Below are positions 1-58,804 of a DNA stretch of 58,804 nt, piece by piece. Source of the DNA: Kangiellaceae bacterium (GTDB lineage Bacteria; Pseudomonadota; Gammaproteobacteria; Enterobacterales; Kangiellaceae); the NCBI GenBank assembly GCA_026196875.1, contig JAPHTP010000085.1, forward strand, positions 1 through 58,804. The letters run 5' to 3'. Numbering within the stretch: position 1 is the first letter of the stretch; every line of letters begins with the position of its first letter. A program made the position numbers and the translations under genes. The notes beneath the pieces were generated by a model. The model was given only the letters and a program-made list of their open reading frames with translations. It was not told the origin of the DNA and searched no databases.

Positions 1-1298
1 CTATCGCCTTCTCTACTGCGCAACTTCTGCTTTTTGGAACTCGTTGTATTGATAGTAGTATTGATAACCGGCAGAGGACCACCATACTTCGGGCTCATCA
101 TTCTTAATTCAAAGTCCATCGCATTATCCGAACTAACATTCTCGCCAGATTCATTTTTAACAACCGGCATATATGCGAGTGCAAGCCTTCCGCGATAATA
201 AGAATGCATTGAAATTACATTAACATCTGACGTAAATGCAAGAATGAGTGAAATTATCGACCAGGTTAAAAATGTGGCAGAGTCAACAAACTGGGTATGA
301 TTGACTATGTGGTAAAGCAAAATGAAAAACCCGTACATCAAAAGAGATAGTCCAACTGCCGCTAGTACTCCGCTTGAATTTTTAGTACTTTTGCCTGGTT
401 TAGATTTAAACAAAGCAAAAACACCTGTAATTAACGGAACGATGTAAGCTAAATGCTGAGAAATTTCGGCCGCATTCTCCTGTGCAAAATTTGCGTCAAC
501 CCAATTGTCTATTCCGGCGAATAATGGAAGAACTCCTATGACAATTAAACTAATCCCAAGTCCGAGTAGTCGCCCCATGTTTCTGCGGAAAAAATAGCGC
601 TGCGTCAGTCGGCGAAATGCAGGAAAAACTCCGGTAAACGCAAATGCGATTACGGTAACCAAATATAAGAGAAAACAGACTTTTCCCAGGATCAAAAATA
701 ATAAAAAACCATCATGCTGTTGCATTGGTGAACTTTCTGAAAAGTGCAGAGCTTGTGGCCATTCGAGTGCCGTAAACCAGTCAGCACTCATTAAAGTAAT
801 TGCCCATAGGAAAAGTGGAATCAAAACAATCAGGTTAAGAAGCGTCCCGGCAATAATTGATGCGATCAATTGCCAAAAAGAAAAGCCTCTTCCAGCAATT
901 AAATAATTACCGTGTCCACGTAACCAATCCAAAACCGTTTCAGTCTTACCATTACCTGTAGACTTATCGATTGGGGTGTCTGTAAATTCACGGTATCGTT
1001 CCGGGCTAACATGATTGCGTATCCAGTTGAAACAAGAGCCTATGTAACCTCCGCCTGATACGGTCGATAGAATATCTACTTGCGGCAATAATTTTTTGCG
1101 CGATAACGCCTGTAAAATACCTAAATTAAAAGTCGCAGATCGAATGCCTCCACCCGATAGTGATAGGCCAACAACTGGCGCATGGGGGTTTTGTCCAAGG
1201 AACTCCCGACGCTTTTTAATCCATTCTTTTTCTTTCTTTCCAACGTGCTCAAAGTCTTGGGTAAAAGCTGACTCGATGCTATTTTTCTCTGTTGTCAT
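1..1298 (-). CDS. Patatin-like phospholipase family membrane protein (C-terminus beyond window)
   Basis: The frame opens at ATG 1298 and is still open at base 1, so only about 432 N-terminal residues are visible. A patatin fold is indicated by the glycine-rich oxyanion loop SLSGGGIRSATFNLG (about residues 46-60) and the nucleophile elbow STVSGGGYIG with the presumed catalytic Ser81. The elbow reads T-V-S-G-G, not a strict GxSxG. The catalytic Asp-Gly would lie outside the window. From about residue 140 the protein has some six hydrophobic segments, so the lipase domain appears to be split by, or fused to, a membrane region. It is the last gene of a minus-strand run behind two RoxA-like cytochromes; a hairpin lies in the 216-bp gap. 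The expected activity is acyl-ester hydrolysis at the inner membrane; the substrate is unknown. Confidence 0.8.
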   Translation of the reverse strand, partial: MTTEKNSIESAFTQDFEHVGKKEKEWIKKRREFLGQNPHAPVVGLSLSGGGIRSATFNLGILQALSRKKLLPQVDILSTVSGGGYIGSCFNWIRNHVSPERYREFTDTPIDKSTGNGKTETVLDWLRGHGNYLIAGRGFSFWQLIASIIAGTLLNLIVLIPLFLWAITLMSADWFTALEWPQALHFSESSPMQQHDGFLLFLILGKVCFLLYLVTVIAFAFTGVFPAFRRLTQRYFFRRNMGRLLGLGISLIVIGVLPLFAGIDNWVDANFAQENAAEISQHLAYIVPLITGVFALFKSKPGKSTKNSSGVLAAVGLSLLMYGFFILLYHIVNHTQFVDSATFLTWSIISLILAFTSDVNVISMHSYYRGRLALAYMPVVKNESGENVSSDNAMDFELRMMSPKYGGPLPVINTTINTTSSKKQKLRSREGD

Positions 1299-1466
1299 GT
1301 TTTTTCCGTTATTTTTATTTCTTTATTTTAATTTGGTGGTTTCGAATTACTAAGAAAATAACGATGAGTTGCATCTCCCGTTAAATAAAAGAATTAAGGA
1401 AGAACTGTCGAGACTCAACATTTCGAAAGCGTAAAATTTGGTCCCTACTTTGTAAAATCTTCCTAA

Positions 1467-1489
1467 CCCCCTCTTTGCTTAAGAGGGGG
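1467..1489. repeat. Hairpin between cytochrome gene and patatin gene
   Basis: CCCCCTCTT (1467-1475) and AAGAGGGGG (1481-1489) form a perfect 9-bp stem with a 5-base loop. It lies 26 bases past the stop of the 768-residue cytochrome gene on the minus strand. No long T-run follows on the minus strand, so it is a weak terminator or a dispersed G-rich/C-rich intergenic repeat, not a certain terminator. Confidence 0.5.
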
Positions 1490-1514
1490 AAGTTTTAAAG
1501 ATATAAGAAACTAT

Positions 1515-3821
1515 TTAATCCCATTCACCTTGAGCGCAAGAACCATCTTCATTTTGTTCAAGACAGACAAGTTCATCGGTCTTAATCTTTAAGTACTCAA
1601 TAATGGCAAAGCGTTCTTCGTCTGTTAGTAACGGTCCTATAACACCTTTAGGTAATGGATTGTTCTTGTAATCAGCACGATGTTTGGCGTAAGTTTCTTT
1701 ATCCGCGGTAAAACCATGACCTATATTCCAGTTACCTTTCACGCTAGTGTCTAGTAAAAACCCCTTACCGTCAGTTTTAATGGCATATCCCAAATGCTTT
1801 GGATCGTATTCGCGGGATCCCATGTAAAATTCTGGCGTCCGATCTTTTGGCGGAATTAACATTTCATAAATTGATGGGACCGAACCATTATGTAAGAAAG
1901 GTGGCGTCGCCCAAACCCCGGCTAAAGGTCGAGGTTTGTAGCCGCGGATTTGCTGCGGTAGGTCCATTGTTCCAAATCCTTGAATTTTCATTTGTTCAAC
2001 ATAATCCAAACCCTTGTCCTTGTAGTATTTTTCTTTAATCAGTAGACCAATTAAATTAAGTCCCTCTCCTTCAGTTAAAGATTTAACATCCCAGCCTTTT
2101 GGAACACTCATATAGGTTTCATAACCTGATTTTAGTAACCAAATTAGTTGTTTTGTTTGACATTTAACGTAGCACTTATACCCCTGGTATGGTTGCTCGG
2201 TTATTGAGTCAATCGCCGGTACTTCCGCTAATCCACTTAACGCAGCCAGTATCGAATCATAATTTTGTTTTGGATAAGATGGCTCTTCTTCGATATTTGG
2301 ATCCGGGTATGTAGCTAGCTCTTGCGGAAGTGTTCCCAGTTCCAAGCCTTTTGCTTCACGTAGACGAATAACTTCAGTCAAACGGTACTGAACATTTCGA
2401 TTTAACTGCCTTAATAAAAGAGGACTTAAAGTATCAAGAATATCTTGATTGGTAACTCCGGTCATCGAAATATCATAGCGACGGTCCATAAAACCATCTG
2501 CTGCCGAAGGGTCAGTACCAATGTGATCGGTTGGAATAACTTCAATCAACCATTCGTGCAAGGGAGATGTTTTAAGAGGTGCTGAAGCCAACTGCTTTGC
2601 TTTAGAAGCAGGATGTGGTCCATGGCATTCTTGACAATATTGGTTAAACAATACTTTTCCTTGAGCCGCTTTTTGCTGATCAACTCCTCCGAGAATTTTA
2701 GTGGGCCATTTTGGCGGCCTTAATTCACGCAATGTTTCCTCGATTAAATTGAGATCATCCACCCGGACAGAACTAGTGAATCGTTGTTCTTTGGGAAGTG
2801 GATTTCCGTTGTCGTCAAGTAGCGGAATTACCGCTCCTACTCCCAACGCTTCTCCAATATTTCTCGCCAGCGGTTGCGCAACCGAACCGTTATATTGAAC
2901 CCAGTCAAACTTCCAAATATTCCACACAAATGGGTAGCTAACCGGTGCAGCACCATCTTGATAATTATCACTGGTTAAATGGTCACCAAATACTGTGTTT
3001 CCGATTCTGCCGAGCGCATCTGTTCGCCCAAATCCTTCTTGAACGGGATAAAGACCTCGAAGCGGATTATTTTGCCCTGCGCTCAAAAAGCCTTTAATAG
3101 ATAACCACAAATCGTCTTTGAGTTTATCTTTGCCATTGGGATAACTTTGTTTGAGAACTCCTTCGGCAAACTCATCAAACTTCCAAGGATTTAACCGCGT
3201 ATACATCATTGATGCTAATAAAACAGGGGCAAAGTTGCCTCTTTGTGGGTCGGTAAAGGCATGCATTGCTTGTCCACCATCAATTCGGATAGCATATTTT
3301 TTATTATCTTTCGTATAGTGGAGTTCACCGCTGTGGCATGCCGCGCAAGTAATATCTAAAACTTCTTGGCCGATGGTTTCATTAAAGTGTTTAGTAAAAC
3401 CAATTGGAAGCTGATCTGGATTCTTTTCAGTAGGATTCGGCTCAACGATAAATCGATATTTGCGCATATGCTCTGGAGACGCAAATCGTTCATCACTAAA
3501 TGGAATGCGTAAATTTACAAACCAGTCATAACGAACAGCTGCATGCTGTGTCCCCTGGGCCATCGAAGTTCCTTGCGGTGTATAGTAATAGTGATTACGC
3601 CCTTCACTCGATACGTTGGTCCCCCAACCTTGATCGAGATAAATATACTCATCAACCTGCTCTGCATCAGGAATTGATGAAACCGGCCAAAGCACAAACC
3701 AGGCAAAGACTATAAATGCAATAGCAAATAAGGTGATTGCGGTTTTGATTAACCATCGAATTAATTGTGCAACGGTGATCTGTTTAAGCTTGTCAATAAA
3801 ACCTATTGCAGCATCGGCCAT
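1515..3821 (-). CDS. RoxA-like di-haem c-type cytochrome, membrane-anchored
   Basis: 768 residues. One N-terminal hydrophobic helix (about residues 22-46) with no obvious cleavage site anchors a periplasmic domain. Two c-haem sites are seen: CAACH at 159-163 and CQECH at 396-400. The N-terminal block with YLDQGW, a YYYTPQG stretch and RYDWFVNL resembles the start of rubber oxygenase RoxA-type proteins, a branch of the di-haem CcpA/MauG superfamily. The C-terminal domain carries the PPFLHNGSVPSIYEML region typical of this branch. Two extra cysteine pairs (CYVKC, and CLEQNEDGSC near the C-terminus) lack a haem His and may form disulfides. ATG 3821 has the purine-rich stretch GGAGAGAGA just upstream. 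The gene lies 53 bp after a related lipoprotein cytochrome, so co-transcription is likely. Activity (dioxygenase or peroxidase) and substrate are not shown by the sequence. Confidence 0.82.
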   Translation of the reverse strand: MADAAIGFIDKLKQITVAQLIRWLIKTAITLFAIAFIVFAWFVLWPVSSIPDAEQVDEYIYLDQGWGTNVSSEGRNHYYYTPQGTSMAQGTQHAAVRYDWFVNLRIPFSDERFASPEHMRKYRFIVEPNPTEKNPDQLPIGFTKHFNETIGQEVLDITCAACHSGELHYTKDNKKYAIRIDGGQAMHAFTDPQRGNFAPVLLASMMYTRLNPWKFDEFAEGVLKQSYPNGKDKLKDDLWLSIKGFLSAGQNNPLRGLYPVQEGFGRTDALGRIGNTVFGDHLTSDNYQDGAAPVSYPFVWNIWKFDWVQYNGSVAQPLARNIGEALGVGAVIPLLDDNGNPLPKEQRFTSSVRVDDLNLIEETLRELRPPKWPTKILGGVDQQKAAQGKVLFNQYCQECHGPHPASKAKQLASAPLKTSPLHEWLIEVIPTDHIGTDPSAADGFMDRRYDISMTGVTNQDILDTLSPLLLRQLNRNVQYRLTEVIRLREAKGLELGTLPQELATYPDPNIEEEPSYPKQNYDSILAALSGLAEVPAIDSITEQPYQGYKCYVKCQTKQLIWLLKSGYETYMSVPKGWDVKSLTEGEGLNLIGLLIKEKYYKDKGLDYVEQMKIQGFGTMDLPQQIRGYKPRPLAGVWATPPFLHNGSVPSIYEMLIPPKDRTPEFYMGSREYDPKHLGYAIKTDGKGFLLDTSVKGNWNIGHGFTADKETYAKHRADYKNNPLPKGVIGPLLTDEERFAIIEYLKIKTDELVCLEQNEDGSCAQGEWD

Positions 3822-3874
3822 TTATCTCTCTCCTTAATTCAATTTTTATTCTAAATATTTTATGCTTAACTTGC

Positions 3875-5524
3875 TTATAGACTTTTTAGGTATTCTATAA
3901 GTGCTTTCTTGTCTTCATTTGACAAATCAGCTCCATACAGATGACCGGCGTTACTATTTCCCGGTAATGAAGTATCAAACAAACTGGTATTGCCTTCTTC
4001 GTTAGAAGTTAAACCGACTCGTTTCAAGTCAAGATTTCGATCTCCAACATAGAAATGTTTTCGGCGTTCCTCAACCGGGCTCAAAAGCTCATCCAGTGTT
4101 AAAACGGATCCATTGTGTAAATAAGGTGCAGAAGCCCAAATACCGGTCAAAGGACGCGCTTTATAATAGTCTGGGTTTTGATCTATGGTCGCCTTAAAAA
4201 CCGAATGGTAATCTTCTATTACCGCTTCCAAAGTGTGAAGGGGCTGGTTGGCAGCTGCTCCCGCTGCTGCGTGAGCAACCAAGTTAATTGACTTTTCTTG
4301 TTGACCGATTTTACTACCGGCAATAAACAGCAATCGATCGCCTTCAAAACTTCCACTCTTAACTTTTGCGTTCAAGAAATTCTCGACCATCTTTGGATCG
4401 GTACCAATTTCTTTAACCGGCACAAGCCCTGCTTTTAGTTTTCTTTTGGGATCATTTCTATCAACTAACTGATGACAGGCAATACATTTTTGTTGATAGA
4501 TTTGCGCACCGCTATCAATTAACTTTTTATCCAACGATCCTAAAATATCTTCAGGCCATTTTGGCGATTTCAACTCCCATAGCCAGTTCTGAATGCTTTT
4601 TAAATTATCAATATTCACTGAGCTGGGATAACCGGGTTTAATCCCGTCATTAATGATGTTCATGGTGCCATAAACGGCAATCGCCGTAGTTACATTCTGG
4701 AATAGCGGACCTGGTCCAAAGTTTGGCGCGGAACCATTCCATTGAACCACATCAAGATGAGGAGCGTCCCATAAAACAGGGTAACTCACCGGAGCATCTG
4801 GAGAGAGTTTGTTTTCAGGAATTCCAAGCAACTCAACGCCAACGGTGTTGAAAATTTGACCAAAAGCATCAAGGCGCCCATAACCGTAATCCACAGAGGA
4901 ATGGTTCATTAATTGTCGGTTTTTAAGATAGGTTAGCTTTGTTTGCACCTGCTGCTTGATTTCAGCTTCCGCGACTTGAGTTTTTAATGACCGATAAAAT
5001 TCAGAAAACACCGTGTCCGAACTTAAAACTTGTTCGAGAGAGTCACTCACAGTTTTTTCGAAAAGAGTAAAATTGACTAGGCTTTGACCACCCTCAAGCC
5101 TAATTTTGTTGTCTTTAAAATGGACTTCGCCGGTATGGCAGGCAGCACAACCTAATCCTAACCATTCAGTTCCTTGCTTATCTTGATCCAACGTAAATCC
5201 AACAGGCAGACCCAGAGGATTCAACTCTGACTCTTGCTCGTATAAGAACCCCATTTTCTCAATCGATACTTTACTGAGAAATTCATCACCTTCTGCTGTT
5301 TTGAGAGATTTGGCCCACAGGTATGGAATCAGACGTGATCCAAAGCTTGTGTGATGAGCTTTTACAGCCAGTTGAGGAGTCCATCCTTGATCTAGATGGA
5401 TAAGAGAATCCGGCTCAAGCTGAACTTCCTTGTAATCGTCATCAGAACAGCTTGAAATAACAAAAAAACTAATAAAAACAACGACTTTCGAAAACCTATG
5501 CGTACAACCTAAAAGCTTTGGCAC
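3875..5524 (-). CDS. RoxA-like di-haem c-type cytochrome, probable lipoprotein
   Basis: 549 residues from GTG 5524, which is preceded at good spacing by GGGGGA. The N-terminus has a hydrophobic stretch ending in ISSC, a possible lipobox with Cys26, so the mature protein is probably a lipoprotein. Haem-binding motifs are CAACH (126-130) and CIACH (347-351). It shares with its downstream neighbour the LDQGW block, the SYPVLWDAPHLDVVQWNGS-like middle region, the LKSPKWPEDILG segment and the APYLHNGSVLTLDELL C-terminal region, so the two are diverged paralogues. This copy lacks about 200 residues relative to the neighbour. It is the first gene of the minus-strand run cytochrome - cytochrome - patatin. 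Known relatives include RoxA-type dioxygenases, but simple cytochrome peroxidase-like function cannot be excluded. Confidence 0.8.
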   Translation of the reverse strand: MPKLLGCTHRFSKVVVFISFFVISSCSDDDYKEVQLEPDSLIHLDQGWTPQLAVKAHHTSFGSRLIPYLWAKSLKTAEGDEFLSKVSIEKMGFLYEQESELNPLGLPVGFTLDQDKQGTEWLGLGCAACHTGEVHFKDNKIRLEGGQSLVNFTLFEKTVSDSLEQVLSSDTVFSEFYRSLKTQVAEAEIKQQVQTKLTYLKNRQLMNHSSVDYGYGRLDAFGQIFNTVGVELLGIPENKLSPDAPVSYPVLWDAPHLDVVQWNGSAPNFGPGPLFQNVTTAIAVYGTMNIINDGIKPGYPSSVNIDNLKSIQNWLWELKSPKWPEDILGSLDKKLIDSGAQIYQQKCIACHQLVDRNDPKRKLKAGLVPVKEIGTDPKMVENFLNAKVKSGSFEGDRLLFIAGSKIGQQEKSINLVAHAAAGAAANQPLHTLEAVIEDYHSVFKATIDQNPDYYKARPLTGIWASAPYLHNGSVLTLDELLSPVEERRKHFYVGDRNLDLKRVGLTSNEEGNTSLFDTSLPGNSNAGHLYGADLSNEDKKALIEYLKSL

Positions 5525-5710
5525 AGCTATCCCCCATCCAATTTTATTGCTGTTAGAGATTTAAATAGTAATTTTTATATAAATCAGCAATAGAAATTTA
5601 GCACAAAACACAGTGGAATACTTCTCCGAGTTGCAGAAGAATTAAGGTACGGGATATTTAAAAGTGAGCTGTTTTAAGCAGAATAAAAGTTGGTTGAACC
5701 CCAAATCAGC

Positions 5711-7111
5711 TTAGTCTACTTCTGCAATAGCTTTTTTACCGACAAGCGTATCGCTAATGGGGGAGTGGTTAACTAAGCCTACTCTTACCCATTTTTGCCA
5801 CTCAAGATTTTCTCTATTGTAAAGGCGTTTGAGACTCCGCGCCAACGCAAGGCATTCAATAGCATCGACAATGTAAAATAGTAACCATGCTACCGGTGCA
5901 AACAGAATTAAGTTTGAATGAGACTTGTACTTTGAATCCAGCAAAATCTGGCTCCAGATCAAACACGAAACAAACCCAATCAATAACACTAGCGGGATAT
6001 AATCGTTGGTTAAAATAACGTAAGTAAAAAATAAACCGAGTATTATTCCTTCACACAACAATAAAAGCTCAACATAAAGTGAAATAGGTAATAGGATAAA
6101 ACTTAAATAGGGAGAATGCTGTCGCTGAGTGCTAAAGAACAATTCTTTATGTTTAATATAAGTGAGTATGCGTCCAAACTTCCACCTCAATCTCTGGTTA
6201 CACAGACTGTTCCAATCAGAAGGTCCTTCAGTAAAAACAACGGCACCTGCTGCATATTTAGTTTTGTAGCCAGCACGCAGAATTCTAATCGACATTTCAA
6301 CATCTTCAGTGATGATTTTCTTATCAAATCCACCAACCTGAATTAGTACTTCTTTTCTATAAGCTGCAGCTGCGCCGCCAATAATATGAACCGAATTAAA
6401 AACGCCGTCAGAACGTTTGAAAAAGAATCCACACAGATATTCTAATTGTTGTATTAATTCGATTGGCTTTGAGCGATTACCGACAATGACATTACCCGCA
6501 ACCGCACCAACATTAGGGTCCCGGAATTTTCCGACTATATTTTCAATCGCATTTTTGTCCATTAAACTATCAGCATCGATGGTAAAAATAATGTCCCCAC
6601 CAGCCATTCTTACACCATGATTAAGCGCTCTCGCCTTGCCGCCATTAGCCAGACGAATATATTTTAATTCAACCTGACTCTTAGCGTATTTTTTTGCTTG
6701 ATAATCATCAATAAAAGCTGAAACGAGTTCGTGAGTAGCGTCCGTTGAGCCATCATTTATAACGATCACTTCGAGATCCGCATACCTTGTATCTAATACC
6801 GATTGAATCGTTTTAATAATACCTACTTGTTCGTTCCAAGCTGGAATTAACACGGAAACTTTATGCAAATTTCTTTCTTCACTCGCATCAAGCCATTCTC
6901 GATAAAAGTGAAAAGGAAGTACCACTAATTGCAGCGCAAATTTTAAAATTACGGGAGATAGCAGAACCATCATCCACAACTTAATGTTTCCAATGGACGA
7001 TGAATTAACGCGCTCGGCATAAATAGCTAAGCAAAAAACTGTTGCAGTGATAAGAAAACAGCCTGTTAGCAGCAATATGCTGCCAGGGCTGAATAGCCTA
7101 TTATTGTTCAT
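5711..7111 (-). CDS. Membrane glycosyltransferase family 2 (PgaC/IcaA-like)
   Basis: 466 residues from ATG 7111. A TTG four codons upstream is possible, but the G-rich stretch GGGGAAT sits just before the ATG. Two N-terminal membrane helices are followed by a GT2 catalytic domain: VIPAWNE-type start, VINDGSTD, the DADS metal-binding motif, the acceptor-site TEDVEMSIRILRAGY, and QRLRW, which is the QxxRW signature of processive synthases. Several helices follow in the C-terminal third. This is the architecture of poly-beta-1,6-N-acetylglucosamine synthase PgaC/IcaA. No pgaA, pgaB or pgaD partner is adjacent, so polymer identity is open. The gene stands alone, with a 186-bp gap to the cytochrome run downstream. 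Confidence 0.82.
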   Translation of the reverse strand: MNNNRLFSPGSILLLTGCFLITATVFCLAIYAERVNSSSIGNIKLWMMVLLSPVILKFALQLVVLPFHFYREWLDASEERNLHKVSVLIPAWNEQVGIIKTIQSVLDTRYADLEVIVINDGSTDATHELVSAFIDDYQAKKYAKSQVELKYIRLANGGKARALNHGVRMAGGDIIFTIDADSLMDKNAIENIVGKFRDPNVGAVAGNVIVGNRSKPIELIQQLEYLCGFFFKRSDGVFNSVHIIGGAAAAYRKEVLIQVGGFDKKIITEDVEMSIRILRAGYKTKYAAGAVVFTEGPSDWNSLCNQRLRWKFGRILTYIKHKELFFSTQRQHSPYLSFILLPISLYVELLLLCEGIILGLFFTYVILTNDYIPLVLLIGFVSCLIWSQILLDSKYKSHSNLILFAPVAWLLFYIVDAIECLALARSLKRLYNRENLEWQKWVRVGLVNHSPISDTLVGKKAIAEVD

Positions 7112-7540
7112 GGGATTCCCCAAAATCCCCCCACATATCAGCGATATTGAACCACTGAGTCTTATTTATATTGAGTGGGCATCCATGTACGGGACTATTT
7201 TTTAGTTTCGTTTTATTGTGGGCGCATTATGACATTTTTATGACAACGGGACAAAATCAATTGGCTATTTTTTGTACACCCGCTATAGGGTTATTTGAAT
7301 TTATGTGACTGTTTACTCAGAATTACAATTTATCAGCGGAAGTTCTAACTGAGATATATCTAAATTATTAGATATATTTTTCATTTTTTGAGTTGGCAAC
7401 AATATATAAGTACCTCATCCAGCCAAAGATAATTCGTAGCCTGGGTTAACTGAATCTTTGACTCTCATTTATCCTACTTATCCTACAATGCGTCTCACCT
7501 AACAAAATTGGTTCACGTAAATTAAATTGGCAATCCACAA
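7112..7540. other. Non-coding AT-rich gap
   Basis: No open frame of gene quality or recognisable RNA is seen here. The stretch is AT-rich and presumably holds the promoter of the divergent glycosyltransferase gene. It ends where the solute-binding pseudogene begins. Confidence 0.5.
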
Positions 7541-7990
7541 ATGAATAAAAGCTTGATAATTAAGTGGCACTATTGACAAAACTTAGTCGCGCAGAATGCA
7601 GTTTCGGAATATTGTTTTCTGAAGAAAATCATAAACTCCTTGCAAATTAGTATTTGGAGTAGACAATACTGCTCCTCTTCAATATTGGACGAAAAACAGA
7701 GAGTACAAAGGCTCTCAACTAGAATTAGCTAAAACAGTTGTTCAAAGTCTAGAATGTCGTACCGCTTTCGCTCGCTTTTCCATTCCTTATTAGAGAAGAA
7801 AGTTTAATTCAATTTGTAAGAAGTGAAAGTTTTGACATATATGAAGAAAAACCTGTAAATACATTAAGGATGAACGGCTCTAATCCTAGCTTCACAACAA
7901 GCGTTTATTTACATCAGTCAATCCGCTCCGGTATATTCTATTTGGATTTACTAATCACAACCAGCCTGCGCAAATTTTCATCATTTATCT
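7541..7990 (+). pseudogene. Decayed periplasmic solute-binding protein (SBP_bac_3) gene
   Basis: An ATG at 7541 opens a frame that stops after 11 codons. Frame 7635-7790 then reads a recognisable family 3 solute-binding core (CKLVFGVDNTAPLQYW followed by LELAKTVVQSLECRTAFARF) and ends in TAG at 7791. Homology resumes in the +1 frame from 7783 with FLIREESLIQFVRSESFD, which matches the hinge and strand region that normally lies some 30 residues further along, and runs to TAA near 7990. The gene has therefore suffered at least one frameshift, an internal deletion and loss of the C-terminal half. The core aligns with the intact solute-binding protein at 56628 (KPLQYLNSQGKPVGLQ). No functional product is expected. 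Confidence 0.72.
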
Positions 7991-8082
7991 AAACTTTTCA
8001 GTAAAATTGAACTAAAGTTAATTGATAATTCTATTTAACCTTCGTTAATAATAAATTAACTTAGTTGATAAAAATAATTCTT

Positions 8083-9225
8083 ATGCTGCAAGTTGTTGAA
8101 AATAATAAAATTCTTGTTGTTGACGATGCTAAGGATAGCCGTTTGCTACTCAAGTCCCTCTTACAAGATCAATACGAAATTATTGAGGCTTCTTCAGCGA
8201 TAGAATGTTTAGAAATAATACAAGATGAAAACCCCGATCTTTTGTTATTAGATATTAATATGCCTGAAGTAGATGGTTATGAAGCCTGCACAACAATAAG
8301 AAAGAATGAGTCTACTGAATTTCTACCCATAATTTTTGTTTCAGCATTAGATAGCGTAGAAGAAAGGCTAAAAGGCTTTGAAGTTGGAGCAGATGACTAT
8401 TTAGTGAAGCCGGTCGATGGAGACGATCTATATTCACGAGTCGAACAAGTGCTCAAAAAAAGAAATGAATTAACACAAGCGAAAAATGAAGCCAGCGAAG
8501 CCATGCATGTGGCTATGGAAGCGATGACTTCTAGCAGCGAATTGGGTCATTTGATTCAATACGTGCAGGAAGTTCAGTCATTAAATACTATATCAAACGT
8601 TATAGAGTCATTTATAAGCACTTGCGAGAATTTTGGCCTCGACTGCGCAACAATAGAAACCCAAAGCAGGAAACTGAATGCCAGTTGTAATTCAGAAAGT
8701 GCTGCAGCCCAAATATTACAACAATTTAAACCGGGAAAAGAACGAATCGTTTGCATGGGTATTCGCTATATCTTTAAATGCCGTCATTTCATAGTTTTAG
8801 TAAAAAATATGCCTGTTGAAGATGAAGCTAAACTGGGCCGTTTAAAAGATCATATAGCCGTATTGCACGACATCGCTGAAGGGCGAATCGAATCAATTAT
8901 AGCAAATGATAAGTTCGAACAAGGACGAGTTGAAATTATTACCCAACTTATTCAACTTGCAGAAAAGCAAATAAAGTTAACAAGCCAAAAGATCGATAAT
9001 TATAGTTTAAAAACGACTGCGGCTATGAATCAAATGATTCAAAATCTAGAAAGTATGTTGTTTAGTCTCGGGTTAGAAGAAGACCAAGAACAACAATTAA
9101 TGCGACTTGCCGATGAAGTATCAGAACAACTTAATGAAGGCAGAGAAGATACGAATCTATTAGATCTTGAATTGGGCGTAATTTTAGAGGCTCTTTACCA
9201 ACTCTTGAATGAGAAAAGAGCTTAA
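8083..9225 (+). CDS. Response regulator with CheY-like receiver and unrecognised C-terminal domain
   Basis: 380 residues from ATG 8083; a TTG six codons earlier is the alternative, and neither has a clear Shine-Dalgarno. Residues about 6-120 form a receiver domain: VVDD acidic pair, phospho-acceptor Asp in LLLLDINMPEVDGYEA, FVSALD with the conserved switch region, and Lys in YLVKPVD. A charged helical linker follows (about 125-150), then about 230 residues with no DNA-binding, GGDEF, HisKA or phosphatase motif that I recognise. This part has a Cys-containing segment, a strand-rich piece around IRYIFKCRHFIVLVKN and long amphipathic helices at the end. It may be a protein-interaction or sensory output. 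No partner kinase is adjacent. Confidence 0.78.
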   Translation: MLQVVENNKILVVDDAKDSRLLLKSLLQDQYEIIEASSAIECLEIIQDENPDLLLLDINMPEVDGYEACTTIRKNESTEFLPIIFVSALDSVEERLKGFEVGADDYLVKPVDGDDLYSRVEQVLKKRNELTQAKNEASEAMHVAMEAMTSSSELGHLIQYVQEVQSLNTISNVIESFISTCENFGLDCATIETQSRKLNASCNSESAAAQILQQFKPGKERIVCMGIRYIFKCRHFIVLVKNMPVEDEAKLGRLKDHIAVLHDIAEGRIESIIANDKFEQGRVEIITQLIQLAEKQIKLTSQKIDNYSLKTTAAMNQMIQNLESMLFSLGLEEDQEQQLMRLADEVSEQLNEGREDTNLLDLELGVILEALYQLLNEKRA

Positions 9226-9398
9226 GGCAATTCTAAGCAATACTTCTGATTTATCCTAAGCAAAGGAGTAAGATCTCCTTGTCAAAATATCAATCAAGAA
9301 CTTCTTGCCATTCGATGGACCGCTAAGGATATCATTAACATTTCAGTAATTCTGTTCAAGCTACGGCAAAGTGATAAACGCCAGGAATACGAAGCTTG

Positions 9399-11933
9399 TT
9401 AGATAAATTTTTTCGTTTTCGCAGTAGCAACGGCATTAAGCGGGTCATCAGGCCAAGGATGTTTAGGGTAGCGTCCTTTCATTTCCTTTTTGACTTGCGT
9501 GTAACCATTTTTCCAAAAACTTGCTAAGTCTTCCGTTACTTGTAACGGCCTCCTCGCTGGCGATAACAAATGAATAACGAGAGGAATTTTACCTTGAGCT
9601 AGTTGAGGTGTTGTCTTCTCACCGAACATCTCTTGCAACTTAACCGCTAAAACCGGTTTTTCTCCACTTAGATAATCAATTTTAATTTTTGAGCCGCTAG
9701 CGACTTCAATACGCTCAGGCATCAATGCTTCAATTTCCTGTTGCTTATTCCAACCAACAAAATTAATCAATGCGTCAGATAAAAGCTTTTTGTCAATATG
9801 TGATAATTTACTTTTCCCAATTAAGTAAGGAGCTAACCAATCCTCCAAAGAATTTGTTAGTGACTGATCGTTTAAGTTTGGAAAGCCCTTTTCAAATTCT
9901 TCGATTTGGTTGAGTAACGATACTCTTGCTCGCCATTGCAGGAGTTGCTCATCCCAGGCAAGCTTTTCAATCCCGATGCTACGGATCCCTTGAATTAAAC
10001 CATTGATTAGTAGTTCTTGAGACACCTGCTCAATTTGCTTTTTAGATATTTCAATCGCCCCAAGACAAACAATTTTTTGTGCGACTACTGCTTGGCTTTT
10101 TTGATCCCAAAACACTTCTTCCTTTTCTAAGATCAAATTTGAAAAATAATTTTCTATCTGGCCTATGTCAACTTCGGCCGCGAGATAGACCTTGGCAGTG
10201 CTTCCACTCCCGCCTAACTGGCCTACAGATATGCATTCGCTAGAAAATACTGAATCTCTATCAAGATTAACTCCACTTCCATTGGCTAGTAGATATCCTT
10301 GACCTCTTTTTTTGGCAATTCGATCAGGAAAAGCAAATGCGAGCAAAACTCCGCAAAATGATTGATCAAGTTTACATTTTTTCCCTTCAGTATCTAATTG
10401 AACGGTTAATAGTCTTTGCTTTAAACGTGCCGCTTGCCTTAATACATTTGCCTTAATTTTACTTTTAAAAGAACTTTCTGCGAGTAGATGAATACGATAA
10501 GCAATATCATCGTTCACGCTGCTTTTACCGTGCAATAAATCCTTCTCTTCCAATAAGGCAGCCAATTGACAAGCTAACTCAAGCTGGCCCAATTCCTGTG
10601 CTTTAATCAGCATGTGACCAAGCCGCGGATGAATACCCAGTGTTAGAATTTTTTTGCCATGAGGAGTGATTCTCTGACTTTCATTTAATGCTTCGAGTTT
10701 AACTAGCAAGTCGGTAGCTTGTTGGTACGCGGCTGATGCAGGTTGGTCGATTAAGTTTAAGTCCGAAGGAGAATTACACCCCCACATTGCTAGCTCAAGA
10801 ACAAAAGGGGCAAGGTCAGAGCGGAGAATTTCGGCAGGTGTTTGCTGTCGAAGACTCTGTTGTTCCGACCAAAGTCTGAAACAGAAACCATTGCTAAGTC
10901 TGCCTGCTCGTCCAGCTCTTTGTTCAGCCGAAGCTTTTGATATCGATTGGGTTTGCAAACGGTTAAATCCTGCATTTGGGTAAAACCGGCTAACTCTAGC
11001 CAAGCCTGAATCGATGACGCAATCAACTCCTTCGATTGTCACACTAGTCTCAGCAATATTGGTCGACAAGATTATTTTGCGTTTATTTTTACTCGGCGAT
11101 AGCGCGCTTCTTTGCTGGACAAAAGGAAGTGCACCATAAAGCTTGTGAATATCGAAATCAGTAAAATCGCCAGAGTCATTTATAATAGATTCAGCTCGGA
11201 AAATCTCCGACGCACCAGGTAGAAAAACTAAAATGTCTTGTTGGCTTATTTGTTTTGCTGTGTATAAGGCTTCAGTTAAAACACTATCCCAATTTTGGTG
11301 ACTTCTAGGAGCGATATACTTGACGTCAACTGGAAAACATCTTCCTTCACAGTTAATAACACTGGCCCTGTCAAGAATCTTGCTCACCGCGCTGGTTTCC
11401 AGAGTGGCAGACATAACCATCAGCAACAAATCTTCCCGTAGTGAGTGCTGAACTTCTAAACTAAATGCCAATCCTAGATCTGCGTCCAGGCTTCGCTCGT
11501 GAAATTCATCAAAGATTATCGCTGCTATATCTAGCAATTCGGGATCAGATTGAAGCATACGAGTTAAGATACCTTCGGTAATAACTTCAATTCGTGTATC
11601 TTTTGATACTTTGTGCTCATTCCTTATACGATAACCGACGGTTTTACCAACGGGCTGGTCAATTATTTCTGCCATTCTTTCAGCAGCATTACGCGCGGCT
11701 AAGCGCCGAGGCTCCAGAACTAATATCTTTTTTTCGGGTTCAGTTATTGATAACAGAGCGAGCGGAACCGTTGTTGTTTTTCCTGCACCAGGCTCAGCAA
11801 CGAGAATAAGCTGGCTTTGTTTGACAAGCTCACTACGAATTTTCTCGAAGTGGGAACATATGGGGAGTCCAAGATTTTGAATTTGTTGCTCTATTAGAGC
11901 AAGATCAAGAGCTGAAAAAACTGCCACGCGCAA
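9399..11933 (-). CDS. hrpB: ATP-dependent helicase HrpB (DEAH-box family)
   Basis: 844 residues. Superfamily 2 motifs are in order: Walker A AEPGAGKTTT (46-55), motif Ia LVLEPRRLAARNAAERM, motif II DEFHERSLDADL, motif III MSATLET, motif V STNIAETSVTIEGVDCVIDSG and motif VI QRAGRAGR. The HrpB-type C-terminal region follows, with the characteristic end KGRYPKHPWPDDP. Full length for the family. The start is TTG 11933 or GTG 11927; no ATG gives a complete N-terminus and no strong ribosome site is visible. HrpB is a DEAH-like helicase of unclear role in bacteria. The next gene upstream (12010-13110) is on the same strand 76 bp away. Confidence 0.93.
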   Translation of the reverse strand: MRVAVFSALDLALIEQQIQNLGLPICSHFEKIRSELVKQSQLILVAEPGAGKTTTVPLALLSITEPEKKILVLEPRRLAARNAAERMAEIIDQPVGKTVGYRIRNEHKVSKDTRIEVITEGILTRMLQSDPELLDIAAIIFDEFHERSLDADLGLAFSLEVQHSLREDLLLMVMSATLETSAVSKILDRASVINCEGRCFPVDVKYIAPRSHQNWDSVLTEALYTAKQISQQDILVFLPGASEIFRAESIINDSGDFTDFDIHKLYGALPFVQQRSALSPSKNKRKIILSTNIAETSVTIEGVDCVIDSGLARVSRFYPNAGFNRLQTQSISKASAEQRAGRAGRLSNGFCFRLWSEQQSLRQQTPAEILRSDLAPFVLELAMWGCNSPSDLNLIDQPASAAYQQATDLLVKLEALNESQRITPHGKKILTLGIHPRLGHMLIKAQELGQLELACQLAALLEEKDLLHGKSSVNDDIAYRIHLLAESSFKSKIKANVLRQAARLKQRLLTVQLDTEGKKCKLDQSFCGVLLAFAFPDRIAKKRGQGYLLANGSGVNLDRDSVFSSECISVGQLGGSGSTAKVYLAAEVDIGQIENYFSNLILEKEEVFWDQKSQAVVAQKIVCLGAIEISKKQIEQVSQELLINGLIQGIRSIGIEKLAWDEQLLQWRARVSLLNQIEEFEKGFPNLNDQSLTNSLEDWLAPYLIGKSKLSHIDKKLLSDALINFVGWNKQQEIEALMPERIEVASGSKIKIDYLSGEKPVLAVKLQEMFGEKTTPQLAQGKIPLVIHLLSPARRPLQVTEDLASFWKNGYTQVKKEMKGRYPKHPWPDDPLNAVATAKTKKFI

Positions 11934-12009
11934 TCAATTAGAATTATAGAGGATTCTGGTTATTCTAGCATTCAAGCAACACTAATTACTACGCGAGTTA
12001 ATGACTCAA

Positions 12010-13110
12010 CTAAATTTGACTTAAAATCCATTGCCACAACGATATTCCGAAACCAACCAATACCAGTGCTACGCCACCAATTTTTACGGCTTTTACCTTT
12101 CCTTGTCTCTTAAGTTGATTATGCTTTTTTAGCAACTCGGGAGTCCATTGGAAGTCTTTCATTGGCTGCATATTATGTAGTCTTTCAAGAAAAATCAGGT
12201 CCGAATTTGGCTCATTTTCAAGGAGTAAATTAAAAATCGCGTTAGCTCTATCTAAGCTAGAGTGAGGAACTTTGTTACCATGTGCCAACACTAGTTTGCT
12301 TAAACTTTTTGAGTCAAACCCCAGCGCTCCCCAGGGAATATCTTTTTGGCTGGAAAACCATCGCTTATTAATTAAATCAGGAATCAAAGTGATGATCAGA
12401 TTTCTTTCAATATCAGCATCGTTATGACTAATAACCATATCCGCTTCATCAAAAAGCGCTTTAATCCCATCATAATCAAACTTTGATTGTTTTAACTCTT
12501 GTGAGGACAGACCAAATTTTCTAAGCTTTTTTTCGGGCACGTCGTGCAATGGCTTTCGATTAGTTACCAACGTCTTCAATACTTTTGCAGGCTTTTCACT
12601 TTTTGCACAATATTCGAAAAGAACCAAAGCCAGTTGAATGACTTCGTCACGATCACTCCGACCTGTATAAGCTGCACAAACAGTCAACCCTTTGAGCTTT
12701 TTCTCAATAAACTCTTTATGCTGCTTGTCACTTCTTGGCGCAGTCTTTTTCTTTGAACTAATCGAAATTTTTTCAATTTCTTCAGATATCGGCTCTAACG
12801 CTAAATCTACCGCCGGTTTTAGTTCTTCTTTTTTAAAACCAATTAGCGCATTCGCGCGATCAATTCGTTCATAGATTTCAACTAAATCATCGTTGGCTGC
12901 TTTATTTAAATCACTAGGGTCAAGTTGAACGTAGCGCTGTAAGATTTCGGCTTCACTTTTGAAATCTTTTTGAAAATGATAGAGATCAGCAAGTTGGCGA
13001 TAATATTGAGAGTTAATCGTCGCATTGCCGCTAGCTACATCACTTTCCAACTGGTCAATGATAGATAATATTTTCTTTGCTACTTTTGCCGTTAACTGTG
13101 GAGCGTTCAT
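12010..13110 (-). CDS. Tail-anchored protein with degenerate DEDDh exonuclease-like domain
   Basis: 366 residues, ATG 13110. Residues 1-100 are helical and TPR-like, 105-130 are a charged linker, and about 140-300 resemble a DnaQ/RNase T-type 3'-5' exonuclease domain. Motif II is recognisable as SHNDADIERNLI (228-239) and motif III as HSSLDRANAIFNLL (283-296), with a preceding DIPWGALGFDSKSL segment typical of the fold. Motif I, normally DxETTG, reads CAAYTG (145-150), so both metal-binding acidic residues of that motif are absent. A single hydrophobic helix (about 342-363) ends the protein, which suggests a C-terminal membrane anchor. I infer a catalytically dead nucleic-acid-binding or scaffold protein; exonuclease activity is unlikely. 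It lies between the polyamine run and hrpB. Confidence 0.6.
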   Translation of the reverse strand: MNAPQLTAKVAKKILSIIDQLESDVASGNATINSQYYRQLADLYHFQKDFKSEAEILQRYVQLDPSDLNKAANDDLVEIYERIDRANALIGFKKEELKPAVDLALEPISEEIEKISISSKKKTAPRSDKQHKEFIEKKLKGLTVCAAYTGRSDRDEVIQLALVLFEYCAKSEKPAKVLKTLVTNRKPLHDVPEKKLRKFGLSSQELKQSKFDYDGIKALFDEADMVISHNDADIERNLIITLIPDLINKRWFSSQKDIPWGALGFDSKSLSKLVLAHGNKVPHSSLDRANAIFNLLLENEPNSDLIFLERLHNMQPMKDFQWTPELLKKHNQLKRQGKVKAVKIGGVALVLVGFGISLWQWILSQI

Positions 13111-13369
13111 ATTGTATTAGACCTGCGGTGACCATTTGTCAAATCGACGATTATAATCTGCATCGATAGGCGGCCATTTTCCTAAACACTTTTGATAAAT
13201 ATAGGTGCTATAAGCCATATTCGCCAACTAAGCGTGTGTCTGCCTTTAACAGGCAATTTCGAAGCGAGATATTACTACAATGTGGAGCTGTTCACAAAAT
13301 GAACTTTTGTTATTTTCCGTATTAATCGCGTTTTATAACTAACAGCCCAATTTATCCGGATGATTCAAA

Positions 13370-14227
13370 CTAGAATTTCGTTACTCTCTGGTAGAGATCC
13401 GGCCTACGATCCCTGAAAAGCCCCCATGACTCTCTTATTTTTTTGATGTCATTTAAGTCAAAAGTGTGGATTAATATTTCTTCATCGACTTTATTTGCTT
13501 CTTGTACCATAGTACCAAGTTGATCAGAAATAAATGAACTTCCGTAAAAATTAATTTCACATGACGCTCCCACTTCTGTTCCGATCCTATTTGAAGCAAC
13601 AATAGGAATAACATTGGCCGCGCTATGACCTTGCATAACTCTGTGCCAATGCTCACGAGAGTCCCAACTGGGATCTTGAGGTTCCGATCCGATTGCCGTT
13701 GGATAAAATAAAACTTCTGCTCCTTTAAGAGCCATAATTCTAGCCGCTTCTGGAAACCATTGATCCCAACAAATTGCCGCGCCGAATTTTCCAAATTTTG
13801 TTTGCCAGACTTTAAAGCCGGTATCACCAGGTGTAAAATAGAATTTCTCCTGATAACCTGGACCGTCAGGAATATGCGATTTTCGATAATTATCAAGGAT
13901 TGTTCCATTAGCATCTATCATTGCCAGAGAATTAAAAAAAACATTCCCCGATCTTTCAAAGTAGCTAATCGGCAATACAACATTCAATTTTTTAGCAAGC
14001 GACGAAAAATGTTGTAAAATTTTTGAAGTCTCATATGATTCTGCCCATGAAAAATACTTTGGGTCTTGATCTTTACACCAATACAATCCGGCAAACAATT
14101 CCTGCAATAAAACCACATTCGCCCCTCTCTCGCAGGCTTTAGTTATTAGCTCTGTTGCTCGTTCAATGTTTTCATCAAAACGTTCAGTAACGGCAAACTG
14201 AGTGGCTGAGAAAGTTACCTGGTTCAT
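13370..14227 (-). CDS. aguB: N-carbamoylputrescine amidase
   Basis: 285 residues, nitrilase superfamily. Catalytic triad residues are visible: Glu43 in LLQELFAGLYWC, Lys116 in YRKSHIPDGPGY and Cys153 in GAAICWDQWFPEAAR. The IPDGPGYQEKFYFTPGD block is typical of N-carbamoylputrescine amidases. The enzyme hydrolyses N-carbamoylputrescine to putrescine, CO2 and ammonia in the cytoplasm. It is the last gene of the speD-speE-speA-aguA-aguB run, starting 33 bp after aguA, which makes its substrate. Length is normal for the family. Confidence 0.94.
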   Translation of the reverse strand: MNQVTFSATQFAVTERFDENIERATELITKACERGANVVLLQELFAGLYWCKDQDPKYFSWAESYETSKILQHFSSLAKKLNVVLPISYFERSGNVFFNSLAMIDANGTILDNYRKSHIPDGPGYQEKFYFTPGDTGFKVWQTKFGKFGAAICWDQWFPEAARIMALKGAEVLFYPTAIGSEPQDPSWDSREHWHRVMQGHSAANVIPIVASNRIGTEVGASCEINFYGSSFISDQLGTMVQEANKVDEEILIHTFDLNDIKKIRESWGLFRDRRPDLYQRVTKF

Positions 14228-14260
14228 AATGAGTTATCTTCTAAGTTTTCGGCCAGTCAA

Positions 14261-15274
14261 TTAAGCCGGTTGCTGCATAGTAATACAATGAATTCCACCA
14301 CCGCCGACTAATATCTCGTTTGCATCTATGGCAATAGCTTTTCTATCTGCGAATAGTTCACTAATGATTCTAAACGCAGCGTCATCTTGTTTACAACCGA
14401 ACTGAGGTATAACCACTAAATCGTTAGCAATATAGAAATTAATATAGCTCAGCGGCTCCCTGGAATTTTGGACGTATCTTGCCTGTGGCTCTTCGACTTC
14501 AACTAACTCAAAGCCGTATTCAGAAATGGAGCTACGGTTTGCTTGATAAATTTCGTAGTTCTCGCTCATCGAATTGCACCTTTGGCTCAAGATGGTGTTT
14601 TCGTCAGTAAAACAGGCAATATTATCGATGTGTCCATCGGTATCAAGATCGCCGCGAATTCCTTTTTCTAGCCAGATAATTTCGGCAATACCAATCTCTG
14701 ACCTCAACAAGCTTTCTATCTCATGTTGTGAATAACCTGGGTTACGATTTTTATTCAGCAAACATTCTTTAGTGGTAAGAACCTTCCCAGCGCCGTTTGA
14801 GTGAACCGAGCCGCCTTCCAAAACAAAGTCGACTTTTCTACCCTTAGAATGCGATTGTTCAATAATTCTCTGACCGATTTTTTGGTCTTGATTATAGGGA
14901 AAGAATTTATTCCCCCACCCATTAAATTCAAAATCCAAAGCAACAAGCTGTTTTTCCTCTCGGATCCAAATTGGCGCTGTATCGCGTGTCCAACTATCGT
15001 CGAATGCCATTTCAATTAGATCTATTTCGCTATTAAGCTTTTTTGTCGCAAATAACTTGTGTTCCTTATTGACCAACATTGACAGCGGTTCATATTCGCT
15101 GATCAGATTAGCAATCTGACAAAAGGCGAGCTGAGCTGTTTCTAAACCATTGCTCCAGATTTCTTCACGACATGGAAAAGCCATCCAGGTTCTGGCATGC
15201 GGCTCCCACTCGGCGGGCCATCTTTTTGTTGTCTCTAGATCTTGAAGCAAATAATCTTCCTTGCTAGTCCGCAA
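14261..15274 (-). CDS. aguA: Agmatine deiminase
   Basis: 337 residues, guanidino-modifying (pentein) fold. The N-terminal region RWPAEWEPHARTWMAFPC and the C-terminal catalytic loop GGGGIHCITMQQP (Cys330) are diagnostic of agmatine deiminases; DGHIDNIACF carries the catalytic His. The product hydrolyses agmatine to N-carbamoylputrescine and ammonia. The probable start is TTG 15274, seven bases after the speA stop, because no ATG precedes the conserved N-terminal block; later TTG codons are also possible. The gene is placed between speA (makes agmatine) and aguB (uses N-carbamoylputrescine). Confidence 0.93.
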   Translation of the reverse strand: MRTSKEDYLLQDLETTKRWPAEWEPHARTWMAFPCREEIWSNGLETAQLAFCQIANLISEYEPLSMLVNKEHKLFATKKLNSEIDLIEMAFDDSWTRDTAPIWIREEKQLVALDFEFNGWGNKFFPYNQDQKIGQRIIEQSHSKGRKVDFVLEGGSVHSNGAGKVLTTKECLLNKNRNPGYSQHEIESLLRSEIGIAEIIWLEKGIRGDLDTDGHIDNIACFTDENTILSQRCNSMSENYEIYQANRSSISEYGFELVEVEEPQARYVQNSREPLSYINFYIANDLVVIPQFGCKQDDAAFRIISELFADRKAIAIDANEILVGGGGIHCITMQQPA

Positions 15275-15280
15275 TTATAA

Positions 15281-17236
15281 CTAATCTTCTAAATAGCAAT
15301 ATCCGTAAATTCCTTGACGCAATTCGGCTAAGTACTGTCGCTGAATGTTTTGTGGAATATCGGACTCTTTCAACTGTCGCTTGTACGACTCTAGCAATGA
15401 CTTTGAGCCAAAGTCTACATAGTCTAATAGTTCTTCAACTGTTGAACCACTTTCAGTGGCAATGATTTTTAGTTCATCATTATCATCTAGTTCTAAATCT
15501 ATCGTATGCGTGTCGCCGAACAAATTGTGCATATCTCCAAGTATTTCCTGATAAGCACCAACCATAAAAAGTCCCAATAAGTACTCTTTATCATTGTTAA
15601 AAGTAGGAAGGTCGATAGTTGAGGTTATTTGTTGCTGATTGACATACCGACTCAACATGCCGTCACTATCACATGTGATATCTTGGAGCACCGCGGTTTC
15701 CGAGGGAAATTCTGCAAGATTTTCTAAAGGCATCAGTGGAAATATTTGATCAATAGCCCAGGCATCAGGTAAAGATTGGAATATTGAAAAATTAACAAAA
15801 AATTTGCTAGCAAGTTTTTCTCTTAGCAGCTCAAACAATTCAAACTCGGATTGATTGCTTGGTTGTAACTTGCTTTTAATTGCAAACAAGATCATCCGAT
15901 AAGTTCTTTCGGCCAAGGCTCTTTCTGAAAGCGTTACCACTCCATGGTTAAATAGCTCTTGAGTTTGCTTCAAACCATATTCAGCATTATGAAAACACTC
16001 GATTAGTCTATTGCTTTCGGAGTCAGCTACAGACTCCGCAACTAGGAGTGACTCCCATAACTCATGGACAATCGAATGGGATTCACGGGAAGGCTCAACA
16101 AGATCGACTTCTCTCATTCTTTCACTGTCGATAACATTCGCGACTAAAACCGCATGATGCGCGGTTAATGCTCTCCCCGATTCGGTAATAATTGAAGGGT
16201 GGGGTAATTGGTTTTCTTCTGCAATATTTGCAAAAGCTCCAACGACATTGTTAGCGTATTCTTCTAAAGAATAATTCACTGAACAATGGCTTTGACTTTT
16301 CGTTCCTTCGTAATCTACACCGAGTCCGCCACCAACATCTACTGTCGAAACAGGTACTTTAAGTTGATGCAACTCAGCATAAAATCTTGCACATTCTTTC
16401 AACGCATTTTGAATGTCGCGAATAGAAGTAATTTGTGATCCTAGATGAAAGTGGATTAGCTGAAAAATAGATAACTGATTAATCGACTTAAGCTTTTCTA
16501 CGACTCTGAGTATTTGGCTTGCGGAGAGCCCAAACTTTGAATGTTCCCCCCCAGAATCTTGCCACTTACTTTCGCCTTTCGAGGCCAGTCTTGCCCTTAC
16601 GCCGATTCGAGGGGAGACTCCCATTTCTTGTGACTCACCTAGCACCAACTCAAGCTCCGAGAGCTTTTCAACGACAATAAAAACCCTGTGTCCTAACCGT
16701 GTTGCAATCAATGCAGCACGAATATATTCCTTATCTTTATATCCGTTACAAACTATTGTTGAATCAGTATTTTCAGATAGAGCTAATACAGCCATCAATT
16801 CCGGCTTACTTCCAGCTTCCAAACCAACTTGAGGCTTACTCAAAGATTTATTCGCGTTAACTAGCCCTTCGACAACTCGGCGCTGTTGATTCACTTTAAT
16901 CGGATAACATACAGTATAATCACCTTGAAATGCGTGCTCCAAAATTGAGGTGTTAAACGCATTACATAAGGATCTAACTCTATGCTTAAGAATGTCGACA
17001 AATCGAAATAAAGCCGGCATTTGCATGCCCTTGCTTTGGATCTGACAACAGATGTCTGAGAGAGGAAAAACCAAATCTTGCTTATTCGGATCAGGACGAA
17101 CAACTAATTGACCGTTATCGTTCAGATCAAAGAATTGCTCGCTCCAATTAGGCAAGTTATAAAACTTGCGGGCGCTTTCAATATCCCACATGGCAGCAGA
17201 AAACTGTTGCGGAGAATGACTGTTGAAAGCGCTCAT
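15281..17236 (-). CDS. speA: Biosynthetic arginine decarboxylase
   Basis: 651 residues, ATG 17236. A fold-III PLP-dependent decarboxylase: the PLP lysine is Lys114 in YTVCYPIKVNQQR, followed by GLEAGSKPEL and the HFHLGSQ segment, the VDVGGGLGVDYEG phosphate-binding loop and TESGRALTAHHAV. Length matches SpeA of the proteobacteria (about 630-660). It converts arginine to agmatine and CO2. It starts 10 bp after speE and its stop lies six bases before aguA, so the run is clearly one transcription unit. Confidence 0.95.
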   Translation of the reverse strand: MSAFNSHSPQQFSAAMWDIESARKFYNLPNWSEQFFDLNDNGQLVVRPDPNKQDLVFPLSDICCQIQSKGMQMPALFRFVDILKHRVRSLCNAFNTSILEHAFQGDYTVCYPIKVNQQRRVVEGLVNANKSLSKPQVGLEAGSKPELMAVLALSENTDSTIVCNGYKDKEYIRAALIATRLGHRVFIVVEKLSELELVLGESQEMGVSPRIGVRARLASKGESKWQDSGGEHSKFGLSASQILRVVEKLKSINQLSIFQLIHFHLGSQITSIRDIQNALKECARFYAELHQLKVPVSTVDVGGGLGVDYEGTKSQSHCSVNYSLEEYANNVVGAFANIAEENQLPHPSIITESGRALTAHHAVLVANVIDSERMREVDLVEPSRESHSIVHELWESLLVAESVADSESNRLIECFHNAEYGLKQTQELFNHGVVTLSERALAERTYRMILFAIKSKLQPSNQSEFELFELLREKLASKFFVNFSIFQSLPDAWAIDQIFPLMPLENLAEFPSETAVLQDITCDSDGMLSRYVNQQQITSTIDLPTFNNDKEYLLGLFMVGAYQEILGDMHNLFGDTHTIDLELDDNDELKIIATESGSTVEELLDYVDFGSKSLLESYKRQLKESDIPQNIQRQYLAELRQGIYGYCYLED

Positions 17237-17246
17237 AGGTTTGTGG

Positions 17247-18110
17247 TTAATCTTGAGCTGTATCGCTAAGCGCGTCTATTACATATTGCGGTAAAGCAAA
17301 TGCTGCAACGTGAAGCGCGGGATTATAATAGCGAGTTTTAAACCCAGCGGAACCAAATCGTTCCTGGATGACTTCCACCGATTGATTTCGTAGCGCTGGA
17401 TTATCTGTTCCCCATGATAACGTCATTATCCCTCCAACATAAGTTGGCACAGGTACCGAGTAAAACCAACGATCTGCAAAGATGCCGTTAAAGCGAGAAT
17501 AAGTAGCCTGAACTTCATCTAATTGCATAAAGCTCACGCCGTTTTGGGTAGCGAGAATTCCACCTTCGTTAAGCGCGTTTTTACAACCTTGATAGAATCG
17601 AGAGGTAAATAAAACTTCTCCCGGACCTTCTGGATCAGTTGAATCTGAAATAACAACATCAAACTTTTCTTGGTTGTTCACTACAAAATCAACGCCATCA
17701 GCAATAACTAAATTGACCCGCGGATCATCGAACGCGCCAGCTGAATGCTTAGGAAAGTAATTCTTACACATATCAACCACAGCGGAATCAATTTCAACCA
17801 TAGTCACATGTTCAACTAGTGAATGTCTTAAAACTTCTCTCAGAATTCCGCCGTCACCACCACCTATGATCAATACCCGCTTAGCATTGCCATGGGCAAA
17901 AAGTGGTACGTGAGTTAACATCTCATGATAAATAAATTCATCTTTTTCGGTAGTTTGAACAATGCCGTCCAATGCCATCACATTACCAAATTGTTCATTT
18001 TTAAAAATAATCAAATGTTGATGTTCGGTACGATTTTCAAACAATACTTCGTCGATCACATAGCTTTGACCGTAGGAGTTATACAGCGTTTCTGTAAAAC
18101 GTTTTGCCAT
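17247..18110 (-). CDS. speE: Polyamine aminopropyltransferase (spermidine synthase)
   Basis: 287 residues, ATG 18110. The Rossmann-type site for decarboxylated AdoMet is seen as [17 protein letters not shown], the acidic residue after strand 2 in VTMVEID, and the catalytic region [21 protein letters not shown]. It transfers an aminopropyl group to putrescine to give spermidine. It lies downstream of speD, which supplies the donor, and directly upstream of speA. A 174-bp gap holding a REP-like sequence separates it from speD. Confidence 0.95.
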
Positions 18111-18140
18111 GGGAATTAAACCTAAAGAAAATTTATCTTC

Positions 18141-18260
18141 GTAGGAGCAGCTTCAGTACTTCGAACAGACGGATAAGTTTTACATCATGTCAGTCAAACT
18201 TTGATCCGTGTCTGGGAATACTTACCTCGCGCAGCGTTTGGGTACGCCACTCCTACTTAA
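18141..18260. repeat. REP-like inverted repeat between speD and speE
   Basis: GTAGGAGCAGC near 18143 is mirrored by GCCACTCCTAC ending near 18257, with G-T wobble pairs, so the ends of this ~115-base segment form an imperfect 11-bp stem. The GTAGGAG(C)NGCTTCAG start resembles the repetitive extragenic palindromes common in gammaproteobacteria. It may modulate the speD to speE transcript ratio. Confidence 0.4.
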
Positions 18261-18284
18261 CTATTTTTAGCTCGAAACTAATAT

Positions 18285-18764
18285 TCATTTTAGTGCAATA
18301 TTTTCACCACGTAGAATTTCTCTAACGTCTATTTTAGATGGTGTAAAAGCTCTGCGAAAAATATCTGCAGCTTTATGAGGTTCAGCATCACCGCACATAA
18401 AGACGTCAAAAGCAGCGTAGTCTGCTTCCGGCCATGTATGCACACTAATGTGAGACTCAGCTAAAACTGCAACACCAGAAATACCACCATTTGGGGTAAA
18501 GTGATGCATATGGATGTGAAGTAACGTTGCACCGCATTCCCTAATTGCATCACGGAATGCCTGCTCCATTACTTGAAGGTTGTCTAACTTAGATGCGCCC
18601 CATAAGTCGATTATTATATGTGTACCGGCAAATGTCTTGCCTTCGCGTCTGACAAAATGATCGTTTCGCTCATCGTTCTGATTGACATTATTAAATTCAG
18701 GCCAATCAGCCTCTGTTGCGACTGTTGGATCAATCTCAGAATTATAGTCGAAGCTATCTAGCAC
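18285..18764 (-). CDS. speD: S-adenosylmethionine decarboxylase proenzyme, short (class 1B/SpeH-like) type
   Basis: 159 residues from GTG 18764, with GGGAG upstream at usable spacing. The self-cleavage site LAESHISVHTWPE gives Glu103-Ser104, Ser104 becoming the pyruvoyl group; the acid/base region LHIHMHHFTPNGG and the ADYAAFDVFMCGDA block follow the class 1B pattern (Bacillus/Thermotoga form, about 120-130 residues), not the 264-residue E. coli form. Compared with that form it has an acidic N-terminal extension of about 40 residues before GTHIIIDLWG. It supplies decarboxylated AdoMet for SpeE and is the first gene of the polyamine run. Confidence 0.92.
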   Translation of the reverse strand: MLDSFDYNSEIDPTVATEADWPEFNNVNQNDERNDHFVRREGKTFAGTHIIIDLWGASKLDNLQVMEQAFRDAIRECGATLLHIHMHHFTPNGGISGVAVLAESHISVHTWPEADYAAFDVFMCGDAEPHKAADIFRRAFTPSKIDVREILRGENIALK

Positions 18765-19258
18765 TTCTCAACTCCCATAATCAAGGATTAAACAAATCTC
18801 AGGGTGGAAACGTATTTGGACTTTTGTCTTATAAATACCCCTGAACCTTACACCTAAAACGAGCGAGGACTGTTTTAATTCAGAATTATCACTCTTTGTG
18901 TTTTGGGTACCACAGCCTGATTACCAATAACCTAACTTTTAATTAAAAGTGGTTACTTTTTAGGCAATCACAAATATTTGGAAAATGCTTTATACGCTAA
19001 TTTGGACAAAACACAAGAAAAATCGCATTCGGATGATAAAAAAATCAGCTTAGTAAAAAACCAGTCAATTTAAGCAGTATATAACATATTGTTTTAAATA
19101 AATTTATTCATTTGTTTCGTAACTTTTAAATGATAGCTGTTTTGTTATCTAAAGTTCAGTGATTTAACCTATTTAAGACGTCTTTATTGCTAAAAGAGTA
19201 GGTGCAAATTTATTCGGATAAACTTGCATCCTTCTAATCTATTATTAAAGACAACTTT
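18765..19258. other. Non-coding gap upstream of speD with an inverted repeat near 19196-19234
   Basis: This 494-base stretch contains no convincing gene. It should hold the speD promoter. Close to the arsR end, GTAGGTGCAAATTTAT (from 19198) is mirrored by ATAAACTTGCATCC (to about 19233) with one bulge and one mismatch, the same type of TAGGTGC element as found at 51796. It may be a REP-type repeat or act as a terminator for arsR. Confidence 0.45.
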
Positions 19259-19600
19259 TTATTGGGAACTGTTCTCCTCAGGTCTACAGCACTCATTAAT
19301 GCAGCACTCTTCCTGGAGGTAAGCTATTACTTCGGATAGCGAGTCAAATTGAGGCTGACAATAGAGTGTACGACTTTCTCTAACCTGTTTAACTAAGCCA
19401 ACCTTAACCATTTTGGCGATATGATGAGAAAGCGTCGAACCAGGGATCTGGAGTTCTTCTTGAATTGCTCCTACAGGTGAGCCATTATGCCCAGCTCTAA
19501 CTAAATGCTTAAAAATCAATAGCCTAGTAGGATGTCCCAGCTCGGCTATTCGTTCCGCAATTTGTACCAAACGGTTATCGCTATCTTTACCTAACGTCAT
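19259..19600 (-). CDS. arsR: ArsR-family arsenic-responsive repressor
   Basis: 113 residues from ATG 19600, which has AGAGG five bases upstream; a GTG five codons earlier is possible but less well placed. A winged helix-turn-helix of the ArsR/SmtB family is seen: LGHPTRLLIFKHLV, then recognition helix PGSTLSHHIAKMVKVGLV and a wing around RESRTLYC. The canonical ELCVC metal site in helix 3 is absent. Instead two vicinal cysteine pairs end the protein (EECCINECC), resembling the C-terminal thiolate site of Acidithiobacillus ferrooxidans-type ArsR. It is divergently transcribed from arsP, with two operators in between, so it presumably represses both directions until As(III) binds. Confidence 0.88.
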   Translation of the reverse strand: MTLGKDSDNRLVQIAERIAELGHPTRLLIFKHLVRAGHNGSPVGAIQEELQIPGSTLSHHIAKMVKVGLVKQVRESRTLYCQPQFDSLSEVIAYLQEECCINECCRPEENSSQ

Positions 19601-19638
19601 TCTTACCTCTGCCACTCAAATAAAACCAAATCAAATGT

Positions 19639-19668
19639 TTGACATTTCGATAATACTAGAAATATAAT
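19639..19668 (+). promoter_or_regulatory. Promoter for arsP and glutathione synthetase
   Basis: TTGACA (19639-19644) and TATAAT (19663-19668) are both consensus, with an 18-base spacer. The spacer contains operator 1, and operator 2 begins right after the -10 box, so repressor binding would occlude RNA polymerase. Confidence 0.7.
19644..19663. promoter_or_regulatory. ArsR operator 1 (ATTTC-N10-GAAAT)
   Basis: An inverted repeat of ATTTC (19644-19648) and GAAAT (19659-19663) with a 10-base centre. It lies in the spacer of the arsP promoter and overlaps the -10 of the reverse promoter. Confidence 0.68.
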
Positions 19669-19678
19669 ATTTCGACAA
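19650..19678 (-). promoter_or_regulatory. Promoter for arsR
   Basis: On the minus strand TTGTCG (19678-19673) and TATTAT (19655-19650) are separated by 17 bases. The promoter overlaps both operators and the arsP promoter, giving autoregulated divergent transcription. Confidence 0.55.
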
Positions 19679-19688
19679 TTCCGGAAAT
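19669..19688. promoter_or_regulatory. ArsR operator 2 (ATTTC-N10-GAAAT)
   Basis: The same ATTTC-N10-GAAAT arrangement as operator 1, displaced by exactly 25 bp. It covers the start region of the arsP transcript and the -35 of arsR. Confidence 0.68.
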
Positions 19689-19746
19689 ATAGATTAATCA
19701 AAATATTTCTTTCAATGAGACGATTGGATTCGATAGGTATTGACGA

Positions 19747-20682
19747 ATGAATGACCAACTAATAGAAGCGTTGAAGTTTTTTATTACCGTATTTAGTGAG
19801 CTAGCAGTACTGTTTATTTTGATCAGCTTTTTTGTTGCTTGGCTTAATAGCAAGTTACCACCGGAAAAAGTAAAACAGCTACTTCAAGGAAACAGAGGCT
19901 ATGCCGTTGCAGTAGGGTTAGGTGCAGCGACACCTTTTTGCAGTTGCTCTACTTTGCCGATGACTATCGGGTTAATCCAAGCACGTGCAGCATTTGGCCC
20001 AATAATGGCTTTTTTATTTACAAGTCCATTGCTTAACCCATTTATAGTAGGATTATTCTGGATCAGTTTTGGTGCGCAAATTACCTTGATTTACTCAGTT
20101 TTCGTTCTTGGCTTAGCGATTACCAGCGGGTTTATTCTGGAGAAATTAAAGTTTGACCGATTTATTCGTGACGACTTGTTTGTTAACCAATGCAACTCCG
20201 AAGATAAAAAATCTGATTCTACTACTTGCAACTCTTCTCACAAAAATAAAGAAAACCATAATAACGGGGGCGATAAAAAACAACGTTTCGCTTTGCTCAC
20301 CGCAGCAACTAAACAATTCATTTCTTTTGCGCCATACATGGCGATTGGTGTAGCCGTTGGTGCGTTCCTTCATGGCTATGTTCCTCAATCATTTTTTGAG
20401 TCAATCTCCAGCCTGGCCAGTTGGTGGCTAATTCCAGCCGCGGCAATTATTGGCGTGTTCTTATATGTAAGAGCTTCGACTATGGTTCCAATTGCAACCT
20501 CTTTGATTGCCAAGGGAATGAGCATGGGAGCGATTATGTCGTTGACTATTGCCGGCGCAGGGGCAAGTTTACCGGAAATGATTATGATGAAAAGAATGTT
20601 TCATTGGCCATTGATAATTGCCTTCATTTTGTTGGTATTTACTACCGCTTGTTTAACTGGCTTTGCGATAGATCTTCTATAG
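19747..20682 (+). CDS. arsP: ArsP-type permease (DUF318), arsenical efflux
   Basis: 311 residues, ATG 19747. A polytopic membrane protein of the permease family PF03773 with two homologous halves: helices about 10-135, a hydrophilic cytoplasmic loop (about 150-180) rich in Ser, Lys and Asn, then helices about 190-310. The diagnostic motif ATPFCSCSTLP lies in the first half; cysteines of this motif bind trivalent arsenicals in characterised ArsP. Family members export trivalent organoarsenicals; other DUF318 proteins move different ions. The position behind ArsR operators supports arsenic efflux. The stop lies 10 bp before the glutathione synthetase gene, with AGGAG between, so the two genes are co-transcribed. 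Confidence 0.85.
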   Translation: MNDQLIEALKFFITVFSELAVLFILISFFVAWLNSKLPPEKVKQLLQGNRGYAVAVGLGAATPFCSCSTLPMTIGLIQARAAFGPIMAFLFTSPLLNPFIVGLFWISFGAQITLIYSVFVLGLAITSGFILEKLKFDRFIRDDLFVNQCNSEDKKSDSTTCNSSHKNKENHNNGGDKKQRFALLTAATKQFISFAPYMAIGVAVGAFLHGYVPQSFFESISSLASWWLIPAAAIIGVFLYVRASTMVPIATSLIAKGMSMGAIMSLTIAGAGASLPEMIMMKRMFHWPLIIAFILLVFTTACLTGFAIDLL

Positions 20683-20692
20683 GAGAACAAAT

Positions 20693-22099
20693 ATGACAAG
20701 AGGACAGGTATTTTCGACCCGTTGCTGTGCAACCAATGCTAGGTTAGAACATGACATAGCGATAACGCAACGAGAAAAATTACTCGGACTTAATAAGAAC
20801 GGCGTGGATATGGAGCCAACCAAATTCTCCCCTTGCGCTATTAGTTTAACTCCTTGGAAGTTAGAAAAAACTCAGTTTGAACAAGCGATAGAAACATCTA
20901 GAAACTTTAGTCGACTACTACAAAGCCTGTCACAAAATATAGACTTGTTGCTTGCCCTACTAAACAACTTTCAAGATAAAGACAGTTTACTCTTTAAGCT
21001 GAAAGAGCAAATAGCTTCTCGCAACAGAAAATCAGACTACTTGTCGGAGAATCTAAACTTAAGTCGTTATGACTTTTTACTAAACAATAACGACCAATGG
21101 CAATTAGTTGAGAGTAACGCGATAGCCGCGGGCATGGGTCCATTTAGCGAAAAGCTGGGTGAGCTATGCGAGGAATATCCAATTGAAAAATCTCAAAGGC
21201 TCGCACAGAACCCGTCAATAGGGAAGCAAGCAGGAGCCATGTATCAAGCAGCAAGTCGACTAAATAATACACGTTCTCCTGGGATTGTTTTTGTAATAGA
21301 ACAAAATGAAGATAATATTTTCGACCAAAACTATTTGATTGAAGAACTAGAAAGGTTAGGAGCTAAGACACTCAGGCGGACTTTTAATGAGCTATCCAAT
21401 TCGCTGTTCAGTAAAGACAACAGGCTAAGGCTTAAGGACTTCGGAGAGATTGATCTGCTGTACTTCAGAACCGGATATAACTTGCAAGATTATTCTGAAG
21501 ATATCCCCGAAAAAAATATTCAGCTGAGGGACTGGATAGAAAAGCACAGAGTAATTGTATCACCAAGCATTGCACATCAAATATCCTCTTCTAAATGGGT
21601 GCAAATCAAGCTAGCCAATATGGCTGAGAATGAATTGACAGATAGATTTTCTTTAACAGCAAAAGAAGCCTTACAAATCAAATTGAGTTTGGCGGTTAAA
21701 TACGAGCTAGTTGAAAACATATGGCAAGTTAAACGCGCTCTGCAATCCGGAGATTGGTTACTAAAAAACCAAAATGAAGGCGGAGGTAATGTAACTGACG
21801 ATATGTCGGCACTTCCAGATATTGAAACTCTCCAACAATCCTATTTCTTAATGGAAAAAATTGAAAGTAAACTACGTTCAAATGTATGTCGTTTTAGTGG
21901 TTACGCTATTGAATGTTTGTCTCAGGTAGTTTCCGAACTAGGTATTTTCATGGTTGGAGATGAGCATGAATATGGAGGCTATTTACTAAGAAGTAAACCT
22001 TTCGGTCAAGTTGAAGGGGGCGTGCATGGCGGTAATGGATTTTTGGATGTGGTAGCGTTTGATGAGAAACCTAGAGCTAGAATTTTGACATGTTGTTAG
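20693..22099 (+). CDS. Glutathione synthetase, eukaryotic (GSS/GSH2) type
   Basis: 468 residues, ATG 20693 with AGGAG seven bases upstream. It matches the eukaryotic glutathione synthetase fold (about 474 residues) along its whole length and not the bacterial GshB ATP-grasp (about 315). Visible blocks in order: NLSRYDFLLNN (gamma-Glu-Cys/glutathione-site region), VESNAIAAGMG (Glu and Asn of the Mg/substrate site), NIFDQ, RRTF, LLYFRTGY, KWVQIKLA, the ATP-binding loop LKNQNEGGGN, SYFLMEKIE, SELGIF, GGYLLRSK and EGGVHGGNGFLD. The loop differs from the animal KPQREGGGNN at P to N and R to N. The expected reaction is gamma-Glu-Cys + Gly + ATP to glutathione. A gene for glutamate-cysteine ligase is not adjacent. 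Being the second gene of an ArsR-controlled operon suggests glutathione (or a variant thiol) supply for arsenical binding and export. A CC pair ends the protein. Confidence 0.85.
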   Translation: MTRGQVFSTRCCATNARLEHDIAITQREKLLGLNKNGVDMEPTKFSPCAISLTPWKLEKTQFEQAIETSRNFSRLLQSLSQNIDLLLALLNNFQDKDSLLFKLKEQIASRNRKSDYLSENLNLSRYDFLLNNNDQWQLVESNAIAAGMGPFSEKLGELCEEYPIEKSQRLAQNPSIGKQAGAMYQAASRLNNTRSPGIVFVIEQNEDNIFDQNYLIEELERLGAKTLRRTFNELSNSLFSKDNRLRLKDFGEIDLLYFRTGYNLQDYSEDIPEKNIQLRDWIEKHRVIVSPSIAHQISSSKWVQIKLANMAENELTDRFSLTAKEALQIKLSLAVKYELVENIWQVKRALQSGDWLLKNQNEGGGNVTDDMSALPDIETLQQSYFLMEKIESKLRSNVCRFSGYAIECLSQVVSELGIFMVGDEHEYGGYLLRSKPFGQVEGGVHGGNGFLDVVAFDEKPRARILTCC

Positions 22100-22175
22100 G
22101 TGATAGCATTTAGCTAGAACAAACTCTGCAATTAACTATTGCCATCTCACTCCACCTCAGAAGGTAAAAATTTTC

Positions 22176-22197
22176 TTCGTCACTTTCAAGTGACGAA
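22176..22197. repeat. 10-bp inverted repeat after glutathione synthetase gene
   Basis: TTCGTCACTT and AAGTGACGAA are perfect mirror arms separated by TC. No T-run follows, so it could be a transcript 3'-end stabilising hairpin or a factor-binding palindrome and is only a weak terminator candidate. Confidence 0.45.
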
Positions 22198-22289
22198 TCC
22201 ATTATTTAAATAGAACTGATAAGTCTTTTCATTCAGTTTGAAGCAACGCAGTTTAAGTTTTTTTCTTGTTGTAATGAATCTATCAACTC

Positions 22290-22316
22290 AAAAATAAGGA
22301 GCCCGCCTCCTTAATT
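22290..22316 (-). terminator. Intrinsic terminator of the lipoprotein gene
   Basis: Read on the minus strand: AAGGAG, 5-base loop GCGGG, CTCCTT, then ATTTTTGAG. It begins about 15 bases after the lipoprotein stop. Confidence 0.65.
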
Positions 22317-22327
22317 TGGATTATAAT

Positions 22328-22867
22328 TTAGCACTTAAAGTTACTCTCTTGATTCCCGACATACTTTAATTGGCTATTCGAAATTAGATTGGGAAACTCT
22401 TTTTCTAAATATAATATGGCTTTTGAGGTACAATCTTGCAATTCAGCTCCCATACCGAAAAGTAAGCTATCCCTATTTGCGGAAATATAGATATTCAAAT
22501 GCCCCGTATAGTTAACTTGACCTTGATTAACTTCAAACTGCAATAACTGTTCGTTATTCAATCTTTCTTCCCAAAACCGTCCTAATTTTGCACTTTCTAG
22601 TGTATAAATACCATTTTCAAGTTCAAACAATAAGTAGTTTTTTCCTACCGTCAAATATTCGGAAGTAAGCATTATACTTTCAGGACCAGATATTTTTATA
22701 TTTTCCAAATTCCTTTCGGTATCGATAACAATGAAGACAAGAGCTTTATCACTTCCAATTTCACCTTCACGGTACTCATTAACCGAGACTACTGTAGTCA
22801 CACAAGCGCTCAATATTAGAGTTAAAATCATGATCTCTATTATTTTTTTCATCTTAGTTACAAACAT
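22328..22867 (-). CDS. Predicted lipoprotein of unknown function
   Basis: 179 residues from ATG 22867, which has AGAGGAG five bases upstream; an upstream in-frame GTG is less likely. The N-terminus is a type II signal peptide: MKKIIEIMI, a hydrophobic core and lipobox LSAC, giving a lipid-anchored Cys. The mature part is strand-rich and about 155 residues long, with two later cysteines (LQDCTSKA and the C-terminal NFKC) that could form a disulfide. I recognise no family. The pattern of a GPES-containing strand followed by a GENGIYTLE-type turn resembles DUF-type periplasmic beta-sandwich lipoproteins, but that is not a firm assignment. Confidence 0.65.
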   Translation of the reverse strand: MFVTKMKKIIEIMILTLILSACVTTVVSVNEYREGEIGSDKALVFIVIDTERNLENIKISGPESIMLTSEYLTVGKNYLLFELENGIYTLESAKLGRFWEERLNNEQLLQFEVNQGQVNYTGHLNIYISANRDSLLFGMGAELQDCTSKAILYLEKEFPNLISNSQLKYVGNQESNFKC

Positions 22868-22933
22868 TTTCACTCCTCTGTAAAAAGACTTCAGTCGCAC
22901 TATTTAATTTGAAGGTATCGAGTCATAGAATTC

Positions 22934-23461
22934 CTAACGTTCCATTCTATAAATTGCATGAGTCACTTCCCGCCCATGTAGCTCAGATGGTTTAGCATTT
23001 ACCTTATCCAACTTGAACCCCAGCCTTTCACAGACAGCACGACTTGAAGTGTTCTCCATGGCGGCTTCAATAAAAATCGTATTGAGACTATACAGTTCAA
23101 AACCAACCATCATCATCTGTTTAACGGCTCGTGAAACTATCCCCTTTCCTTGAAACCTCTCCCTTAACCAATAACCAATCTCGCCACTCTTTTCTGGATC
23201 ACTAATGTTATGAAGTCCGACGTTTCCAACTAGCTCATTTCCATGAATAATCGCACAGACCATTGTCTTGCCATCAGCATACTCATGAAGCGACTTGGTA
23301 ATGAAGTTTAAAAAAAATTCTTCCGATTTCGCCAAAGGCGGCCATAACAACCATTCGCTCAAGTACTCTCTTTCGCGACTAACAATTTCAAAATAAATTG
23401 GAGCAAACGAAGGTTCTACTAGCGCTAATTCGATTTCCTCGTCGACTTTAAGTGTAAACAT
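22934..23461 (-). CDS. GNAT acetyltransferase, RimJ/RimL type
   Basis: 175 residues, ATG 23461. The GNAT fold with the RimL pattern is seen: LVGNVGLHNISDPEKSGEIGYWL, the acetyl-CoA loop RFQGKGIVSRAVKQMM (QGKGI matches Q/RxxGxG/A), and NTSSRAVCERLGFK near the end. It probably acetylates an N-terminus or a small-molecule amine; the substrate is unknown. It stands alone on the minus strand, with a 66-bp gap to the lipoprotein gene. Confidence 0.85.
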   Translation of the reverse strand: MFTLKVDEEIELALVEPSFAPIYFEIVSREREYLSEWLLWPPLAKSEEFFLNFITKSLHEYADGKTMVCAIIHGNELVGNVGLHNISDPEKSGEIGYWLRERFQGKGIVSRAVKQMMMVGFELYSLNTIFIEAAMENTSSRAVCERLGFKLDKVNAKPSELHGREVTHAIYRMER

Positions 23462-23571
23462 ATTCCCTAAATAACCCTTTTTCTAAATCCAGGTTTAGTG
23501 CCCTTTGCTCCACCACAGGTTGCCTTCATCAAACAACTCAGTTATTAGTTCTCATAACTTGATTAGTACTT

Positions 23572-23889
23572 TTATTTAACCAGCTTTTCCCATTCTCCAA
23601 TCGGATATCCATCCACCAAAACAAATTTGGCTTCACCTGCACCCTCACGAAATTTTTTAGCCGTCTGATATTCTTCAGACTGATAGAATGCTCTTGCATT
23701 CTTCATTGATGGAAACTCTATAACTACCAGACGAAGAGTTTCTTTTTCTCCTTCCAAGGTTTCTGTTTGACCACCTCTCACAATAAATTTGCCACCAAAG
23801 CTCTCAATTATTTTTGGTGTTCGCTTAGTATATTCTGCATAAGCTTGTTGATCTTCTATCTTAACGTGCACGATAATGTATGCGCTCAT
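23572..23889 (-). CDS. DUF1330 dimeric ferredoxin-like protein
   Basis: 105 residues, ATG 23889. The family pattern is clear: AYIIVHVKIEDQQAYAEY, FGGKFIVRGG, LVVIEFPSMKNARAFYQSEEYQ and a C-terminal FVLVDGY. These are small cytoplasmic dimeric alpha/beta barrel proteins of undetermined function. Its start is 50 bp downstream of the DoxX gene's stop, so they may share a transcript. Confidence 0.86.
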   Translation of the reverse strand: MSAYIIVHVKIEDQQAYAEYTKRTPKIIESFGGKFIVRGGQTETLEGEKETLRLVVIEFPSMKNARAFYQSEEYQTAKKFREGAGEAKFVLVDGYPIGEWEKLVK

Positions 23890-23939
23890 AACTTTTCCTT
23901 ATCAAGAAAAACAAATAGATGGTTTTAGCCGGAAGGTGT

Positions 23940-24359
23940 TTAGCTATTGAACAACTTGCGATCGAGAGAAAACCTTCCAGCTCCATGAGTGGCCAGGTAT
24001 ATACCTATCACTACTAAACATGCCGATGGAAACGAAGCCCTTATACCAGAATCAGAGTCCACCATAATTATTGCGATAATAAAGTTAACTGAACAAAGAA
24101 GGCCTGCCCACCGAATAAAAATACCCAGGACAAAACTGACTCCGACAGCAAACTGAACCCATACAGAAACAAGCGCCATCAACGATGGCTTAAAGAATCC
24201 GTAGTTTTGTAAAAAGGATTCAAATTCCTTCATCTGACTGGAATTAAATAGATTATCTGAAACACCCCATACAAGAAAGGCACCGACTAACAATCTTACG
24301 AGCAATAGACTCTGCTCACTCCATCTGCTAAGCGAAGTTAAGAATAGTACTTTTCTCAT
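23940..24359 (-). CDS. DoxX family membrane protein
   Basis: 139 residues, ATG 24359. Four hydrophobic helices, with LLVGAFLVWGVSDNLF in the first and the FGVSFVLGIFIRWAGLL-like middle typical of DoxX proteins (VQFAVGVSFVLGIFIRWAG). The C-terminus RFSLDRKLF is also family-like. Function is unclear; relatives are part of quinol-linked or thiosulfate-oxidising membrane complexes or are orphans. Confidence 0.75.
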   Translation of the reverse strand: MRKVLFLTSLSRWSEQSLLLVRLLVGAFLVWGVSDNLFNSSQMKEFESFLQNYGFFKPSLMALVSVWVQFAVGVSFVLGIFIRWAGLLCSVNFIIAIIMVDSDSGIRASFPSACLVVIGIYLATHGAGRFSLDRKLFNS

Positions 24360-24559
24360 AATTGTCTCTTTTTAGTTTTGTTTTTAATACTATACTTGCC
24401 TTTATGTCAGTCACAAACAGAACAACAACTTCAAGTTTTTACTTAAAGAATAATAAATAACACATAACAAGTTCTATTTCGATTGAAATTGTCAAACGTG
24501 GAGTTTACGGGGTGTAATAAGTATTGAACTGGCTCTATAGATAAAAAGAGGTGAAAACT

Positions 24560-24596
24560 AAGTAGCTTCGATAAAATCGGCTAGTCCAAGCTACTT
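24560..24596 (-). terminator. Hairpin downstream of the subtilase gene
   Basis: AAGTAGCTT (24560-24568) and AAGCTACTT (24588-24596) form a perfect 9-bp outer stem with an inner CGAT/ATCG helix. It lies just past the protease stop; on the minus strand it is followed by AGTTTTC, a modest T-run. Confidence 0.55.
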
Positions 24597-24612
24597 TGTT
24601 AGCTGCCTTAAG

Positions 24613-26439
24613 TTATTTTCTTTTTCCAAATAATAAGAAAGTTCCTAAAAGAAAACTCAAGCCAAGAGTCCAACTACCAGAACCGCTAGATGAGCTTGCC
24701 AGAGGCTGCGATACCTGAATAAGCTGGGTTGATGTACCACTCAAGCCATCGTTATCGGTTACCGTCAGTTTAACAGTGTATCTAGCGCCCGACGGATAGG
24801 TATGAGTAGGATTTTGATCTGATGAAAAGTTGCCATCTCCAAAGTCCCAAGAGTAACTGACAATTGTTCCATCTGAATCTGTTGATTCGCTAGTAAAGGT
24901 CACCGTTGTTCTGTTAGTACTATCGGCACTGTAGGTAAACAATGCTCTCGGTACAAATTGACCATTGGCGGCATGTACTGCAGCATAAGCGTCGATCAGA
25001 CCATAACCAAATCGGCTATCAGGTGTAGAGGCCCTATTTGCAGTATCGCGTAAAATATCTCTTACTTGGGTTGCAGTTAAATTGGGATTGGCTTCAAGAA
25101 CCAGAGCAGCTACGCCTGACGTTAGCGGGCAAGCAAACGAAGTACCATCAGCATTAAAATACTCTGAGTCGGAACCGGCACTAGCTACTATAACGTCGCT
25201 CCCCATTGCCATAACATCTGGTTTAATTCTACCATCAGCAGAAGGACCAACAGAACTGAACGAGGAGCGAGCACCTGATGAAGTAACCGCACCGACAGCT
25301 AACACAAAATGCCCGTCGGAAGGCGCACCGATAGTATTAGTATTTGAGTTTGCTCCTCTGTTACCTGCAGAGTTAACTACAACAATTCCTCTCTCAGCTA
25401 CGGCATCCGCACACTGTGTAACAATTGTTGTATCTCCATCCATATCCTCTGCGATATAATCAACACCGCTATCAAAGCCCCTATACCCCAATGAGCTACT
25501 GATGATCTGTGCTCCATTGGTTTCCGCCCACTCGGTCGCCGCACACCAATTATCTTCTTCAACATGTAACTCTGAATCACTATTTTCCGTCTTAGCTAGA
25601 TAATAGGTAGCACCATATGCCGGCCCGATTAAGTTTCCAGGGCTATAACCACCAATTGTACTTAAAGTATAGGTGCCATGATTACTTTTACCCATATCCG
25701 CGCCATCGCCAACATCTGCATCGTTATTAACAAAATCCCAGGTACCGGCGATATTAATCTGACTAAAACTTTCATGCGTCATACGGTTATATCCCGAATC
25801 AAACATTGCAATCACAATACCGTTTCCGCTATAACCCATGTCGTGAACATCTGGAACCCTTATTTGCGCATTTTGAGTTAGCGAACTACCATAATCGAGA
25901 GTGTAATTTGCTTTGGAATGCTCTGCATTTTTATATTGAACCTCTTCAGGTTGACTATACGAAGCAGGAACGTATGGCTCGCGCTTGAGCTTATTAACAA
26001 TAGTAATTTTTTGAACAAAATCAAAACTAGCAATATCATTAATCTGATCTGGTGTAGCTTCAATAGAAACGGCATTTAGCAGCTTTAATTCATGTCTGAC
26101 TTTAAAAGCGTGACTTTTAATCGACTCAACGTAAGATGGCTCGACCGGAATATCTGAAAAGTCCACAACTTTATCCATGCCTAAATTGATAATTCTACGT
26201 TGTAAACTTTTTGGAGAAAGAGTCGACTTGGCCAGTGCGAGCTTTTCTTGTGAATCAGCCCCCTTGTCCTTAAAGTAGATAAACACAGTAATAGTTTCAC
26301 CTACTTTGCTAGCAGATATTCGTTGTTGAAGTTTTAACGAATATTTATCGTTTGAACCTTTGGCGAATCCTTGTAACGGCGTTGCTAGTATCAATAAGGA
26401 AATACCTATGCCGGAAATTAACTTACTACAATTTAACAT
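24613..26439 (-). CDS. Secreted subtilisin-like serine protease with PKD domain and C-terminal sorting-type tail
   Basis: 608 residues, ATG 26439. A signal peptide ends near residue 26 (LQGFAKG), then an inhibitor-like propeptide (about 30-150) precedes the S8 catalytic domain. The triad is Asp214 (AMFDSGYN), His254 (NHGTYTLS) and Ser434 (DGTSFACP), with oxyanion Asn360 (NSAGN). A PKD domain spans about 500-580 (SYSWDFGDG, HTYPSGARYTVKLTVTD). The tail SSGSGSWTLGLSFLLG followed by FGKRK is a Gly/Ser stretch, hydrophobic helix and basic end, as in GlyGly-CTERM rhombosortase substrates or similar sorting tails. It is expected to be a surface or extracellular protease. The neighbouring DnaJ-related gene lies upstream on the same strand, 167 bp away. 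Confidence 0.9.
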   Translation of the reverse strand: MLNCSKLISGIGISLLILATPLQGFAKGSNDKYSLKLQQRISASKVGETITVFIYFKDKGADSQEKLALAKSTLSPKSLQRRIINLGMDKVVDFSDIPVEPSYVESIKSHAFKVRHELKLLNAVSIEATPDQINDIASFDFVQKITIVNKLKREPYVPASYSQPEEVQYKNAEHSKANYTLDYGSSLTQNAQIRVPDVHDMGYSGNGIVIAMFDSGYNRMTHESFSQINIAGTWDFVNNDADVGDGADMGKSNHGTYTLSTIGGYSPGNLIGPAYGATYYLAKTENSDSELHVEEDNWCAATEWAETNGAQIISSSLGYRGFDSGVDYIAEDMDGDTTIVTQCADAVAERGIVVVNSAGNRGANSNTNTIGAPSDGHFVLAVGAVTSSGARSSFSSVGPSADGRIKPDVMAMGSDVIVASAGSDSEYFNADGTSFACPLTSGVAALVLEANPNLTATQVRDILRDTANRASTPDSRFGYGLIDAYAAVHAANGQFVPRALFTYSADSTNRTTVTFTSESTDSDGTIVSYSWDFGDGNFSSDQNPTHTYPSGARYTVKLTVTDNDGLSGTSTQLIQVSQPLASSSSGSGSWTLGLSFLLGTFLLFGKRK

Positions 26440-26606
26440 GCATCCCTCAATTTAAATTAAATCTTTATTATCTAGTATTTTCCTGTGGATTATGCACACA
26501 ACTAGGTTAGATTGCTACTTTACAGATCACATTCAGGTTACTCAATCAACTTGATTTCTCTATCTTTTTAGGCAGCGTATTTTTAAGCACTCTATTTTTA
26601 TTATTT

Positions 26607-27158
26607 TTAAACAATCTGCTTTAAACTCTCATAAGCTTGCTTAAGCAGGACAAATTGTTTTTCGTCACCGCCTTTATCAGGATGGGTCTTTTGGGCAAGC
26701 TCATTGAATCTTTTTTTTAGTTTAAAACGGTCAAGGCTCTCCTCTCCTTCCAGTCCTAAAACCTTTATTGCTTCGGCCTTTTTATCTAAAGCCAGGTACT
26801 TTTCCCAAAACTTCTTTTGCATATCTGCCACTGCCTCTTCCGACAAGTTTAGATTGTCTTGGTTCAAGTAAAATTCCATCAGCGCATCTGTCTCGCCAAT
26901 TGCATCACCTTCCTTGCCGATTGAGCATAAGCGGATCTCCAAAGGAGAAATAGTCAATCTTAGTTTGTTTTGTACCAACCGCTGGTTTAACAGATACAGC
27001 TTATGGAATAAATAGAAATGCTTTTTAAAAAGACTAGGAGAATGGCCTAACGGCTTAAAGAAGTCAGGGTGATTATCCTCTAGATGGCGTAACAATGGGT
27101 ATTCCTGAGTAACCCCATCCTTAGCATTGATAAAGTCGAGTAAAATATCTTCGTCCAT
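26607..27158 (-). CDS. DnaJ-related protein with C-terminal J domain
   Basis: 183 residues, ATG 27158. The N-terminal about 120 residues match the DNAJ-related pattern (YPLLRHLEDNHPDFF, then LFKKHFYLFHKLYLLNQRL). The C-terminal 60 residues are a truncated J domain with the HPD motif in AQKTHPDKGGDEKQF. It probably acts as a DnaK co-chaperone of narrow specificity, lacking zinc-finger and substrate domains of true DnaJ. Confidence 0.82.
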   Translation of the reverse strand: MDEDILLDFINAKDGVTQEYPLLRHLEDNHPDFFKPLGHSPSLFKKHFYLFHKLYLLNQRLVQNKLRLTISPLEIRLCSIGKEGDAIGETDALMEFYLNQDNLNLSEEAVADMQKKFWEKYLALDKKAEAIKVLGLEGEESLDRFKLKKRFNELAQKTHPDKGGDEKQFVLLKQAYESLKQIV

Positions 27159-27354
27159 CGGGACTACATACTCCGTAGCAATATGGAAGTCTAAAACAAA
27201 ACGGAAGGCTATAACTTGATAGGATGCAGTTTCTCCCCAACAAACTACTAGCTAAATTATGGAAAACTTATGGCAATTATGTATCTCTCATGGCCTTCTT
27301 GCAAACATGGCGTTAAAATCAAACCAACCTAAACCTTAGTTCTTTTTAATCTCA

Positions 27355-28704
27355 ATGTCTAACTGGGTAGTCTTAAAGTTTGGTGGCAGTAGTGTTGCTG
27401 AAGCAGAACATTGGCAAACAATTGCTGATCAAGTGTCCGGCCATCTTCAAAAAGGTGTCAAGCCGATACTTGTACTCAGCGCCCTAAAAAATGTCTCAAA
27501 CTTATTGGAAGCACTCCTTCACCAAGCACTGGCTGGAGTATATCCCAACGCTATTTCTCATTTGAAAGAACTGCACTTAGGATTTGCCACCCAGCTAGGG
27601 CTGTCGATTCAACCAGACCTACAACCCATTTTTGAAATACTCGATGAACAATGTCAGGCCGTATTCAACGAAAAAACGATCTCCCCATCAAGGCATGCAT
27701 CAATTGTCGCCTGTGGAGAATTACTCTCGACTACCATAGGCGCCCATTACTTGTCCAAAGCCGGCGTGGATACTAATTGGGTAGACGCCCGCGGTATTTT
27801 GTCTTCACACAATAATCTAGATCTTTGGCATCACTTCACTAGTGCCAAGTGTGATTTCTCCAGTGATCCGAAGATATCACAGCATCTGGCAAGGTTAAGC
27901 GGCGCTATTGTCACTCAAGGATTTATCGCCTCAGATGAAGATGGAGCTACGGTACTGCTTGGACGTGAAGGTTCGGATACAAGTGCCTCCTATATCGGAG
28001 CCAAATTGCAAGCGCAAGAAATTCAAATTTGGACAGATGTTACCGGTGTTTTTTCGAGTAATCCCAGAGAAATCGATGGCACAATTCCACTCGCTGAATT
28101 GAGTTATTCGCAAGCAAACTTAATGGCGCGCCTAGGTGCCAAAGTACTACACCCTCGAGCAGTAGAACCCGCTCAACAGTCTAATATACCAATCCGCGTA
28201 AAATCTACTGGCAATCCCCATCACCCTGGAACTTGCATCAGTTCAAGTTCAAATAATTCAGATGGTTTTGGTCTTGTTTTTGAGCCGCGGCTTACAAGTA
28301 TCAAATTTCCAAGAAGAATTAATCTTGAAGCCATAGAAAAATGCCTGCAGTCTGAAGGATACGACAAGGTAATTGAATTTGACGATACTCAGTTAAATCA
28401 ACCAGAAAGCTTTTGGCTCTATTCAAATAGTGATAAACCAGAATTAACGCCACAACAACTTGAAATAAAATTGCATGACAATTCTATAGATTCGTTAGAA
28501 ATTAGTAATAACCTTGCTTTGATCAGTTTGATTGGTAGTCAATCTATTGTCGAAAAAATTGATGATAGTGGAATTCTTAGTGATATTAGTCCAATTAAAC
28601 TTTTCCGACATAATATAAATGGAGTGATTTATATTGTGGTGGATTCAGAAAAATGTCTAACCACTGCACAACTGCTTCATGACGATGTGGTGAGCAATCT
28701 GTAA
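27355..28704 (+). CDS. Aspartate kinase, monofunctional
   Basis: 449 residues, ATG 27355. The amino-acid kinase domain shows VVLKFGGSSV at the start, ILVLSALKNVSN, VTQGFIA, LLGREGSDTSA and IWTDVTGVFSSNPREI. About 150 C-terminal residues form a divergent pair of ACT-like segments, implying allosteric control. The enzyme phosphorylates aspartate in the first step of Lys/Thr/Met/diaminopimelate synthesis. The N-terminus resembles the kinase half of the fused LysAC enzymes (aspartokinase/diaminopimelate decarboxylase), but no decarboxylase is attached. No lysine riboswitch was seen in the 196-base upstream gap, and no Shine-Dalgarno precedes the ATG. Confidence 0.9.
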   Translation: MSNWVVLKFGGSSVAEAEHWQTIADQVSGHLQKGVKPILVLSALKNVSNLLEALLHQALAGVYPNAISHLKELHLGFATQLGLSIQPDLQPIFEILDEQCQAVFNEKTISPSRHASIVACGELLSTTIGAHYLSKAGVDTNWVDARGILSSHNNLDLWHHFTSAKCDFSSDPKISQHLARLSGAIVTQGFIASDEDGATVLLGREGSDTSASYIGAKLQAQEIQIWTDVTGVFSSNPREIDGTIPLAELSYSQANLMARLGAKVLHPRAVEPAQQSNIPIRVKSTGNPHHPGTCISSSSNNSDGFGLVFEPRLTSIKFPRRINLEAIEKCLQSEGYDKVIEFDDTQLNQPESFWLYSNSDKPELTPQQLEIKLHDNSIDSLEISNNLALISLIGSQSIVEKIDDSGILSDISPIKLFRHNINGVIYIVVDSEKCLTTAQLLHDDVVSNL

Positions 28705-28720
28705 ATCACTCTTTCTCTAA

Positions 28721-28762
28721 TCATTCTTTCAGCTGTCATTCTTTCAGCTGTCATTCTTTTCG
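28721..28762. repeat. 15-bp tandem direct repeat
   Basis: TCATTCTTTCAGCTG occurs twice in tandem (28721-28735, 28736-28750), with a third partial copy from 28751. It lies just after the aspartokinase stop; no function is evident. Confidence 0.7.
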
Positions 28763-28813
28763 TAAGTAATGCTCTTACCAGTTTAACTGAGGCTAGCGAA
28801 AGCTACTTGAGCA

Positions 28814-28840
28814 ATTAGCGAGTAAGAACTACTCGCTAAT
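28814..28840. terminator. 11-bp inverted repeat at the convergent gene ends
   Basis: ATTAGCGAGTA (28814-28824) and TACTCGCTAAT (28830-28840) form a perfect stem; the stop codon of the Lrp-type gene (28829) lies inside it. It could stop transcription from either convergent gene, but a T-run is lacking. Confidence 0.45.
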
Positions 28841-29296
28841 AGGATATTTTCTTTCCATTTTAACTGTAGAAAGAACTACCGAAGATTTGATTTTACCCAA
28901 GCTATTTAACTTGGCCAGTTTTTCTCTTACAAAGCTTTCGTATTCCTTTATATCTTTGCATACAACTTTCAATAGAAAGTCATCATCACCGGTAACATGA
29001 TAACACTCCATAACTTCGGTCAAATCAGCAACCGCTCGATGAAATTCTTCGATCGACTGCTGCGAATGTTGATGAAGCGTTACCGATACCATCATGGTAG
29101 AGCCTAAGTTGATTCTCTCAGGATCAAGCTGCGCAATATAGCCTTTGATGTAGCCAGCATTTTCTAGCTTTTTCACTCGCTCTAGAGTAGGCGGTGGTGA
29201 CAAGCCAAGTTGTGACGATAATTCTTTGTTGGTGATTCTGGCGTTCCCTTGCAGGATCTCCAGAATTTTTCTATCAGTTTTATCAAGTTCGTTCAT
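28829..29296 (-). CDS. Lrp/AsnC family transcriptional regulator
   Basis: 155 residues, ATG 29296. An N-terminal helix-turn-helix (LDKTDRKILEILQGNARITNKELSSQLGLSPPPTLERVKKLE) is followed by an RAM/ACT-type ligand domain (HVTGDDDFLLKVVCKDIKEYESFV). Typical Lrp length. It is convergent with aspartokinase, and its 281-base upstream gap would hold its promoter and that of the divergent methyltransferase gene. Effector and targets cannot be read from the sequence. Confidence 0.9.
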   Translation of the reverse strand: MNELDKTDRKILEILQGNARITNKELSSQLGLSPPPTLERVKKLENAGYIKGYIAQLDPERINLGSTMMVSVTLHQHSQQSIEEFHRAVADLTEVMECYHVTGDDDFLLKVVCKDIKEYESFVREKLAKLNSLGKIKSSVVLSTVKMERKYPISE

Positions 29297-29578
29297 TATT
29301 ATAATTAGCCCTAATATTAAGTTAGACTTTGCTGTAGTCCTAGTTTGCTACTCGTCCTAATTTGTTATATTTATTTTCCCCAGCTAGCAAATACTACCTG
29401 TGAAAGCCACATTAGGCAAGCGAAGCAAGTAAACACTAACTCTATAGTAGAGGACTCTTCTTAATCCGATAAGTTGAGAGATTTGTTCGTTGAATAACTT
29501 GCAGCATTATTTGAGAAAAGGTTAAATACAACCAGTCCCAAAATCAAATCATATACTCAAACTACAGAGAGCAAGAAA

Positions 29579-30403
29579 ATGAAAAAAAATCTACTTCTTA
29601 GCGCTGCTGCAATTGTTACTTTTTCTTTAACCAGCTTTAGTAACAACGCATGGGCAGATGCAAAACTCGAAAAGATCGTTGCCGGTAAGCATCGTACTGA
29701 GAGTTATGCCAAGCGTGACCAACACCGTAATCCAATCGAAACGCTAAGCTTCTTTGGACTAAAAGACAATATGACGGTGGTTGAACTGTCGCCAGGCGGT
29801 GGCTGGTATACAGAAATCCTGGCGCCTTACCTAAAAGACAAAGGACAATATATCGCTGCAGGATTTGACCCAAAATCAGAAGTTGAGTATTACCGCAAAA
29901 ATGCCAAGAAATTCAGTGATAAGCTCAAAGCCTCCCCAAAGCACTATAGCAAAACAAAGGTCACCATTTTGCAGCCACCACAACAATTAGCTATCGCTAA
30001 AGAAGCTTCTGCAGACATGGTGCTCGCCTTTAGGAATGCGCACCACTGGCACCGCAAGAGTCAAGCGACCGATGTATATGCAGCCGTTTTCAAAGCGCTT
30101 AAACCTGGCGGCGTGTTCGGTATTGTTCAACACCGCGCCGGTAATAAACATCCTGATGACCAAAGTGGTAATAAAGGTTACTTAAGAGAATCTGATGTAG
30201 TGAAAAAAATCGAAGCTGCCGGATTTAAACTAGTTGAAAAATCTGAAGTCAACGCTAATCCCAAAGACACCAAAGACTATGAGAATGGTGTTTGGACATT
30301 GCCTCCTGCATTCCGTCTTAAAGACAAAGATCGCGAAAAATATGCTGCAATTGGCGAGAGCGACCGCATGACATTGAAGTTCGTTAAGCCGGCATCCAAG
30401 TAA
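29579..30403 (+). CDS. Exported class I methyltransferase-like protein (COG4798 type)
   Basis: 274 residues, ATG 29579 with AGAGCAAG upstream. A Sec signal peptide is clear: MKKNLLLS, a hydrophobic core and cleavage near NNAWADA (about residue 26-28). The mature part has a Rossmann methyltransferase fold: VVELSPGGGWYTEILAPYL (motif I, glycine-rich), then AAGFDPKSE, MVLAFRNAHHWHR (motif IV region) and LKPGGVFGIVQHRAGN. The AdoMet-binding glycine loop is intact, yet AdoMet is normally cytoplasmic. A periplasmic location therefore makes either a non-AdoMet role or an unusual cofactor supply likely. A terminator follows at 30421. Confidence 0.84.
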   Translation: MKKNLLLSAAAIVTFSLTSFSNNAWADAKLEKIVAGKHRTESYAKRDQHRNPIETLSFFGLKDNMTVVELSPGGGWYTEILAPYLKDKGQYIAAGFDPKSEVEYYRKNAKKFSDKLKASPKHYSKTKVTILQPPQQLAIAKEASADMVLAFRNAHHWHRKSQATDVYAAVFKALKPGGVFGIVQHRAGNKHPDDQSGNKGYLRESDVVKKIEAAGFKLVEKSEVNANPKDTKDYENGVWTLPPAFRLKDKDREKYAAIGESDRMTLKFVKPASK

Positions 30404-30420
30404 TTCTCAGCTGAGAAATA

Positions 30421-30450
30421 AAAAGCGGGACGAGGTCCCGTTTTTTATTT
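30421..30450 (+). terminator. Intrinsic terminator after the exported methyltransferase gene
   Basis: CGGGAC (30426-30431), loop GAG, GTCCCG (30435-30440) followed directly by TTTTTT. A canonical rho-independent terminator. Confidence 0.9.
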
Positions 30451-30461
30451 GTCCTGATTAT

Positions 30462-30500
30462 TTGTTCAAATTACTTGTTCAAATTACTTGTTCAAATTAG
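30462..30500. repeat. Three tandem 13-bp repeats
   Basis: TTGTTCAAATTAC, the same unit again, and TTGTTCAAATTAG run head to tail between the methyltransferase terminator and the amine oxidase stop. Probably slippage; no function assigned. Confidence 0.75.
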
Positions 30501-30510
30501 CTGTTCAGGT

Positions 30511-32133
30511 TTATCCATTAATTCGCTGAACTATAGAGTCAATTGCCTGGTAAGCAGACATTACCGCCCCTTCCTGCCATCCCTGCAGTTGACTCACGTG
30601 CTCACCTGCAAACATGACGTTGCCATCAGGTGTAGTTAGCGTACTAGGCTCAGATCTGCCCCAACCGCCAAGTTGAAATGGAATTTTAGGCCAGGCAACA
30701 CTAAGACCTCGGCTAACCGAAGTGGCGTAATCAATATGCAGTGCGGCACCTTGTTGAATTCCCCAGTCCACTCTCGCGGATGGGGCTAAGTTTGCAAAAG
30801 TCTGTCCCGCATTGTCCGCAAAGGTGTAAGCCCCTACAATTATACCGCTAGCGCTTCCTAGATTAGCACTCGGATACCACACTTGGGTAATTGCTTGATC
30901 TGTCCAGGATATGCCGCCGTAAATGTTATGCTGGCTCTCCCAGAACCGCGGTGATTGAAAGGCCAGCTTGCCCGATTGAGTGTACTCAAACTGTTGAATT
31001 ACGTTGCTATGTTGGCTTGAAAAATTATTGTCGATACCACGTAATACTGTTGCCGGAATAGTGCAAATAGCAAAATCAGCGTTAATTGAATTAACCGTCT
31101 GAAACTCATCTATATATTCGACCAACACTCCTTGAGAAGTGTTTTCAATTCGTTGAACTTCGCAATTGGTCAATATATTTTGGTTTACTCTTTGCTCGAA
31201 TGCGCGGGCGATATTATCCATACCACCAACCGGTTGGAGCATGGTTGCCTGCTGGTTTAGAGACTGGTTAAAGTCGAGTTGAAACTGCCAAAAATTACTC
31301 GATAAAAGCTGACCTAATTCAATCGGTTCTAATTGGGTAAACCGCGCGCGACTGCCGGTATCTTCCTGTCCGAGAAATCCACTTCGCTCACTACCTTGAT
31401 AACTATAATTTTGGTCAAGATCGGCAAACACCTGCACTAGGTTGAGTAAACTGTTGGTATCTACGCCCGATAACTGACTTGCAAGAGAGCCGCTTTGAAT
31501 GGCCTGTGCTAACAAGTCGCCGATATAGCCTCTAACATCATGCATTACTCTCCTCGCAACCTGTGGTCTTCCAGCGAAAGCTTGACTGGAATGAAATAGA
31601 CTTGAGGAATTAGAATTTATAAATGGTTCAAGTGCGACGCCAAAGTCACGACAATAACCGAGAATAAACTCGTGATGATGAGGGATCCTGGCGGGCCCAG
31701 GGTTAAAATAAAGAGAATCATCGGTGTCAAAAGTACAGAGCTGCTGTGAATCCAACTCATCAACCACATCACCTGCGCGATAGGTTCTGCAACGACCACC
31801 AACAGCTGAACTCGCTTCAATAACGGTAACCCCAAAACCAAGTTGCTGCATTTCATAGGCAGCACACATGCCAGCAATCCCGCCGCCCAGAATAACCACA
31901 GATGTACCGCTGCCAACCTCACTGGGCCAGTCTCCGGGTCTTGGAATATTGATTTGAGAAGTTGGAGGATTTGTAGGGGGAGTCGGACTGGCATTGCTGC
32001 TACCACCACAACCAATCGCGTTACTACCAATTCCTAACACCGCAGCAGCGCGCAGTAAAACCGACGCCCCAGCGGTACTTTTCAGCTGTTCAAGAAAGAT
32101 TCTGCGAGATTTAGAAAATTCCGTCTGTTTCAT
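30511..32133 (-). CDS. Tat-exported FAD-dependent amine oxidase family protein
   Basis: 540 residues, ATG 32133. The N-terminus has the twin-arginine motif SRRIFLEQ, a weakly hydrophobic core and an AIGCGG segment that could be a lipobox, followed by a Pro/Thr linker. The FAD domain starts with VVILGGGIAGMCAAYEM and ends with GEHVSQLQGWQEGAVMSAYQAI, the flavin-contacting C-terminal motif of monoamine oxidases. It is expected to be a folded flavoprotein in the periplasm that oxidises an amine; substrate unknown. It is convergent with the exported methyltransferase gene. Confidence 0.88.
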   Translation of the reverse strand: MKQTEFSKSRRIFLEQLKSTAGASVLLRAAAVLGIGSNAIGCGGSSNASPTPPTNPPTSQINIPRPGDWPSEVGSGTSVVILGGGIAGMCAAYEMQQLGFGVTVIEASSAVGGRCRTYRAGDVVDELDSQQLCTFDTDDSLYFNPGPARIPHHHEFILGYCRDFGVALEPFINSNSSSLFHSSQAFAGRPQVARRVMHDVRGYIGDLLAQAIQSGSLASQLSGVDTNSLLNLVQVFADLDQNYSYQGSERSGFLGQEDTGSRARFTQLEPIELGQLLSSNFWQFQLDFNQSLNQQATMLQPVGGMDNIARAFEQRVNQNILTNCEVQRIENTSQGVLVEYIDEFQTVNSINADFAICTIPATVLRGIDNNFSSQHSNVIQQFEYTQSGKLAFQSPRFWESQHNIYGGISWTDQAITQVWYPSANLGSASGIIVGAYTFADNAGQTFANLAPSARVDWGIQQGAALHIDYATSVSRGLSVAWPKIPFQLGGWGRSEPSTLTTPDGNVMFAGEHVSQLQGWQEGAVMSAYQAIDSIVQRING

Positions 32134-32352
32134 AGGATAAATTTAGTATCTCTTGACAAGAATGCAATAACATTCTGAAAATTCAAGAAAAATTAAGAGC
32201 AACTTAAGTTAGGAAGCTTTACTTCATATTGCTTCTGAGTAGCGTATCACACATAGGGATACAAATAATCACTAGAGTCCAAATATAAAATCTGCTAGTT
32301 TTCCTGTCTTACAAAAACCTTGTCTTATAAAAATACTGACGGAGAAGTCGCT

Positions 32353-34014
32353 ATGCAGCAGAGGCGAAAATCATCAACCTACCTGATGGGCCTAGCACTA
32401 TTTATTACCAGTTTAACTTCATTTAGTTCATCCGCAAAAGATAGCTTCGACAAAGCTTATCAAAGCTTCGACTTACCCAAACTAAAACAAAATATTAAGA
32501 CGCTTTCATCAGATGAATTCGGAGGCCGCGCCCCTTCAACACCCGGCGGAGAAATGACCACCGACTTATTAGTAAAGCAATTTAAAGAGCTGGGCTTAAA
32601 ACCTGGAAACAATGGAAGCTACTTGCAGTCGGTACCGCTTATGTCAATCGTAACGACTCCAAAGACAAGCTTGAAAATTGATGACATTGACTTTAAATTT
32701 CTTAAAAACTTTACCGCCAATTCGCGCAAGCCACAAAAAGAAATAGAGTTAAAAAACTCCGACTTAATATTTGTCGGTTATGGTATTAACGCGCCGGAAT
32801 TTGGCTGGAACGATTACGAAGGCATAGACGTCAAAGGCAAAACCGTAGTCGTACTCGTCAATGACCCTGGCTACGCTACTCAGGATCCGGAACTATTTAA
32901 CGGTAATACGATGACCTACTACGGTCGTTGGATTTATAAATACGAGGAAGCGGCCCGTCAGGGTGCAGCAGCAGCGATAATCGTGCATGAAACCAAACCA
33001 GCCAGTTACGGATGGAATGTAATCGAAAGTAGTTGGTCCGGAGCCCAATATCACCTACCTGCAAGTGAAGTGAACGAACCTGCAATAGATGTAGAAATGT
33101 GGATCAGCTTAGAAAGGGCAAAAACGCTTTTTAGTAAAGCAGGCTTTAAATTTAGCGACCTAAAAGAACAAGCTAGAAAACGTAATTTCAAAGCAGTTCC
33201 ATTAAATTTGACGGCTTCCATAGCGGTAACCAACGAAATTAACCAATCGACTTCCAATAATGTGATCGCGACTATTCCTGGTACTCAAGCAGCAGATGAA
33301 CATGTGGTTTACATGGCACATTGGGATCATATTGGAACCGTTGAAGTGAATGGAAAAACCAAAATTTATAACGGTGCTCATGACAATGCGACGGGTACAG
33401 CGGGATTAATTGCGATTGCGGAAGCTTTTAACCATTTAAAAATCAAACCACGTCGATCAATAACCATGATCGCGGTTACAGCAGAAGAACAAGGTCGGCT
33501 TGGTTCACGATACTTTGCCAACCATCCAAGCTTTCCTTTAAATAAAATTGTTGGTTTGGTGAATATGGACAGTCTCAATATTACTGGATTAAAAAGTGAT
33601 GTAAGAGTTGTTGGCTATGGCAAGTCGGAATTAGAAGAAGTACTGGCTCAAGCGGCAAAAAGACAAAATAGAACTTTAACTCCAGAACCAACGCCCGAGC
33701 GTGGATATTACTACCGTTCGGATCATTTCAGTCTAGCCAAAAAAGGCGTTCCGGGCTTAAGTTCCGGCGGCGGAACGAAACCTTTAAACTCTGAGCAAGC
33801 TGCAATTGCAGAAAAAATTGGGAAACTAGTTAGTCGCTGTTATCACCAAGAATGCGATGAATATAGCGAGCAATGGGGCTGGCAAGGAGTTATTGCAGAT
33901 TTACAAATGTTCTTTGAAGTCGGCTACCTACTCGGTAACAGTCAACAATGGCCAAACTGGTATCAAGGCACCGAATTTAAGGCAGCCCGAGACGCCATGA
34001 TGCAGAAAAAATGA
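32353..34014 (+). CDS. Secreted M28-family zinc aminopeptidase
   Basis: 553 residues from ATG 32353, preceded by GGAGAAG; a TTG 11 codons earlier is less likely. A signal peptide covers about residues 1-33 (ending SSSAKD). A protease-associated-like insert (about 120-270) is followed by the M28 metal site: AHWDHIG, GAHDNATGTAGL, EEQGRLGSRYF, VNMDSLN and YRSDHFS, which together supply the two-zinc ligands and the catalytic Glu. It is likely an extracellular or periplasmic aminopeptidase. It ends 14 bases before a bidirectional terminator shared with the cyclophilin gene. Confidence 0.92.
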   Translation: MQQRRKSSTYLMGLALFITSLTSFSSSAKDSFDKAYQSFDLPKLKQNIKTLSSDEFGGRAPSTPGGEMTTDLLVKQFKELGLKPGNNGSYLQSVPLMSIVTTPKTSLKIDDIDFKFLKNFTANSRKPQKEIELKNSDLIFVGYGINAPEFGWNDYEGIDVKGKTVVVLVNDPGYATQDPELFNGNTMTYYGRWIYKYEEAARQGAAAAIIVHETKPASYGWNVIESSWSGAQYHLPASEVNEPAIDVEMWISLERAKTLFSKAGFKFSDLKEQARKRNFKAVPLNLTASIAVTNEINQSTSNNVIATIPGTQAADEHVVYMAHWDHIGTVEVNGKTKIYNGAHDNATGTAGLIAIAEAFNHLKIKPRRSITMIAVTAEEQGRLGSRYFANHPSFPLNKIVGLVNMDSLNITGLKSDVRVVGYGKSELEEVLAQAAKRQNRTLTPEPTPERGYYYRSDHFSLAKKGVPGLSSGGGTKPLNSEQAAIAEKIGKLVSRCYHQECDEYSEQWGWQGVIADLQMFFEVGYLLGNSQQWPNWYQGTEFKAARDAMMQKK

Positions 34015-34021
34015 CTCTCAA

Positions 34022-34051
34022 TAAAAAAAGCCGCTAACCAGCGGCTTTTTT
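34022..34051. terminator. Bidirectional intrinsic terminator
   Basis: AGCCGCT (34029-34035), loop AACC, AGCGGCT (34040-34046), flanked by A-run on the left and T-run on the right. It serves the M28 peptidase gene and the convergent cyclophilin gene. Confidence 0.88.
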
Positions 34052-34075
34052 GCACTTAATAGCTGCAACTCAGAG

Positions 34076-34720
34076 TTATTCCACAATGATCATAGCTTTA
34101 ATTATTTTAGCGGTTTTGTTACCAGACGCACTCGCATGTTTTTCTAGCTTATCCAAAGTGTCCATGCCTTCCACTACTTGGCCAAATACCGTATGACGCC
34201 CGTTTAAGTGTGGGGTTTCTTTAAACGTAATAAAGAATTGGCTTCCGTCTGTATTTGGACCAGCATTTGCCATACTCAACACGCCTTTTTTATCATGTTT
34301 TGCGTCTACACTAAATTCCCCTGAATACTTATAGCCAGGGCCACCAGAGCCATTTCCCATTGGGTCACCACCTTGAGCCATAAATCTTGGAATTACACGA
34401 TGAAAGTTCAAGTTATCATAAAACCCCAGTGTGCTGAGATAGATAGTACTGGATACATGCATAGGTGCTACTTCCGGCATAAATTCCAGCTTCATATTGC
34501 CCAGATCAGTGCGAAGTAACCAGAAGTATTTCTTTTCTTTGGTGAAAGCTAGTTTAGGTGGCATTGGTAAGTTACGCTTCCAACCAGCCTTGGTTTTATC
34601 GATGTTTCTTTCACCAATAAACTTTTCTATTTGTACAATTGCAGCATCTTTTTCCGGCTTATCGCTACAAGCAACCACAAAAGAAGCCAGCAAGCAAACC
34701 GCCATTATTCTTCTAACCAT
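34076..34720 (-). CDS. Lipoprotein peptidyl-prolyl cis-trans isomerase (cyclophilin)
   Basis: 214 residues from ATG 34720, with AAGGA eight bases upstream; longer in-frame starts lack such a site. A lipobox at VVAC (start MVRRIMAVCLLAS) makes it a lipoprotein. The cyclophilin core contains FHRVIPRFMAQGGDP, GPGYKYSGEF, SMANAGPNTDGSQFFITF and LNGRHTVFGQV. The catalytic Arg in FHRVIP and the QFFI pocket are present. It is a periplasmic or outer-membrane-facing folding catalyst. Confidence 0.92.
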   Translation of the reverse strand: MVRRIMAVCLLASFVVACSDKPEKDAAIVQIEKFIGERNIDKTKAGWKRNLPMPPKLAFTKEKKYFWLLRTDLGNMKLEFMPEVAPMHVSSTIYLSTLGFYDNLNFHRVIPRFMAQGGDPMGNGSGGPGYKYSGEFSVDAKHDKKGVLSMANAGPNTDGSQFFITFKETPHLNGRHTVFGQVVEGMDTLDKLEKHASASGNKTAKIIKAMIIVE

Positions 34721-35016
34721 TTGATTTTCCTTAATAAAACCTTTCATACTAAATAACCTTTGAAGATAATTTGGTTTCAATCTTAAAGCCAAGATTATAT
34801 GCAGGCAATAGTTAAAAGTGAACGCTATTGGTAATAATTAATGCAATCAAATGTTTTTTGGCACCATATTATTGTCTGGTCTTTTGTCTGACTTTTTGTC
34901 TGGCCTTCCATGCTCTGACAATCTACCTTTTTTCGACTACACTGAATGAAGTAAAACCAGTTAATTTATATTAAATAGATCTTCATATCAGATCTAAACA
35001 AACTTATTAGTGGGGA

Positions 35017-36264
35017 ATGCCCAATTCAATGAAGTCCGCTGAATCCGATCTACTATTCGCTCGCCAACCTATTTTCGACGGCAACAACAAACTGTACGGT
35101 TACGAATTGTTATACCGTAACCTTCATCCTGAAGCAGCGGTTTTCGACGACGGCAACCGGGCAACCAGCGAACTGTTAGTTAATTACTGTGGCGGGATCA
35201 TCAATGACGAAGATGCACCCTATGTCAAAATTTTCATTAACCTTACTCGCAAGCTTCTGCTTTCGGATTATTTCTTTCCGCTGCAGCCTACTCGGGTGGT
35301 AATAGAGATAATTGAGGATACCGAAGTTGATCAGCTTCTCATAGATAAAGTAAAGGAACTAAAAAAGCTGGGGTATCAATTCGCGTTGGATGATTATAAT
35401 TTTAGCGCTGAGTTTGATCCACTTGTCCCTTTGGTTGATTACATTAAAATAGATTTGATGTTTATTTCCGATGTAACCCTAAAAGACAGCATTTATGAAC
35501 TCGAACAAAACATACTTAAAGACTTAACAGATCGACCTGTATTCCTGGCAGAAAAAGTCGAGCAAAAAGAAATGTATGATTTTTGTCGAGACGTCGGTTT
35601 CGAACTTTTTCAAGGCTATTTTCTTGAAAGACCTCAACTTGTCTACGGCAAAAAAATCAGTAACAGCTCAGAAATTGCGCTGCAGATTGTAGCCCAAATG
35701 CAAGATGCAGATATTACTATCGACGATTTAAGCAACTCTATATCTCGCGATACAAAACTTAGCTATCAGATCCTTAAAATAATCAACAGTCCCATTTGTC
35801 GATTGCCGCGAAAAGTTAATAGTTTAAAAGAAGCCGTTGTATTTCTCGGACTCGACCAAATAAAAAAATGGGCCATGGCGATGGTACTCGCCGGCAATTC
35901 AACTCAAGGCACGGAACTATTCAGGATTTTACTAACACGAGCTCGCACGTGTGAATTGTATGCCTCCGACAAGGGTTTTGAACAACCGGAAAGCTATTTT
36001 ACTGTAGGCCTATTTTCCTCCATTGATGCTGTAATGCTAGCAGATAAGAAATGGTTAATAGAAAAGCTCGACCTTGCCCAGGATATGAACGAGGCGTTGC
36101 TTGAAGGGAAGGGTTCCAAGGGAGAGGTCTTAAATACAGTAATTGCGCTAGAGCATGCAGACTGGTCCAAAACCAATGATTTATCTGCGGAAGAAAAGAT
36201 CGAATTGTTTTCTGCCCATGAAAATGCCATTAATTGGGCACATCAATTATGCACGATGATTTAG
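35017..36264 (+). CDS. EAL-HDOD signalling protein (catalytically degenerate EAL)
   Basis: 415 residues, ATG 35017 or 35029. The N-terminal about 200 residues fit an EAL fold, with FARQPIFDGNNKLYGYELLYR in place of the EAL triplet and ALDDYNFS in place of DDFG. The main acidic metal ligands are not conserved, so cyclic-di-GMP hydrolysis is unlikely. The second half is an HDOD domain (LKIINSPICRLPRKVNSLKEAVVFLGLDQIKKWAMAMVLAG). This is the YuxH/CdgJ-like arrangement. It probably relays c-di-GMP or motility signals by protein contact. A small hairpin GGAGCC-AAAA-GGCTCC lies downstream at 36315-36330. Confidence 0.9.
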   Translation: MPNSMKSAESDLLFARQPIFDGNNKLYGYELLYRNLHPEAAVFDDGNRATSELLVNYCGGIINDEDAPYVKIFINLTRKLLLSDYFFPLQPTRVVIEIIEDTEVDQLLIDKVKELKKLGYQFALDDYNFSAEFDPLVPLVDYIKIDLMFISDVTLKDSIYELEQNILKDLTDRPVFLAEKVEQKEMYDFCRDVGFELFQGYFLERPQLVYGKKISNSSEIALQIVAQMQDADITIDDLSNSISRDTKLSYQILKIINSPICRLPRKVNSLKEAVVFLGLDQIKKWAMAMVLAGNSTQGTELFRILLTRARTCELYASDKGFEQPESYFTVGLFSSIDAVMLADKKWLIEKLDLAQDMNEALLEGKGSKGEVLNTVIALEHADWSKTNDLSAEEKIELFSAHENAINWAHQLCTMI

Positions 36265-36314
36265 CCCAATCGATCGTTACAAACCACATGGTGAGCACTC
36301 ATCAACAAAATGAA

Positions 36315-36330
36315 GGAGCCAAAAGGCTCC
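36315..36330. terminator. Small hairpin between convergent genes
   Basis: GGAGCC, AAAA loop, GGCTCC with no long T-run on either strand. Possibly a weak terminator for the EAL-HDOD gene. Confidence 0.5.
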
Positions 36331-36382
36331 CCATTTCTTAATCGCGTTGCTCGAGAGTCTTTTTTGGGCTCTTCTCAAATAC

Positions 36383-36832
36383 CTATTTCAGAACACCTTT
36401 ATTCTTCATGTCGTAGCTAAACCAGACTAAACCAACAGCAACGGTAATCACCACCAACGGCATTACTACCGCTTGATTACCATAAACTTCAAACGCGTTA
36501 CTCATGAAGAATGTGTGGTAGTGTTGAATCAACACACCCACCAAAGAAATGACAAATAGCGGCAATGCAAATGCATTTCGTAGCAGCAAAGCGACACAGC
36601 CTAAAGCTCCGCCAAATACCGCCGCAGCATAAGTGTAATCCATCCAGGCGGGGTAGCTCTTATATAGTTCTTGTTCAGCCGGAGACAGTTGGGCAATCAT
36701 TTCCGGCGTCATCATTGAGTGAAAAACATAAGCCATTACCCCCAATAGATTCCACACTAGCCCAATTCCGGCTACCGCCCAAAACCAACTAGGTGTATTA
36801 GATGACTCTGGTGCAAGATTATTTTCGGTCAT
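36383..36832 (-). CDS. Small four-helix membrane protein of unknown function
   Basis: 149 residues, ATG 36832. Four hydrophobic segments are seen (WFWAVAGIGLVWNLLGVMAYV, YAAAVFGGALGCVALLL, ALPLFVISLVGVLIQHYH, VMPLVVITVAVGLVWFSYD). The sequence MMTPEMIAQLSPAEQELYKSYPAW between the first two is family-like for the DUF-type "sugar transporter" annotated small proteins of gammaproteobacteria, whose role is unproven. Confidence 0.7.
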   Translation of the reverse strand: MTENNLAPESSNTPSWFWAVAGIGLVWNLLGVMAYVFHSMMTPEMIAQLSPAEQELYKSYPAWMDYTYAAAVFGGALGCVALLLRNAFALPLFVISLVGVLIQHYHTFFMSNAFEVYGNQAVVMPLVVITVAVGLVWFSYDMKNKGVLK

Positions 36833-36935
36833 TTACTTTCTCCTTTATTATTATTGAATGGTGTTTATGACAACTACTTTGAGCTTTGTCTACTCTAATT
36901 TTTATCTATTCTAAACTCTCGTCTATTGCTACTTT

Positions 36936-37910
36936 TCAACGACTAGGACTATCAACAGCATCCCCTTCTTTTTTGGGGATGAACTTGGAAACAAAATTAA
37001 CCCCAACAAGCACAACTGCACCTGCGATTATGCCGAAAATAGCATCAACGAGCATGCTGGCAACGACCGACAGAAAACCACCCACTGCAGGTAACTGAGT
37101 GATAAATTCTTGGATGCTGTGAATAATTGGTTCCGCTGGTGGAATACCATGCAACAAGATGCTGCCTCCCACCAGAAACATTGCCGCGGTTCCTGCAACA
37201 GATAAAAGTTTCATTAAGAATGGAGCAAATGATAGAAGACCTTTCCCTAAGGCGCGTTTGAAACTACCCCACACAGATTGCGCTTTTTCTTTAATTAAAT
37301 AATAGCCCGCGTCATCAAGTTTAACTATTCCAGCAACAAGTCCATAAACGCCCACGGTCATCAAAAGAGCAATGGTTGATACTACCGCAACCTGCATCTC
37401 AAAAGCTTGTTCCTTAACCGTACCCAATGCAATAACAATAATTTCAGCGGACAATATAAAATCGGTACGAATGGCGCCTTTTATTTTATTTTTTTCAAAC
37501 TCAACTAAATCGACATTTGGATCAATTAAGGCCTCCATGATTTCCTTTTCACGCTTTTGCTCTTCTTCTTTAGAATGAAGAAATGCATGGGCTAGCTTTT
37601 CAAATCCTTCATAGCACAAGAAGGCACCACCAACCATTAACAAAGGAATAATTAAAACGGGCATAAAGGCACTAATCGCGAGTGCGGAAGGCACCAATAT
37701 GAGTTTGTTTTTAAACGATCCTTTGGCAACAGCCCATACAACGGGAATTTCTCTTTCGGCTTTCACACCAGACACTTGTTCAGCGTTTAACGCTAAGTCA
37801 TCCCCTAATACACCTGCGGTCTTCTTGGCCGCAACTTTGCTCAAAATCGCTACATCGTCCAATACTGTAGCGATATCATCGATTAAAGCGAGTAGGCTTG
37901 AACCGGCCAT
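36936..37910 (-). CDS. DUF808 family inner membrane protein (YedI-like)
   Basis: 324 residues, ATG 37910. The N-terminal block AGSSLLALIDDIATVLDDVAILSKVAAKKTAGVLGDDLALNA and EIPVVWAVAKGSFKNK are diagnostic of the DUF808 family; a glycine-rich helix pair (GGAFLCYEGFEKLAH) and several later membrane helices follow. Function unknown; inner membrane. Confidence 0.9.
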   Translation of the reverse strand: MAGSSLLALIDDIATVLDDVAILSKVAAKKTAGVLGDDLALNAEQVSGVKAEREIPVVWAVAKGSFKNKLILVPSALAISAFMPVLIIPLLMVGGAFLCYEGFEKLAHAFLHSKEEEQKREKEIMEALIDPNVDLVEFEKNKIKGAIRTDFILSAEIIVIALGTVKEQAFEMQVAVVSTIALLMTVGVYGLVAGIVKLDDAGYYLIKEKAQSVWGSFKRALGKGLLSFAPFLMKLLSVAGTAAMFLVGGSILLHGIPPAEPIIHSIQEFITQLPAVGGFLSVVASMLVDAIFGIIAGAVVLVGVNFVSKFIPKKEGDAVDSPSR

Positions 37911-38168
37911 ATTATCCTCTTACTTTTAGTTAGCTGTTAAGCTGATTATCTGACGACTTATTAAATTCGTGCTCAATCTGACTAAATACTATTCATAGGT
38001 TGTACAAATTGAAAGTTGATCAATAAGTGACGGTCGCACGTGCAACCAGTTTAACCGAATTTTGTCGATTGTAAAAAACTATACGATCACGCTGCCGAAA
38101 TATTCAGCATTAATTTCGTAACCGCAAAGAGTATAATTCTATCAAATGACCAAATACAGAAAATCGAA

Positions 38169-38534
38169 ATGACTAAACCGACTCTTATATTGGGCGCTAG
38201 CGACAAACTAAGCCGCTACTCAAATAAAGCGATGAAGAGCCTCATCACTGCTGGGCACCCGGTGGTGCTGTTTAACCCTAATTTAGAAAGAATCGAAGAC
38301 CTTATCTGCTACCAGAAACTTAGTCAAATAGCAGAGGCAATAGATACCATTACTGTCTACGTACATCCAAAACGTATCGAACCGATGCTATCAGACCTGA
38401 TCGCCTTAAATCCAAGAAGAGTCATTTTCAACCCAGGTTCAGAATCATACGCTGCTCAAGAAGCGTTTGAAAATGCAGGAATTGAAGTTGAGAACGCCTG
38501 CACCTTGGTTTTGTTGAGTTTGGACCAATATTAG
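38169..38534 (+). CDS. CoA-binding domain protein (YccU-like)
   Basis: 121 residues, ATG 38169. The single Rossmann CoA-binding domain starts TLILGASDKLSRYSNKAMKSL, with VHPKRIEPMLSDL and RVIFNPGSES as typical blocks. It resembles the alpha-subunit CoA domain of succinyl-CoA ligase alone. It lies 33 bp upstream of trxC on the same strand. Confidence 0.9.
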   Translation: MTKPTLILGASDKLSRYSNKAMKSLITAGHPVVLFNPNLERIEDLICYQKLSQIAEAIDTITVYVHPKRIEPMLSDLIALNPRRVIFNPGSESYAAQEAFENAGIEVENACTLVLLSLDQY

Positions 38535-38566
38535 ACAGTAACCCAATTAAAAAATACCTATTAAAG

Positions 38567-39013
38567 ATGACTCAAAAAATTCGCTTAGTTTGTGGTGACT
38601 GCAACACGGTAAATCAACTTCCAGCAGAAAGACTTGATGATCGACCAATCTGCGCTCAATGCAAACAGTCGCTATTTTCGGGCAAACCAATTGTTGTTAA
38701 CGCTGAAAGTTTGACTCGGCATTTGAAACACTCCGGGATTCCGGTGCTGGTTGACTTCTGGGCTCCCTGGTGCGGACCTTGCCAACAATTTGCCCCAATA
38801 TTTAATGAGTTCGCGACTCTAGCTGGTAACCAATTAAGACTATTAAAGTTGGATACCCAAGCTAATCAACAGGCAGCTATAGATTTTAATATTCGCTCTA
38901 TCCCTACTTTGGCTATTTACCGCGATGATGTTGAGTTGGCTAGAACATCTGGCGCCCTCCCTTTGGCACAACTGCAGCAATGGGTAATACAACAACTTAG
39001 CGCAGAGACTTAA
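38567..39013 (+). CDS. trxC: Thioredoxin 2
   Basis: 148 residues, ATG 38567. The N-terminal zinc ribbon has CGDCN and CAQCK cysteine pairs, as in TrxC. The thioredoxin domain has WAPWCGPCQQFAP (redox pair) and the cis-Pro in RSIPTLAIY. It is a cytoplasmic disulfide reductase, usually oxidative stress-responsive. Confidence 0.95.
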   Translation: MTQKIRLVCGDCNTVNQLPAERLDDRPICAQCKQSLFSGKPIVVNAESLTRHLKHSGIPVLVDFWAPWCGPCQQFAPIFNEFATLAGNQLRLLKLDTQANQQAAIDFNIRSIPTLAIYRDDVELARTSGALPLAQLQQWVIQQLSAET

Positions 39014-39024
39014 TCGGTGAAACT

Positions 39025-40917
39025 CTATGCGAAGTTGCTTTTGCGAGCGAAATGCAAAAACTCATCCGCAGACATAGGCTTGGCCCAGAAATATCCTTGC
39101 CCTAAATCACAATTGAGTTGCTTGAACAATTGATGAACTTCTACTGTCTCAATTCCTTCGGCAACAGTTTTCATATTGAGACTATTTGCCATTTGAATAA
39201 TGGCAGTCACAATTGCTTTGTCCTGCGGGCTTTCTAATACTCTGCGAACAAACGACTGGTCGATTTTAAGCGCGCTTATTTCGAAATTTTTCAGATACCC
39301 TAAGTTCGAATAGCCAGTTCCGAAGTCGTCAATTGAAAAATGTACACCCGCGCCTCGCAGTCTTGATAATGAATCGACTAAATTCTCGGAGTTTTCAAAT
39401 AATAGCGATTCGGTTAGTTCCAATTCTAGCAAGTTACCGGATAACCCCGTCTGTTCAAGAGTCATTAGTATTTTTTCTACTATATTGCTGCGCTTAAACT
39501 GAAGCGATGAAACATTTACAGCGACAGGAATGTCCTGCAAACCTGCATCATTCCATTTAACACATTGTTCGCAAGATTCTTTTAAGATCCATTCTCCTAG
39601 TTCAATAATTAATCCTGATGACTCGGCAAGCGGAATAAACTCAACCGGAGGAATACTGCCCCGTTCAGGATGATGCCAACGAACAAGCGCTTCAGCACCG
39701 ACCGTCTCACAACTGAGCAAATCTATTTTGGGCTGAAAAACAACGTGCAATTGCTCTTCTTTTATAGCCTTTTGCAGGTCCGCCACCAAGCATATGTTTT
39801 CCTGTGCGTCAATATTCATTTGCCTATCATAAAAACAAAAGCTATTTTTGCCGGCGTCCTTTGCTCGGTACATTGCCATATCAGCCTTGCGCGAAATACT
39901 ATCAAAATCTTTACCATCATCAGGTGCTATCGCAACTCCGATCGAGCCAGTTACCGCAATAAAATTTCCATCCACCAAAATAGGTTGTTTTATTACATCA
40001 ATGATTTTTTCAACGATTTGTAAAATTTCTTGTTTAGATTTTAACCGCTCCAAGACGATTAAAAATTCATCTCCGCCCAAGCGACATACGCTATCACTCT
40101 TCCTCAAGCAACTAACTAAACTCTTTGACAATTCCACTAGAAAATTATCACCAACTGTATGCCCCAAGGAGTCATTGATATTTTTAAAATTGTCGAGATC
40201 TACAAACATAATACTGACCAGAGTCCCGTCTCTTTTAGATTGTAAAAGGGCTTGTTCAAATCTATCTCTTGCGAGAATTCGATTAGGAAGGTTGGTCAGT
40301 GCATCGTGGTGCAGTAATTTTTTTACTTGCTTTTGTGAACGAAGTACTCTCAAATTTTCTCGTGATAATTTTTCAAGAACGCTTCGTAAATCGCTCGATA
40401 AAATCCAAATGCTAAATCCAACAAGCATCAGAATAACGCAAACTAAAACTGCAGAGTCTAGATTTGTTGGAGAAAGCTCATTAATATATATTTGTTCATC
40501 ATTCAGATAACCAATCATAAAAATATTTGCTAGCATAAAAATTAACAACAACGAAAATAAATAACGATTGCCAATAATCACTGCGAAAACAAGAATTGAT
40601 GGAAAGGCTAATAAAGTCTCATCTTTGGTCCCTTCATAACGCCACATGAAAAAGGTTATTGCCAGCGTTAAGACACAAAGAAGGATAGTGGCCCCTAAGT
40701 CGACTTTACCTTTTTTTGCTGCCAGATAGACGCTGATAAGAGAAACCGCGACGCCGATAACGATCAGCGATTGCCCCCAAGTGCCCAACATAAATCGCTG
40801 CAATGCGATTATCATTAGCGCGACTTCAGTTGCGTAGAGAATTTGCAGCAGTCGACCGGCCCTGAACTGAAGGGTGATTTCGTCTCCCGTTGTTGTCGGC
40901 AACTCCTGTTTAGCCAC
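39025..40917 (-). CDS. Membrane GGDEF-EAL dual-domain c-di-GMP protein
   Basis: 630 residues from GTG 40917, preceded by GGAGAGGGAG. Five or six membrane helices fill the first 190 residues. The GGDEF domain has GGDEF intact in CRLGGDEFLIV, with the product-inhibition RxxD site as RKSD five residues earlier. The EAL domain has GAEALVRWHHPERG and DDFGTGYSNLGYL intact and the ALKIDQSFVR loop. Both the cyclase and phosphodiesterase sites look competent, so the balance is probably set by the membrane domain. The neighbour on the plus strand is a pair of response regulators. Confidence 0.93.
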   Translation of the reverse strand: MAKQELPTTTGDEITLQFRAGRLLQILYATEVALMIIALQRFMLGTWGQSLIVIGVAVSLISVYLAAKKGKVDLGATILLCVLTLAITFFMWRYEGTKDETLLAFPSILVFAVIIGNRYLFSLLLIFMLANIFMIGYLNDEQIYINELSPTNLDSAVLVCVILMLVGFSIWILSSDLRSVLEKLSRENLRVLRSQKQVKKLLHHDALTNLPNRILARDRFEQALLQSKRDGTLVSIMFVDLDNFKNINDSLGHTVGDNFLVELSKSLVSCLRKSDSVCRLGGDEFLIVLERLKSKQEILQIVEKIIDVIKQPILVDGNFIAVTGSIGVAIAPDDGKDFDSISRKADMAMYRAKDAGKNSFCFYDRQMNIDAQENICLVADLQKAIKEEQLHVVFQPKIDLLSCETVGAEALVRWHHPERGSIPPVEFIPLAESSGLIIELGEWILKESCEQCVKWNDAGLQDIPVAVNVSSLQFKRSNIVEKILMTLEQTGLSGNLLELELTESLLFENSENLVDSLSRLRGAGVHFSIDDFGTGYSNLGYLKNFEISALKIDQSFVRRVLESPQDKAIVTAIIQMANSLNMKTVAEGIETVEVHQLFKQLNCDLGQGYFWAKPMSADEFLHFARKSNFA

Positions 40918-41218
40918 TCTCCCTCTCCAGCAATCTAGACGAGTCGATTTATAGGTACGTATGCTTGTAAAACTAATTAGTCAGTCTATACCAGCATTTG
41001 ACTGAACGCCAAAAACTTGCCCCTAGAAACCAAGCAAAATCAAACGAAATAAAGGACTCGGATGGGTCCGGCCTTGTCACTGCAGCGTTATTGGAACTGA
41101 TGAAGACTCAACTATTCCTAATCAGTAACAAAATTTCTGCAAAATTTCGCCAATTCAAGCAAATCTATGCAGATAGGGACTATACTATTATCAAGCATGT
41201 CAATCGCGAGAGCTAAAG
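40918..41218. other. Intergenic gap between the c-di-GMP gene and response regulators
   Basis: This 301-base gap separates divergent genes and presumably carries both promoters. A TTG-started frame at 40998-41216 with a weak composition is not convincing as a gene. Nothing else is seen. Confidence 0.5.
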
Positions 41219-41602
41219 GTGTCTAAGTCGACAGCCGAAAAGAAAATAAATGCCTTGGTAGTGGAAGACGATCCGGAAAGCATGGAAATGCTCACGCTTA
41301 TCTTGGATACCACAGATGTTATCCATTGCGTTAAAGCAACCTCAGGCCAAGAAGCGTTAGAGCGGTTTAAGACAGACAAATTCCAGATTACCTTTCTAGA
41401 TATTGATATTCCCAGTCCAAATGGATTGGAAACATTGCAACAAATCAAGAAAATCGATGCTGAAGCCAAGGTGGTAATGGTAACGGCTAGTAGCGATATC
41501 AACACGGTGAAAAATGCTATCGCGCTTGGCGCTTTTGGTTATGTAGTCAAACCTTTCGAACCAGAAAAAATTCTCGCGTCAATCGAAAAGCTGAGCCGAT
41601 GA
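41219..41602 (+). CDS. Single-domain CheY-like response regulator
   Basis: 127 residues from GTG 41219, with AAAGG just before it. Receiver motifs are complete: VVEDDPESME acidic pair, phospho-Asp in TFLDIDIPSPNGLE, VMVTASSD switch and YVVKPFEPEK lysine. There is no output domain. It stops 10 bp before the next regulator and is probably co-transcribed. Confidence 0.9.
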   Translation: MSKSTAEKKINALVVEDDPESMEMLTLILDTTDVIHCVKATSGQEALERFKTDKFQITFLDIDIPSPNGLETLQQIKKIDAEAKVVMVTASSDINTVKNAIALGAFGYVVKPFEPEKILASIEKLSR

Positions 41603-41612
41603 GGCACGTTCT

Positions 41613-42296
41613 GTGAACAGCCAGCCTCTTAGAGTTTTAGTTGCAGATGATAGTGATTCTAATCGCATGTTGCTGGAAATGTTGCTAGGCGAAATGTCAT
41701 GCCTAGCCGACACCGCCGAAAACGGAGAAGTCGCGGTAGAAAAGGCCATAGAAAATAGCTACCACCTCCTCATAATGGATATCAATATGCCTGAAATGGA
41801 CGGTCTCGAAGCAACTCAAGTACTTCGAGCTATCAATTATGACGGCAAGATTATCGCCCATACTTCTGATGACAGCATCGAGATGGGTAAAAAGCTACGC
41901 CGCTCGGGATTTGATGGTCTATTACCTAAGCCGCTTGACCCGGAAGCATTGCAAAGGTTGGTTAATGCCCAATCCAGTGCGCCATTTGTAGCTACTAGCG
42001 AGTCAGAAGAAAAAGTTAGTGACGCCTTTGAGCAAAAAGTCGCCCAACTTAGCAATCAATTTAAGGAAAAGACTTCCACCATCGCCCAACAATTAAAGTC
42101 AGCGCTAGCACAGCAAGATTTTGCCTTGATTAAGCATGTCGCTCACAAGCTAAGAGGAACAGCCCCTCTTTATAATCAGCAGCGAATTGCGGATATTTGT
42201 AAGGGCATTGAAAAAGCGGTCAACAAGGAAGATATACTAGAAATCGAGCAGCGAACCGAATTACTAATTCAAAAACTTGATCGTATCGCGGATTAA
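41613..42296 (+). CDS. Receiver-HPt hybrid response regulator
   Basis: 227 residues from GTG 41613. The receiver domain (about 5-115) has VADDSDSNRMLL, phospho-Asp in LLIMDINMPEMDGLEA, a THTSDD switch and the Lys in GLLPKPLDPEA. A C-terminal HPt domain (about 135-227) has the histidine in LIKHVAHKLRGTAP. Together with the CheY partner upstream this supplies a full intermediate relay step. No histidine kinase is visible in the window, so the input is elsewhere. The divergent GGDEF-EAL gene next door may be part of the same output. Confidence 0.9.
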   Translation: MNSQPLRVLVADDSDSNRMLLEMLLGEMSCLADTAENGEVAVEKAIENSYHLLIMDINMPEMDGLEATQVLRAINYDGKIIAHTSDDSIEMGKKLRRSGFDGLLPKPLDPEALQRLVNAQSSAPFVATSESEEKVSDAFEQKVAQLSNQFKEKTSTIAQQLKSALAQQDFALIKHVAHKLRGTAPLYNQQRIADICKGIEKAVNKEDILEIEQRTELLIQKLDRIAD

Positions 42297-42525
42297 AGCC
42301 TTAGTGTCTATTGAAAATTTTTATTATTGTATTTCAATTAGTTAGCCAACAATCTTATATCCATTAACATTTAGTTACAGGCAATTTTCTTTGTCCTTTA
42401 AACCAATCTCTTAGTCACATCGTCTAGTTCTACAAAGCGTAATCACTTAGTTCCCCAAAAAATAGCTTTATGGAATTGATTGAATTGCACCTTTAATTTG
42501 ACTAACTCAGTTCATGGGAGTGCGT

Positions 42526-43299
42526 ATGAAAACAACAAACAACTTAAAAAAAGCCGGATTGTTATCAATTGCAGTTATGGGTTTATCAATTGGCTCTGCC
42601 TCGGCAGAAGTTAATGAAACAATTGAAAAAACTTGGGACTTTGATAGTGATGGGAGGATCCAAGTAGAAAACGTCAATGGCGACGTCACCTTCCGTTCCT
42701 GCGACTGTGCAGAGGTCTCAATGACCGCTCATATTTATGCCTCCAGCCAGGAAATGCGAGATAGGATTTCAATCGATATCAGCGATTCATCTAGCAGCTT
42801 AAGGGTGAAAACTAAGTATAAAAACAACCGCGGCAGTTCATGGAATCATGAACGTTCTGAAGTAACTTATACCTTTACCGTACCTAATAGCGTCCGCCTT
42901 GATGGAATTGAGCTAGTTAACGGAAACCTTAATATTGAAGGTGTTACAGGCCAACTGGACGCCGATCTTGTCAACGGCGAGCTGAAATCCGACGGCTTAA
43001 CTGCTTCAACCAAAGTCAGTATGGTTAACGGAGATATGGAACTTAAATTTAGCGAACTATCCGATGCCAGAAGCATCAATCTGAACTCGGTCAACGGTAA
43101 TATCTATCTATATTTACCTTCAAGTGCAAACGCTTCGATTGACGCAGAAACTGTCAGTGGTCGCATAAGTAATGATTTTGGCATCGAAGTTATCAAACAT
43201 AAATATGTAGGCAGTGAGATGCGTGGCTCAATTGGTAACGGAGATGTTCAAATTGACCTGGAAAATGTTAATGGAAAAATCGCTGTCAGATCGCTTTAG
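42526..43299 (+). CDS. Exported DUF4097-type beta-repeat protein
   Basis: 257 residues from ATG 42526, with GGGAG upstream; the earlier in-frame ATG at 42514 is less well placed. A signal peptide ends near SASAEV. The body repeats short strands with a VNG turn (VNGDVTF, LVNGNLNIEG, LVNGELKSDG, MVNGDMELKF, SVNGNIYLYL, NVNGKIAV) roughly every 18-25 residues, building a beta-solenoid. Two cysteines (RSCDCAEV) sit near the N-terminus. Relatives are annotated DUF4097, a probable adhesin or surface-associated domain, role unproven. Confidence 0.83.
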   Translation: MKTTNNLKKAGLLSIAVMGLSIGSASAEVNETIEKTWDFDSDGRIQVENVNGDVTFRSCDCAEVSMTAHIYASSQEMRDRISIDISDSSSSLRVKTKYKNNRGSSWNHERSEVTYTFTVPNSVRLDGIELVNGNLNIEGVTGQLDADLVNGELKSDGLTASTKVSMVNGDMELKFSELSDARSINLNSVNGNIYLYLPSSANASIDAETVSGRISNDFGIEVIKHKYVGSEMRGSIGNGDVQIDLENVNGKIAVRSL

Positions 43300-43441
43300 T
43301 GTTTGTCGGCTTAAATTTAAAAAACCGAAAAACTTTGTAACTATTTTAGGAATACGGTGTCTAATCTCCGTAGAGAGATGGAAATAGCGCCTCTTTTTAT
43401 TGAAACCTCTCTTAATTCTGAAAAGTTATCAGTTTGCATTC

Positions 43442-43472
43442 AAAGGGCTTTGCTTGGCAAGGCCCTTTTTTT
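43442..43472 (+). terminator. Intrinsic terminator
   Basis: AAAGGGCTTTGC, loop TTG, GCAAGGCCCTTT with one G-T pair, followed by a T-run. It is 140 bases downstream of the DUF4097 gene. Confidence 0.75.
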
Positions 43473-43498
43473 AACTCCACCCAATCTCGGTAAAGCCG

Positions 43499-44842
43499 CT
43501 AAGTTTCAAATACCAATTTATTTTTCAGTTCATGCTTGACCATCCATAAGCTAATCGCAGCTTGAATAAATACGGTGGCCACGGACAGGTACCAAAGCTG
43601 GATAATTTCGAAGTCAGGTTTTCCGGCTAGCCAAACCGCGGGAAGCGCAAATAAGCTGATACGACTTGCTGCGGAAATCAGCGATGGCCAAGTATTACCG
43701 ATCCCTTGAAAAATCCCGGAACATGTGAAAACTAATCCGGCCGGAACAAAGTTAATGGCGACAATACTCAAGAATAACGCTGCCACTTGAATGACTTCTT
43801 TTTCTTCTGTGAATGCACCTAACAAAGCTTCGGGATATAAAATACACATTAAACTCAGCACTGCCATTAGCGATGAAATCATAATTACAGCGTGGATAAA
43901 ACTCTGTTTTACTCTGACGCCAATTTGCGCGCCATAGTTCTGACCAATTAACGCCGGCAGAGCAAACGCTATAGCCAGGGCCGGCACAAAGATGGATTGC
44001 ATAATTCTCGAACCTAATCCAAAACCCGCTTGGGCGACAGGGCCAAAACCTTTGATCGCCCAGTAGATTACGGCCATATAGATAAACATGAGAATAAATT
44101 CACCACCTGAAGGAAATCCTATGGCGAGAATTTTGCGACAAATTTTGAAGTTTGGTTTAAACAGCTTTCTTTCAAAAGAAACATATTTTTCAAGCTTGTG
44201 AAAATAAAACCACATCAATATTACTGCAAATAGGGCAGCAATAGTGCTAGCTAAACCAGCTCCGGCCACCCCCATCGGATAACCAGTTCCCCAACCGGCG
44301 ATCAATACAGGAGCTAGCAGAATATTTACAACCAGGCTAAGCAATTGAACAATCATGGTAGGCTTAACAATCCCCGTTCCCCTTAACCCTGCCCCCATTG
44401 CTACCAGCACAAACTGCAATGCTAGATTTGGCATAAACCAAAGCATATAGGTAAGTCCATCTTCCACCGTAGCGGGGTTATCAGAAATGCTCGAAAGATA
44501 TAGCCGGCTAAACCAGTAGCCAAATATTACCACCACTACCCCGGCCGACAATGCAACCAATAGTGATTGATTGAAAACTAAATTTGCTTGTTCTTGTTGT
44601 TTTTTACCAACAGCTTGAGAAATTAGCGCGACGCACCCGACATTTAAGATTTGAGTAAGCGCAATGATAAGAAAAGCGAGATTACCAGCGGCACTTACAC
44701 CGGCTAAAGCATTCTTACCTAGTTTTGCGACAAAATAGAGATCGACCAAATAGTAAAGCGTTTGCACTATCATACCGATAGCGATAGGCGTAGCCATATG
44801 GACTAAATGTTTAGCGATACTGCCTTGAGTCAAGTCTTTCAT
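43499..44842 (-). CDS. MATE family efflux transporter
   Basis: 447 residues, ATG 44842. About 12 membrane helices in two MATE halves: LVHMATPIAIGMIVQTLYYLVDLYFVAKLG starts the first, with AGVSAAGNL, and QNYGAQIGVRVKQSF the second. It is expected to be a Na+ or H+ driven antiporter of cationic drugs or metabolites. It has no obvious linked regulator. Confidence 0.92.
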   Translation of the reverse strand: MKDLTQGSIAKHLVHMATPIAIGMIVQTLYYLVDLYFVAKLGKNALAGVSAAGNLAFLIIALTQILNVGCVALISQAVGKKQQEQANLVFNQSLLVALSAGVVVVIFGYWFSRLYLSSISDNPATVEDGLTYMLWFMPNLALQFVLVAMGAGLRGTGIVKPTMIVQLLSLVVNILLAPVLIAGWGTGYPMGVAGAGLASTIAALFAVILMWFYFHKLEKYVSFERKLFKPNFKICRKILAIGFPSGGEFILMFIYMAVIYWAIKGFGPVAQAGFGLGSRIMQSIFVPALAIAFALPALIGQNYGAQIGVRVKQSFIHAVIMISSLMAVLSLMCILYPEALLGAFTEEKEVIQVAALFLSIVAINFVPAGLVFTCSGIFQGIGNTWPSLISAASRISLFALPAVWLAGKPDFEIIQLWYLSVATVFIQAAISLWMVKHELKNKLVFET

Positions 44843-45069
44843 CGAGGGGCTCTTCTATCTAGTTTTTTCTATTCAGCTTTGCAAAACAAAGGCAATACGA
44901 AGCCGTTTATCTCGCGTTAGAAATGGTAACACAGCGGTGAAAAATCAAAATATTGATTTATTATGTTGTAAAAACTCTTATAGGATAAGAAAGGAGCAAA
45001 TCGAGTGTTTGCTCCCCTGCGGCAGCAAGATTTAAAAAATATAAATATTCAACTAATTAAACGAACTTT

Positions 45070-45405
45070 TTAGTTAAATAAATTTTGCCACCGTTGAATG
45101 TCTTTGGAGCTTTCCACGGACAACTCTACTCCGGCCAAATGTTCGTTTTCAGTAGTAACAGTTACCCATTTCACTTTGCCTGCTAGGCGGTAATCTGTTT
45201 TGTCAGACTTCATATGCACTGTCATATCAACATGGCTTCCTAGATCTATCGGATGGTCTCCGTGAAGCCTAACTCCTCTTAAAGAGAAATCTCGAGAACT
45301 ACAATCAAAAACTTCTGCGGAAGTCGGCACGCCTTCGGTTACAACATCGACCTTAACGTGCTCTTGACGAGGTAAGCGAGTATGCTGACGTCTTTCTTCA
45401 TTCAT
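45070..45405 (-). CDS. PilZ-domain c-di-GMP receptor
   Basis: 111 residues, ATG 45405. The c-di-GMP binding motifs are RRQHTRLPR near the N-terminus (RxxxR) and SSRDFSLRGVRL (D/NxSxxG). It is a stand-alone PilZ adaptor in the cytoplasm, which could read the output of the GGDEF-EAL protein. Confidence 0.88.
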   Translation of the reverse strand: MNEERRQHTRLPRQEHVKVDVVTEGVPTSAEVFDCSSRDFSLRGVRLHGDHPIDLGSHVDMTVHMKSDKTDYRLAGKVKWVTVTTENEHLAGVELSVESSKDIQRWQNLFN

Positions 45406-45554
45406 TAATATCTAGCTCCTGTTTTGCCTTTAAACACACTTATCTACTCATAAGTGTAGCCCGATAAAGCATACTTTGCTCGTTGTTAGATCAAGCTAAT
45501 TGACGATTGGCTCACTTCTATCTAGCTAAGATTTAAGCTTGTTCAATACCGGCT

Positions 45555-46283
45555 CTAACGGTTTCTTTTAAATATTTTGGGGAGCAACATGCCCGTCGAA
45601 TTGAAGTAGTCACACCACTCGGGATAACGCGACATGGACGCTTCTTTAGTAAACATGTTGACCAAAAACAATTGTATCCAAATGACGCCTAAAATTAGCC
45701 AAGGAATCCAATGCCAAACCACAATAGCGTAGCTTCCATAAATCATAATTTCACCGAGATAATTGGGGTGGCGTATGTACTTGAACACCCCGCTAGTTAT
45801 CAATCCCTTAGTAAATTTCAAGGTGAAATACTTTTGAGCATCTGCAATAAGCATAATGGCGATCCCTAGTGTGTGAATCATTATCGCCGCGGTCAGCCAG
45901 AATGGGCTGGCGCCGACATGCTCATCGCCTAATATCGGGGAAATTAATAAATATGAAAAAAGCCAATATGGCCCGAGTACCATTGCGACGGCCATGAAAG
46001 CCCCACCATAGGTAACCCGTTTCTGCCAATTTGGATCAGGGAAAATGACATCTTTTAATAACCAACAGAATCCATAACAACCGTGCAAAGCGAGATACAC
46101 CAAGGCCTGTGTAGATTGATTATTAAAATAATAAATTAATCCGAGCACCCAAAAAAATGTCATTCCTTTTTGAAAATTCACAACCCAAGCGAGTTTTAAA
46201 TGCTTAGGTCCACCTAAGAAATCACAGCTAAGATACTGATTCAATTGGTTAAGTCTTGAAATAACAAAGGAAGAGGAAGCCAT
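45555..46283 (-). CDS. DUF1295/isoprenylcysteine methyltransferase-like membrane protein
   Basis: 242 residues, ATG 46283. About five membrane helices, and the C-terminal signature SGVFKYIRHPNYLGEIMIYGSYAIV of the ICMT/steroid reductase superfamily, where RHPNY contacts the cofactor. Substrate unknown; the inner membrane is expected. Confidence 0.82.
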   Translation of the reverse strand: MASSSFVISRLNQLNQYLSCDFLGGPKHLKLAWVVNFQKGMTFFWVLGLIYYFNNQSTQALVYLALHGCYGFCWLLKDVIFPDPNWQKRVTYGGAFMAVAMVLGPYWLFSYLLISPILGDEHVGASPFWLTAAIMIHTLGIAIMLIADAQKYFTLKFTKGLITSGVFKYIRHPNYLGEIMIYGSYAIVVWHWIPWLILGVIWIQLFLVNMFTKEASMSRYPEWCDYFNSTGMLLPKIFKRNR

Positions 46284-46450
46284 AAATATCGCACATTACG
46301 GTTGTTTTTATTGTTGGGTAAACCATCATAAAAAGAGATGCAAGCGATTGCAAATGGCTTTAGGCGGAATAATATGTGAATTTAGCGAGCCCAGAATCGG
46401 ATGTTTCCGGGCCAAAAATTTCTTAGACTGACCTTAATTGGGTCCAATAC

Positions 46451-47353
46451 CTAGCTTTCAGTATTCACCACGAATAAGGAAATAATATCTGAAATAAAAT
46501 CAGCGAGAGTTCTGGTCATTAACGCAAAATCTGCGTCAAATTTAACCAATTCATCTTCCCCATCGACGTCATCATTTTCTGCCAACAATTCATCCATAAA
46601 CTTGACGCTTTTAACCACCAAATCCTGTTGAAGCATGGCCTTCAACTGGCCCTTATACCGGACGCCAAGTTTGGTGACTTGATAACCATCTTCAATCAGA
46701 TCGGCCAAAACACCATTTTCGCTTTCATTGTCTTTGAACTTGGCGACACGCTCGTCTTGCAAATCTTTTAGCTCATAATCGCCAGTTAACTCCCACCCCT
46801 CTGGTAGGCCGTTTTGCAACCAATCGTTAAGAATATGGCCGGGGCTTTCCTCGCTCACTAGTTTAACCGCGCCAAATGAGCCAAGCGATTCAACTAATAG
46901 TTCGTAGATAGTATCAGCGATTTTGTCGGATCCAGCATTAAGTACCAAGTAGCCATTTTTAGTGTCAATGTAAGCAAAAATGTGAGTTGAACGGGTAAAA
47001 GCTCTCGGTAACATCTTGGCCACAATATCTTCCTTGAGAGACTGCTTTTCCTTGGAAAAAACTTTCCGCCCCATGGCTTCTTGAATGGCCAAAACCTGCT
47101 CTTCAAGCTCTTCCTTAACCGCACTTGGCGGGATAACTTTCTGTTCGCGACGCATACAAAGCAAAATACACCCACTCGCAGCATGCACCAGATATTCCTT
47201 TGAGCGATGGATTGGAGATACCCAACCGCTGCTCTCTTCGGCCATTTTAGCGCATGGGTAGAAACGCTTTTCTTCTAGTTTTTCAGCGAGTTGCTCAGGG
47301 GAAAGTTCAAATTGAGATGTCAGACGATAGAGATGTAAATTTTTAAACCACAT
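46451..47353 (-). CDS. rdgC: Recombination-associated protein RdgC
   Basis: 300 residues, ATG 47353. The start MWFKNLHLYRLTSQFELSPEQLAEKLEEK and the FYPCAKMAEESSGWVSPI block are diagnostic. RdgC forms a ring-shaped DNA-binding dimer that restrains RecA. Full length for the family. It is bordered upstream by a repeat-rich non-coding block. Confidence 0.95.
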   Translation of the reverse strand: MWFKNLHLYRLTSQFELSPEQLAEKLEEKRFYPCAKMAEESSGWVSPIHRSKEYLVHAASGCILLCMRREQKVIPPSAVKEELEEQVLAIQEAMGRKVFSKEKQSLKEDIVAKMLPRAFTRSTHIFAYIDTKNGYLVLNAGSDKIADTIYELLVESLGSFGAVKLVSEESPGHILNDWLQNGLPEGWELTGDYELKDLQDERVAKFKDNESENGVLADLIEDGYQVTKLGVRYKGQLKAMLQQDLVVKSVKFMDELLAENDDVDGEDELVKFDADFALMTRTLADFISDIISLFVVNTES

Positions 47354-47581
47354 TATTATGTTTTTGACCGAGGGGTTGTTGTTTTGGGGGCGTATTATTA
47401 CGGAAAGTGTTTGCTTGAGGCAAATGGAAATTTTTTGTTTTATATTGTTTAGTCAGATGAATTTGTTGTGAAAAGACTTTGTGATTGTCGTTTCATCTTT
47501 TTGAACCACAAGAATAGTTTCGCACCGCTATCGCTTGCGCTCATCCGATTTTCGCGTCTATCCGCTGACTCATGATTTTCA

Positions 47582-47612
47582 CAAATCCGTTATAGCGGCT
47601 ATAACGGACTTG
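47582..47612. repeat. 31-bp near-perfect palindrome
   Basis: CACAA-a-TCCGTTATAGC then G and GCTATAACGGA-c-TTGTG: two 17-base arms with one mismatch around a single central base. It can form a cruciform or hairpin. Confidence 0.85.
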
Positions 47613-47767
47613 TGGAATGCATGACACATCAGATAAGCAGAACAACTGTCTGAGCGGGCGAGTTTTGTTCTGCCTGATGGGTCGCTCTCAATTTGGTTCC
47701 GAAGTGAAGGCTTATGTAACCTACCAAATAAGTATGAATTAGTTATCTTCAGCGTCGAGCTTTTTTG

Positions 47768-47797
47768 CCTACTTTTGCAGCTCTTGGCAAAAGTAGG
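47768..47797. repeat. 11-bp inverted repeat with 8-base loop
   Basis: CCTACTTTTGC (47768-47778), loop AGCTCTTG, GCAAAAGTAGG (47787-47797). A dispersed repeat is suspected from the wider sequence. Confidence 0.85.
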
Positions 47798-47854
47798 TCG
47801 CACGCAAGCGAAGCGGTGCGAAACCACCACTCTACCCAAAAGAAAAAATTCTTT

Positions 47855-47895
47855 AAAAAAGGATATTAAAAGCAAAGTTTTTAATATCCTTTTTG
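47855..47895 (+). terminator. Terminator-like hairpin
   Basis: GGATATTAAAA (47861-47871) and TTTTAATATCC (47879-47889), flanked by A-run on the left and T-run on the right. No gene on the plus strand clearly feeds it. Confidence 0.6.
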
Positions 47896-48038
47896 CTGTC
47901 ACACAAGATTAATCAACTGGTCATTTATTAGTCACACAAATAAACCAAAATTACCTCATGAATTCTGAAAGAATAAGTGGAAGTTGTTTGTTCAACAATT
48001 ATTCAGCGAATAGCGAGTAATACAATGGAGCAACAGCA

Positions 48039-48566
48039 ATGGGCATGATTAAAACAAGATTCCAACAAGCAGATACAGATGCTTTCTTGTGGTGCCAAAA
48101 GAGATTGGCCAAACAAGCATACTATCCCATTATTCGAGCTATATCTGCTACAGGTGATGGCTGGATTTACGCTGTACTTGCCTTCAGTTTGATCACGATT
48201 AACTTTGAAGCTCACCAGTACTTTTTCTATTCTTGTTTGATAGGCTTCGGGTTAGAAGTTCCACTTTACATCTTGTTAAAACGTAAATTTAGACGCAACC
48301 GACCGCAGGATTATTTACAAAATTTTCAAGCAAAAATAAAACCTTCAGATCAATTCAGTTTTCCTTCAGGACATACCGCTGCTGCGTTTGTGATGACAAC
48401 GCAAATAGTTTTGTTCTTTCCCGTCTTTGCTCCACTAGCAATATTCTGGGCACTATCCATCGGTTTATCTCGAGTTGCATTAGGCGTTCATTTTCCTGGG
48501 GATATTATTGCCGGAATTTTGCTTGGAATTCTAAGCGGCTCTCTAGCTGGAGCGATAATTCTCTAG
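48039..48566 (+). CDS. PAP2 superfamily phosphatase
   Basis: 175 residues, ATG 48039 (or 48045). The three phosphatase motifs are seen: KRKFRRNRP (KxxxxxxRP), FPSGHTAAAF (PSGH) and SRVALGVHFPGDIIAG (SRxxxxxHxxxD). There are five or six membrane helices. It is likely to dephosphorylate a lipid phosphate such as undecaprenyl diphosphate or phosphatidate. The glycosyltransferase gene follows 34 bp on. Confidence 0.92.
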   Translation: MGMIKTRFQQADTDAFLWCQKRLAKQAYYPIIRAISATGDGWIYAVLAFSLITINFEAHQYFFYSCLIGFGLEVPLYILLKRKFRRNRPQDYLQNFQAKIKPSDQFSFPSGHTAAAFVMTTQIVLFFPVFAPLAIFWALSIGLSRVALGVHFPGDIIAGILLGILSGSLAGAIIL

Positions 48567-48600
48567 CGTCTTATTTGGGTTATAGGTTGTAGTTAATTTA

Positions 48601-49695
48601 ATGAAAATTCTTTACGCTGTTCAAGCAACAGGAAACGGCCACATCACAAGAGCCAGAATAATGGCTCAAGCATTTAAACAACTCGAAATTGAAGTTGATT
48701 GGATTTTTTCCGGTAGATCCGAGGAAGAATTATTTGACATGGAGATATTTGAAAACTATCGCAGTTACCCCGGTCTCACATTTGCAATAAAAAACGGACG
48801 AATTAGTAATCTCGCAACTCTATTTAAAAACAATATTCTTCGCTTCATTCGAGATATGCGCTCGATCGAGTTCAATGGGTATGACATAGTAATTAATGAC
48901 TTTGAACCAATAACTGCATGGGCCGCAAGACTCCAGAAAGTTAAAACTACAGGCATATCTCATCAAATGTCATTCAAGAAACGTATACCTATCTCTGGTA
49001 AAAACTTTATCGCCAACTTGGTTTTAAAGAACTTTGCACCAGTTACTAACCCGATAGGTCTTCACTGGAATGATTTTGGGCAATCATTATTGCCACCAAT
49101 TATTGAAAGCAATAACAAATTGGCGGGCGACTCTCTAACTCAAATTTTGGTTTATTTTCCATTTTGTCCTGAGAAAGACTTAATTGAATGGTTTAAGCCT
49201 TTCTCTGGCTATAACTTCCACATATTTCACGGATGTGATTCACCATCAGGTTATGAACACATCAATTTTTATCATTTCTCTCGCGAAAACTTTCAACAAA
49301 AACAAAGTGAGTGTAGTGGCATTATCACAGGAGCAGGATTTGAATTGCCAAGTGAAGCAATTCAAATGGGACATAAACTGTTACTTTATCCGTTGAACGG
49401 ACAAATGGAGCAGCAGTCCAACGCTCTGGCACTCGAGCAAATTGAACGGGCAAATATTATTCATAATTTTTCACACAAGGATTTAGCAGCATGGCTGAAA
49501 TTACCCAAGCATCAACCGACTCCCTATCCAGACGTCGCCTTAGAGCTGGCGAAATGGCTTGTCAATCCCAAAAGCGAATCCTTAGAAAGCTTAAGCAAAA
49601 GACTATGGGCAGACTTCCGAAATTCAAATAAGAGCGTCCACCAAAACTCTGGAGGCTTCAACTCTGCCCCTGAAAATTTAGTCATCGAATATTAA
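48601..49695 (+). CDS. MJ1255/VC2487-type glycosyltransferase
   Basis: 364 residues, ATG 48601. A GT-B type fold: ILYAVQATGNGHITRARIMAQAF at the start, a YDIVINDFEPITAWAAR segment, and a C-terminal GIITGAGFELPSEAIQMGHKLL as the donor-binding region. This fits the MJ1255/VC2487 family, in which the donor sugar and acceptor are undetermined. It follows the PAP2 gene closely, so a lipid-linked pathway is likely. Confidence 0.85.
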   Translation: MKILYAVQATGNGHITRARIMAQAFKQLEIEVDWIFSGRSEEELFDMEIFENYRSYPGLTFAIKNGRISNLATLFKNNILRFIRDMRSIEFNGYDIVINDFEPITAWAARLQKVKTTGISHQMSFKKRIPISGKNFIANLVLKNFAPVTNPIGLHWNDFGQSLLPPIIESNNKLAGDSLTQILVYFPFCPEKDLIEWFKPFSGYNFHIFHGCDSPSGYEHINFYHFSRENFQQKQSECSGIITGAGFELPSEAIQMGHKLLLYPLNGQMEQQSNALALEQIERANIIHNFSHKDLAAWLKLPKHQPTPYPDVALELAKWLVNPKSESLESLSKRLWADFRNSNKSVHQNSGGFNSAPENLVIEY

Positions 49696-49806
49696 TCCTT
49701 TGCTCTTCTTTTTACGGCCCAAGCTTTAGCTACGGCATCAAGAAATTTGTAATAAATACATTCGGCTTAAGACTAACTCTGTACATGAATGAAATCTTAA
49801 GCTGCT

Positions 49807-50469
49807 ATGGTTAGTCAAAAACAAGCAAAAGTAGAAGACTCCAATTTTACCCGGGAAACAATTCAGCTATTTAACAGACATCCAGGTCTTTTACTTACAT
49901 CAGCTTATGCCGTTGTTACTTTTATCGGCATTTCTTACTACTACCAATATTATCGCTTGTTCAATATTCCCATCCTTAAATTGACAGATTTTAGCGATAT
50001 ACTCGTTGCTGGAGTCAGAGAACCAATGGTCATTCTCATGTTCTTAGCTGCGCTTGTTACCACTCTAGCTTACGACAAAATGATTAGGGTAGGCGCCAGA
50101 GTCCAATCAGAATTAAAGCAGCAAGAACAAACGTTTTCGATTCGGCTCAGATCACTGATTGTATTTGCGCCTAAAAGCAATAATGTTATCTACGGACTAC
50201 TAGTAGCCTGCCTCATATTTGTACTTTATTTTTGGATTCAAATATTGACTTCTCACCGAGCGGAGCAAATTCTTAACGGTCAAGCAAATAGAGTTATCAT
50301 AGAAAAGACTGATTCAAAAGAGAACAAAGCAGAAATGATTTTGCTAGGTACCACAACAAATTACGTTATATCCTTTAATCCAACCACAGGCGAATCGGTC
50401 ATCGATACTATTGAATCTATAGTGAGCATAAAACCCACCAAGCCAAAGCAAGTAGCCAATGCTAAGTAA
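49807..50469 (+). CDS. Hypothetical membrane protein, three helices
   Basis: 220 residues, ATG 49807. Hydrophobic segments at about residues 24-46 (LLLTSAYAVVTFIGISYYY), 66-90 and 128-150. The C-terminal region after the third helix is strand-rich (VIIEKTDSKENKAEMILLG then TTNYVISFNPTTGESVID). I do not recognise a family. Confidence 0.6.
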   Translation: MVSQKQAKVEDSNFTRETIQLFNRHPGLLLTSAYAVVTFIGISYYYQYYRLFNIPILKLTDFSDILVAGVREPMVILMFLAALVTTLAYDKMIRVGARVQSELKQQEQTFSIRLRSLIVFAPKSNNVIYGLLVACLIFVLYFWIQILTSHRAEQILNGQANRVIIEKTDSKENKAEMILLGTTTNYVISFNPTTGESVIDTIESIVSIKPTKPKQVANAK

Positions 50470-50488
50470 TAAATGTTGGCAAAAGTCA

Positions 50489-50902
50489 TTACACTGGATG
50501 CAGCTCGCTTTTAGCCTGTCGATTCAACTGGAAATTTGCCCAAACATACATTAGTGGAACAAGACCGACCGAGTAATATAATTGATAAATACTCGACGAA
50601 CGAGCAAAGACAACTAATTCGACAAAAAACACAAATCCGACTAAGAAGACCGCGCCAAAAACCACCATATTTTTCGCGAGCAACTTAAACTTTCTGATGA
50701 AAACCCAATTGACTAAAAGTGCCGTTAGATAAATACTTGCCAACAATAAATAACGCCCTTCTACCAAGGGTAATAAATACGCCTTAGTCAGGACCGCTAA
50801 ACCCAAAGCGGCCGTAGTGCATAAAACAGCAAAACCAATTACACCCGTAAATAAAACAACAAAATTTTTCATAACTTTCTTTTCAATTTTCTTTTTAACC
50901 AT
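50489..50902 (-). CDS. Hypothetical small membrane protein, four helices
   Basis: 137 residues, ATG 50902. Four hydrophobic segments, Lys-rich N-terminus MVKKKIEKKVMKN, and a soluble C-terminus RQAKSELHPV. No family recognised. Its stop lies 19 bases from the stop of the convergent membrane-protein gene. Confidence 0.55.
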   Translation of the reverse strand: MVKKKIEKKVMKNFVVLFTGVIGFAVLCTTAALGLAVLTKAYLLPLVEGRYLLLASIYLTALLVNWVFIRKFKLLAKNMVVFGAVFLVGFVFFVELVVFARSSSIYQLYYSVGLVPLMYVWANFQLNRQAKSELHPV

Positions 50903-51219
50903 TGGCGTTAGCCAGACTTACTAACACTTAAAACCTACTGATAGTATTTCATTTTGAGACAAGCGGCTATTAAACTTTAGTTTATAGATAATCAAAATAG
51001 TTTTTCAGTTAAGTCTAACTTTCCCTTAAATTAATTTAAATATCGCAATAGCGAATTTTTTACATTCCGATATTTGATAACACAATTAACCACTCAAAAC
51101 ATCTAGTTATCAAAGCTATTTTGTCATTGTTTTTTAACCGTAAATCTATCAGCATGAAGAGTTGCGCAGTTTTTATTACTACTGCTTAGAAACTACTATT
51201 CTACCCCAGGAAAATAATT
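50903..51219. other. Non-coding AT-rich gap
   Basis: A 317-base gap between divergent genes. I see no gene, RNA or repeat in it; it presumably holds the two promoters. Confidence 0.5.
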
Positions 51220-51741
51220 ATGTTCACCCTCAGCCCTTTGGAATACTTGGATTCTTTACTTATCGATTATACTTTGATCCCTCATGATACTTGTTTCACC
51301 GCACAAGAAACCGCAGAGTCTGCCCATATAAAAGGTAGAGACTTAAGCAAAGTTATCGTAATAGGAAGCAGGCAATACATGTCAATGGTAGTTGTGCCCG
51401 CTAACTACATTCTTCTTCAAGACGACCTTTCAAGGCTATTAAGAACACCAGATCTAAGCATCGTCCCGGAGCGCCAATTTGCGGAACGTTTTCCCGATTG
51501 CGAGCTGGGTGCTATGCCGCCATTTGGAAACCTGTACGATATGGACGTGTTCTTAGCTAAAGAGTTAGCACAAAACCAAACCATTACATTTAACGGCGGT
51601 ACTCATAACCTCTTGATAAAAATGGAAACCCGAGACTTTATTGATATCTCCGAAGCCAGAGTCATATCAGTCGGTTATCGAGTTTCAACCAACACCAACA
51701 GTCTAAGAGCTAATGCCAATAGTAAATGGCACTGGGTTTAG
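51220..51741 (+). CDS. YbaK/prolyl-tRNA editing-domain protein
   Basis: 173 residues, ATG 51220 with AGGAAA upstream. Domain blocks are TAQETAESAHIKGRDLSKVIVI, an MVVVPANYILLQDDLSRLL segment and ELGAMPPFGNLYDMDVF, the YbaK/EbsC/ProX family fold, which hydrolyses mischarged aminoacyl-tRNAs in trans. The precise tRNA specificity is open. Confidence 0.88.
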   Translation: MFTLSPLEYLDSLLIDYTLIPHDTCFTAQETAESAHIKGRDLSKVIVIGSRQYMSMVVVPANYILLQDDLSRLLRTPDLSIVPERQFAERFPDCELGAMPPFGNLYDMDVFLAKELAQNQTITFNGGTHNLLIKMETRDFIDISEARVISVGYRVSTNTNSLRANANSKWHWV

Positions 51742-51795
51742 GGCTCCAAATTAACATCAGCTCTGTGAATCTGGCAACCTTGACTACTTCGTTTA

Positions 51796-51856
51796 GTAGG
51801 TGCGAATTCAATTATAAATTTGGATATATTTATATATTCAATGAATTCAATCCTAC
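51796..51856. repeat. Inverted repeat with GTAGG ends
   Basis: GTAGGTGCGAATTCA (51796-51810) and TGAATTCAATCCTAC (51842-51856) pair with a three-base mismatched bulge. It is the same TAGGTGC type as the element near 19196 and lies between convergent genes. Confidence 0.6.
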
Positions 51857-51909
51857 TTTTTTACTTCCAACATTTAGACATTGACGAAAGATAAACAGAC
51901 TCTGGTAGT

Positions 51910-52335
51910 TTATTCTTTTGACTCGCTAACAAAATATAGCTTTACCGGTCGAAATAATTGAATAAATAAAAAACCTTTTTGATTAAACTCAACCGCCAGC
52001 GCTAATGCCTTTTCAAAGCTAATACCGGTAACAAACAAGCTTTCTTCCTTTGGCCAGCTAAAGTTTTGATCTGTGCTAAATCCCTTCAGATATTGAAAGC
52101 CCATCTGCTCAACTCGTTTAACCAAACGACTTTGATTAAGAGTGTTCTCCGTTTTCGACAATATCTGGCTTTGTGGGTTAAAAGCCGTAATAAACGCTGC
52201 TTGAGAAGTATCAAGTGAGCCCAATAGCCGATCAAGGTTTTCATTCTTGCGGTCAACTTCAAGGTTGTAATTCAAGCCTTGGAAGCTAAATTGATATATA
52301 GCCTCACGGTAGGCTGAGGCTAATTTATTAACCAT
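51910..52335 (-). CDS. DUF3293 protein
   Basis: 141 residues, ATG 52335. The family signature AFITAFNPQSQILSKTENTLNQSRL followed by WPKEESLFVTGISFEKALALAVEFNQKGFLF fits DUF3293. A cytoplasmic protein of unknown function. Confidence 0.84.
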   Translation of the reverse strand: MVNKLASAYREAIYQFSFQGLNYNLEVDRKNENLDRLLGSLDTSQAAFITAFNPQSQILSKTENTLNQSRLVKRVEQMGFQYLKGFSTDQNFSWPKEESLFVTGISFEKALALAVEFNQKGFLFIQLFRPVKLYFVSESKE

Positions 52336-52520
52336 AACACCAAACTTTCACTCTATTTTCACCCGGCAAACCTTATTTTAACACCTAAAATACGGCAATA
52401 TACTTGGATTCTTCTATTTCGAAGGTAGAAACTGGACTCTCGAGTCGATACACTAGTGACTATCAAAATACTAACTTTGTGTACACAATAATAAATTAAC
52501 ATTCATTTTAGGGGACCGAA

Positions 52521-54107
52521 ATGACCGAAGCGGCAATAGCGAAAGATAATTCTTCAGATGAGTTTTTGGGGCACCCCAAAGGTCTGATCGTCTGCTTTTT
52601 TACTGAGATGTGGGAACGTTTCTCATTCTACGGTATGAAGGCTCTGCTTTTTCTTTATCTAATCAAATACCATTTATTCACCGATGAGCACGGTTATAAC
52701 CTACTTGGAGCCTATGGAGCCTTGGTTTACGCGATCCCGGTAATCGGCGGAATTATTGCAGATCGCTATCTTGGGATGCGAAAGTCGGTTATTTTCGGCG
52801 CGATATTGTTGGTACTAGGTCACCTTGGCATGGCGTATGAAGGGCATCAAGCGGCCATTGTTGACGGAGAAGTCAATCGTGACCTTGGAGCATTACAAGT
52901 TTTTTACTTTTCCTTGGCTCTCATCATAATGGGGGTCGGATTCCTGAAACCCAATATTTCTACTATTGTTGGTCGACTATATCCGGAAAACGATCCGCGG
53001 CGCGATTCTGGTTTTACTATTTTCTATGCAGGGATCAATCTAGGTGCCGCCATCGCTCCTCTGATCTGTGCTTATCTTGGAGAAAAATACGGCTGGCAAT
53101 ACGGATTTGGTCTCGCCGGTATCGGCATGATTGGTGGTTTGCTAGTTTTTATTTTTGGCCAAAAGCATTTACATGGTCATGGCGAGCCTAATGATCCCGA
53201 AAAGCTAACCAAAAAACAGCTAGGTATTACGACTGAGCATTGGATATATCTGCTTTCAATTGGTGGCATATTTATCATTTGGGGATTGGTTCAAACCCAT
53301 TCTCTTGTTGTTACTTTTATTGAATGGTTACCTGCGGTAAGTCCCGTTGTTTGGTTTATGCATTCAATTACAATTGTTATGACAGCGGGGATCATCTGGT
53401 TTATGGTCAAGCACTGTAATTCTGTACAACGCCAACAAATGATAGTTCTGATTTCCTTTATATTTGCCGGATTATTGTTTTTCGGATTGTATGAGCAAAC
53501 TTATAGTAGCTGGGTGGCTTTTGCTGATAGGGTGATGGATCGCAATATGTTCGGCGTCGAATTAACCGCAGGCCAAACAACGACATTTGGCGCCTGGTTT
53601 ATTATTCTGTTAACACCTTTTTACGCCTGGATGTGGCCGGCACTTGCAAAGAAAAACTTGAATCCTTCCAAACCACAAAAAATGGCCATTGGACTTATGT
53701 TTGCCGGATTATCTTTTTTGATTTTGGTCTGGGGAACTCAGTCAACTAATGAACAAGGCCTGGTGAGCATCTGGTTTTTAATTCTCGCTTACTTTGTGCT
53801 TGAACTAGGAGAATTAAGCTTATCTCCTATAGCTCTATCAGCGGTAACTCAATTATCCGTCAAACGCATCGTAAGTTTTATGATGGGCGCATGGTTTTTA
53901 GGCACGGCTTACTCAGAAATAGTCGCAGTTGAACTTGCTAAGTTATCTGCAATGGACACTCATGGTGGTGAAGTAAAAGATGTGGGCGAAGCATTAGTTA
54001 AATACCAAGATCTATTTATGCTGTCAGCCGAGATAGGCCTTGCGGGGGCATTTATATTTTTGTTGCTCTCACCATTTTTAAAACGCTTGATGCATCGGGT
54101 TGACTAA
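52521..54107 (+). CDS. POT-family proton-coupled oligopeptide transporter
   Basis: 528 residues, ATG 52521 with AGGGG upstream. The ExxER motif in FFTEMWERFSFYGM and the FYAGINLGAAIAPLICAYLGEKYGW segment are POT signatures; 12-14 membrane helices. It imports di- and tripeptides with protons. No adjacent peptidase gene. Confidence 0.94.
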   Translation: MTEAAIAKDNSSDEFLGHPKGLIVCFFTEMWERFSFYGMKALLFLYLIKYHLFTDEHGYNLLGAYGALVYAIPVIGGIIADRYLGMRKSVIFGAILLVLGHLGMAYEGHQAAIVDGEVNRDLGALQVFYFSLALIIMGVGFLKPNISTIVGRLYPENDPRRDSGFTIFYAGINLGAAIAPLICAYLGEKYGWQYGFGLAGIGMIGGLLVFIFGQKHLHGHGEPNDPEKLTKKQLGITTEHWIYLLSIGGIFIIWGLVQTHSLVVTFIEWLPAVSPVVWFMHSITIVMTAGIIWFMVKHCNSVQRQQMIVLISFIFAGLLFFGLYEQTYSSWVAFADRVMDRNMFGVELTAGQTTTFGAWFIILLTPFYAWMWPALAKKNLNPSKPQKMAIGLMFAGLSFLILVWGTQSTNEQGLVSIWFLILAYFVLELGELSLSPIALSAVTQLSVKRIVSFMMGAWFLGTAYSEIVAVELAKLSAMDTHGGEVKDVGEALVKYQDLFMLSAEIGLAGAFIFLLLSPFLKRLMHRVD

Positions 54108-54141
54108 TTAATCCGTGGATTTGAACCTTCGTCCCCTCTCT

Positions 54142-54159
54142 CCTCTCCCCGGGGAGAGG
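54142..54159. repeat. 18-bp perfect palindrome
   Basis: CCTCTCCCC followed by its exact complement GGGGAGAGG. A typical C-rich/G-rich intergenic element between convergent genes; it could also terminate transcription. Confidence 0.75.
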
Positions 54160-54204
54160 GCCTGGGTGGTGGAAAAAGAACCTAAGACAGTTTGTCAGAT
54201 TAAA

Positions 54205-56367
54205 CTAACGGGCACGCTTTAAAACATTGATCCCCAACACCCCCATATCCATTCCATCAAATACAGGAAAACCTTCTCTTTCAAAAACTGATTTGTAATC
54301 TTGATATGGCACACCAGCATCGATCACGACACCAATTAATCGACCGCTATGTTGCGCGAGTTTCCTAAGTCTTTTGGCAAATTTTTCTGCTTGGCTCAAT
54401 TGATGAGTATCCAGCTGTTCCGATAAAGGAACTAGTCCAAGCATAACTACACCCGCGCCAAATTCGATCATAGCTTCGACACAATCAAAATAAGCATCTT
54501 CGTCCGCCATAGGTGTAAGATCCAATGGATTAGATGGAGCGACTAAACCTTGCAATTTGTGCCGGTGAAAAATTTTAGAAAGTTGTTTTTCATCATCGCC
54601 GTTTATTTGATATAACCTTCCGGAATCGTTGTCTCCTAAAGTGTCCACGCTGCCAACAGTTTCATAACCCGCATTGGTCACAATAGCCAGCTTACCTAAA
54701 GTGTGCAGTTCCGGATAAGCAGCCATCCATTTAAATACAGCATTAAATTGATTGAAGGATTCGACTAACACTGCGCCAGCTTTTTGCAGCAACCGTTTTT
54801 GAACAAAGTAATCGCCGGTCATTGCGCCGGTATGTCCCGCCGCAGCTTCTTGTCCTAATGCAGACCTGCCACCTTTATATATAATTACGTGACGATTTTC
54901 GCTACGAAACTGTTTAACCAGTTTAGCTACAGCACAGACATCACCATCAACAAACCCTTCAATATAAAGACCAAGCACCTTGATCGATTTATCTCGTTGC
55001 ATTAGCGCCATAAAATCTGAAAGTTTCATGTCTAGCTGGTTGCCGATTGAAAATCCGTACTTCAGACTTAGATTAGAGTGACGAGACAAACGCGTAATTA
55101 AAAATGCGCCACTTTGACTGATTAAGGCTACCTGCGATTCAGGGGAAAACTTGACGTTTAGCTTCCGTTGCGGAATAAATAAACTATTGAGTTTGAGTGG
55201 TGATAACAGCATACCTAAACCGTTTGGACCAACGATCGCCGGACACCATAAGTTATTTTTTCGCCGATTTTGTACTAGCGATTCTAATTGCTCGCCAAAC
55301 CCAGATTGATCGGCACCATCACCTATGCCACCGGCAACAATGTAAATTGCCTGAGCTCCACCATTTTGTTTGCACAACTGCTGAATTGTTTCTACAGTAG
55401 ATTGTGCAGGTAAGGCTAGAATTAAAACGTCAACGGGCTCGTCTATTAAAGCACTTACCGAATCAAAGCACTTTATTCCGGCAAATTCTTCTCGCCCCGG
55501 CTTGATAATCACCAAATCATTATCAGATAAGTTTGACTGGCGAAGATTTTCAAGTATCAATCCGCCGACATTGCCCTGCTTCTCCGAAACTCCCGCCAAA
55601 GCGATTTTTTTTGGTTTTAAAAAACTATCATCTTGAAGCGGAACTGGGCACGGCTCAACATGTGGAGATAAGGATGACTGGCCAACACCATCTAGAGCAA
55701 TAAAGTTGCCGCTGGAGTCCACGACAAATGGGTTAACTTCAAGCAAGCCAATGTCCTTGTCCGCCATTAACTCATCTAACTTCCACAGACTTTGCAAAAA
55801 TTCTAGTAATTGTTTACGGCTAGTCAGTGGAGCTTGTTGTCGAACCTCCCCTAGTAAAATTTTACCTAACCAATGCTCTTCCAATTCTTCAAGCGCTTCT
55901 TCAGGCGTATATACCGATGCGGGCCACACCAATAACGATTGCTTTAACTCTCTTGCCCAAGCTTCGGTTAAAATACCGCCAAAACCTAAACTAATAATCG
56001 CACCACAACATTTATCTCTTTGTAAACTGACAAATATTTCACTTGGAGCATCATTTGATTTACTAAAGTTAACTTTTTCTGTGACTAAAGTTCCGCGCCA
56101 ATTAAACTTAGTTTTGACCACGCTTTCCATCGATGTAGAAGTATCGGCTAGCTTTTCTTGGCTGAATTCTACAAATTTAAGCGCGCCATTATCTGACTTG
56201 TGCCATAACTCGTCGGCCATTCCCTTAACAACTACCTTTTCGTCAGCCTCGAACCAGTCGTTATCGATATCCGCTACGGAAGAAAAAAAGAAGTGCTTAG
56301 GCGTGTTGATTCCGGCCTGTTTTAAAAGCGCGTAAACCTGATTTTCAGAAATAAATTGGGGAGTCAT
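54205..56367 (-). CDS. NDP-forming acyl-CoA synthetase (acetate-CoA ligase-like)
   Basis: 720 residues from ATG 56367 (GTG 56373 is the alternative). The order is permuted: an ATP-grasp (beta-type) domain of about 230 residues first (KVVVKGMADELWHKS, GLLEVNPFVVD), then the CoA-binding domain (KKIALAGVSEKQGNVGGLILENL, IYIVAGGIGDG), then the ligase CoA domain with the phospho-His in AAAGHTGAMTGDY and TNAGYE. This fits ADP-forming acyl-CoA synthetases, which make acyl-CoA or ATP from acyl-CoA. Its acyl substrate is unknown. Confidence 0.85.
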   Translation of the reverse strand: MTPQFISENQVYALLKQAGINTPKHFFFSSVADIDNDWFEADEKVVVKGMADELWHKSDNGALKFVEFSQEKLADTSTSMESVVKTKFNWRGTLVTEKVNFSKSNDAPSEIFVSLQRDKCCGAIISLGFGGILTEAWARELKQSLLVWPASVYTPEEALEELEEHWLGKILLGEVRQQAPLTSRKQLLEFLQSLWKLDELMADKDIGLLEVNPFVVDSSGNFIALDGVGQSSLSPHVEPCPVPLQDDSFLKPKKIALAGVSEKQGNVGGLILENLRQSNLSDNDLVIIKPGREEFAGIKCFDSVSALIDEPVDVLILALPAQSTVETIQQLCKQNGGAQAIYIVAGGIGDGADQSGFGEQLESLVQNRRKNNLWCPAIVGPNGLGMLLSPLKLNSLFIPQRKLNVKFSPESQVALISQSGAFLITRLSRHSNLSLKYGFSIGNQLDMKLSDFMALMQRDKSIKVLGLYIEGFVDGDVCAVAKLVKQFRSENRHVIIYKGGRSALGQEAAAGHTGAMTGDYFVQKRLLQKAGAVLVESFNQFNAVFKWMAAYPELHTLGKLAIVTNAGYETVGSVDTLGDNDSGRLYQINGDDEKQLSKIFHRHKLQGLVAPSNPLDLTPMADEDAYFDCVEAMIEFGAGVVMLGLVPLSEQLDTHQLSQAEKFAKRLRKLAQHSGRLIGVVIDAGVPYQDYKSVFEREGFPVFDGMDMGVLGINVLKRAR

Positions 56368-56627
56368 TGACACACGGATTACTAAAAGATGGATGTTCCT
56401 TAGCGTGAAGCATATCGACTAGTTCACAAAATTGAGCTGATATAGATCAATGCTTACTACGACTGAGATTAAATTTGCATTTATGTTATTGAATTAGCTG
56501 TTTTTTTGATAAATATCTAGTTTTTACTATGCTTAACGGGTTGGCTGTTTTTTGAGCGCTAATAAATGTTGGCGCCATAACCGCGCAACCTGGTGTTTAT
56601 TAAGAATTTTTATCTTTGGGTGTTGGT

Positions 56628-57461
56628 TTGAAAAGTCTTGCAGTTAGAACAGTTAAAAACCTGATTTATGTATATATTCTTTCAATTTGGCAAAACTCAC
56701 CTGTTGCTCTTGCTCAACCATCTCTAGATAGATCAGCTGGCTCAAACACCGCTGCACAATCTGAGTGCATTCTTAAATACGGGTTTACCGAATGGAAACC
56801 TCTTCAGTACTTAAACAGTCAAGGTAAACCTGTAGGACTACAAGTTAATTTAATAGAAGCAGTAGTTAAGAAAGCCGGCTGCAAAATAAAATATATCCCG
56901 GTAACCTGGGATGAAAACATGAGGAAAATAGCTACCGGTGAATTGGACTTTACGGCAAATGCAACTCCAAGTAAAAAAAGAGAATCCTACGCGAGATTTT
57001 CAGCACCATATCGTAAAGATGAATTTGCTGTTTTTGTTAAACAAGAGCTAAAAGAAAAATTTAATACCTCAAGTATCCAGGACTTAGTTAATTCAAATTT
57101 TCGACTAGGACTTACCCGTCAATATATTTATGGAGAAGAAATTCAGCGATGGCAAAACCATCCTATGAAAAAATACTTACTTTCATATTCAACCCGCGCT
57201 GAAGATAATATTGACAGATTATTTAATGGTGATATTGATGGATTTCTCGAAGACCCATTCGTTATTTCCTATAAATTGAGAAGCAGAGATCTGATGAAAA
57301 AAGTAGTGCCACTTTCCATCCGTACATTTGGCAGAGAAGCTTGCTTTATGTTTAACAAGCAGAATTTTTCTAAAAATTTTATAGAACGATTTAATCAAGC
57401 TCTTGAGCAAATTAAATCAGACCCTGCCTATCAAACGATTTGGCTTAGTTCACAATACTAA
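56628..57461 (+). CDS. Periplasmic amino-acid-type solute-binding protein (SBP_bac_3)
   Basis: About 277 residues from TTG 56628; TTG 56616 is also possible. No ATG covers the signal peptide (IYVYILSIWQNSPVALAQ). The domain follows family 3: YGFTEWKPLQYLNSQGKPVGLQVNLIEAVVKKAGCKI, TGELDFTANATPSKKRESYARFSAPYRKDEFAVFVK and IDGFLEDPF. No permease or ATPase is adjacent, so it may serve as an orphan receptor. It is related to the pseudogene at 7541. Confidence 0.86.
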   Translation: MKSLAVRTVKNLIYVYILSIWQNSPVALAQPSLDRSAGSNTAAQSECILKYGFTEWKPLQYLNSQGKPVGLQVNLIEAVVKKAGCKIKYIPVTWDENMRKIATGELDFTANATPSKKRESYARFSAPYRKDEFAVFVKQELKEKFNTSSIQDLVNSNFRLGLTRQYIYGEEIQRWQNHPMKKYLLSYSTRAEDNIDRLFNGDIDGFLEDPFVISYKLRSRDLMKKVVPLSIRTFGREACFMFNKQNFSKNFIERFNQALEQIKSDPAYQTIWLSSQY

Positions 57462-57677
57462 CTAATATTAACAGTTCTTAATTCTTCCCAACTCATATCA
57501 TTACAAATCTAACCAATCCAACACATACCTTCAGGTTATTCAATGCAGAGTTAATTTTTTATTGGATGTTATAACAAAGGTAAACTGTAGCCCTAAACCC
57601 ATTTACCTATCTAAACTTTCGAAAAATGTGTAAGATTCAAGCAAATAGAACATAGAATAAAAAGCCAGGGCCACCAC

Positions 57678-58804
57678 ATGACAAAACTTAACGCTTTAAG
57701 TCACTGCATACTTTTAGCTTTAGCAACTCTATCACTTTTATCCCATGCTCAACCACTGGCAATAGACGGAGTTACTTATCCCCAAGGCAAAAAGTCTTTT
57801 GCCGATAAAATTGTTGTATTTAACCCCGGTTCTCCTCAGGCGGACAAGAAGTTTCGAAAGAAAAAAAACGCATTAGGGCGACCCGATTATTCGAGTAAGA
57901 AAATGTCCGGCATGGTGTCTCTTGGTTGCAACGGAAGCATTACGCTTGAATTTAAAAATAATGCTTTAGCAGATGATGTCGGTAAAGATCTTTATATTGT
58001 GGAAGTTGGTCTGGCTTTTGAAGATGCAAAAATAGAAATTTCGAAAGCAGGCAACCATTGGATTAACTTAGGAACTTTAAAAAAACGTGGAAAGAAAATA
58101 GATATAAATGGTTACGTAAATACCGGCGAAGCCTATCACTTTGTCAGAATTACTGATTTAGGAAGCGACTGCCGGACGGAAACTCGAGGTGCAGATATAG
58201 ATGCGGTTGCGGCCCTTAATCGCCCTTTAAATCAGATTCCAGCTACTGTTAACACAAACGTAGCGACCTCAACTACCGGTACAATAAACTCAACTAACTC
58301 TTGTCCAACTCCAGATGCTGACGGTGATGGTGTTAACTCGATAGCATGCGGCGGTTCCGATTGTGATGATAATGACCCTAATCGATTCCCTGGTAATGTC
58401 GAAATAGCTGATGGGCGAGGACATGATGAAGATTGCGACCCAACAACTCACGGTGGAAGAGACAGAGATGGTGATGGATTCGAAGATGCCTCGGCTTTCA
58501 ACATCGGTAGCGATGGAAGAAAGGAATACAGAGGGTTAGATTGTAACGATAATCGTACCGACATAAACCCTGCGACTAGTGAAGTCTGTGATGGTATTGA
58601 TAATAACTGCGACGGGTCCATCGACGAAGGCGTTAAGGTAGAGTTTTTTCTCGATGCAGATGGCGATCTGTTTGGCGATCCTTCTATAAAACGTATGGCA
58701 TGTGATCACAGCGAATATTTTGAAGGTCAACATTGGGTGAAAAATAAGGAAGACTGCAATGATAAAGATGCGACAATTAATCCTATCACTGGCAAATGCC
58801 GTTA
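57678..58804 (+). CDS. Secreted MopE-repeat metal-binding protein (C-terminus beyond window)
   Basis: At least 375 residues, ATG 57678, with the open frame running off the window. A signal peptide ends near SHAQPLA. The N-terminal domain of about 170 residues has strand-rich blocks (FADKIVVFNPG, ALGRPDY, VSLGCNGSITLEF, GADIDAVAALN) seen in secreted surface proteins of unknown fold. It is followed by Asp-rich repeats DCDDNDPNRFPGNVE, DCNDNRTDINP, EVCDGIDNNCDG and DEDCD, the cysteine-containing MopE/PF11617 metal-binding type, and DADGD calcium-loop motifs. It probably binds calcium or copper outside the cell. Confidence 0.85.
   Translation, partial: MTKLNALSHCILLALATLSLLSHAQPLAIDGVTYPQGKKSFADKIVVFNPGSPQADKKFRKKKNALGRPDYSSKKMSGMVSLGCNGSITLEFKNNALADDVGKDLYIVEVGLAFEDAKIEISKAGNHWINLGTLKKRGKKIDINGYVNTGEAYHFVRITDLGSDCRTETRGADIDAVAALNRPLNQIPATVNTNVATSTTGTINSTNSCPTPDADGDGVNSIACGGSDCDDNDPNRFPGNVEIADGRGHDEDCDPTTHGGRDRDGDGFEDASAFNIGSDGRKEYRGLDCNDNRTDINPATSEVCDGIDNNCDGSIDEGVKVEFFLDADGDLFGDPSIKRMACDHSEYFEGQHWVKNKEDCNDKDATINPITGKCR

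What the first reader, a model, noticed from the sequence alone, without database searches (positions are those of the whole stretch)
19259..22099. Eukaryotic-type glutathione synthetase in an ArsR-controlled arsenic operon
The second gene behind ArsP encodes a 468-residue protein that follows the animal/yeast glutathione synthetase along its length (NIFDQ, RRTF, LLYFRTGY, EGGGN loop, SELGIF, EGGVHGGNGFLD), not the bacterial GshB fold. This fold is uncommon in bacteria and its placement under twin ArsR operators is striking. Inference: arsenic exposure induces both the permease and thiol synthesis, giving export of glutathione-conjugated arsenicals. The P to N and R to N changes in the ATP loop may alter substrate specificity, for example for a variant thiol.
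Basis: partly seen in the sequence, partly recalled or inferred. Interest (0 to 1): 0.78.

Follow-up and report, generated by a model that had tools for sequence, protein, structure and literature searches.

The report
Arsenic-controlled second glutathione-synthetase-like enzyme
A marine-type bacterium carries, beside its normal glutathione genes, a second enzyme of the animal/plant glutathione-synthetase kind under an arsenic-type switch and next to an arsenic-type exporter, and changes in its pocket suggest that it may make a glutathione-like molecule rather than plain glutathione.

Summary
Window 19259-22099 is a divergent arsR, then a PF03773 (ArsP-type) permease and a eukaryotic-type glutathione synthetase (GSS) homologue, behind twin operators overlapping a perfect sigma-70 promoter. 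The fold is eukaryotic GSS, not GshB; it is rare (38 of 295 genomes of the order, 2 of 369 of the class sample).

New here: (1) the genome has gshA and canonical gshB, as do 18 of 18 other hosts tested: this is a second ligase. (2) The gene lies in a supported clade of 14 rows where arsR-permease-GSS is found 14 of 14 times. (3) All 87 bacterial homologues aligned keep the catalytic and gamma-glutamyl residues but have His for glycine-site Ala462; the protein misses the TIGR01986 cut-off (157 vs 330 bits). (4) In Vibrionaceae relatives the gene sits with an extra gshA, supporting gamma-Glu-Cys as donor.

Best reading: an arsenical-induced gamma-Glu-Cys ligase supplying a GSH-type thiol to permease-based detoxification. 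Whether the third residue is glycine is open; conjugate export is unproven. GSS and permease in ars modules were already drawn, unanalysed, in a Shewanella paper.

The parts
19259..19615 (-). arsR: ArsR/SmtB repressor, Cys104-Cys105 aligned with Cys95-Cys96 of PDB 6j05, plus Cys109-Cys110
   Evidence: HTH_20 and HTH_5 over cut-off; NCBIfam HTH_metalloreg 52.6 bits, just under its cut-off of 55; phmmer to 6j05, 38 bits; Cys positions
19639..19668 (+). promoter TTGACA-18-TATAAT for permease-GSS
   Evidence: 12 of 12 consensus bases; TTGACA also in the intergenic stretch of 12 of 14 clade-A loci, window included, read by eye
19644..19663 (.). operator 1 ATTTCGATAATACTAGAAAT, inside the promoter spacer
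19669..19688 (.). operator 2 ATTTCGACAATTCCGGAAAT (7-nt inverted arms ATATTTC/GAAATAT)
19747..20682 (+). PF03773 ArsP-type permease, 311 aa, TPFCSC motif
   Evidence: ArsP_1 171.9 bits, cut-off 32.3; best NCBIfam models SaoE 103.4 (cut-off 325) and SO_0444 98.3 (cut-off 300); CSC at residues 65-67
20693..22099 (+). eukaryotic-type glutathione-synthetase-like ATP-grasp ligase, 468 aa; His445 in the acceptor loop
22176..22197 (+). 9-bp hairpin 76 nt after the GSS stop, no clear T-tract: weak candidate for the end of the transcript
   Evidence: ViennaRNA fold of a 40-nt stretch, -11.6 kcal/mol

Best explanation
An ArsR-controlled arsenical-detoxification operon. When trivalent arsenical binds the C-terminal cysteines of ArsR, the repressor leaves the twin operators and permease and ligase are made together (inferred). 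The ligase is a second, dedicated ATP-dependent gamma-Glu-Cys ligase of the eukaryotic GSS fold; it joins gamma-Glu-Cys to a C-terminal amino acid and makes a GSH-type tripeptide thiol, which acts as ligand or reductant for the arsenical that the ArsP-type permease removes. Shown by sequence: gene layout, fold, intact catalytic set, linkage in the clade, redundancy with canonical GshB. Inferred: inducer, donor substrate, role of the thiol, transport. Open: whether the third residue is glycine.
For: arsR / permease / GSS together in 14 of 14 clade-A loci; clade supported 100/99. Operators and promoter. Residues aligned with human R125, E144, N146, E214, N216, Q220, R267, Y270, K305, K364, E368, E425, R450, K452 (human numbers and roles recalled; alignment) identical in 87 of 87. 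Gamma-Glu-Cys as donor: in Vibrionaceae relatives the gene lies with an extra gshA (example L092: TIGR01434 493 bits, over cut-off), found within 5 kb in 9 of 73 clade-B loci; 7 of 7 such genomes tested carry two GshA. Canonical GshB over cut-off in 18 of 18 genomes searched, 11 of them clade A, and in the own genome. ArsR Cys pair: 6j05 C95/C96; a Shewanella profunda relative (L120), with the start codon as called, has Cys101-Cys102 as published for SpArsR (PMC13236881 passages) and is divergent from a permease and GSS. ars genes (ArsA, ArsD, SBF/Acr3-type, ArsC) lie near some clade-B relatives.
Against: No induction, activity or transport data. The permease passes no equivalog cut-off, so arsenic as its cargo is inferred from ArsR and family. 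Clade B is mostly not ars-linked: 15 of 73 have a permease, ArsC, Acr3 or ArsA hit within 5 kb, 4 more an ArsR hit only, 36 of 73 none of the markers. The ligase fails the TIGR01986 cut-off. The own genome has complete GSH synthesis, so extra GSH alone gives no obvious gain. No other ars gene was recognised among the ORFs beside the window operon.
Confidence: 0.58

Rival explanations
1. It makes ordinary glutathione: an extra, arsenic-inducible GSH synthetase that raises GSH for arsenate reduction or conjugation; the pocket changes are neutral for glycine use. (This overlaps with the best explanation; it settles the third residue as glycine.)
For: All catalytic and gamma-glutamyl-binding residues kept. 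In PMC5919673 (passages) nematode GSS of clades 1 and 2 prefer glycine although the two alanines are not conserved. [quoted passage not shown]
Against: Canonical GshB present in 19 of 19 genomes tested; His at the glycyl position in 87 of 87 while L125, a more eukaryote-like bacterial GSS over the TIGR01986 cut-off, has Met and plant and yeast have Ala.
Confidence: 0.3
2. The donor is not gamma-Glu-Cys: the scaffold was repurposed for another thiol or carboxylate, as proposed for nematode GSS-like effectors.
For: Clade A diverges faster than its permease in 78 of 78 pairs, unlike clade B (20 of 55); PMC5919673 gives a precedent (passages).
Against: The residues aligned with the gamma-glutamyl contacts are invariant, whereas in the nematode effectors those vary; gshA neighbours in clade B.
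Confidence: 0.13
3. The ligase runs backwards on arsenate (arsenolysis of GSH), giving an unstable acyl-arsenate that thiols reduce; the permease exports the arsenite or arsenical formed.
For: [quoted passage not shown] No hit to the one ArsC query used within 5 kb of the 14 clade-A genes.
Against: No sequence feature points to arsenate; ArsRs with such Cys sites are described as sensing trivalent arsenicals (passages).
Confidence: 0.06
4. The operon handles another soft metal or a reactive sulfur species, and arsenic is incidental.
For: Best NCBIfam models for the permease are SaoE and the SO_0444 Cu/Zn family; ArsR also matches the sulfite-sensing BigR model weakly (28 bits, cut-off 155).
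Against: All below cut-off; a second PF03773 permease of the own genome sits behind an ORF that looks MerR-type (by eye), a likelier Cu/Zn type; Cys pair aligned with AfArsR/SpArsR; arsA, arsD, SBF/Acr3-type and arsC genes near clade-B relatives.
Confidence: 0.12

Closest known systems
Eukaryotic glutathione synthetase (human 2HGS, yeast 1M0T/1M0W, potato 5OES)
   Same: Fold along the whole length and all aligned ATP, Mg and gamma-glutamyl residues
   Different: 21-24% identity in the structural alignments to these; glycyl-loop Ala462 to His445; Ser149 and Ser151 to Ala and Gly; fails TIGR01986 cut-off
Homoglutathione / hydroxymethylglutathione synthetases (soybean hGSHS 3KAJ; rice OsGS2)
   Same: GSS paralogues that take another C-terminal amino acid; in hGSHS the same loop is changed, Ala-Ala to Leu-Pro (PMC3473041, PMC6508825 and PMC5919673 passages; soybean loop seen)
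   Different: Here the loop reads His-Gly (His-Arg or His-Lys in 12 of 14 clade-A rows, His-Ser in 73 of 73 clade-B rows), and the pocket pair before Arg433 is Leu-Leu, not Met-Val
ArsP / SpArsR system of Shewanella putrefaciens 200 (Sput200_1226/1227) and C. jejuni ArsP
   Same: ArsR with a C-terminal Cys pair and a PF03773 permease; Shewanella profunda L120 has arsR (Cys101-Cys102), divergent permease and then a GSS
   Different: The window ArsR has two further Cys (109, 110), so inorganic As(III) sensing is possible; the permease is not assignable by cut-off; whether S. putrefaciens 200 itself has the GSS was not read here
Shewanella / Aeromonas ars modules with 'glutathione synthetase' (pSheB, PMC6429310 Fig. 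3 legend)
   Same: GSS and permease drawn within ars/arr modules (passages and part 1 of section 8)
   Different: No analysis of the enzyme in the parts read; pSheB itself was not fetched. The named Shewanella and Aeromonas rows of this set lie in clade B

Membership tests
Eukaryotic-type glutathione synthase (TIGR01986 equivalog) | Curated score cut-off 329.8 bits | tested here: not met
   157.1 bits; five relatives 145-240 (L045, L061; L066, L092, L043); bacterial control L125 398.7
Eukaryotic-type glutathione synthase | PF03917 and PF03199 domains and the GSS fold | tested here: met
Eukaryotic-type glutathione synthase | Catalytic, ATP/Mg and gamma-glutamyl residues | tested here: met
   identical in 87 of 87 aligned homologues and in the plant and yeast rows; residue roles recalled
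Eukaryotic-type glutathione synthase | Glycyl-binding Ala-Ala loop | tested here: not met
   His445-Gly446; His in 87 of 87; role of Ala462 from a passage of PMC3473041
Eukaryotic-type glutathione synthase | Makes GSH from gamma-Glu-Cys and Gly | not testable with these tools
   needs enzyme assay
Bacterial GshB (TIGR01380) | Model match over 299 bits | tested here: not met
   window gene gave no TIGR01380 hit; the genome's true GshB scores 462
ArsP permease | PF03773 domain and C(S/T)C motif | tested here: met
   motif described in PMC4435449 (passages)
ArsP permease | Curated NCBIfam arsenic efflux model | tested here: not met
   NF037962 27.2 bits, cut-off 100
ArsP permease | Exports MAs(III) | not testable with these tools
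   needs transport assay
AfArsR/SpArsR-type ArsR | Adjacent Cys pair at the AfArsR Cys95-Cys96 position | tested here: met
   Cys104-Cys105 aligned with Cys95-Cys96 of 6j05; that 6j05 is AfArsR is inferred from the matching numbers in PMC13236881
AfArsR-type ArsR | Third Cys ligand for As(III) | tested here: inconclusive
   Cys109 and Cys110 four and five residues after Cys105; in AfArsR the third lies six after

The most novel reading that the evidence does not exclude
The family makes a new low-molecular-weight thiol, gamma-Glu-Cys-X with X other than glycine, dedicated to (organo)arsenical detoxification and switched on by a trivalent-arsenical-sensing ArsR. Clade A would be the arsenic-specialised branch, coupled one to one with an ArsP-type permease that carries the arsenical-thiol complex; the Vibrionaceae gshA-ABC-ABC-GSS-SigZ cluster would make and export a related thiol under stress. 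It would be a bacterial counterpart of homoglutathione or phytochelatin chemistry.
Probability: 0.3. Interest if true: 0.82.

Novelty: new variant of a known kind. Interest (0 to 1): 0.6.

Why it matters
If right, some bacteria devote a separate, arsenic-switched ligase to a GSH-like thiol although they already make GSH, which would add thiol synthesis to the known ars toolbox (efflux, reduction, methylation, oxidation). Relatives sit on plasmids of common enteric bacteria: one clade-B copy has a match in 174 of 5426 complete E. coli genomes (best place of each of the 187 records at least 99% identical), 194 of 199 places on plasmids, and is labelled 'glutathione synthase' in the 8 rows shown. 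A single enzyme assay with gamma-Glu-Cys and an amino-acid panel would decide whether such labels are right.

Tried and rejected
GshB membership: rejected by score and fold. GSS as a replacement for a missing gshB: rejected, gshB and gshA present. Special meaning of the P to N ATP-loop change: rejected, family-wide. Polyamine (glutathionylspermidine-like) role from the neighbouring spermidine genes: rejected, that synteny is seen only in the Aliikangiella rows L045 and L046 besides the window among 87 rows, and GspS/trypanothione synthetase folds come far below GSS. A wider regulon of this ArsR: no support; besides the two exact sites there are eight with one mismatch, against six for the reversed control pattern. 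A solved relative of the permease: none at E up to 1. Literature: the listings of searches showed no paper about such an enzyme; only passages, or for PMC6429310 passages and one section part, of twelve papers were seen, none in whole.

The scan patterns (NxIAAGM[GA]P, E[DN]N[VI][FY]DQx[LY]) bias conservation at those letters; His445 is not in them. Clade B context counts use 5 kb flanks, some cut by contig ends, and few query proteins. Context labels were mine; Pfam or NCBIfam checked examples only; the SigZ-like protein of L061 is below the SigZ cut-offs. Both trees (quick 90 rows; careful 47 rows) agree on the clades but warn of long branches meeting and of unusual letter make-up in clade A; the root is not inferred.
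Full report
WHAT IS THERE. The window (a contig of a 6.28 Mb genome, 188 contigs; nearest named rows are Aliikangiella) holds at 19259-22099 a divergent arsR, a permease and a GSS-like gene. The permease stop and the GSS start are 10 nt apart, with a GGAGA that overlaps the stop codon. Between arsR and permease lie two near-identical 20-mers, the first inside the 18-nt spacer of a perfect TTGACA/TATAAT promoter (the search pattern was written from the sites themselves). Exact matches to a looser form of this pattern occur nowhere else in the genome, so the ArsR looks like a local switch. The same twin arrangement is almost letter-identical in the relatives L045, L046 and L047; TTGACA followed by similar TTC-N10-GAA sites is seen by eye in 12 of 14 clade-A intergenic stretches, window included (L060 has TTGACG, L037 none), not counted against chance.

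WHAT THE ENZYME IS. Profiles, PDB sequences and fold agree on the eukaryotic GSS family. It falls below the TIGR01986 equivalog cut-off, as do the five other family members tested, while a more eukaryote-like GSS of another gammaproteobacterium (L125) passes with 398.7 bits. PF03917 is found in 38 of 295 genomes of the order, 2 of 369 of the class sample and 10 of 398 of the phylum sample, all ten in the order; each count includes the own genome.

NOT NEEDED FOR GSH. The own genome has GshB (462 bits, cut-off 299) and GshA (537 bits). Of 18 further host genomes searched (11 clade A, 7 Vibrionaceae of clade B), 18 have GshB over cut-off and 18 have GshA; the 7 Vibrionaceae have two GshA loci each, one of them in two pieces in G1003.

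TWO CLADES. In the careful 47-row tree clade A (14 rows) is supported 100/99 and clade B (30 of its 73 rows used) 99/97; the 90-row quick tree agrees. Clade B (73 rows) is mixed: an ars marker (permease, ArsC, Acr3 or ArsA) within 5 kb in 15 of 73, an ArsR hit alone in 4, SigZ in 18, GshA in 9, none of the markers in 36 (classes overlap). The Vibrionaceae cluster gshA-ABC-ABC-GSS-sigZ was identified by NCBIfam and Pfam on one example, L092; ArsA, ArsD, ArsC and an SBF (Acr3-type) transporter on Aeromonas examples.

POCKET. All 87 aligned proteins keep Arg125, Glu140, Asn142, Glu206, Asn208, Gln212, Arg259, Tyr262, Lys301, Lys358, Glu362, Glu415, Arg433 and Lys435 (window numbers), which align with the human ATP, Mg and substrate residues (human numbers and roles recalled). 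Ser149 and Ser151 of human become Ala and Gly; PMC5919673 says two serines contact the cysteine by their backbone (passages), so this need not change the donor. Human Ala462, called part of the glycyl site in PMC3473041 (passages), is His in 87 of 87; the next residue is Ser in 73 of 73 of clade B but Arg (8), Lys (4) or Gly (2, the window among them) in clade A. Changing the same loop in fission yeast GSS let it take Ser, though Gly stayed 8.6-fold better, and beta-Ala with two more changes. Also against over-reading: nematode GSS of clades 1 and 2 still prefer glycine without the two alanines.

RATES. Mean identity within clade A (13 loci; L053, without a called permease ORF, left out): GSS 40.6%, permease 57.1%; GSS is the less conserved in 78 of 78 pairs. 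In 11 of the 14 permease-linked clade-B loci GSS is the less conserved in 20 of 55 pairs. Pairs share rows and are not independent. (The ArsR figures are not used: for L066 the script took another ArsR.) This fits a shift or relaxation of constraint around an intact catalytic core.

REGULATOR AND PERMEASE. The ArsR Cys104-Cys105 align with Cys95-Cys96 of PDB 6j05; these numbers match AfArsR as given in PMC13236881 (passages), and SpArsR of S. putrefaciens 200 uses Cys101-Cys102 and senses MAs(III), not As(III) (passages). Several ArsRs of the set have only this C-terminal pair, plus one Cys further upstream (L037, L038, L039, L043, L054, L120); others have further C-terminal Cys; the window has four. 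So organoarsenical sensing is likely in part of the family and inorganic As(III) is possible here. The permease is PF03773 with the TPFCSC motif, described in PMC4435449 for cluster 2 of ArsP (passages), but no curated model assigns its cargo.

MECHANISM. Best reading: derepression by a trivalent arsenical gives permease plus a second gamma-Glu-Cys ligase whose tripeptide product binds or reduces the arsenical.

KNOWN OR NEW. The co-location of 'glutathione synthetase' and 'permease' in Shewanella and Aeromonas ars modules is in the Fig. 3 legend of PMC6429310. The searches named in Tried and rejected listed no analysis of the enzyme, in a library without most subscription journals. New here, as far as those searches go, are the clade structure, the linkage in clade A, redundancy with GshB, the invariant His, the operator footprint and the gshA-linked relatives.

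Noticed in passing
L092:1661-8945 and other Vibrionaceae loci (L103, L106, L108, L117, L122): Cluster of a second gshA, ABC exporter half-genes, the GSS-like gene and in several a SigZ-type sigma factor: looks like a stress-controlled thiol-tripeptide synthesis and export unit (families checked on L092 only).
   Followed up: partly
L125 (unnamed gammaproteobacterium, G411): A GSS that passes the eukaryotic equivalog cut-off (398.7 vs 329.8), on the eukaryote side of the tree; probably a separate acquisition.
   Followed up: partly
L043 (Salmonella plasmid pD90-3), L042 (Citrobacter arsenatis plasmid): Clade-B GSS genes on plasmids; in L043 the gene lies between IS26 copies near an arsR-permease pair and antibiotic-resistance genes, in L042 divergent from an HTH-protein gene (ArsR-like by my clustering) with arsC. 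351 plasmid records have a homologue; 174 of 5426 E. coli genomes match the L043 copy.
   Followed up: partly
L140:5808-7387 (own genome, C38): A second PF03773 permease directly behind an ORF that looks like a MerR-type regulator (by eye), not ArsR: probably a different metal.
   Followed up: no
window 13370-18764 (-): Polyamine genes beside the operon: arginine decarboxylase, spermidine synthase and S-adenosylmethionine decarboxylase by Pfam; the agmatine deiminase and N-carbamoylputrescine amidase names are recalled from the sequence look only.
   Followed up: no
window 20693-20760 and 22091-22096: Cys-Cys pairs near both ends of the ligase (residues 11-12 and 467-468); L035/L045 also has Cys pairs near its N-terminus, the other 13 rows of alignment A1 do not. 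Meaning unknown.
   Followed up: no
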